Source: Marinobacter sp. (GTDB lineage Bacteria > Pseudomonadota > Gammaproteobacteria > Pseudomonadales > Oleiphilaceae). From it: a stretch of DNA of 36,273 nucleotides. Below the pieces are notes generated by a model that was given only the letters and a program-made list of their open reading frames with translations, did not search any database and was not told the origin of the DNA. Every line of letters begins with the position of its first letter. Position 1 is the stretch's first letter. The stretch is from positions 1 to 36,273 of the forward strand of contig JAKLLS010000024.1 of the NCBI GenBank assembly GCA_022014155.1, given 5' to 3'. Positions 1-36,273 of this stretch are shown here, piece by piece. The translations under genes were made by a program, and so were the position numbers.

Positions 1-256
1 GACGATTTATGCCCTCACTAATGCCTCGTAAATCGACTCGGCAGGTCAGATCAGATCATAGCGGCTGAAGGGAATAAGCGGCGTAAACATACAGATCCGG
101 TAGCTTCTTGCGTTAACCAAACCTGAACATGTCCCTCATTGTGCCCGAAGAATCGGGCACCCGGCCGCGCTACTCAAGGACCTGCAAACCTGAACCATCT
201 CACCGGCGCCCGCTGCTACGATATTGCTTCGTCCAACGATGAAGAGAATCCGCGAT

Positions 257-1378
257 ATGACTTTCCAGAATCCATCAGAAGCAATGACCATTCAACGGTT
301 GCTCACCCGCAAGGATCAACTGCATGAGAGCCGACTTGAGGACTGTCACATGGAGGCAGAACTGAGTGACGGTGAGATCATCATCAGACTTGAACGATTT
401 GGTCTGACCACTAACAACATCACTTATGCGGCATTCGGGGATGCCATGGAGTATTGGAAATTTTTCCCCACCGGCCAGGATGAGTGGGGACACATGCCTG
501 TATGGGGTATTGGCCGCGTCATTGCTTCAGCGGCCGATGGCGTCCAGGCGGGAGAGCGATACTTCGGGTACTATCCGATGGCCACGCACCTGAAACTGAC
601 CATCGATCAGGTGACCCCGCGCGGCTTTGTTGAGGTATCAGAGCAACGCCAGGGCTTGCCGGCTGCCTACAACTACTACACCAACTACGCGGGTACCGAC
701 GCCAACTCACCGGAAAGCGATTATCGGATTTTGTTGCGCCCCCTGTTCCTCACCTCGTACATGCTTTCAGACTATCTGATCGACAATGACTTTTTCGGTG
801 CCCGCCAGATCGTCATTTCCAGCGCCTCCAGCAAAACCGCATTCGGCTCGGCGTTCTGTATTCACGGGAATACCGATGCCAGAATTATCGGACTGACCTC
901 GGGCAGAAACCGGGCGTTTGTAGAAAGGCTGGAATGCTACCAGTCGGTCGCGACCTATGATGAACTCCCATCGATTGATCGCGACAGTCCCACTCTTTAC
1001 ATCGATTTCTCTGGTGACAGTCAATTGCGAGAGCGTATTCACCAGCACTTTGGCAACAATCTGGTGCACGACTGTTATGCAGGGTCGTCGTCCAACCTGG
1101 AATTCAATTACGAGAGCATTGACGATAACAACGGCAAGACCCGTTTCTTCTTCGCAGCCCCTCACTATCGTAAGCGGGTCAAGGAACTGGGCGGACGTGC
1201 GGTATTGACTGCCATGGACGCCAGGCAGGCGGAGTTTATTCAGGCTTTGAGCAATCCGGACGCCCCCTGGGTCAGCCTATGTTTCAGCGAAGGTTTTGAA
1301 GAGGCAGCGCAGGTCATCGAGCGTTTATGTCAAAACAAGGTGGGGCCTGATGAGGGTCACATTGTGCTCTTGCCCTGA
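257..1378 (+). CDS. DUF2855 family protein
   Basis: ORF 224..1378 with a likely ATG at 257 (MTFQNPSEAMTIQ...); the sequence (FGLTTNNITYAAFGDAMEYWKFFP, VISSASSKTAFGSAF) is characteristic of DUF2855. Confidence 0.8.
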   Translation: MTFQNPSEAMTIQRLLTRKDQLHESRLEDCHMEAELSDGEIIIRLERFGLTTNNITYAAFGDAMEYWKFFPTGQDEWGHMPVWGIGRVIASAADGVQAGERYFGYYPMATHLKLTIDQVTPRGFVEVSEQRQGLPAAYNYYTNYAGTDANSPESDYRILLRPLFLTSYMLSDYLIDNDFFGARQIVISSASSKTAFGSAFCIHGNTDARIIGLTSGRNRAFVERLECYQSVATYDELPSIDRDSPTLYIDFSGDSQLRERIHQHFGNNLVHDCYAGSSSNLEFNYESIDDNNGKTRFFFAAPHYRKRVKELGGRAVLTAMDARQAEFIQALSNPDAPWVSLCFSEGFEEAAQVIERLCQNKVGPDEGHIVLLP

Positions 1379-2079
1379 CCGGAGGGGGCACCGACCAGGC
1401 TCAGGCACATGGAATACGTTGTGTCGAGCCAGTCGCCAAGCTCCCGGGCGTCTACCTGGGCCAGCAGGCGATAGCGGCGGGCGCCCCATACCATGGTAAA
1501 CAGGGTCCGAATCGCTTCAGGGGAGGGCGGGTTGTCCAGATCAGGCCAGCCAGACACAATCTCGATCCAGGTGTCCGACAGTTTTTCGAAAGCCCGGCGA
1601 TGATGTGTTTCCAGTGCTATTTGCCCTTCCTGCAGGAGCATGGTGCGATCCAGGTATGGGGCCTCCGGGTCGGCTCCCGACGCTATCTTCACAAGCTCAA
1701 ACAATCGTTCTGGCCAGGCAGCATCGCAGAGCAGCTGGTCTTTAGCCCTGACCCGCTGAATGTCCCATTCGATACAGTGCCGGACATAGCCCGACAATAG
1801 CGCTGTGGTGTTCGGGAAGTATAAATAGATGGTGCCCACGGCGAAGCCGGTTTCCTCGGCAATGGCCCGTGTGGTGACCGCCTTGGGTCCCTGCCTGCAC
1901 CAGATCCGCACAAAGCCATCATAAATAGCCTGAACCGTGAACCTGGCCCTGTCCTGTCGCGGACGTTTTCGGGGAAGATGTACAACCTGTTTTTGCTGCA
2001 AACTGTTGTCTCCCTCATTTGCAGGGTTAGTGGCGGTATACTCTGTACAAACTTTAACCGTCCCCTCAATCAGTTCCAA
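1357..2079 (-). CDS. TetR/AcrR family transcriptional regulator
   Basis: N-terminal HTH (AIAEETGFAVGTIYLYFPNTTALLSGYV) typical of TetR. The exact start is uncertain. Convergent overlap with the DUF2855 gene. Confidence 0.8.
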   Translation of the reverse strand: MELIEGTVKVCTEYTATNPANEGDNSLQQKQVVHLPRKRPRQDRARFTVQAIYDGFVRIWCRQGPKAVTTRAIAEETGFAVGTIYLYFPNTTALLSGYVRHCIEWDIQRVRAKDQLLCDAAWPERLFELVKIASGADPEAPYLDRTMLLQEGQIALETHHRRAFEKLSDTWIEIVSGWPDLDNPPSPEAIRTLFTMVWGARRYRLLAQVDARELGDWLDTTYSMCLSLVGAPSGQGKSTM

Positions 2080-2304
2080 GTTCTTTGATACCCGCCGTTG
2101 GGTAATGTTGGTAGCTGGTCACCCGGTACTGACTGCGAGCGTCTGCGACCAGTGGCTCAACCAGCCTGCTAAACTGCTGTTGAGGAAGCCATGCTGGATA
2201 GTGAGAATCTTGTTCGTTCAATCACTCCAACATTTTTTTCCTGTTTCGGATACGATGGTCGTTTGATGTTGGCGAACAAGCCAAGATTTAACCTGGGGAA
2301 TATG

Positions 2305-2466
2305 ATGAGCAAGAAACCCGCAAAAGTTACATTAACGACTGCCACGATTGAGGAGCAGACGGCTGCTTTTTTAAAATCCGGAGGGGTCATTGAATATGTG
2401 GGTAAAGGTAAAAGTGGACAATATGCCTCCACAGGTTCAAAGCAGATTGACCTGAAAAGTAGCTGA
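2305..2466 (+). CDS. small conserved-looking hypothetical protein (53 aa)
   Basis: ATG at 2305 (MSKKPAKVTLTTATIEEQTAAFLKSGG...) preceded by a GGGGA Shine-Dalgarno; TGA at 2464-2466; a hairpin plus T-run follows. Confidence 0.6.
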   Translation: MSKKPAKVTLTTATIEEQTAAFLKSGGVIEYVGKGKSGQYASTGSKQIDLKSS

Positions 2467-2472
2467 TGAGTT

Positions 2473-2504
2473 CGGAGCCTGGTTGTAGAAAGTGCTCCGG
2501 TTTT
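2473..2504 (+). terminator. candidate Rho-independent terminator
   Basis: CGGAGC-N15-GCTCCG followed by GTTTTC, just downstream of the 2305..2466 ORF. Confidence 0.4.
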
Positions 2505-2511
2505 CACCAAC

Positions 2512-3003
2512 TCACGGGCAGACTTGCACGTCATCACCTAGCGCTAGCTCACCTCCTTTAACCACCCGTGTCGTAATCCCCCCATGCCCGCGCATGGCGT
2601 TGTAGCCGCCCGGCCCGAGTGCGGTTTCCATCTTGCTGCAGGGGTGGCACAGGCCCGTGTATTCCAGGACCACACCACCGATCCGGAATGTTTTGCCTTT
2701 CAGGGCCAGCAGGTTCAGGCCTGAAACCACGATGTTGCGCCGGAAAACCTCGGGGCCAATGGCTTCCCGCCCCAGGCAGGAGGCGATGGCATGCAGGTGC
2801 TCTTTCTGGATGAGGGTGACCTGTCGCTTGCTGGTCGCGCGGCCGTTGAAACGATCGCCAGCCAGGCCTTTGCCCGGGGTGACCGTCACGCTGTCGAGCG
2901 CTTTCATTGCCTCACCACGGGCGGGGCGGATGCCAATCCATTCCACGTGGCCGCACTGGGGGAGGGTGTCGAGCAGGCTTTGTAGTGGGGTTGGTTCAGT
3001 CAT
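2512..3003 (-). CDS. MOSC domain-containing protein
   Basis: Sequence GKGLAGDRFNGR...RQVTLIQKEHL...FRRNIVVSGLNLLALKGKTFRIGGVVLEYTGLCHPC matches the MOSC fold; likely start MTEPTPLQ at 3003. Confidence 0.85.
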   Translation of the reverse strand: MTEPTPLQSLLDTLPQCGHVEWIGIRPARGEAMKALDSVTVTPGKGLAGDRFNGRATSKRQVTLIQKEHLHAIASCLGREAIGPEVFRRNIVVSGLNLLALKGKTFRIGGVVLEYTGLCHPCSKMETALGPGGYNAMRGHGGITTRVVKGGELALGDDVQVCP

Positions 3004-3541
3004 TGGCGAGCGCTCGCACACATCGAAGAAACAGCTCCGCCGAGAAAAACCGGTGTTCGCCGGGCCGCTCTGCCACGAATAGCTGGCCACCGGATTCGCG
3101 GATTCCGCCCTCAATCATCAGGTTGTCATTCAGCTCAAAGTCTTCAATCGTGTGGCCCCGTTCATCCAGATCGTTTGCGCCTGCCCGTTCCCGGTAGCGC
3201 CGGCTGTCCAGGGTGAATCCGAAGGCGGGCTTGCCCTGGCCGATCATGTAGCCCACCTCGAACACGGTGCCGGGGTCGGCGCTGATGCCGCGAAAGGGCG
3301 TCAGATTGGCGATGATGGCATCGCAGCTGTCCATCAGCTCACGGTTGGCCTGGTAGATGCGGTGCCCGCGATCGGGTTTTGCGTCGTTCTCTGAAAACGC
3401 CAGCTCGGTGTCCAGCGGGTCTACACCCTCGAATCCGTATTCCTGGAGCAGGCGTTTTTTCTCGGCGACGATGGCCTGGTGCTCTCCGGCCGGGAAGAAG
3501 ACTTCGGGACCGGCGAGGTAGATGCGTTTTGGCTGTGTCAT
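2996..3541 (-). CDS. nucleoside 2-deoxyribosyltransferase family protein
   Basis: MTQPKRIYLAGPEVFFP...DAIIANLTPFRGISADPGTVFEVGYMIGQGKPAFG: motifs typical of nucleoside 2-deoxyribosyltransferases. Overlaps the MOSC gene by 8 bp. Confidence 0.85.
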   Translation of the reverse strand: MTQPKRIYLAGPEVFFPAGEHQAIVAEKKRLLQEYGFEGVDPLDTELAFSENDAKPDRGHRIYQANRELMDSCDAIIANLTPFRGISADPGTVFEVGYMIGQGKPAFGFTLDSRRYRERAGANDLDERGHTIEDFELNDNLMIEGGIRESGGQLFVAERPGEHRFFSAELFLRCVRALAND

Positions 3542-3707
3542 AGGCTGCTCATTCGCTCAGGTTCAATCGGGTTCGGGGGCTCCGTTTCGTGCGGGTGGTC
3601 TGCTCTTCCACGACACGGAGCCATGGGCGTCTGCGGGTTACCAGGTTATGGGCTAGTATAAGTCCAGAATATGGAATCAGCGTTTCCCAAATTTACAGGC
3701 CTCAACT

Positions 3708-4715
3708 ATGGCGTACAGAGTTGTCACCCTGAGGAACTACGGAGGCCCGGACGCTCTCCAGGTTGAGACCATTGATGAGCTTCCGGAGCCTCGAGAGGGA
3801 GAGGTCCGCGTTAGAGTTCTGGCGTGCAGTGCGGCTTACACCGACACTCTGATCCGACGGGGCATATACCCTGACGTCCCTAAAAAGCCCCCCTTCACGC
3901 CCGGCTACGACATGCTGGGTGTTGTTGATAAATTGGGTGCCGGGGTCACCTATCTGGCCGTGGGCGACAAGGTGGCCGAGCTCACGGTCATCGGCTCCTA
4001 TTCCGAGTACATGGTTCTTTCAGCGGATCGACTCATCCGTGTTCCCCAAAACGTCGATACTGCCGAGGCGGTTTCACTGATTCTGACCTACGTAACTGCT
4101 TACCAGATGCTCACACGTTCGGCAAAGGTGCAGCAGGGCGACAGCGTTCTGATTCATGGTGCTGGCGGCGCTGTGGGACGTGCTTTGCTTGAGTTAAGTG
4201 CTGTTTTAAATCTCAGGATGTATGGCACTGCCTCGAAGTCACAACATGATTTGCTGCGATCCTTGACTTGCGTGCCCATAGATTACAAAGAAGAGGATTT
4301 TGTTGAGTCAATCCGGAGTGTTGAACCGCAAGGTGTAAAAGCAGTTTTCGATGGCATAGGCGGAGATAACCTCAAGCGCTCTGTGAAGGTCCTTTGCAAG
4401 AATGGCACGCTCGTGGCCTTTGGTTCGTATTACGCCAGCTCATCAAAAGATTTAATCAGAGATTTTCTGCGTGTGAACTTCTGGAATGCCGTTCCATGGC
4501 GACCCTCGGCGACCTTCTATTCCATTGGCGCCTGGCACCGAAAACATCATGATTGGTTCAGAGACGACCTGACGACACTCTTAAATTGGCTTTCCGACGA
4601 AAAGATCAAGCCCTCCATCAGCAGGAAAATGAAACTGGAAGAGGCGCCTGTCGCTCATGATCTATTAGATAAAGGGTTGGCCAAGGGGAAACTCGTGTTG
4701 ATGGTTGGCGAATAA
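3708..4715 (+). CDS. zinc-binding-type/quinone-oxidoreductase-like medium-chain dehydrogenase
   Basis: MDR fold: PFTPGYDMLGVVDKLGAGV, GDSVLIHGAGGAVGRALLEL. Confidence 0.85.
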   Translation: MAYRVVTLRNYGGPDALQVETIDELPEPREGEVRVRVLACSAAYTDTLIRRGIYPDVPKKPPFTPGYDMLGVVDKLGAGVTYLAVGDKVAELTVIGSYSEYMVLSADRLIRVPQNVDTAEAVSLILTYVTAYQMLTRSAKVQQGDSVLIHGAGGAVGRALLELSAVLNLRMYGTASKSQHDLLRSLTCVPIDYKEEDFVESIRSVEPQGVKAVFDGIGGDNLKRSVKVLCKNGTLVAFGSYYASSSKDLIRDFLRVNFWNAVPWRPSATFYSIGAWHRKHHDWFRDDLTTLLNWLSDEKIKPSISRKMKLEEAPVAHDLLDKGLAKGKLVLMVGE

Positions 4716-4755
4716 CGAATATCCGGAGCATTCTGAATCCCTGATGGGGGGCTGG

Positions 4756-4792
4756 TTTCTGAGCCGAATAATTACCATATTCGGCTCAGAAA
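4756..4792. terminator. candidate bidirectional terminator (15-bp perfect inverted repeat)
   Basis: TTTCTGAGCCGAATA-attacca-TATTCGGCTCAGAAA between convergent genes ending at 4715 (+) and 4816 (-). Confidence 0.55.
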
Positions 4793-4815
4793 TTGATTTG
4801 ATAAGGCCAGTGATC

Positions 4816-5484
4816 TCAGTCGCTCAGGTTCAATCCCATGTCCCAGAAGTCGATTTCCAGCCGGGTCGCGTCCCGGAAGATTCGGGTCAGCTGCTCGAAC
4901 CGGGTGGCGGACACGTCGGCCAGTCGTTCATCCAGCCAGTGAATCTCCGCCTGCATGGCGTCCTGGAACTCGTCGCTTTCATACATGGCGATCCAGGCAT
5001 CGTAGGGGTTGGCGTCGCCCCGAATGGTTTCCGCGCGGCGGTTCAGCCAGTTGGCAATCTCGCCATAGCCCACCATACAGGGGGACAGGGCCACATGCAG
5101 GTCCAGCAGATCGCCGCGGTTGCCGGTGTCGAGCACATATCGGGTGTAGGCGAGGGTGGCACGGGCTTCCGGCAGGTTGGCCAGTTCGTCCTCTGAAATG
5201 CCCCACTCGTTGCAGTATTGGATGTGCAAGTCCAGCTCGGTATCCAGGATCGCCTGCAGTCCGTCTTTGGCCTGCCGCAGATCCGACAGGGTCGGGCTTT
5301 TGTAGGCGGCCAGGGCAAAAGCGCGGGCAAACTGGATCAGGAACAGGTAGTCCTGTTTGAGGTAATGCTGGAATGCCTCCGCAGCCAGTGAGGCATCGCC
5401 CAGTTGCCGAACAAAGCTGTGCTCGATGTAGTCGCGCCATTCTGTCGGGCAGTGCTTTTTGAGGTCTTCAAACTGATAGGGCAT
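4816..5484 (-). CDS. TenA/thiaminase II family protein
   Basis: All-helical TenA-like sequence with a conserved Cys in HVALSPCMVGYGEIANWL. Confidence 0.8.
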   Translation of the reverse strand: MPYQFEDLKKHCPTEWRDYIEHSFVRQLGDASLAAEAFQHYLKQDYLFLIQFARAFALAAYKSPTLSDLRQAKDGLQAILDTELDLHIQYCNEWGISEDELANLPEARATLAYTRYVLDTGNRGDLLDLHVALSPCMVGYGEIANWLNRRAETIRGDANPYDAWIAMYESDEFQDAMQAEIHWLDERLADVSATRFEQLTRIFRDATRLEIDFWDMGLNLSD

Positions 5485-5590
5485 GGAGTTGCTCTTGTGA
5501 AGGGTTTAGTCGCATTATTCCAGAAGTCGGGGGCTTTGTTCGAGGGAGAAGTGCCTTGAATCAGAATCGGCCTGGACCGGGAGGCTTATC

Positions 5591-6694
5591 ATGCGTATCA
5601 CGAGTGTGGAGGTGTATACCGCCGGCCTGGAATACGCCGGCAAGGCTTATGCTTTTGCGGGTGGGCGTTCACATAAAAGGTTTACCAGTACCGTGGTCGT
5701 GCTGACCACGGATATGGGCGTTACTGGTTATGGCGAGGTTTGTCCCTGCGGTCCCAACTACATGGCCGCTTTTGCCGAGGGGCTCCCCTCGTGCCTGTCT
5801 TTGCTGGCGCCTGTTGTCATCGGAGAAGATCCACGCCAGACCTCTTTCATCTATGAGCGCATGGATCAGGCGCTGACCGGACACGCTGTTGCCAAGGCTG
5901 CCATTGATATCGCCTGCTGGGACATACTGGGCAAAGCGGCGGGACTGCCCGTCTACACTCTACTGGGCGGGCTCCAGATGCCCTCCATGCCTTTGCACCG
6001 GATTGTTTCTCTGGGTGAGCCGGAAGAGATGGAAGCGTCTTTGCAACGCTATCGTTCTGAAGGGTTCCGGCACATTCAGATCAAGCTGGGGCATCGGGTT
6101 GAGGAGGACATCGACCTCATCCGGGCTCTGAGCAAGTTCAAACACTCCGATGAGCTTTGGGTTGGAGACATTAATGCAGCCTGGCGGCGGGATCAGGCTG
6201 TGCGATTTTCACAGGCGATCGACGGGTTGGACCTTTATCTGGAGCAGCCCTGCCGGGGCTATGAGGAATGCCTGTCGGTCCGGCGTCGGATAAGGCATCC
6301 AGTCAAGCTGGATGAGAGCCTCAACTCCCTGGCCGATGTACAACGGGCTCTCTGCGACGATGCCATGGATGCGATGGCTCTGAAGGTAAGCAAGTTTGGT
6401 GGCCTGACCCCCTCCAGAATCATAAGGGATGTGTGCGTGGATGCCGGAATACCCATGACAATCGAAGATGCGTGGGGCAGCGGCATAGCCACGGCAGCCT
6501 ATGCCCATCTGGCGGCGAGTACACCGGCCAGGGCTTTGCTGAATACAACGGATCTTCACAATTACAACACGGCTCAGCTTGCCACCGGTGCCCCCGAAGT
6601 GTCCGGTGGCCGAATGACGCTGAGTGATCGCCCCGGGCTGGGCGTGACTCCGGATTTCAGCATGCTGACACTGCGTGACGTCTACGAGGCATAA
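5591..6694 (+). CDS. mandelate racemase/muconate lactonizing enzyme family (enolase superfamily), possibly a hydroxyproline/betaine-type dehydratase
   Basis: MRITSVEVYTAGLEYAGKAYAF...; AIDIACWDILGKAAGLPVYTLLGG; IQIKLG; VGDINAAW; YLEQPC; KLDESL; IEDAWGSGIATAA. Substrate assignment is not secure. Confidence 0.8.
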   Translation: MRITSVEVYTAGLEYAGKAYAFAGGRSHKRFTSTVVVLTTDMGVTGYGEVCPCGPNYMAAFAEGLPSCLSLLAPVVIGEDPRQTSFIYERMDQALTGHAVAKAAIDIACWDILGKAAGLPVYTLLGGLQMPSMPLHRIVSLGEPEEMEASLQRYRSEGFRHIQIKLGHRVEEDIDLIRALSKFKHSDELWVGDINAAWRRDQAVRFSQAIDGLDLYLEQPCRGYEECLSVRRRIRHPVKLDESLNSLADVQRALCDDAMDAMALKVSKFGGLTPSRIIRDVCVDAGIPMTIEDAWGSGIATAAYAHLAASTPARALLNTTDLHNYNTAQLATGAPEVSGGRMTLSDRPGLGVTPDFSMLTLRDVYEA

Positions 6695-6719
6695 AGAAAA
6701 TCAGGAGCGGGCATCATGG

Positions 6720-7409
6720 TTATTGGCTGATCATGTCCAACGCCAACAGCTCCTGCAACATGCTATAACTCAGCCCCCATATGCAGTAATCCTGATATCG
6801 GCAACAGGGGAGTTTCAAGGTGCCAATAGGCGTGCGCCAGGGCAGTCTGCTCTGGTTCTCTTTGGCTGCGAGGTAGTCGAGGGGAACCCACACTACTCGC
6901 TCGACTTCATGGTTCAGCGTGACAGGCTGTGTTCCCTGCCACTCGTAAACGTAGGGCGTGACGACCATCGGTCGCCAGCGGCTGTGATGGCGGGTAATCA
7001 GGTCAGAGAGCCGGGCCTGGAAACGGCCATGGCGCATCAGGTCGACACCGGTTTCTTCGAGGGTTTCCCGTTCGGCGGCTGCTCGGGGCGTGGCGTCATT
7101 CGATTGCATGCGCCCCCCGGGAAAGGCCATGTCCCCGGACCAGGGATCGCCTTCCCGACGGGCCCGCTGGATAAACAGCAACTCCACTCCGCCATCCTTC
7201 GTGCGCCGATAGATTAAAGCGACGGAGGCGCGGGTCAGGCGCCGCCGGAAAGGTAGCTTTTGGGGGCGCAAGGATGGCGCCCAGCGGTTTGGTGTCACAG
7301 AGTTCTGTCCTTTGTTGTTCGCTGACAGTCTACTCAGGCAAAGTCGTATTTTCCGCCTTTTTCGAGCGCTTTCTGGTAAGCCGGTCTGGCGTGCACTCGT
7401 TCCACCCAT
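6720..7409 (-). CDS. Nudix hydrolase (CoA pyrophosphatase-like)
   Basis: Nudix-like box: GGRMQSNDATPRAAAERETLEETGV. The N-terminal start is uncertain and the ORF overlaps the neighbouring GST gene. Confidence 0.85.
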   Translation of the reverse strand: MGGTSARQTGLPESARKRRKIRLCLSRLSANNKGQNSVTPNRWAPSLRPQKLPFRRRLTRASVALIYRRTKDGGVELLFIQRARREGDPWSGDMAFPGGRMQSNDATPRAAAERETLEETGVDLMRHGRFQARLSDLITRHHSRWRPMVVTPYVYEWQGTQPVTLNHEVERVVWVPLDYLAAKENQSRLPWRTPIGTLKLPCCRYQDYCIWGLSYSMLQELLALDMISQ

Positions 7410-8002
7410 GCGGTGATATGAGGCCGGTTTTCACCAACGATACCCCGTGCGACTGAGGCTTCCAATGGAAAGCTCATCTGAATATCCGCCGCGCTGAGGT
7501 TATCCCCCAGAAACCAGGTGTTTTTCGCCAGGTGGGATTCGACAAAATCCAGGTGCGTCTTGATCATCGGGCCGATGAACGTTTCAGTGGTTTTGTCGGC
7601 AATGCCTTTGGCCACCGGTTTTACAAAAAACGGCATCGGGCTGGTTTTAACCTTTTGAAATACCAGGCGCATCACCAGTGGTGGCATCAACGAGCCTTCG
7701 GCGTAATGCAGCCAGTAAGTGAAATCAAGCCACGCCTGGCCGCCGGTCTCCGGCAGCATGGTGTCTTTACCATAGGTGTGGGCAAGGTATTCGATAATGG
7801 CGCCGGATTCGGCCACCACCAGATCGCCGTCGGTGATCACCGGTGATTTGCCCAGTGGGTGTGTTTTTTTGAGGCTTGCTGGTGCCAGCATGGTTTGGGG
7901 ATCACGCTCGTATCGCTGGATCTCATAGGGCACGCCCAGCTCTTCCAGCATCCAGAGAACGCGTTGTGAGCGGGAATTATTGAGGTGGTGAACTGTAATC
8001 AT
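7334..8002 (-). CDS. glutathione S-transferase
   Basis: MITVHHLNNSRSQRVLWMLEELGVPYEI...LGKSPVITDGDLVVAESGAIIEYL: thioredoxin-fold GST N-terminus. Confidence 0.9.
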   Translation of the reverse strand: MITVHHLNNSRSQRVLWMLEELGVPYEIQRYERDPQTMLAPASLKKTHPLGKSPVITDGDLVVAESGAIIEYLAHTYGKDTMLPETGGQAWLDFTYWLHYAEGSLMPPLVMRLVFQKVKTSPMPFFVKPVAKGIADKTTETFIGPMIKTHLDFVESHLAKNTWFLGDNLSAADIQMSFPLEASVARGIVGENRPHITAWVERVHARPAYQKALEKGGKYDFA

Positions 8003-8093
8003 GCAGAAACTCCGTTCGCATCAATAGAATTGGCAGGCTAGCAGAGTACTCCGCAAATGGCCTTTTGGTTCACCACCACTGTGCGCTGATTCA

Positions 8094-8987
8094 CTAACTT
8101 CGGTTTCGGACTGCTGCGGCATGACGTTTGAGGTCTGTGATGATCTCGGGCACTTTGAGGGGCAACACTCTGAGGGCCGCTTTTAAAAGGTAAATGAAGA
8201 GATTCATCCGCTTGTACCAGAGCACTTGGCGAATCTTTTTCTTCATTGGGCGGTAGCCTTCGAGGTAAAGCTCTTCCAGGCAGTCGGCGTTGTTGGTCAG
8301 GCTGTAACGGCTCAGATCCAGCGGTACCGCTATGTCTGCTTTTTTCAGTTGCTTGCGGGTATTGAAGTCGATACCAATGTTGATGGCGTTGCTGATCACA
8401 TCAAGTGTATCTTCCGGTTTCGGGTAGCGGCCGACATGGCTGAGATCAACCGCGACGATGATGCCCGCACCCATGCCCGCCAACGGCGAGATCGGGACAT
8501 TTTCAACCAGCCCGCCGTCGACCAGAATGCGACCATTCACTTCCACCGGAACAAACAGGCCGGGCACAGCCATGGAGGCACAGACAGCGTCCGCCAGGTT
8601 GCCTTCTCTGAATATCAGCTGTTCGCCGGTTTCAATATCCGTTGCGCAAATGGCGAGGGGGATGTCGGCATCTTCAATCCGGCAATCCCCCAGATCCCGA
8701 TGGATCATCTCCCGAATGGCATTGGTACTGAACAGCCCGCCGCGCTCCAGGGTGAAGTTGAGAATCTTGGACAGGTTCAGGGTTGAGCCAATGGAAAGTA
8801 TGGACTCTGCCGGGCGGCCGAAGGCGTAATAACTCGCGACCAGTGCGCCCACACTGGTACCCGAAATACAATGAATCCGGATGCGCTCTTCTTCGAAGGC
8901 CTTCAGTGCGCCAATGTGCGCAATGCCCTTGGCGGCGCCGCCCCCCAGGGCGAGACCGATACGGGTGTTAAAGGGATTGAGTTTCAT
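8094..8987 (-). CDS. patatin-like phospholipase
   Basis: GLALGGGAAKGIAHIGAL oxyanion loop, GTSVGA (GxSxG), DGGLVENVP (catalytic DGG). Start MKLNPF at 8987. Confidence 0.9.
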   Translation of the reverse strand: MKLNPFNTRIGLALGGGAAKGIAHIGALKAFEEERIRIHCISGTSVGALVASYYAFGRPAESILSIGSTLNLSKILNFTLERGGLFSTNAIREMIHRDLGDCRIEDADIPLAICATDIETGEQLIFREGNLADAVCASMAVPGLFVPVEVNGRILVDGGLVENVPISPLAGMGAGIIVAVDLSHVGRYPKPEDTLDVISNAINIGIDFNTRKQLKKADIAVPLDLSRYSLTNNADCLEELYLEGYRPMKKKIRQVLWYKRMNLFIYLLKAALRVLPLKVPEIITDLKRHAAAVRNRS

Positions 8988-9171
8988 GCAGTAGTGCCAG
9001 TTGATGTTATGGAGGGAAAGCTTCGAGTAGATATTAACAGACCTGGCCCACCTCACTCGTTGATTGTTCTCGATTAAACCTGTGCCGACTTTTCGTTAGC
9101 GGTACGCCTTTGCATTCTTCGGAGTTCGTCCCCATAAACCCGATAACAACCCACAGCACTGGAGGTACACA

Positions 9172-9627
9172 ATGGCGGAATCATCACTCAAGGAACAGTT
9201 GAACAACGCGGTAAAAAACGCGATGCGGAACAGGGATAAAACTCGTCTTGTTACCTTGCGTATGGCCCAGGCCGCGGTCAAGCAGATCGAGATTGATGAG
9301 CGCCGCGATCTGGAGGACGAGGATGTTCTGAAAGTGCTGGATAAAATGCTCAAGCAACGCCGCGATGCCGCCAGTCAATACGATGAGGCCGGTCGCGAGG
9401 AGTTGGGCGACAAGGAACGGGCGGAAATGGTGATTATCGAGGAATTCATGCCCGCCGCCCTGACCGAGGATGATCTGGACGGTTTGATTCGCATGTCCAT
9501 CAGCTCGACCGACGCCCAGGGAATGCAGGATATGGGGCGTGTTATGAACCACCTGCGCCCCCAGGTTCTTGGTCGGGTCGATATGGGGCATCTGAGCAAG
9601 AAGGTGCGGGCCGCGCTGGCGGGCTAA
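9172..9627 (+). CDS. GatB/YqeY domain-containing protein
   Basis: MAESSLKEQLNNAVKNAMRNRDKTRLVTLRMAQAAVKQIEIDERRDL...: YqeY family; good length (151 aa). Confidence 0.9.
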   Translation: MAESSLKEQLNNAVKNAMRNRDKTRLVTLRMAQAAVKQIEIDERRDLEDEDVLKVLDKMLKQRRDAASQYDEAGREELGDKERAEMVIIEEFMPAALTEDDLDGLIRMSISSTDAQGMQDMGRVMNHLRPQVLGRVDMGHLSKKVRAALAG

Positions 9628-9639
9628 GAGCCCGCGTTC

Positions 9640-9930
9640 TCACTGATTTCTGCGAGGCCTGCCGAAAAGCACGCGCAACTCATCCTTTGCGGCCTCAAGA
9701 TGGTCTCTTTGCTCCGGGGGGAGTTGTTTACCCGCCCGGTTGATGTAAAACGTCAGCATCGACATGGCAGACCGATATGGATCCGATTTGCGACGCTTGC
9801 TCTCTTCGGCGGACTTCTTCAGGGAGCGCGCGATTTCCCGGGGATCTTCAAGGGCAAACACACCCCGCTCAAGGTCGAGGGCATCGCTGGAATCGGTCAC
9901 CTTCTGCGACCAGTGTTCAGATTTATCCAT
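9640..9930 (-). CDS. DUF3175-like protein
   Basis: MDKSEHWSQKVTDSSDALDLERGVFALEDPREIARSLKKSAEESKRRKSDPYRSAMSMLTFYINRAGKQLP; start at 9930. Confidence 0.7.
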   Translation of the reverse strand: MDKSEHWSQKVTDSSDALDLERGVFALEDPREIARSLKKSAEESKRRKSDPYRSAMSMLTFYINRAGKQLPPEQRDHLEAAKDELRVLFGRPRRNQ

Positions 9931-9998
9931 AACCCACCTCCAGTCGTGTGTCGAGCATTCCCGAAAACCTTTCCTCCGATATCTTGAATTGTAAGAGA

Positions 9999-10040
9999 AG
10001 CGGCCTGAATCACACCATTGTTCGTCCGGGGCAGTTGACC
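9999..10040 (+). pseudogene. fragment (fossil) of an SDR/NAD(P)H-binding gene
   Basis: 38/42 bp identical by eye to 14030-14071 inside the SDR gene; encodes SGLNHTIVRPGQLT versus SGLNYTIVRPGRLT. Confidence 0.65.
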
Positions 10041-10113
10041 AATGGAGAGGGTGCAGACTCATTCGCCAAACCTGAAAAGGCTTGTATCTCTACACGTGGT
10101 GCGCTAGATTAAA

Positions 10114-10123
10114 TTGTGCACAA
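10114..10123. promoter_or_regulatory. candidate OhrR operator core
   Basis: TTGTGCACAA perfect palindrome within AGATTAAATTGTGCACAAGGTAAT, about 20 bp upstream of the ohrR start. Confidence 0.45.
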
Positions 10124-10143
10124 GGTAATCGCGAGCGAGTTAT

Positions 10144-10638
10144 ATGCCAGAACTTGAGTCCAAAGAACATTCGGTTCCCGGAACAGACCTGTTGACGCTG
10201 GATCGGCAGATGTGTTTTGCCCTCTATTCCGCTTCCCTGGCCATGACCAAGCTGTATAAGCCGTTGTTGTCGGAGCTGGGGCTGACCTATCCCCAGTATC
10301 TGGTGATGTTGGTGTTATGGGAGCGTGATGGCATCAGGGTGTCTGGTCTGAAGGAGCGTTTGCATCTGGATTACGGCACCCTGACCCCGCTGGTGAAGCG
10401 GCTGGAGAAGCAGGAGCTTCTGGTTCGGCAGCGTTCGCCAGAGGATGAGCGGCAGGTCATCCTTCGCCTCACGCAGCGGGGGCGTAGCCTGAAGGAAGCC
10501 GCGCGCCGTATACCCGAGCAGGTGGCCGGTGTATCTGGCTGCTCCCTTGCGGAACTTGAAGAGCTGAAAACCCAGCTCTGTGCCTTGAGAAACCGATTGC
10601 ACAGTCATCTGGACAGTCATCCGGAAGAGCGCGCCTGA
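10144..10638 (+). CDS. ohrR: MarR-family organic hydroperoxide regulator OhrR
   Basis: [42 protein letters not shown] with the N-terminal sensing Cys; adjacent to ohr. Confidence 0.9.
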
Positions 10639-10682
10639 GAGTGGGCGTTCTCATCTACATCCAAAGCAAAGAGGAAAACTTT

Positions 10683-11111
10683 ATGTCTATCGAACAAGTT
10701 GCATACCGTGCATACGCAGAAGCAACCGGTGGTCGCGACGGCCGGGCCGTCTCGTCAGACGGTGTTCTTGATGTGGAACTGGCGACCCCAACGGAACTTG
10801 GCGGTGCCGGCGGTAAAGGAACGAACCCGGAACAGCTGTTTGCGGCCGGTTACTCCGCGTGTTTTATCGGTGCGATGAAGTTTGTGGCGGGCCGGGATAA
10901 ACTGAACATGCCGGAAGATGCGTCCATTGAGGGTGTTGTGGGTATTGGTCAGATTCCCGGCGGATTTGGCATCGAGGTGGAGCTGCGAATCAGTCTGCCG
11001 GGCATGGACGAAGCAACTGCCAAGCAGCTGATCGATGAGGCCCACAAGGTGTGCCCGTATTCCAACGCCACTCGCGGAAACATCGACGTAACGCTCAACC
11101 GGGTGGGCTAA
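10683..11111 (+). CDS. ohr: organic hydroperoxide resistance protein (Ohr/OsmC family)
   Basis: [34 protein letters not shown]...[22 protein letters not shown]...[13 protein letters not shown]: both Ohr cysteines present. Confidence 0.95.
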
Positions 11112-11150
11112 CCCCCGGTTCTGCGGAACCATTTGCTCTGTCTGGTCGAT

Positions 11151-12044
11151 CTACCAATCGAGCCTGATGCTTCCCAGAAGGGCATCGCCCAACCGTAGAT
11201 CCAGGGTTCCTGCGTCCAGATCCCGATATCGGACGCGGGTATCCACACTCGCGCCAAGTCCCAGAACCACCGCGGGCCACAATGCATTACCTGAGCTGAT
11301 CCGGTATGTCAGCTCCGCTCTCCACTCGCGCAGATAAAGCGCGCTTTCGACTTCCCGGGCTTTATCAAGAGTGGCCCAACGATCCCCCACGCGTTCCAGT
11401 CGTAGCTCCCAGCGGTCATCGGGGCTTTGCCATCGCAGTATGACAGGTAGGTCCATCAGCCAGTGGCCGTTTGCATTTACGTGCTCCCAACGCATCCTGG
11501 GAAGCCAGCGGAAAGAACCGAAGCGATGATCGCCGCCGACCCCCAGGCTCAGGGGCGAGCCTTCATCCACTGCCCGGAACATCGCCATACGGCCATTCAG
11601 CACATCACTATGAAAGGTTTGATCCTTGAACATATTAGATGTACCGGCAAAGCCAGCCCGCACTTCCACGCGGTATAGCCGGTACTGCCATTGGCCGCCG
11701 AAGGTCAAACGGTGCAAGTGGCCGTTGTGTGCCGGTTCGCCGGTGCGAATGCGCAGAGGCTGATAATCGTAGTCAACGCCGAAATCGCCCACAGCGCCCC
11801 GCCGCCCCCAGCCCAGCCCGCGCTGAGCACGGGTTACCTCGGTGGCCGATGGCACATCTTCCGGCCAGTCGTAGGCCTGCCACTGGCGGTACAGCAGGTA
11901 GAAGTCACTTGAGGCCTGAACGGTGCGCGGCTGGGCCGCGGCGGCTACCAGAAGAACCACCAGAAGAAAAACGCACGATTTTGCGCGAGCTATGATTTGA
12001 GCGCGCCTGAAAAACAGCAAGGAAAGCTGGGAGTGATTTCGCAT
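11151..12044 (-). CDS. hypothetical exported protein, possible outer-membrane beta-barrel
   Basis: N-terminal hydrophobic signal (CVFLLVVLLVAAAAQPRTVQAS), alternating amphipathic strands and a terminal aromatic (IRLDW). Confidence 0.55.
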   Translation of the reverse strand: MRNHSQLSLLFFRRAQIIARAKSCVFLLVVLLVAAAAQPRTVQASSDFYLLYRQWQAYDWPEDVPSATEVTRAQRGLGWGRRGAVGDFGVDYDYQPLRIRTGEPAHNGHLHRLTFGGQWQYRLYRVEVRAGFAGTSNMFKDQTFHSDVLNGRMAMFRAVDEGSPLSLGVGGDHRFGSFRWLPRMRWEHVNANGHWLMDLPVILRWQSPDDRWELRLERVGDRWATLDKAREVESALYLREWRAELTYRISSGNALWPAVVLGLGASVDTRVRYRDLDAGTLDLRLGDALLGSIRLDW

Positions 12045-12229
12045 TTCAACTCCAAATCCTTCGACCAGTTCAAATCCGCTTGGCGAATAATCCTGTCAAT
12101 GTCTTACAGCCACTCTACTGATGACACTAGCATGAATGTTAACGGAGAGGCCGACTCTGAGTTCTTCGAAAGCTCCGAGCTGGCGGATGGGAGTTCAGGG
12201 CACTAAGCGCGGATATTCGGGCTGGTTGA

Positions 12230-12252
12230 CCCCGGCGAAAGCCGGGGTTTTT
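12230..12252 (+). terminator. Rho-independent terminator
   Basis: CCCCGGC-GAAA-GCCGGGG followed by TTTTT; 7-bp perfect stem with tetraloop. Confidence 0.8.
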
Positions 12253-12411
12253 GCATTTGGGTACCCGATGACTACTCTTGCGCAGGCCAGGTTTTCAAAC
12301 TAGATAATGGGCAAACAATAAAATTGCGAGGTGCATCTGCAGTGGATGCAGGTTGGTGTCCTGTTAGTTAGGTAATCACTCAATTAAACATACGTAGAGG
12401 AAGGATTTCTC

Positions 12412-13542
12412 ATGAAAACGTGTTTATCGATTATCGCCATCAGTAGTCTGATTTTGTCGGGGTTGGTGTCTGCCGCTCCCCAGAGTAAGCCCAACGGCCC
12501 CTGGCTCACGGACGAACAGAATGTGTCTTTGGCCGCATTGCGCAGTTATGAGCAGCTTTGGCACACGCTTGAGCAACTGGACCGGTCAGCCAAAGGCGAG
12601 TTTGTTCTTTCAAGTGCTCCGCGTGTCAGTAATACAGGCCGGGAAATCCCCGTAGTTACTATTGGGAGTGGACCTCGGCGGATCATGATCATAGCGCAGC
12701 AACACGGCAACGAGTACGTTGTGAGTGAGGCGATGATTGAGTTGGCCAGGGACCTTTCCAGCAACTCGAAACAATCCAGTGCCATACGGGATGCCCTGAC
12801 GCTTACCATTGTACCCAGAGTCAATGTCGACGGGTTTGATGCCAGTGTCGAAGACGCTTTCGGGAATACGCCACCATGGCGTCAGAACTACGACCCGTTC
12901 TGCGTTACAGGCCCTTGCCCTGCCTTCTATCAGCGCGGGCGGGGTTATGACGTTAACCGGTACCATTCGTTTATTGAGGATAGCCCGGAGGTCGATCCCT
13001 ATGTTGGAGGTCCCAATCCTGTTCCTGAGTCGGTTGCCATGCGTTTGTTGTTTGACGAGTTTCAGCCTTCGGTGGTTATCGATTTTCACCACCAGGGCTC
13101 CTACGTTGATGCCGATGGCAAACTGATTACCGGATCGACGATGTGGCCCAATGCCACCTCGGCGGCTGAGGCACTTGGAGTGGTAGATCAGTTTGAGGAC
13201 GGAGTTGAACTGGCGAAAAAAGTGGTCAGTGTTATGGCCACAGAGCTTGATCAGTATGGTTATGCCAATCTCACACTCTATCCCGGAACAACCACGCCTG
13301 GAATCGCCCGTAACGCCTATGGACTGTTGGGGGCCGGCTCGGTGTTATTCGAGATGCGTGGTGGCATCGGAACCAAGGGCAACGGGTACATCACCAAGAC
13401 CGCGTACAGTGCTGCCAAAGCCGTCGTGGCGGCCATGGCCGACGGAACATTGTTCGACGCCGATATCGCGATTGCGGAGAACCTTCCTCCCAGGGGGCCG
13501 GGCATTGGCGCTCCTAATGAAGAAGCAGAAGAGGTAGAGTAA
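12412..13542 (+). CDS. M14-family zinc carboxypeptidase-like protein, secreted
   Basis: Signal peptide (MKTCLSIIAISSLILSGLVSAAP); HxxE Zn motif in QQHGNEYVVSEA; IDFHHQG; EMRGG. Confidence 0.85.
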   Translation: MKTCLSIIAISSLILSGLVSAAPQSKPNGPWLTDEQNVSLAALRSYEQLWHTLEQLDRSAKGEFVLSSAPRVSNTGREIPVVTIGSGPRRIMIIAQQHGNEYVVSEAMIELARDLSSNSKQSSAIRDALTLTIVPRVNVDGFDASVEDAFGNTPPWRQNYDPFCVTGPCPAFYQRGRGYDVNRYHSFIEDSPEVDPYVGGPNPVPESVAMRLLFDEFQPSVVIDFHHQGSYVDADGKLITGSTMWPNATSAAEALGVVDQFEDGVELAKKVVSVMATELDQYGYANLTLYPGTTTPGIARNAYGLLGAGSVLFEMRGGIGTKGNGYITKTAYSAAKAVVAAMADGTLFDADIAIAENLPPRGPGIGAPNEEAEEVE

Positions 13543-13612
13543 AAGGGTAACAAGGCCCACCTCCGGACTGGTCGTACCTGATCCGGAGATGGGCACAACC
13601 AGGAGATCCGCC

Positions 13613-14251
13613 ATGCATGTGTTCATTGCAGGAGCCAACGGGCAAATCGGGCAATACCTGTTGCGGGAAATGGCTGACAGCGGTCATGAGGCTCGGGCCT
13701 TGATCCGCCACCCGGGGCAGGGCCCGGAATTGCAACAGTTGGGCGCTACGGAAACCGTGCTGGGTGACCTGGAGCATGACTGCAGCGAGGCCATGAGAGG
13801 CTGCGATGCGGTCATTTTTACCGCTGGCTCTGGCCCCCATACCGGGCCGGATAAAACCATCGATGTGGATCAGGACGGCGCTATCCGACTGGTGGATACA
13901 GCCAGGGCTATGGGTATAAAGCGTTTCATCATGGTGAGCAGTATGCGAGCGGAGGAGCCGGAAAAAGGGCCGGAAAAAATCCGCCATTACCTTTGGGCGA
14001 AACACAATGCTGATGAGCATCTGAAGAACAGCGGCCTGAATTACACCATTGTTCGGCCGGGGCGGCTGACCGATGATGACGGAACGGGCAAGGTTGCGGT
14101 AAATGCGAGGCTGGAGGAATTCGGTATGATTCCGCGGCAGGATGTTGCCCGTGTGCTGATGGCGGTGCTGGATGCGGACAATACCGCTGACTGTGTCTTC
14201 GATGTGGTGTCCGGCGACACGCCGGTGCGTGAGGCACTGGCAAAACTGTAA
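13613..14251 (+). CDS. NAD(P)H-binding SDR family protein (YhfK-like)
   Basis: MHVFIAGANGQIGQYLLREMADSGHEARALIR...IKRFIMVSSMRAEEPEKGPEKIRHYLWAKHNADEHLKNSGLNYTIVRPGRLTDD. Confidence 0.9.
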   Translation: MHVFIAGANGQIGQYLLREMADSGHEARALIRHPGQGPELQQLGATETVLGDLEHDCSEAMRGCDAVIFTAGSGPHTGPDKTIDVDQDGAIRLVDTARAMGIKRFIMVSSMRAEEPEKGPEKIRHYLWAKHNADEHLKNSGLNYTIVRPGRLTDDDGTGKVAVNARLEEFGMIPRQDVARVLMAVLDADNTADCVFDVVSGDTPVREALAKL

Positions 14252-14359
14252 GGGCTGCCGGGCCCTGCTGTATTGCGCCGCCGGGCCTGTGAATTACGCT
14301 GTCTTTGTCTTAAGCTTTTAAGGAGATATTTGGCCAGCCCAGGCGGTTTTCAGGAGCCT

Positions 14360-15055
14360 ATGTCCGACAAAGAGCTACGCACCAAATCCGATAAACAGTC
14401 TATCGACGAGTTTATCCACCAGGTCCGCAAGCTACCTGATCAAGGTAGAGGGCAGGGTCGGCTGATTTTCGCGCTGGACGCCACCGCGAGCCGGGAGGCG
14501 ACCTGGGATCAGGCCTGTCACTTGCAGAGTGAACTGTTCCTGGCGACCCGGGATTTGGGCGGCCTGGCCATTCAACTTTGTTACTACCGTGGCTTTGGCG
14601 AATTCAAGGCTACGAAATTTGTCACCGAGACCGGTCAGCTGCTGAACCTGATGAACGGCGTTTCCTGCCTGGGTGGTCGCACCCAGATCAGTCGGGTGTT
14701 GGCACACGCCGTGAAAGAAACCCGCGCAGAGGCCGTCAAGGCTGTGGTGTTTATCGGGGATTGTTGCGAGGAGCCGGTGGACGAACTCTGCCACACCGCC
14801 GGTGAACTGGGCATGCTGCGAACCCCGGTGTTCATGTTCCATGAGGGTGCCGATGCCCATGCCAGGGCGGTATTCCAGCAGGTGAGCAAGCTGTCTGGAG
14901 GCGCCTACGCCCCCTTTGATCGCAACAGCCCTCAGGTTCTCAAGGATCTTATGGCCGCTGTTGCGGTCTATGCTTCCGGGGGAGCCAAAGCCCTGCAGGA
15001 CTTTTCCAGCCGCAGTTCCCCGGAAGTCAGGCGCCTGACCCGGCAGATCCGATAG
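14360..15055 (+). CDS. VWA-like domain protein
   Basis: RLIFALDATASREATWDQA (MIDAS-like DxTxS), AVVFIGDCCEEPVDELC; start at 14360 with an AGGAG Shine-Dalgarno. Confidence 0.7.
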   Translation: MSDKELRTKSDKQSIDEFIHQVRKLPDQGRGQGRLIFALDATASREATWDQACHLQSELFLATRDLGGLAIQLCYYRGFGEFKATKFVTETGQLLNLMNGVSCLGGRTQISRVLAHAVKETRAEAVKAVVFIGDCCEEPVDELCHTAGELGMLRTPVFMFHEGADAHARAVFQQVSKLSGGAYAPFDRNSPQVLKDLMAAVAVYASGGAKALQDFSSRSSPEVRRLTRQIR

Positions 15056-15112
15056 CGCTTGTTTCCATCCATCTTCAATCCATCAATGGGCCGGTGAGCC
15101 CGGAGTATCTGA

Positions 15113-15826
15113 GTGCCGCTAACGCTACTGGTTATCTTGTTGTCGATTGTCGCCTGGATCTGGCTGCGCAGTCTGCCGCCCAGCCAACGCAATCCGGCCA
15201 TTCTCAAGCTGGCGTTGATTGTCGGTATCGCGATTGTGGTTGTGCTGGCCGTTACCGGCCGGTTGCATTTTTTGTTTGTGTTGTTGGCGTTTCTTTATCC
15301 GTTACTGCGCCGGGTGCTGCCATCTTTATTGAAGGGAGGCATGGCAGGGGCAGCAAAAGCCAGGTCGGGCAACCAATCCCATGTGTCCAGCGACATTCTC
15401 GAGATGACCCTGGATCATGACTCCGGAACCATGAGCGGCAAGATCCTGAAAGGCCCCATGGCCGGGCGGGAGCTGGCGGATCTGGGCGAAAGCGAATTTA
15501 TCGAGTTGCTACGATACTGTCGGGCGCAAGATGAGGACTCTGCCCGGCTGCTGGAAACCTACCTCGACCGCCGGTTCGGAGACTCCTGGCGTGCTGACGA
15601 TGAGGCTGACGGCGGGCAATCCGGCGACAGTGGCCATTCCGGCAACACCAGCGGCCCTCTGACCGAGAGCGAAGCCCTGGACATTCTTGGGCTGGAGCCC
15701 GGTGCCAGCAGGGAAGAGATCATCCAGGCCCACCGCCGGATGATGCAGAAAGTGCACCCGGACCATGGTGGCAGTAACTATCTGGCTGCTCGCATCAATG
15801 AAGCCAAAGAGTACCTGCTGAGCTGA
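15113..15826 (+). CDS. membrane-anchored C-terminal J-domain protein
   Basis: Hydrophobic N-terminal segments (PLTLLVILLSIVAWIWL, LALIVGIAIVVVLAVTG) and a C-terminal J-domain with HPD (MMQKVHPDHGGSNYLAARINEAKEYLL). GTG start. Confidence 0.8.
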   Translation: MPLTLLVILLSIVAWIWLRSLPPSQRNPAILKLALIVGIAIVVVLAVTGRLHFLFVLLAFLYPLLRRVLPSLLKGGMAGAAKARSGNQSHVSSDILEMTLDHDSGTMSGKILKGPMAGRELADLGESEFIELLRYCRAQDEDSARLLETYLDRRFGDSWRADDEADGGQSGDSGHSGNTSGPLTESEALDILGLEPGASREEIIQAHRRMMQKVHPDHGGSNYLAARINEAKEYLLS

Positions 15827-15830
15827 TTGC

Positions 15831-16472
15831 TTAACGCTGAATCGCCAGGGAGTTTTCAGGAGCGGCCCGGGAAGACCACACGGGGTATGGGATGCCCGCC
15901 AGCCGGTTCATGAAGAATGCCTGCATCAACAGAATCAGTACGCCACCCATCAGGACGGACAGTTGCACCGGGTTGGTCATAAGGCCAAGGGAGACGATCA
16001 ATGCCGTGGCTCCTGCGGGAGGATGCACCACGTTAAATGCCACCATCAGGCAGCCTGTGAGACCCATGGCTATCGCGGCGGCGCCCACCCGGCTGAGATC
16101 CACGCCGGTCAGGAAAGCGGATGGAGCGTCTTGTAGTCCGAACAGGTAAAGGCCAGCCAGTCCCGTCAAGGCACCGATAAAATGCCCGCATAGGACATTG
16201 CGGGGGGAGGCGGGTTGCGCCAGAGGCACATGAAAAAGGATAAACGCGGTGGCGCCCAGTGAAGGGAAGATAAATGGCTCCTGTGTAACCAGAGCCAGCA
16301 TGGCGACCAAAGCGATACTGACACCGCTGTTGATGAGGTTGAACACGGCCATCACGATCTTCGGGCTGTAGCGTGACATCAATCGCTCAAGGTGGAGTGC
16401 CCGCAGCACTCCGCTGACCAATTGCCAGCGCAGCTTTTCGTTTCGAAGACCCATGATACACCTTTGCACCAA
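15831..16472 (-). CDS. HPP family integral membrane protein
   Basis: SLGATAFILFHVPLAQPASPRNVLCGHFIGALTGLAGL ... VVHPPAGATALIVSLG: HPP motif and TM segments. Confidence 0.85.
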   Translation of the reverse strand: MVQRCIMGLRNEKLRWQLVSGVLRALHLERLMSRYSPKIVMAVFNLINSGVSIALVAMLALVTQEPFIFPSLGATAFILFHVPLAQPASPRNVLCGHFIGALTGLAGLYLFGLQDAPSAFLTGVDLSRVGAAAIAMGLTGCLMVAFNVVHPPAGATALIVSLGLMTNPVQLSVLMGGVLILLMQAFFMNRLAGIPYPVWSSRAAPENSLAIQR

Positions 16473-16564
16473 AAAGGGGCGTAACGCTATGCGACTCCCT
16501 GATATTTATCAAATCGTTAATTTCGATGAGGGTTATCGGTTGGTGTCATAGAAAACCGGCTGAA

Positions 16565-16704
16565 TTCCAATTTTCCCTATATCACCAACCCCGTAAGCGT
16601 GCTAAAAAGTGTTCGCCCAGCGGAAGTCAGTGTTTTTCGAGCGCCCGGGCACTCTTCCGTTCATCAGGATACCAGCATGTCAGATAAATTTTTCTATAAA
16701 GGCC
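16565..16704 (+). repeat. leader/promoter repeat copy A (upstream region plus first codons of the SEC-C gene)
   Basis: Blocks CTATATcACCAA..C.TAAGCgTGCTAAAA and CTCTTCCGTTCATCaGGAT...GCATGTCaGATAAATTTTTcTA recur at 21096-21225. Confidence 0.75.
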
Positions 16705-17042
16705 GGCAGGATGCGCGCCAGCACCACACCGCTCATGGCGGCTTTCAGACCAAGGCCAGTAAAAAGAGTGGCAGCCGGAAGTACCCGCTATCGCTGGTGG
16801 TTACCAGTGAGGCGCGCAAGCAGGAGATCGAAGCCCAGGTGGCCGAGGCCAATCTGCACGCCGACATTACGGTTGATACCCGCGAGGGCGCCGTTGAATC
16901 CATCGCAGAGCTGACTGCACTTTTGAACAAAGGCGCGACGGTTACCACGGCGAAAATGCCTTCCCGTAATGACCCGTGCAGCTGTGGTAGTGGTGTTAAA
17001 TTCAAGAAGTGCTGTGGCGGGCAGGGGATCACTGATAAATAG
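16677..17042 (+). CDS. small SWIM/SEC-C metal-binding motif protein (PBPRA1643-like)
   Basis: MSDKFFYKGRQDARQHHTAHGGFQTKASKKSGSRKYPL... with C-terminal SEC-C motif RNDPCSCGSGVKFKKCCGG. Confidence 0.85.
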   Translation: MSDKFFYKGRQDARQHHTAHGGFQTKASKKSGSRKYPLSLVVTSEARKQEIEAQVAEANLHADITVDTREGAVESIAELTALLNKGATVTTAKMPSRNDPCSCGSGVKFKKCCGGQGITDK

Positions 17043-17075
17043 ATCTGATTTTTAACGACGAGGCCAGCGCTGATT

Positions 17076-19634
17076 TTAGCTCACCGTTTGTGCCGTTGCC
17101 CATTCGCAGAATTTCTCCAGCGGCATCGGCTTGGCAAACAGGTAGCCCTGCAGCCGGTGGCAGCCCAGTTGGGTGAGAAGCTCCCGGGTGTTATTGTCCT
17201 CCACGCCTTCGGCTACGGCTTCCAGGTTGAGGGTATGTGCCAGTTTCAGGGTGGTTTGGACAATTCCCAGGTCATTCTGGTTCGAACACATCTGGCTTAT
17301 GAAGCAACGATCGATCTTCAGCTCGTGGATGGGCAGGCGGCTCAAATAGGCCAGGGAGGAGTAGCCCGTACCAAAATCATCCAGTGCAATCTTGCAGCCG
17401 CTGTTGGCAATCTGAAGCAGGGAGCCGATCACTGCTTCCATATTGTGCATCATGGAGGTTTCCGTCACTTCGAAGATCACGCGATTCATTGGAATGGCGT
17501 GTTCCCTGATCTCTGCCAGTGCAAAGGACACAAAGTGACTGTTGGTGAGATTCTGAACCGACAGGTTGATACTGCAGGTAATGTCCAGTTGTCGTTCCTG
17601 AAGTGTCTGCATGATTCTGCAAGCCTGGGGCATGATGGAGCGTGAAAGCAGATCCATCAGGCCGGCATTTTCAGCGATCTCGATCACTTCCCCGGCGGGC
17701 ACCGCCCCAAAAAGCGGGCTGTGCCAACGCAGCAGCATTTCCGCGCCCACTAGCTGCTGGCCAGTGCTGCTCATTTGCGGTTGCAGGTAAAGCTCCAGTT
17801 CCCCGGCCTTGATGGCTGGCGGCAGGGCGGTTACCAGGTCCAGGCGCCGTCGTGCGAAATCGGAGATCTCGTTGTTATAGACCTGAACCGGAACCTTACT
17901 TGATTCGCTGCGGTCCCGTGCCGCCGAGGCATGTTGATACAGGATCTCCGCGCTGTCGCCATGTTCCGGGGCAACAGCCACGCCACAGTGTAGATTCATG
18001 AAGACAGGCAGCCTGACAGCATGGACAGAGATTTCATGATGACCCACCACCTGTTCGATGAGGGACTCTAGTGGTTCCTCCAACTGCGCGAGGTCGATCA
18101 GGAAGGCCGCTGAGCCAAACTCGGGAATCGCGATGTAGGCGCGCTGTCGGTTTTCCAGGCAGACCACATTACCCAGCTCCGCCAGCGTATGGTTGAGTTT
18201 GTTCATTAACTGACAAAACATTTCTTCTGCCAGCCTGTGGCCCATGCTGGATGCTATGTCTTTGATTTGTGGATAGTGGACCAGCGTGAGTGCGACCTGG
18301 TTGTTCTGGCTCATCATTGATTGCAACTGTTGATTGAGCAGGGAGGCATTGGGCATCCTGGTGGTCGAATCGTGCATGGCCTGTTCAAGGGATTGCATTT
18401 CCAGATCCCGGACCTGTCGCTCGGCCATCTGCTGTCTCCGCAGTGCGGCCAACTTGCGTGTCCGTTCGTCCTTGATGCGATGGGCCAGGGCAAAGGAAAG
18501 CAGCAGCACCTCTGCGGCAGAGCCGACCTGCATGGCATGATTGGTGACGAAGTTCACCGGGATCAAGTTGAAGACGTTCAGTAAATACAGAGCGGTCCCC
18601 AGGGCAAAGGTAGTCCAGGCCAACACGAAATAGCGGGCAATGGCGACGCCGGCCTTCAGGCCCGCCAGACCCACGGAGATGAGCAGCACAATCACCAGGG
18701 TGCCCAGCAGACCGGCGAACAGCGCACCGTGTATGGGGGAGGCCCAGGTGTAGACGATCAGCAACCCCGCCAGTACGGCCGCAATCTTCATGCTGCGATC
18801 CCAGCGGGAAGAAATGTCCTGCCATTTCAGGAAACTGCGTGCGAACAGCAAGGCAAACAGAGACACAAGTGCGGTGCTGATGGGCAGGGCATAACGGGTC
18901 AGCAACGGCTGCCCGCCCCAGATCCAGGCGCTGCCGACCCCGGAGATGCAGAGCATCAGCAGGCTGATCGAGCCGATGTACAGCACGTAATAGCCGTAGG
19001 CTAAATCCCGGATGGAGAGAAACAGGAACAGGTTGTAGACCACCAGGGCAAACAACACGCCGAAATAGGCTCCCCAATAGAGGCTCTCCAGTGAAAATCG
19101 ATTCAGCAGGTGGTCCTCACGCCAAAGCTCGAGCGGCACTTGCAGTGACGTGGCCGACCGCGCCCTCAGGAACAATTCCACCTGGCCGTTCAGGTCACGC
19201 GGTAGTGGCAGGGCTACCTGGTAGCTGTGGGCCTGTTCCCGCTGGTTTTCGGTCTCCCGGCGACTGGTGTGGTAGATTGCTGGCCGTTGTTTATCACGCA
19301 ATATATAGAGATCCACCTCCTCCAGCAGCGGATATGGAATCACCAGGTACCACTGGCGGGACAAAGGTTCCGGGATGGTCATGGATGTCCTGAGCCATAC
19401 TGATTGGTCGGTGAATCCCAGGTTCAGTACGCTGTCATTGTGCTTTTTATGCCACTGTTCCCGTTGCAGGGCCTGATCAAGGGGCAGGTCACTGTTTAAA
19501 AAGTACTCGATGTGGTGGTTCAAGCTGTAATGGACAGCTTCTTCCTGAATCGTCAGTTCCTCGCCGCTGGCGGTAAGGGCGAATAAAAGGGATATCGCCA
19601 CGAATCCCGCTGACCATTTGTGGAGTTTCACCAT
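17076..19634 (-). CDS. 7TMR-DISM-type membrane sensor with degenerate GGDEF and EAL (c-di-GMP phosphodiesterase-like) domains
   Basis: Signal peptide, periplasmic DISM-like domain, 7 TM helices; EAL domain with AEMLLRW, INLSVQNL, FEVTETS, LDDFGTGYSSLAYLSRLPIHELKID, AEGVED, QGYLFAKPM; no GGDEF signature. Confidence 0.85.
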   Translation of the reverse strand: MVKLHKWSAGFVAISLLFALTASGEELTIQEEAVHYSLNHHIEYFLNSDLPLDQALQREQWHKKHNDSVLNLGFTDQSVWLRTSMTIPEPLSRQWYLVIPYPLLEEVDLYILRDKQRPAIYHTSRRETENQREQAHSYQVALPLPRDLNGQVELFLRARSATSLQVPLELWREDHLLNRFSLESLYWGAYFGVLFALVVYNLFLFLSIRDLAYGYYVLYIGSISLLMLCISGVGSAWIWGGQPLLTRYALPISTALVSLFALLFARSFLKWQDISSRWDRSMKIAAVLAGLLIVYTWASPIHGALFAGLLGTLVIVLLISVGLAGLKAGVAIARYFVLAWTTFALGTALYLLNVFNLIPVNFVTNHAMQVGSAAEVLLLSFALAHRIKDERTRKLAALRRQQMAERQVRDLEMQSLEQAMHDSTTRMPNASLLNQQLQSMMSQNNQVALTLVHYPQIKDIASSMGHRLAEEMFCQLMNKLNHTLAELGNVVCLENRQRAYIAIPEFGSAAFLIDLAQLEEPLESLIEQVVGHHEISVHAVRLPVFMNLHCGVAVAPEHGDSAEILYQHASAARDRSESSKVPVQVYNNEISDFARRRLDLVTALPPAIKAGELELYLQPQMSSTGQQLVGAEMLLRWHSPLFGAVPAGEVIEIAENAGLMDLLSRSIMPQACRIMQTLQERQLDITCSINLSVQNLTNSHFVSFALAEIREHAIPMNRVIFEVTETSMMHNMEAVIGSLLQIANSGCKIALDDFGTGYSSLAYLSRLPIHELKIDRCFISQMCSNQNDLGIVQTTLKLAHTLNLEAVAEGVEDNNTRELLTQLGCHRLQGYLFAKPMPLEKFCEWATAQTVS

Positions 19635-19652
19635 GGTGCCTTCCCGTTCATT

Positions 19653-20981
19653 CTATTCGTCCAGGGGGCTGACCAGGCGGCCGGTGAAACCGAGAAACTC
19701 GGCTTCCTGACAAAAGGCGGAAAAATCGCCTTCCCCCACATCCGGCTGGCGAAGCAGGACCAGTGCCTCGACCAAGCACCCGGGAATATCACGGTTGTTC
19801 CAGGCCGGCATTCTTGGCCACATCAGGAATTCCTCGTGCGACAGCACCACCTTTTCCACCGCGATTTGACTTTCCTGCAGGCGTTCCCGGGCGGTCAGGC
19901 TGATGCAGGGATGGGTATCATCTGCGATCAAGGCGCCCGGGGTTATATGGTGGCGGAGCTCCAGCATGGCATCGCCATGATGGGTTAAACCGATGTAAAG
20001 CTTTTCGCCCTGTAGATGGGCCAATGAGGAGGTTTGCAATACCGTGCCTCGTTCGGTGGTTATTTCCTTGTCCTCTTCATAGCGCGGATCAAACCCAATC
20101 ACCTTGTCATACAAGCCGGTGAGATCCTGGCACACTGCATTGCCGATGCGCCCGGCGCCGCCAAGCACAACAATGCTGGTCTGCTGGCAGTATTGAGGGC
20201 GCTCGCGCATTTGCCGCGCCACGTCCCAGATCATGTACCGCGTTCCCAGGCTCCCTTCCACAAGCGGATCGGTAATCTCGATTCCCGCTTTCATGACAAA
20301 GTTGGGGAGCCGTCCGACCAGGGCGATCCGCTGTACGTTGGGGTAGCCCCGTTGCAATCGATCCAGGTAAAGCCGGACTTTCTCGGAATCTTCCTGTAAC
20401 TCATGCTCGAGGAATTGCGACGCCACCAGCAGGCCGCGCATGTCCGCATTGCGGATAAAACCAAGCACCACATTGGATGGCATACGCTTCGCCATGCGAG
20501 GTGTAAAATAGGAGCCTACCTGTTGTTTGTTACCGTATACCGCGAACAGGAAATGCGGTCTGGCCAGGGCATGAATAAGGGAGCGCAAGTAGGTGTTGGC
20601 CAGAAATATCGCCAATCGGCGACTGTTCCTCCAGAGGGCACGCTTACTTCTGGCTGCCAGGCGTTGCCAGGTGGGGGCAGCGCCATAGAGTTTGTTCAGC
20701 TCGTTATCGGAAAAGCGTCTGCGATAGAACTGCAAACCAATGTGGGACTTTCCGGTGTGCGCCACTGTCGCCGTTACCTTCATACCGGCCTTGCCGGGGA
20801 AATCGACGTCAATGACCTCACCGGGGCGGATATACACCCGCTCCGGCCGTTTCAGGCGTAACCCGCTTGCCGAAATATCCAGCGTAGTGGTTTCAATGGT
20901 GTGATTGGCATAATTCAGAACGACCGGGACCCGGATCCCGGATCGCAAATGCCGGCGATACTCTCCATGCATCCTTATCAT
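19653..20981 (-). CDS. PilZ domain fused to a Rossmann/NAD-binding-type domain
   Basis: N-terminal RRHLR ... DISASGLRL (PilZ RxxxR and D/NxSxxG); C-terminal SIVVLGGAGRIGNAVCQDLTGLYDKVIGFDP (GxGxxG nucleotide-binding-like). Confidence 0.75.
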   Translation of the reverse strand: MIRMHGEYRRHLRSGIRVPVVLNYANHTIETTTLDISASGLRLKRPERVYIRPGEVIDVDFPGKAGMKVTATVAHTGKSHIGLQFYRRRFSDNELNKLYGAAPTWQRLAARSKRALWRNSRRLAIFLANTYLRSLIHALARPHFLFAVYGNKQQVGSYFTPRMAKRMPSNVVLGFIRNADMRGLLVASQFLEHELQEDSEKVRLYLDRLQRGYPNVQRIALVGRLPNFVMKAGIEITDPLVEGSLGTRYMIWDVARQMRERPQYCQQTSIVVLGGAGRIGNAVCQDLTGLYDKVIGFDPRYEEDKEITTERGTVLQTSSLAHLQGEKLYIGLTHHGDAMLELRHHITPGALIADDTHPCISLTARERLQESQIAVEKVVLSHEEFLMWPRMPAWNNRDIPGCLVEALVLLRQPDVGEGDFSAFCQEAEFLGFTGRLVSPLDE

Positions 20982-21095
20982 GGTTTGTCCCTGACGCCCT
21001 GTCGAAACGGATACTCACTTCCAGTCCCTAGTCTGGACCAATCTGCTGAAAGCCGCCATTTATTAACACTTAGGGCATAGAAGGGCGCATTAAGT

Positions 21096-21225
21096 TTCCA
21101 CTTCCGGCTATATAACCAATTCCATAAGCATGCTAAAACGTCTCCCCCGGCGGACGCCATGGAGCGTCTGGGTTCTCTTCCGTTCATCGGGATGTCTGCA
21201 TGTCGGATAAATTTTTATACAAAGC
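21096..21225 (+). repeat. leader/promoter repeat copy B (upstream of the DUF3010 gene)
   Basis: Matches copy A at 16565-16704, including CTCTTCCGTTCATC (14 identical bp) and ATGTCgGATAAATTTTTaTAcAAA. Confidence 0.75.
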
Positions 21226-21250
21226 GCTGTGGCTGAGGGGAATTCTATGA
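21200..21250 (+). pseudogene. 16-codon leader ORF, apparent remnant of a SEC-C gene start (MSDKFLYKALWLRGIL*)
   Basis: MSDKFLYK matches MSDKFFYK of the SEC-C protein; TGA stop at 21248-21250 overlaps the DUF3010 ATG at 21247. Confidence 0.6.
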
Positions 21251-21681
21251 TTGTTTGCGGAGTGGAACTGACCGGCAGTGATGCGGTGGTGTGTTTACTG
21301 AACCTGGACCGGGGGCAGTTCAGTTTGCCGGAGTGCAAGGTGCGTAAGCTGTCGCTGAACAAACACCACAGCCGGGAAGACCTGAAGCAGTTCCAGACGG
21401 CTTTTGCTGAATTGATGGCTGAGTACCAGGTGACCAGCGTTGCGATCAAGGAGCGGATGCCGAAAGGCAAATTTGCCGGAGGCGCCATTAGCTTCAAGCT
21501 CGAGGCAGCCATTCAGCTGATTGACGGTATTGAGCTGGAAGTCAGGTTGCTCCCTCCAGCGCTGATCAAGGCTACGCTGGCGGACAATCCGCTGCCGATT
21601 CCTTTCGCCGAGACCGGTTTGAAGATCTTTCAGGAAACCGCCTTTACTGCCGCCTATGTGGGGCACATGGCGAAATGGTAG
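21247..21681 (+). CDS. DUF3010 family protein
   Basis: MIVCGVELTGSDAVVCLLNLDRGQFSLPECKVRKLSLNKHHSREDLKQFQ...IKERMPKGKFAGGAISFKLEAAIQ; AGGGGA Shine-Dalgarno upstream. Confidence 0.8.
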   Translation: MIVCGVELTGSDAVVCLLNLDRGQFSLPECKVRKLSLNKHHSREDLKQFQTAFAELMAEYQVTSVAIKERMPKGKFAGGAISFKLEAAIQLIDGIELEVRLLPPALIKATLADNPLPIPFAETGLKIFQETAFTAAYVGHMAKW

Positions 21682-21693
21682 CGGATCAACTGA

Positions 21694-22677
21694 TCATGAG
21701 TTAGAGGCGTTGGTGGTCAGGCAACTCAGCGACAAGTCTTTTTCCAGCCGATAGGTGTCGAAGTCCCGGGCCAGAAACAGTTGGCCCTGATAGTGCTGCA
21801 TGGCTTCGGCGGCTAGTTGGTTGATATGGGGCGTGCCGCCCGGTCCGGACTGGTAGCGGGAGCTGAAGTGGGTCAGTACCAGGTTGGGCAGGTGCGCCTG
21901 TTGCGCAAACCGGGCCACCTGTTCGGCGGAACTGTGTTGCGGCCAGGGGCCGACCCGGTCGGCCACGTCCTGGGTGTAGGTGGCCTCGTGGATCAGCACA
22001 TGGCTGCCGTTGCAGGCATCGCTCAGCAGCTCCGGGTTGTCGTTGTCTCCGGCCACGATCAGGCGGCGGGCCGTGCGGGGAATGTGTGTGTAGTCTTCAC
22101 TCCTGAGCAGGCGGCCATCCTCCAGCAGTACGTCCTGTCCTTTCTGCAGTTCGCCCCAGCCGGGCCCGGGTTCCACGCCATCCGCCCGGAGCTTGTCCTG
22201 CAGCAGTTGTCGCTTCAGGTTCCGTTCAGTGAACACATAGGCGCGGCAGGGCACCCGATGGGACAGCGCGACGTTGGTAACCCCGAAGTGTTCATCCTGC
22301 CAGTGAAAGTCCGGTGCTTCGGAATCGATGAAATTCAGGGGATAGCTGAGGCTGGAGTCGCTGTTTTCGATCACTGTATTGATAAAACGCTGTACCTGGA
22401 CGGGGGCGATGACATCCAGAGGTTCGGTGCGGCCAAGCATGGAAGCACTGGTGAGTAGTCCGGGCAGCCCAAAGGTGTGGTCGCCGTGGATATGCGTAAT
22501 GAATATGGCCCGTAATTGCATGACGGAGTATCGGGTGCGTAGCAACTGGTGCTGGGTGCCCTCACCGCAGTCCACCAGGTACCAGGGTTTGGGGCCGGAG
22601 CGGCACAGGGCCAGGCCGGTCACGTTACGTGCTCGTGTCGGTGTTGCGGCGGACGTGCCCAGAAAGGTGAATTCCAT
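21694..22677 (-). CDS. rnz: ribonuclease Z
   Basis: MEFTFLGTSAATPTRARNVTGLAL...LVDCGEGTQHQLL...FITHIHGDHTFGLPGLL: metallo-beta-lactamase tRNase Z motifs. Confidence 0.92.
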   Translation of the reverse strand: MEFTFLGTSAATPTRARNVTGLALCRSGPKPWYLVDCGEGTQHQLLRTRYSVMQLRAIFITHIHGDHTFGLPGLLTSASMLGRTEPLDVIAPVQVQRFINTVIENSDSSLSYPLNFIDSEAPDFHWQDEHFGVTNVALSHRVPCRAYVFTERNLKRQLLQDKLRADGVEPGPGWGELQKGQDVLLEDGRLLRSEDYTHIPRTARRLIVAGDNDNPELLSDACNGSHVLIHEATYTQDVADRVGPWPQHSSAEQVARFAQQAHLPNLVLTHFSSRYQSGPGGTPHINQLAAEAMQHYQGQLFLARDFDTYRLEKDLSLSCLTTNASNS

Positions 22678-22782
22678 TGTGCCTCAACTTCGTATCAGGA
22701 GTGTCATTGGCCCTGCAACCCATGGCGGGCACCATCCCCATGTGGACAATAGCGCCTTCATTCAGGCGGAGTCCAGATACAA

Positions 22783-23688
22783 ATGGCACGAGTTACAGCA
22801 CACGATGGCGCCAGGCTGAAGGTGCGGGAAATCGGGCGTGGCCCGGTGGTTATCCTGCTTCACGGCTTTGGCATGGACAGCCGTCACTGGTTACCCATCA
22901 TCTTGCCGTTGGCGCACCGGTTCCGTTTCGTGCTTCCCGACCTGCGAGGGTTTGGTGGGTCTTCCCGTCTGACCTGTAGCGAACCCTGTGTGCTGACCAG
23001 TCATGCCAGGGATCTTGATGCGGTGATTCGTGAATACAGCATTGGCGAGCCGGTCGGGTTGGGCGGTATTTCCATGGGGGCGAGCACGTCATTGCGCTAT
23101 ATGGAGCTGTTCGGCTCACGCGCGGTCCGTCATTACGTCAACATTGACCAGTCACCGCGCATTGCTCACGGTCCGGGCTGGCCCTGGGGAATATTTGGTG
23201 AGCAGGGGCCCCAGCGAATCCGTTCCTGGTGGCCGTTGCTGGAGCAACTGGAACGAATCGATCCCGAGACGCCATTTGCCGAGTTGCCAAAGGCCCTGCG
23301 CCGGCAGTTTCATGCGGATCTGGCAGACTTCATGGAAGTTGCCCTCAGCCGTCGCTGGATGAAATGGGCGGCCGGGCGTTTGATGCGTATCCCCGGTGTT
23401 GCCCAGCAGCTGGTACCCGTCGACAACTGGTACACCCTGTACCAGCACATGCGGGCCTACGCCGAACGGGAATACGACTTCCGTTCATTCCTGCCTGAGC
23501 TGCTCGTGCCCACCACCGTGCTGGCTGGTCGCCGCTCGGAAATGTACCCCTGGCCAGGTCAGGCTGTCATGGCGGACCTGATCCCCGACGTCAGGTTGGT
23601 GACGCTTGAGAACAGTGGCCATGTACCGTTAATCGATCAACCGGTGTCCTGTATCAGGGCGCTTGGTCAGGCGTTTCAGCCCGCCTGA
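22783..23688 (+). CDS. alpha/beta hydrolase
   Basis: VVILLHGFGMDSRHWLPII; GGISMGAS nucleophile elbow; NSGHVPLIDQP. Confidence 0.9.
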   Translation: MARVTAHDGARLKVREIGRGPVVILLHGFGMDSRHWLPIILPLAHRFRFVLPDLRGFGGSSRLTCSEPCVLTSHARDLDAVIREYSIGEPVGLGGISMGASTSLRYMELFGSRAVRHYVNIDQSPRIAHGPGWPWGIFGEQGPQRIRSWWPLLEQLERIDPETPFAELPKALRRQFHADLADFMEVALSRRWMKWAAGRLMRIPGVAQQLVPVDNWYTLYQHMRAYAEREYDFRSFLPELLVPTTVLAGRRSEMYPWPGQAVMADLIPDVRLVTLENSGHVPLIDQPVSCIRALGQAFQPA

Positions 23689-23792
23689 CCATTTTGCGGG
23701 CGTCTGAATGGCGCCGTCACCCTCCCCATCTTTGACAAAACTCCCCGCCTTGCCAAAGCTTGTAGAGGGCAATTAGCTGGTTCGTGATTGTC

Positions 23793-23805
23793 TGATTGCC
23801 AATCA
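23793..23805. promoter_or_regulatory. palindrome in the hydrogenase operon leader
   Basis: TGATTG-C-CAATCA, preceded by a further TGATTG half-site at 23785-23790; just upstream of the GGAAGG Shine-Dalgarno. Confidence 0.35.
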
Positions 23806-23819
23806 TGGAAGGTCTCCTC

Positions 23820-24956
23820 ATGGACAACGTTGACGATAGCTCTGTTATCACGCGGGAAGGCTTGCAGTGTTTGCTGGATGCGTTGGCGGAGCGCGGGTAT
23901 ACGGTTGTTGGGCCGACCGTTCGAGACGAGGCCATCGTGTACGAAGAACTCGCCCGTATCGAAGCGCTTCCCGCGGGCTGGACGGATGAACAGGACGGCG
24001 GCCACTACCGACTGAAACGGCGTTCGGATGAGGCGTTGTTCGGATACGCCGTGGGGCCCCACAGTTGGAAACGTTTTCTTCACCCACCCAAAGTGTCCCT
24101 GTGGCAGGCGACCCGCCACGAAAACGAACTGCGCTTTGTTCCCGCCCGGGATGAACCGCCCCGATACGCTTTCATCGGGGTGCGAGCCTGCGAACTGGCG
24201 GCCATCGGAATTCAGGATCGCGTGCTGATGGGGGACGAGTACGCCGACCCCCATTACCGCTCACGCCGTGAGGAGGCCTTCCTGGTGGCGCTCAATTGCT
24301 CCGAGGCTGGCGGTACCTGCTTTTGCGATTCCATGGCGACCGGGCCTGACGTCAAAGAAGGCTACGACCTGGTCCTTACTGAATTGCTGGATGATGACAA
24401 CCACCTGTTTCTGATTCGGTCAGGCTCAGAGGAGGGGGCGGAAATTCTGGCCGAATTGCCCCGGGAGCCTGCGACAGAGACCCATCAGGCAGCGGCTACT
24501 GCCGTGGTGGAGAAAACCCGCAGCCAGATGGGCCGGAGCATGCCGCAAATCGCCATTCCTGCCTTGCTGATGGATAACCTGGAGCACCCGCGCTGGGATG
24601 AGGTTGCCGACCGGTGTCTGAGCTGCTCTAACTGCACTATGGTTTGTCCCACGTGCTTCTGCACCACTGTGGAAGATACCTCGGATCTGGAGGGGGTCAC
24701 TGCGGAGCGCAGCCGGCGCTGGGACTCCTGCTTTACGTCGGACTTTTCCTATATTCATGGCGGCAGTGTGCGCAATTCGACCCGGTCCCGCTATCGTCAG
24801 TGGATGACCCATAAACTGGCCACCTGGGTGGATCAGTTCGGTACTTCGGGTTGTGTCGGTTGCGGCCGCTGCATTACCTGGTGCCCGGTGGGTATCGATA
24901 TCACGGAGGAAGTTCGTGCCATTCACGATGATGTGTCATCGAGGGACAAGGAATGA
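23820..24956 (+). CDS. hydB: [NiFe] hydrogenase beta-type 4Fe-4S subunit (sulfhydrogenase beta/HydB-like)
   Basis: CLSCSNCTMVCPTCFCTTVED and GCVGCGRCITWCPVGIDITEE clusters; GVRACELAAIGIQDRVL; ATG at 23820 with GGAAGG Shine-Dalgarno (two upstream in-frame starts also possible). Confidence 0.85.
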   Translation: MDNVDDSSVITREGLQCLLDALAERGYTVVGPTVRDEAIVYEELARIEALPAGWTDEQDGGHYRLKRRSDEALFGYAVGPHSWKRFLHPPKVSLWQATRHENELRFVPARDEPPRYAFIGVRACELAAIGIQDRVLMGDEYADPHYRSRREEAFLVALNCSEAGGTCFCDSMATGPDVKEGYDLVLTELLDDDNHLFLIRSGSEEGAEILAELPREPATETHQAAATAVVEKTRSQMGRSMPQIAIPALLMDNLEHPRWDEVADRCLSCSNCTMVCPTCFCTTVEDTSDLEGVTAERSRRWDSCFTSDFSYIHGGSVRNSTRSRYRQWMTHKLATWVDQFGTSGCVGCGRCITWCPVGIDITEEVRAIHDDVSSRDKE

Positions 24957-25423
24957 AAAACATTGCCCAGATCGTCTGCGAGCATCCGTTCTTTCACGGT
25001 CTGGATGGGGAGTTCTGTGATCTGGTCTGCGGGTGTGCCCGCAATGTCCGGTTCAACCCGGGGGACTACCTGTTCCACGAAGGCGGAGACGCCGATTACC
25101 TGTATCTGATCCGCTATGGCCAGGTGACCCTGGAAATCGCGGTGCCGGGAAAACCGTCGGTTCGTTTTCAGACCCTCCATGACGGTGATCTGGTGGGGGT
25201 ATCCTGGGTTCTGCCCCCCTATCATTGGGCCTACGATGCCCGCGCCATTACGCTGACCCGTGCCATTGCCATGGATGCCCGCTGTCTGAGGAAGAAGTGT
25301 GATGATGACCCGGTTCTGGGCTACGACGTCCTGAAACGCGTGCTGCCGATTCTGACCAGTCGGTTGCACGCGACACAAATGCAGATTCTCGATGTTTATG
25401 GCGCTCCGGAGCAACCCGAGTGA
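24953..25423 (+). CDS. cyclic-nucleotide-binding-domain protein without HTH, Cys-rich N-terminus
   Basis: NVRFNPGDYLFHEGGDADYLYLIRYGQVTLEI: cNMP-binding beta-roll; 156 aa, no DNA-binding domain; overlaps the upstream gene by 4 bp. Confidence 0.8.
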   Translation: MKNIAQIVCEHPFFHGLDGEFCDLVCGCARNVRFNPGDYLFHEGGDADYLYLIRYGQVTLEIAVPGKPSVRFQTLHDGDLVGVSWVLPPYHWAYDARAITLTRAIAMDARCLRKKCDDDPVLGYDVLKRVLPILTSRLHATQMQILDVYGAPEQPE

Positions 25424-26250
25424 TGTCAGGCGACCTGATGATACCGGAGCCGGTTCGGGTTCTGCGCCGACAGCAGGAACTGGCGACTACCTGGACGTTG
25501 GAGCTGGAGTCGGGCCCGGCCGGCCACCGGCCATTTCTGCCGGGGCAGTTCAACATGCTTTATATATTTGGGGTGGGGGAGGTGCCCATCAGCCTGAGCG
25601 GTGACGCCGGACAGACAGAGACTCTGAGTCATACCGTACGGGCGGTGGGACCGGTCTCCAACAAGTTGGCGGCTTTGAAACCGATGGATACGGTTGGCCT
25701 GCGCGGTCCGTTTGGCGTCGGCTGGCCAATGACGGCAGGCGAGGGCGCGGATCTTTTGATTGTGGCTGGTGGACTGGGGCTGGCCCCGCTGCGACCGGCG
25801 ATTTATCACGTGTTGCGCCATCGGGAGAGGTACGGTCGGGTGATCCTGCTATACGGTACACGCAGCCCCGACGATATCCTCTATGCCGGGCAGCTGGAGG
25901 AATGGAGCAAACGTCCGGACGTTGAAGTTCATATTACGGTGGATCATGCCGGTGGTGACTGGCCGGGCAAGATTGGCGTGGTTCCTTCGTTGGTGCCAGC
26001 GCTGGATTTCGACCCTGAAGACGCCGTGGCCATGGTGTGCGGGCCGGAAATCATGATGCGTTTTACGGTCAATGCGTTGCGGGATGCCGGTGTTGAGGAC
26101 GAGTCCATTTACCTGTCCATGGAACGAAACATGAAATGCGCGCTCGGACATTGTGGTCATTGCCAGTTCGGATCGACGTTTGTCTGTAAGGACGGTCCGG
26201 TGCTGTCGTTTGACCGGGTCCGCGGATTACTGAGCCTCAAGGAGTTCTGA
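25423..26250 (+). CDS. hydG: [NiFe] hydrogenase gamma-type FAD/NAD(P)-binding 2Fe-2S subunit (HydG-like)
   Basis: [48 protein letters not shown], and [22 protein letters not shown] 2Fe-2S motif. Confidence 0.88.
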
Positions 26251-26251
26251 T

Positions 26252-27034
26252 ATGGCGCGCTCGGATCACAAACCACGCCTCGGGGTCTGGAAGTTTGCTT
26301 CGTGCGATGGCTGCCAGCTGACTTTGCTGGATTGTGAGGATGAACTGTTGCAGGTCGCCGGGGCCGTCGATATTGCCTATTTCCCGGAAGCCACCCGTGG
26401 CAGTGTCCGTGGCACGTACGATCTGTCCCTGGTGGAAGGTTCCATCACCACGCTCCACGATGCCGAGCGTATACAGGATGTGCGCCGGCGCTCGCGAACG
26501 CTGGTGACCATCGGGGCCTGTGCCACTGCCGGCGGCATTCAGGCGTTGCGTAATTTCGCCGATATTGATGATTTCATAGCGGCTGTCTATGCGCACCCCG
26601 AGTATATTGAGACATTGTCCACCTCCACACCCATCGCCGACCATGTGCCGGTGGATTTTGAATTGCGTGGCTGCCCCATCAGCAAACAGCAGTTACTGGA
26701 GGTGGTGTCGGCGTACCTGTGCGGACGGCGACCGGTCACGCCGGCCCATAGCGTCTGCCTGGATTGCAAGCTCAGGGGCAACGTCTGCGTCATGGTCGCT
26801 CATGGAACACCCTGCCTGGGGCCGATGACCCACAGCGGCTGCAACGCTCTGTGTCCGTCCTATAATCGGGGGTGCTACGGTTGTTATGGGCCCAAGGAAA
26901 ATCCCAACGCGCCGGCGCTGAGTGAACGCCTGGATCAGCTGGGCATGGGCCGGGCGGAGCGGTTGCGTTTCTACCGGACGTTCAACGCCTGGGCCGGGCC
27001 GTTCCGTGAGGAGAGCGAACGTCATGAGCCGTAA
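26252..27034 (+). CDS. hydD: [NiFe] hydrogenase small (delta) subunit
   Basis: [57 protein letters not shown]...[27 protein letters not shown]. Confidence 0.92.
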
Positions 27035-28313
27035 GACGATCAAAGTGGATTACCTGGCGCGCGTCGAGGGCGAGGGCGCCTTGAATGTGACCATCCGGGA
27101 CGGCCAGGTCAGCAAGGCGGAGTTGCGTATTTTTGAGCCGCCGCGCTTTTTCGAGGCGTTCCTGCGTGGGCGCGACTATGCGGAGGCGCCCGATGTGACT
27201 GCCCGCATCTGTGGTATCTGTCCGGTGGCTTACCAGATGAGCGCTGTTCATGCGATGGAGAACGCGCTCGACATTGAGGTGGAAGGCCAACTGCGGGCAT
27301 TGCGGCGATTGTTGTACTGTGGCGAATGGATTGAAAGCCACGCCCTGCACATATACATGCTGCATGCCCCCGACTTCCTGGGGTACGCCGGGGCGGTGGA
27401 TATGGCCAGGGATTATCCCGACATCGTCAAACGGGGACTGTCCCTGAAAAAAGCGGGTAATGCCATCATGACCCTGTTGGGCGGTCGGGAAATTCATCCC
27501 ATCAATGTGCGGGTGGGGGGATTTTACCGAACGCCGACCCGCAAGGAGCTGGAACCGCTGGCTGAAACCCTGAAGCAGGCCCGTGAGGATGCGCTGGCAA
27601 CTGTGCGCTGGACTGCTGGGCTGGACATGCCGGAAGCCGAGCGGGACTACCATCTGGTTGCACTGCACCATCCGGACGAGTACGCCATGAATACCGGGCG
27701 TATTATTTCCAATCGAGGTTTGGATATTGCTGTAGCGGACTACAACCGTCACTTTGTGGAGTCCCACGTGCAACGCTCCACGGCTCTGCATTCGCACCTG
27801 CGCGAACACGATTGCTATCTGGTCGGGCCCCTGGCGCGCTACAGCCTTAATCACGGTCAGCTCTCATCCCTGGCCCGGGAGGCGGCCAAAGAAGCCGGTC
27901 TCGGTGTTACCTGCACCAATCCGTTCCAGAGCATTGTGGTGCGCAGCGTCGAGGTTGTGTATGCCTGCGATGAGGCCCTCCGCATCATCGACGAATACCA
28001 GGAACCGGAACGGCCGTTCGAGCTGGCCGAGCCGAAGGCCTCGGAGGGTTTCGGGTGCACTGAGGCCCCGCGGGGGCTGCTGTTTCACCGTTACCGGCTG
28101 GACGAAAATGGCGGCATTCTTGAGGCGCAGATTGTGCCGCCCACGGCACAGAACCAGCCGAGCATCGAAGCCGACCTGAAAGACCTGGTGGGTGGCTGGC
28201 TCGATTTGCCGGCCGATACCCTCCGCGAACGGTGTGAGCAGACCATTCGCAACTACGACCCCTGCATCTCCTGTGCAACGCATTTTCTCAAGCTGGATGT
28301 CCGCCATGAGTGA
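27024..28313 (+). CDS. hydA: [NiFe] hydrogenase large (alpha) catalytic subunit
   Basis: L1 motif [25 protein letters not shown]2 motif DPCISCATH followed by the short tail FLKLDVRHE; starts [20 protein letters not shown]. Confidence 0.95.
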
Positions 28314-28785
28314 TGTCTCCGGTCCCATCAGGGTAATCGGTATCGGCAACCGGGACCGGGGGGACGATGCTCTCGGACCGCTGGTGGTAGACGCCCTTCG
28401 TGATCGATTGCCGGCAACCGTCAGCGCGGTCGAGCACAGTGGAGAAGTGGCCGGGCTCGTGGACCTGATCAGCGACGCCGACGCGGTGTACCTGGTGGAC
28501 GCCGCCGTTATGGGGCTTGAGCCGGGCAGCTTGCGGGAGTTCGATGCCAGCACTTCGCCGTTGCCAGCCTTGGGGGGCGCGTTTTCGTCCCATGCGCTGG
28601 GGCTGTCGGAAGCGATTGAGTTGGCCCGCGCACTTGATGCGCTGCCTTCGGTATGCCGGGTGTTTGCAGTGGAGGCGACCAGTTTCGAAGCTGGTGAAGG
28701 GCTGTCACAACCGGTGGCGGACACCTTGCCTCGGGTGACTCAGGCAGTGATTGATAGCATCAGGCAGGAGAGTGGTCATGCATGA
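28306..28785 (+). CDS. hydrogenase maturation protease
   Basis: [48 protein letters not shown]: HycI/HoxW-type endopeptidase motifs. Confidence 0.92.
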
Positions 28786-29059
28786 AACGGCGCTGGTCAA
28801 AAATCTGATTCACCGGGTCGAGACGCTGTGTGCGGACGAGAAAGCCGAACGGGTGGTGGAAGTGGCGGTATGGCTGGGCGCGCTGTGCCATATGTCCCCG
28901 GAGCATTTCACCGATCACTTCCGTCAGGAGGCTGCCGGAACCTGCGCGGAGCAGGCCCACCTCAGGATTGAAACGTCTGACGACATTAACCATCCCCAGG
29001 CCCAGGATGTCCTGTTGCAGAGTCTGGAACTGGAGACGGAGGATGAGGCCGGCCCATGA
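28778..29059 (+). CDS. hypA: HypA-like hydrogenase maturation protein lacking the zinc-ribbon segment
   Basis: [65 protein letters not shown] is HypA-like (MHE nickel-site N-terminus), but no CxxC...CxxC pair follows. Confidence 0.8.
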   Translation: MHETALVKNLIHRVETLCADEKAERVVEVAVWLGALCHMSPEHFTDHFRQEAAGTCAEQAHLRIETSDDINHPQAQDVLLQSLELETEDEAGP

Positions 29060-31401
29060 CTGACGGTTGCCGGGTCGAAGCAGCGCCAGTCCGTTGGCGT
29101 GTCCGTGTTCATGGCCTGGTACAGGGTGTGGGGTTTCGGCCGTTTGTCTATCGACTGGCGACCGGACTGGGGCTGTCCGGGTGGGTTAGTAACACCCCTG
29201 AGGGCGTGGTTATAGAGGCTGAGGGACACCTGGAGGCGCTGCAGAATCTGGTGTCCGGGTTGAAACAGCAGGCCCCGGTAAATGCTCGCGTGGAGGCCGT
29301 TTGCGCGGAACCGATAGCCCGGTCCACGGGATTGGGAGCGGATAGAGAGTTCCTCGTGCGCGAGAGTCAGGAGCAGGGCGCTGCTGCCACACGGTTACCT
29401 GCGGATCTCGCTCCCTGTCGTCAGTGCATCGAGGAACTGCATGATCCCGGCAATCGGCGTTACCGATATCCCTTTATCAATTGCACGGATTGCGGGCCCC
29501 GGTACAGCCTGATCGAGGGGTTGCCTTATGACCGTGCCCGCACGGCGATGAGGCATTTTCAAATGTGCCCCCATTGTCTGGCGGAGTACCACGATCCGGC
29601 AAGCCGGCGCTTTCATGCCGAGCCCAATGCCTGCCCGGACTGCGGTCCCCGTGTCGCCTATTGCCAGCCTGATGGCACGGTGCTGGCGAAAGACGAGGCA
29701 GCCGTGTCCGAAGCGGCCAGTCGTCTGGCGGCCGGTGACATCATCGCGCTCAAGGGGTTGGGCGGGTTTCAGCTGTTGGCCGATGCCCGCAGCGCTCGCG
29801 CGGTGCAGACCCTGCGCGAACGAAAGCACCGGCCACGAAAGCCCCTGGCGGTGATGTTCGATTCGCTGGCGTCGTTGCAGCGGGTATGCCCGGTCTCTGC
29901 CTCGGAAAGTCAGCTGCTCACCGGTCCGGAGCGTCCCATAGTGTTGCTTCATGCGCCTGATCACGATCTGGCCGTCAACCTGGCGCCAGGCAGGGCGGAT
30001 CTCGGTGTGATGCTGCCCTGCACGCCTTTACATGAGCTACTGCTCGGCGATCAGGGATTTCCCGTGGTCGCCACCAGTGGCAACCTGAGTGGCGAACCGA
30101 TTGCCATCGATAACCAGGAAGCCTATGCCCGCCTGGGCGGGATTGCCGATGGATTTCTGGTACACGACCGTCCGATTGTGCGACCACTGGATGATTCCGT
30201 GACCCGCGTGGTGGCAGGGCGGCCCCAGTTACTCCGGCGGGCCCGCGGCTATTCGCCGAATCTTACACTGCCCCGGTCTGTACCAGCCGGGTGGGCGGCG
30301 ACCGGAGGCCACCTGAAAACCACCGTGGCCCTGAGCACCGACTCCGGGGTGGTACTGAGCCAGCATCTGGGTGATATGGACAGTGTCCTGGGGCGTGAAG
30401 GTTTTGTCCGCACGGTGGATGAGCTACAGAGGCTGTTTACGACTGTGCCGCAGCGCTGGGTTCACGATGGCCATCCGGACTACTTCACAACGCGCTACGC
30501 ACAGGCCCGTAGTGATGCTCCGTGTGCGGTCCAGCACCATGTTGCGCACATTGCGGCGGTGTTGGCCGAGCACGGGATCAGTGAGCCGGTGCTTGGGGTA
30601 GCGTGGGACGGCAGTGGCTTTGGTGACGATAACACCCTGTGGGGCGGGGAGTTCCTGCGCCTGGACTCACAGGGATACGAGCGCGTCGCCCATCTGCGGC
30701 GGTTCCGCCTGCCAGGTGGCGAGGCGGCCATGGGAGAACCCCGGCGTTCGGCCCTGGGGCTGTTATACGCGTTACTGGGTGATCAGGTCATGGAGTGCGA
30801 GACTCTGGCCCCGCTACGCAGTTTTACCCGGGCCGAAAGGAAGCTCTTGATCCAGTCGCTCGGAGCTGGCCTGAACGCGCCGGAAACCTCAAGTGTGGGG
30901 CGACTGTTTGACGCGGTGGCGGCCTTGGCTGGCGTCTGCCAGCAGGCGAGTTACGAGGGGCAGGCGGCGGGCGAGTTGGAGGCGGCCTGTGGTCGCGATA
31001 ACAGGGCATCGCCCTATCCATTCGAACTGTCGGCACCGGAGGCAGACCGCCCCTGGGAGATAGATTGGGCGCCAGCGGTATACGCCCTGTTGGAAGACGT
31101 CCGGCTTGGCCAGCCTGTGTCCGGGATATCTGGCGCCTTTCACCAGGGGCTGGTCAACGTCATTGTGGCGGTGGCCAGACAGGCTAAACTGTCGAGAGTT
31201 GTGCTGGCTGGCGGGTGCTTCCAGAATGCCTGCCTGCTTGAATCGACCATAACAGCTCTTGAGAGCGCCGGATTTCAGGTGTTCTGGCCGTGCCGGATAC
31301 CGCCCAACGATGGCGGCCTGGCGCTGGGTCAGTTGGCCTGGGCAACCGGAGTTCTTCAGGGCAGGGAGGGGGCATGTGTCTGGCCGTACCGGGACGCCTG
31401 A
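29056..31401 (+). CDS. hypF: carbamoyltransferase HypF
   Basis: Acylphosphatase domain (VRVHGLVQGVGFRPFVYRLA), two zinc-finger repeats (CRQC...CTDCGPRYS; CPHC...CPDCGPRV), YrdC-like and Kae1-like domains (LAGGCFQNACLLE). Confidence 0.95.
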   Translation: MTDGCRVEAAPVRWRVRVHGLVQGVGFRPFVYRLATGLGLSGWVSNTPEGVVIEAEGHLEALQNLVSGLKQQAPVNARVEAVCAEPIARSTGLGADREFLVRESQEQGAAATRLPADLAPCRQCIEELHDPGNRRYRYPFINCTDCGPRYSLIEGLPYDRARTAMRHFQMCPHCLAEYHDPASRRFHAEPNACPDCGPRVAYCQPDGTVLAKDEAAVSEAASRLAAGDIIALKGLGGFQLLADARSARAVQTLRERKHRPRKPLAVMFDSLASLQRVCPVSASESQLLTGPERPIVLLHAPDHDLAVNLAPGRADLGVMLPCTPLHELLLGDQGFPVVATSGNLSGEPIAIDNQEAYARLGGIADGFLVHDRPIVRPLDDSVTRVVAGRPQLLRRARGYSPNLTLPRSVPAGWAATGGHLKTTVALSTDSGVVLSQHLGDMDSVLGREGFVRTVDELQRLFTTVPQRWVHDGHPDYFTTRYAQARSDAPCAVQHHVAHIAAVLAEHGISEPVLGVAWDGSGFGDDNTLWGGEFLRLDSQGYERVAHLRRFRLPGGEAAMGEPRRSALGLLYALLGDQVMECETLAPLRSFTRAERKLLIQSLGAGLNAPETSSVGRLFDAVAALAGVCQQASYEGQAAGELEAACGRDNRASPYPFELSAPEADRPWEIDWAPAVYALLEDVRLGQPVSGISGAFHQGLVNVIVAVARQAKLSRVVLAGGCFQNACLLESTITALESAGFQVFWPCRIPPNDGGLALGQLAWATGVLQGREGACVWPYRDA

Positions 31402-31619
31402 TCAGTATTGACGGCGACGATCCGCTTACCCGTCAGGGACGCGTCGATTTTGGCGGTGTTATCAAGTCAGTCAATCTGGCCTACGTGCCGGAGGTGCAAG
31501 AGCAGGACTATGTGCTGGTGCATGTGGGATTTGCCATTACCGTCGTCGACTCGCTTGAGGCCGAGCGTGTTTTCGAGTACCTCCGTACCCTGGAACAGGA
31601 GGCGGACGAGCCGCAATGA
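31374..31619 (+). CDS. hypC: HypC/HybG/HupF family chaperone
   Basis: [13 protein letters not shown]-terminal signature; [10 protein letters not shown]. Confidence 0.95.
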
Positions 31620-32722
31620 AATATCGGGACGAATATCGCACCCCTGAGGCTGCCCGTGGCTATGCGGACGCCATCGCCCGCATCACCACAAGGCCCTGGA
31701 CCCTCATGGAAGTCTGTGGGGGACAGACCCACGCCATCGTGCGTTTCGGGATCGACCAACTGCTGCCGGAGACGATTTCCCTGATCCATGGCCCCGGGTG
31801 TCCGGTGTGTGTGACCCCCATCGCCTACATTGACAAGGCTCTCGAAATTGCCGGGCTCCCCGGGGTTATCCTCTGCACCTTTGGCGATATGCTTCGGGTG
31901 CCGGGTACGCATTCGGACCTGTCCGCTGCCCGGGCTCGGGGGGCGGATATCCGGGTGGTGTATTCGCCGCTTGAAGCGCTGACGGTGGCCAGAGAGAACC
32001 CTGGCCATGAAGTCGTTTTCTTTGCGGTCGGGTTTGAAACCACCGCCCCGGCCAATGCGATGGCGGTGTATCAGGCCGAGCGGGCAGGGCTCGAGAATTT
32101 CTCGGTGCTGGTCTCCCAGGTGCTGGTGCCACCGGCGATTCGCGCCCTGCTGGAACGCCCGGGCAATCAGGTCCAGGGATTTCTGGCCGCCGGCCACGTC
32201 TGCACCATAACCGGGTATGAAGCGTATGAGCCCATTGCCCGTGAACACGGTGTTCCCATTGTGGTGACAGGCTTTGAACCGCTGGACATTCTGGAGGGGG
32301 TTTACCGCTGCGTCCGTCAGTTGGAGAAGGGCGAAAGTTGGGTTGAAAACCAGTACAGCCGGGCTGTCCGCCGCCCGGGTAATGCCATGGCCCAGCATGT
32401 GATGCAGGCGGTCTTCCAGGTGGTGCCCAGGCAATGGCGGGGCATGGGAGGTATTCCGGACAGTGGGCTGGGTGTGTCACCGGCCTACAGATCCTTCGAT
32501 GCAGAAGCCCGTTTCGGCACCGTGAACGGCGAGGATGAGATCCAGGGAGAATGCCTCAGTGGGGCCGTGTTGCGAGGCGAAATCCGCCCTGACCAATGCC
32601 CCGCCTTCGGCACCCGCTGTACTCCGGAGCGTCCACTGGGAGTGACGATGGTGTCCGAGGAGGGTGCCTGTGCCGCCTATTACCGTTATCGCCGACCCGC
32701 CGGAGGTAAAGCCTGTGAGTGA
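31616..32722 (+). CDS. hypD: hydrogenase formation protein HypD
   Basis: [74 protein letters not shown]. Confidence 0.95.
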
Positions 32723-33761
32723 CAGCTGCGACAATCATTGTCCACCGCTGAATGATGATCACGATGTGGTGAAAATGGCCCACGGCGGTGGCGGTCGGGC
32801 GATGGCGCAGTTGCTTGACGATATCTTCCGCCCGGCATTTGATAACCCCTGGCTGGCACAGCAACACGACGGCGCAGTGGTGGATATGCCCGGGACCATG
32901 GCGTTCACGACGGATTCTTACGTGGTGCGACCGCTGTTCTTTCCGGGCTCTGACATTGGAACCATGGCGGTGCATGGCACAGTCAATGACCTCGCCATGT
33001 GCGGAGCCAGGCCGCAATACCTGAGCGCCGGTTTTATTCTCGAAGAGGGGCTGCCGCTGGCCACGTTGCGCCGGGTAGTGGATGCCATGGCTGCCGCAGC
33101 CGTCGACGCTGGCGTGCAGATAGTGACCGGCGATTTGAAGGTAGTGGAGCGCGGCAAGGCAGATGGCGTGTACATCAACACCGCCGGGGTCGGGAAAGTG
33201 ATGGCCCCCAAACCTGTGGAACCCTCCCGGGTGCAGGCCGGTGACCGGATTCTGCTCAGTGGCGATCTTGGGCGGCACGGCGTCGCGGTAATGACCGCAC
33301 GGGAGAAACTGGAGTTGGAATCAGCAATTGAGAGCGATTGCGCGTCAGTCGTGCAGCCGGTCCTGGCATTGCTGGAAGAGCGGGTAGACGTTCGCTGCCT
33401 CCGTGACCTTACTCGCGGAGGTCTCGCCAGTGCGCTGGTGGAAATATCGGAAAGTGCCGGTCTGGCAGCCGAGGTCAGGGAGGTGGACATTCCGGTGCGC
33501 GAGGACGTATCGGCGTTCTGCGAGCTGCTGGGGCTGGACCCCCTGCATGTGGCCAACGAGGGCCGCTTTATCGCCATCGTGGCCGAGCAGGATGTGACTC
33601 GGGCGACTGACATTCTCAGGCGGTATCCAGTGAGCCAGGGGACCGTTGATATCGGCCATTTTGTGCAAGGAACCGCCGGATTGGTAACGGCATCCAGCAT
33701 GATTGGTGCCAGCCGGATGATCGACCGACTTTCCGGAGAGCAACTGCCCCGTATTTGTTAG
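32715..33761 (+). CDS. hypE: hydrogenase expression/formation protein HypE
   Basis: [17 protein letters not shown]-terminal PRIC tail ([10 protein letters not shown]) expected for the carbamoyl/cyano-carrying Cys; GTG start at 32715 overlapping hypD. Confidence 0.95.
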
Positions 33762-33904
33762 GGCGAAATGCCAGGATACATCGCGCCCATGACCATTGAA
33801 GCTGTAAGCAAACAACTTGACGGGAAAGGGGCGTGCTGGGATCTTTGTGCCTACTGTGTTATCAAACACTCACTTTAATGCCAGCTGTGCAGGAGAATGG
33901 GCCC

Positions 33905-34603
33905 ATGACCGAACTTGTTAGTTATGAACTGAACGACGGAATTGCCACAATTACACTGACCAATGGTAAGGCTAACGCCTTGAGTCATGACGTATTCGAA
34001 GGCTTGAACAGCGCGCTGGATCAGGCGGAACAGGACAAGGCCGTCGTTATCCTGACCGGTCAGCCTGGTGTATTCTCCGCTGGCTATGATCTGAAACAGA
34101 TGCAAAAGGGCCCTCGGGAGGCCGCTGAACTTGTAAAGGTTGGCTCCACATTGACCCGCCGCCTGGCAGCCTTCCCCTTGCCGGTGATCGGTGCCTGCAG
34201 TGGTCATGCCATCGCTAAAGGCGCGTTTATCCTGTTGTCCGTGGATCATCGCATCGGGGTCGAGGGACCGTTCAAGCTGGGCCTGAACGAGGTGGCCATC
34301 GGAATGACCATGCACCACGCAGGCATCGAGATTGCACGTCATCGACTGGCGCCGGCGCACTTCTATCGCTCTGTGGTGAATGCGGAAATCTACAACCCTG
34401 AAGGCGCCGTCGAAGCCGGTTTTCTGGACGAGGTGGTACCCCAGGACGCACTGCTTGAACGGGCCGGGGCGCTGGCCACCCAGTTCAAGCAGCTCAACAT
34501 GCGCGCCCATCGCGAGACCAAGGTGAAAGCAAAGGCGGACTATCTGGCGTTGCTGGACCGTTGTATCCAGCAGGACGCCGAGAGTCTGGGGTTGAACGGC
34601 TGA
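33905..34603 (+). CDS. crotonase/enoyl-CoA hydratase family protein
   Basis: MTELVSYELNDGIATITLTNGKANALSHDVF...VFSAGYDLKQMQKGP...GACSGHAIAKGAFILLSVDHRIG. Confidence 0.9.
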   Translation: MTELVSYELNDGIATITLTNGKANALSHDVFEGLNSALDQAEQDKAVVILTGQPGVFSAGYDLKQMQKGPREAAELVKVGSTLTRRLAAFPLPVIGACSGHAIAKGAFILLSVDHRIGVEGPFKLGLNEVAIGMTMHHAGIEIARHRLAPAHFYRSVVNAEIYNPEGAVEAGFLDEVVPQDALLERAGALATQFKQLNMRAHRETKVKAKADYLALLDRCIQQDAESLGLNG

Positions 34604-34619
34604 AAGCCTTGGTCCGGTT

Positions 34620-34641
34620 GCCGGGTGGCTAGTTGCCCGGC
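34620..34641. terminator. possible hairpin terminator between convergent genes
   Basis: GCCGGG-N10-CCCGGC; lacks a strong T-run. Confidence 0.3.
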
Positions 34642-34647
34642 TGTTGA

Positions 34648-35286
34648 TTATCCCTTCTGAAAGGTGTCGTTCAGAGCCTGCAGGTGGCTCCGCAAGGTTG
34701 GTTCGAACGCCATTTTGAAGACCGTCAAAGGCGGTTGGTCCATGGCCTTGCGCGCGGCCTCTGGTGGGTGGGTCATATGCCAGCATCCGATCAGCGCCTG
34801 CTGGCACTGCATCAGAAACTGAAAGCAGGCGGCCTCATCGCGGCCGCTGGTGGACTTAATGGGTTCTGCCAGTAGCCGGGACTGTTCCAGAAGGAACAGT
34901 TTGAAATCACGAGCCTCCTGTTCGGTCAACCCGGTTTCCAGAGCCATGTGCAGAATGGCGGTCAGGCTGCAGAAAAGCGGGTGCGCGATCAAAAGATCGG
35001 TCAACTCGTCGGACGAGGCCATCGACTCCCTGGATTGTGCGTCCTGCACCAGAGCTTTGAATGCGCGCTGGTAGATGGCGATGAACAACAGCTCCTTGCT
35101 TCTGAAATAACGGTACAGCGCGGCCTTGGTCAGTCCGCTGGCCGCAGCGACGTCCGCCAGTGTCAGCTGGTCGTAGCGGCGGCTGACGAACAGGTCTGCC
35201 GCCGCATCAAGAATCTGTTGTTCCCGCGTGATCTTTTCCGCTTCCGTACGTGCCCGTTTTTTGCCACCGCAAAGCCTGCTCTTCAT
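34648..35286 (-). CDS. TetR/AcrR family transcriptional regulator
   Basis: QQILDAAADLFVSRRYDQLTLADVAAASGLTKAALYRYFRSKELLF HTH. Confidence 0.88.
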   Translation of the reverse strand: MKSRLCGGKKRARTEAEKITREQQILDAAADLFVSRRYDQLTLADVAAASGLTKAALYRYFRSKELLFIAIYQRAFKALVQDAQSRESMASSDELTDLLIAHPLFCSLTAILHMALETGLTEQEARDFKLFLLEQSRLLAEPIKSTSGRDEAACFQFLMQCQQALIGCWHMTHPPEAARKAMDQPPLTVFKMAFEPTLRSHLQALNDTFQKG

Positions 35287-35293
35287 AGTATCT

Positions 35294-35847
35294 TTATGCC
35301 TGTAGCCATCCCGCAATGCGCCGGTTAATGAGTCGGGGAGACAGTTTGCCCAACCATACCATCAACCGGTTACGCAGTCCCGGGATCACAATGGCGCTGC
35401 GTCGTCTGGCTAATGCCCTGTTCACCACGGCTTCGGCCGACATGGCGCCTGCCTTGAATAGCCTGGAGTCAGTCATGTTGGCTTCAGCCGCAAACTCTGA
35501 CGCTGTCGCACCGGGACAGAGTGTACTGACTGCCACGCCAGAGCCCCGCAACTCCTCATGCAGAGCTTCGGAGAAGGACAGCACAAAAGCCTTGGTGGCG
35601 TAGTAGATGGCCATATTGGGGCCGGCCTGGAACGCCGCCGTGGAAGCGACATTGATGACGAAACTGCCCTGGTTTTCCTGCAGATTGAGCCGGACACTCC
35701 ATGCTGTTCAGACAGCTCGCTGGCCAGAGCGGTCAGGCGATCTTCACGACGGGCCACGAGTATCAGATTCTGCTTTTCCGCAGCGAGCGCGCGGGCAAAC
35801 ACTTCGCCAATACCAGCGCTGGCGCCGGTGATCAGTACGTAGTTCAT
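35294..35847 (-). pseudogene. short-chain dehydrogenase/reductase with internal deletion and frameshift
   Basis: N-terminal [35 protein letters not shown] up to SEQHGV in one frame; continues in another frame as [48 protein letters not shown]; the central NNAG region is missing. Confidence 0.75.
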
Positions 35848-35861
35848 GTTTTCTGCCTTTT

Positions 35862-35880
35862 AAGTGAACGATGGTTACTT
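35862..35880 (-). promoter_or_regulatory. TetR-type operator copy 1
   Basis: Minus strand AAGTAACCATCGTTCACTT, similar to copy 2; upstream of the SDR-tetR unit. Confidence 0.55.
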
Positions 35881-35906
35881 AATATACGGAAGCCTTCCTG
35901 TGGTAT

Positions 35907-35925
35907 AAATAACCACCGGTCACTT
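35907..35925 (+). promoter_or_regulatory. TetR-type operator copy 2
   Basis: Plus strand AAATAACCACCGGTCACTT; 16/19 identical to copy 1 on the opposite strand. Confidence 0.55.
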
Positions 35926-36078
35926 ATATTTTGAAGTCTGATCGGGAGACGGCGAGATCTCACGCTCATGATGTGCATGGAAAAGCTACGTAATTGACCG
36001 GAAAATATCCAGAAATTGGCGGATTCTCCCAGAGCGGTCTACCCTAGGGCTTAGGCACGCAAGGGAGATTGCTCAGCC

Positions 36079-36273
36079 ATGGAGTCACAGGCGTCTGGTT
36101 TACCCCGATTTCTGGCACTCGCCCGTCGATTATTCTTTGCCGGTTCAGCGTCAGGCGGAGGCACCGCTGAAGCGGTGCCGTCCGATGTTGCACGCAGGGT
36201 TACTCTGGGTGTACTGGTGTTTGCTGCACTGTTGTTCGCACTCCTGATCTTCCTGATTATTACCTTTGCCCAC
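36079..36273 (+). CDS. N-terminal part of a membrane protein, truncated by the window edge
   Basis: ATG at 36079 after AAGGGAG; MESQASGLPRFLALARRLFFAGSASGGGTAEAVPSDVARRVTLGVLVFAALLFALLIFLIITFAH with one strong TM helix. Confidence 0.55.
   Translation, partial: MESQASGLPRFLALARRLFFAGSASGGGTAEAVPSDVARRVTLGVLVFAALLFALLIFLIITFAH

Follow-up and report, generated by a model that had tools for sequence, protein, structure and literature searches.

The gene at positions 28,778 to 29,059 (forward strand) of the window, by which we mean the whole stretch of 36,273 nucleotides analyzed here, encodes a HypA-like protein of 93 residues that is missing the entire two-CxxC zinc segment. Comparison of this protein with its relatives suggests, with a probability that we put at slightly below 0.6, that the short HypA works as the nickel metallochaperone in a group 3b-type [NiFe] hydrogenase cassette that is self-contained. 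Such a cassette would do without zinc ribbon and HypB alike, and its HypA would use His47 and His43, often together with His38, as ligands. Nickel binding by the short HypA, the ligand roles of the histidines, and nickel delivery are what we infer from these comparisons. The absence of hypB from such operons was noted in 2020, with Marinobacter lipolyticus and Marinobacter santoriniensis included (PMC7285500); relative to the excerpts of that paper considered here, the missing zinc domain and the gained histidines are new.

A HypA-like protein without the zinc segment

The product begins with MHETALVKN and ends with LELETEDEAGP, and it contains the nickel motif M1-H2-E3 along with H38, H43, H47, and D69; the CxxC pairs are absent. 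The Pfam HypA profile PF01155 matched the protein with 42.1 bits (cut-off, 28.9; E value, 1e-10), with residues 1 to 67 aligned on positions 1 to 67 of the 112 in the profile, and the match ends where the zinc segment would start. This profile was also matched by 19 of 19 members of the short HypA family at an E value of 0.01. The score with the NCBI equivalog model TIGR00100 was 32.1 bits, which is under its cut-off of 88.1. When the sequences were aligned with 36 zinc-bearing HypAs, the gap started just upstream of the first CxxC and closed just past the second, and the two-CxxC segment was missing from every aligned short HypA. The final beta strand is retained (DVLLQSLELE in the window HypA versus EMRIKELEVE in zinc-bearing HypA). 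AlphaFold2 predicted a confident fold (mean pLDDT, 88) with the layout helix 3-20, strand, helix 41-52, and two strands, and a Foldseek search of the PDB with this model returned HypA structures as the top matches (E value, 1.6e-5). These results bear out the sequence-only reading made earlier from this DNA, which had aligned the protein with HypA from the N-terminal MHE onward, had described the zinc loop as replaced while the final strand was kept, and had proposed structure prediction as a check. A sequencing error hiding a zinc ribbon in another frame, named there as a possible refutation, is ruled out. The hypA ATG lies within the last bases of the protease gene, and the hypA stop codon overlaps the hypF start (ATGA). 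This leaves no room for an out-of-frame zinc ribbon, and orthologues are equally long.

A group 3b-type operon in genomes without HypB

The gene lies in a cassette with the order hydB, cyclic-nucleotide (cNMP)-binding gene, hydG, hydD, hydA, protease, hypA, hypF, hypC, hypD, hypE, all on the forward strand. hydB (23,796 to 24,956) encodes the iron-sulfur (beta) subunit of a sulfhydrogenase-type [NiFe] hydrogenase (NF040833, 160 bits, under the cut-off of that model) and is conserved in the loci described below. Downstream are the gene for a cyclic-nucleotide-binding-domain protein (24,953 to 25,423; PF00027), a constant cassette member, hydG for the FAD/NAD(P)-binding (gamma) subunit (25,420 to 26,250; profile matches), hydD for the small (delta) subunit (26,252 to 27,034; PF01058 and NF040831), and hydA for the catalytic large subunit (27,024 to 28,313). 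A maturation protease gene of the HycI/HyaD type (28,297 to 28,785; PF01750 and TIGR00072) precedes hypA, which is followed by hypF (29,056 to 31,401; TIGR00143, 758 bits), hypC (31,374 to 31,619; TIGR00074), hypD (31,616 to 32,722; TIGR00075, 479 bits), and hypE (32,664 to 33,761; TIGR02124, 417 bits). We class the operon as group 3b-type on its four subunits, which are homologues of HydB, HydG, HydD, and HydA; sulfhydrogenase subunit models are the best matches of HydA, HydB, and HydD and HydG matches strongly, with all scores below the strict cut-offs of the models. HydA (P0003) carries N- and C-terminal CxxC motifs (RICGIC and DPCISCATH) and a C-terminal extension, FLKLDVRHE, predicted to be cleaved, as in group 3b [NiFe] hydrogenase.

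hypB was not found within the window, as the earlier reading had stated for the operon, and neither HypB nor a second HypA was found in the window's own assembly (82% complete). The pattern is the same in other genomes with a short HypA. HypB above the curated cut-off was found in none of the 35 genomes recovered by the pattern scan described below, near relatives included, and in none of four further genomes recovered by profile. A second HypA was found in none of the 35, apart from a fragmentary 20.7-bit match in one genome (G316), which disposes of the earlier proviso that a full-length hypA elsewhere might do the job. Candidate HypB matches in the 35 genomes proved to be UreG (70 to 78 bits; 7 genomes) or MeaB (29 bits), and the cNMP-binding protein was ruled out as a stand-in for HypB, as one genome (G344) has it beside HypB. 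Of the Pseudomonadota genomes that encode a zinc-bearing HypA, 97 were tested, and HypB was present in 95, the two exceptions being a genome whose HypA has an internal stop (G595) and one that is 73% complete (G541). In the Myxococcota sample, HypB was present in 28 of the 33 remaining genomes, and CxxC pairs were present in the part of these 33 HypAs that was inspected.

Distribution and maintenance of the short HypA

When 84,980 species genomes were scanned with a DNA pattern requiring GAL[CA]H[IM]S, 35 short-HypA loci were recovered from Pseudomonadota, Nitrospinota, Planctomycetota, Zixibacteria, Binatota, Myxococcota, or allied groups. Those nearest to the window cassette are from M. lipolyticus and an uncultured Marinobacter, in keeping with a Marinobacter host for the window, and both M. 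lipolyticus and M. santoriniensis, named in PMC7285500, are among the loci. The short HypAs are 86 to 95 residues long, except for one partial match (L039). The loci hold the genes of the window cassette, genes lost at contig ends set aside, and nearly all hold them in the window order; the hyp genes are rearranged in two (L020 and L041), and the hyd order is different in a third (L038). In-frame stops flagged in some matches were only the terminal stop, and one further short HypA (G354) owes its shortness to a contig end. Profile searches free of the pattern revealed additional members in Myxococcota and Planctomycetota.

Comparison of the window hypA with five Marinobacter orthologues gave dN/dS values of 0.09 to 0.12 (Nei-Gojobori). 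As judged from these low ratios of about 0.1 and from the occurrence of the same short HypA and cassette at 35 loci of several phyla, the short hypA is under purifying selection and is maintained, and is thus no relic. The possibility, raised earlier, that zinc-less forms are isolated degenerate genes therefore does not hold.

The cassette is also found on four Burkholderiales plasmids (L202 to L205), three of which are typed as conjugative; that of Burkholderia savannae is conjugative and carries the full cassette. Where the plasmid copies of the short hypA are annotated, they bear the plain name HypA. The cassette on the Paraburkholderia phytofirmans plasmid (L202) looks decayed, with MRE replacing MHE and no hypF annotated downstream, and that on the Pandoraea faecigallinarum plasmid is interrupted by IS elements.

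Gained histidines and position 47

The short family differs from zinc-bearing HypAs in residues that the earlier reading had missed. His43 replaces the canonical Ala, His47 replaces the canonical Ser, Ala, or Cys, and His38 is usually present; at position 40 the acidic residue is lost, with Ser in the short family and Glu in canonical HypA. The scan pattern itself forced H38 and S40, and their invariance in the 35 loci carries no weight. In 25 members collected without the pattern, H47 was present in 25, H43 in 24, S40 in 22, and H38 in 18. The M-H-E motif is retained in 35 of 35 aligned members, and H2 is retained in 24 of the 25 pattern-free members.

Position 47 was His or Asp in all 48 HypAs from HypB-less genomes, three zinc-bearing proteins included, and in none of 52 from HypB-positive genomes, after removal of two duplicate genomes and of G541. 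A Fisher test of this residue against HypB status gave 1e-29, a figure that overstates the contrast since the sequences are related; part of the contrast reflects common ancestry. His or Asp at position 47, as read from these alignments, tracks HypB loss over several HydA clades.

Zinc loss with HypB kept, and HypB loss with zinc kept

A second type of short HypA, in which GALAGGS or GAMASSD replaces GALxHIS, was found in six Myxococcota genomes (L154, L155, L156, L163, L164, and L165) with a similar 3b-type cassette and with HypB absent. In these six proteins position 47 is Asp or His, H43 is missing from one, and H38 is missing from all; the putative nickel site would accordingly vary. Zinc-less HypAs of 79 to 89 residues with canonical-looking N-terminal domains directly adjoin HypB in four other genomes (G666, G765, G823, and G700; loci L080, from base 9483, L157, L158, and L166); in these the zinc ribbon was lost independently while HypB was kept. 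Conversely, three genomes (G766, G797, and G768) have the same hydrogenase cassette with a zinc-bearing HypA and with HypB absent; their loci (L167, L168, and L169) otherwise share the layout, and this HypA carries an altered loop, SETEHLHAES, and His47. Because three HypB-less cassettes keep zinc and four zinc-less HypAs adjoin HypB, loss of zinc does not in itself go hand in hand with loss of HypB. The two losses are separable, and their association holds for the short-HypA family without being a general rule. The link between zinc-less forms and HypB absence expected by the earlier reading thus stands within the family and fails for the exceptions just listed.

The same reading had proposed a simplified nickel route specific to this type of hydrogenase. 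A minimal HypA does occur in a hypB-less group 3b-type operon, as a conserved family, but it is not specific to the type. Other 3b-type operons, among them one from a second Marinobacter genome (G019), come with a zinc-bearing HypA and HypB. A further genome (G497; L114) has the series hydB-cNMP-hydG-hydD-hydA-protease without local hyp genes, encodes a HydA 70% identical to that of the window, and carries canonical HypA and HypB genes about 1 Mb from its hydrogenase genes. In a HydA tree whose bootstrap fell short of full convergence, the window family formed one clade (99/99) with G766, G797, G768, G344, and G497, and the other two short-HypA types fell in separate clades. G344, inside the clade of the window family, has a zinc-bearing HypA and HypB. 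These placements indicate several separate losses of the zinc ribbon. A HydA of the window type can apparently also be served by a canonical pair of HypA and HypB.

A proposed route of nickel loading without the zinc ribbon and HypB

In HypA/HybF proteins (PF01155; Helicobacter pylori 2KDX and 6G81; Thermococcus kodakarensis 3A43), the M-H-E motif, the alpha-beta-alpha-beta-beta fold, the final strand, and the setting among hyp genes are the same as in the short HypA, and HypA structures are its best Foldseek matches. The short HypA is unlike them in that the CxxC pairs and the zinc segment are absent, in that Ser stands in place of E40, in the histidines at 43 and 47 (often 38), and in a genome without HypB. 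The H. pylori protein binds nickel with micromolar affinity through Met1, His2, and probably Glu3 and Asp40, and mutation of most of its zinc-site cysteines lowers hydrogenase activity to or near the level of a hypA knock-out. In the HypA-HypB system of T. kodakarensis (HypAB complex, 5AUN), a nickel chaperone likewise serves a [NiFe] hydrogenase of the cytosol, HyhL. There, ATP-loaded HypB moves HypA His98 onto the M-H-E site, which results in nanomolar nickel affinity. His98 sits between the two CxxC pairs, which is the segment missing in the short HypA, hence no equivalent of His98 is present; unlike in T. kodakarensis, both HypB and the His98-bearing segment are missing from the window system.

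We propose that the Fe(CN)2CO group would be assembled by HypF, HypC, HypD, and HypE, as usual, and that nickel would be captured at the N-terminal M-H-E site of the short HypA. The missing ligands could be supplied within the domain by His47 and His43 (often His38), on the predicted loop and helix near the N-terminus, where His43 and His47 would be one helix turn apart and beside the loop that bears Asp40 in H. pylori. Such in-domain ligands may allow nickel capture without the NTP-driven partner HypB. The short HypA would then dock on the HydA precursor and pass nickel on, and after nickel insertion the cassette protease would trim the C-terminal extension of HydA. A more specific form of this proposal, which we hold only tentatively and at somewhat under even odds, is a one-protein nickel-loading route in which the built-in site of His43, His47, often His38, and M-H-E would alone give high affinity and replace nucleotide-driven HypA-HypB in a mobile cassette, with a similar change at position 47 in more than one HypB-less lineage.

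Could a host NTPase, such as UreG, a COG0523/CobW protein, or a Mrp-type ATPase, replace HypB while the short HypA still acts as the nickel chaperone? UreG has been proposed as a HypB replacement for Nitrosococcus oceani AFC132 (PMC7285500), UreG was found in 7 of the 35 short-HypA genomes, and HypB-type ATPases are known in archaea. The cassette described in that paper for N. oceani AFC132, Nitrospina gracilis, and M. lipolyticus has the same genes and the hyp order hypAFCDE, with hypB absent; the excerpts considered here treat the missing hypB and the UreG proposal and do not mention loss of the zinc domain or new histidines. The paper also describes Rhodothermus marinus as carrying this cassette along with a hypB located far from it. 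We found no report of either in the open-access literature. However, no NTPase is constant in the cassette, the B. savannae plasmid cassette is complete without one, and 28 of the 35 genomes and the window assembly have no UreG-level match. As these 28 genomes are without UreG, UreG is unlikely to be a general substitute for HypB, and an NTPase replacement of any kind also seems unlikely.

HypB is generally held to be required at low nickel. High nickel rescues hypB mutants of other bacteria, and E. coli HypA is able to bind its large subunit without HypB. The short HypA could then be a docking factor that keeps HydA open, with nickel taken from the cytosolic pool, no dedicated donor being involved, and with the new histidines serving the HydA interface or the stability of the fold. 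We regard this as quite unlikely, given that M-H-E is retained as would be expected of metal binding and that His/Asp47 tracks HypB loss over several HydA clades. A reading of the gene as a HypA in decay, with maturation left to other factors, is highly improbable and already contradicted, for although the P. phytofirmans plasmid copy has lost the M-H-E histidine and the downstream hyp genes, the gene otherwise shows low dN/dS, invariant residues, and intact reading frames over several phyla, and the 35 genomes encode no further HypA.

A family that does without the zinc ribbon and HypB and yet keeps the final strand and the nickel motif provides a natural test of the roles of the zinc ribbon and the NTPase. 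Position 47 is a one-residue predictor, testable by mutation, and the cassette would offer a compact, HypB-free set of maturation genes in one operon for the production of active [NiFe] hydrogenase in other hosts. In nearly all of the cassettes, the cNMP-binding-domain gene occupies the place after hydB and before hydG, and its product may be a regulatory or structural subunit that has yet to be studied.
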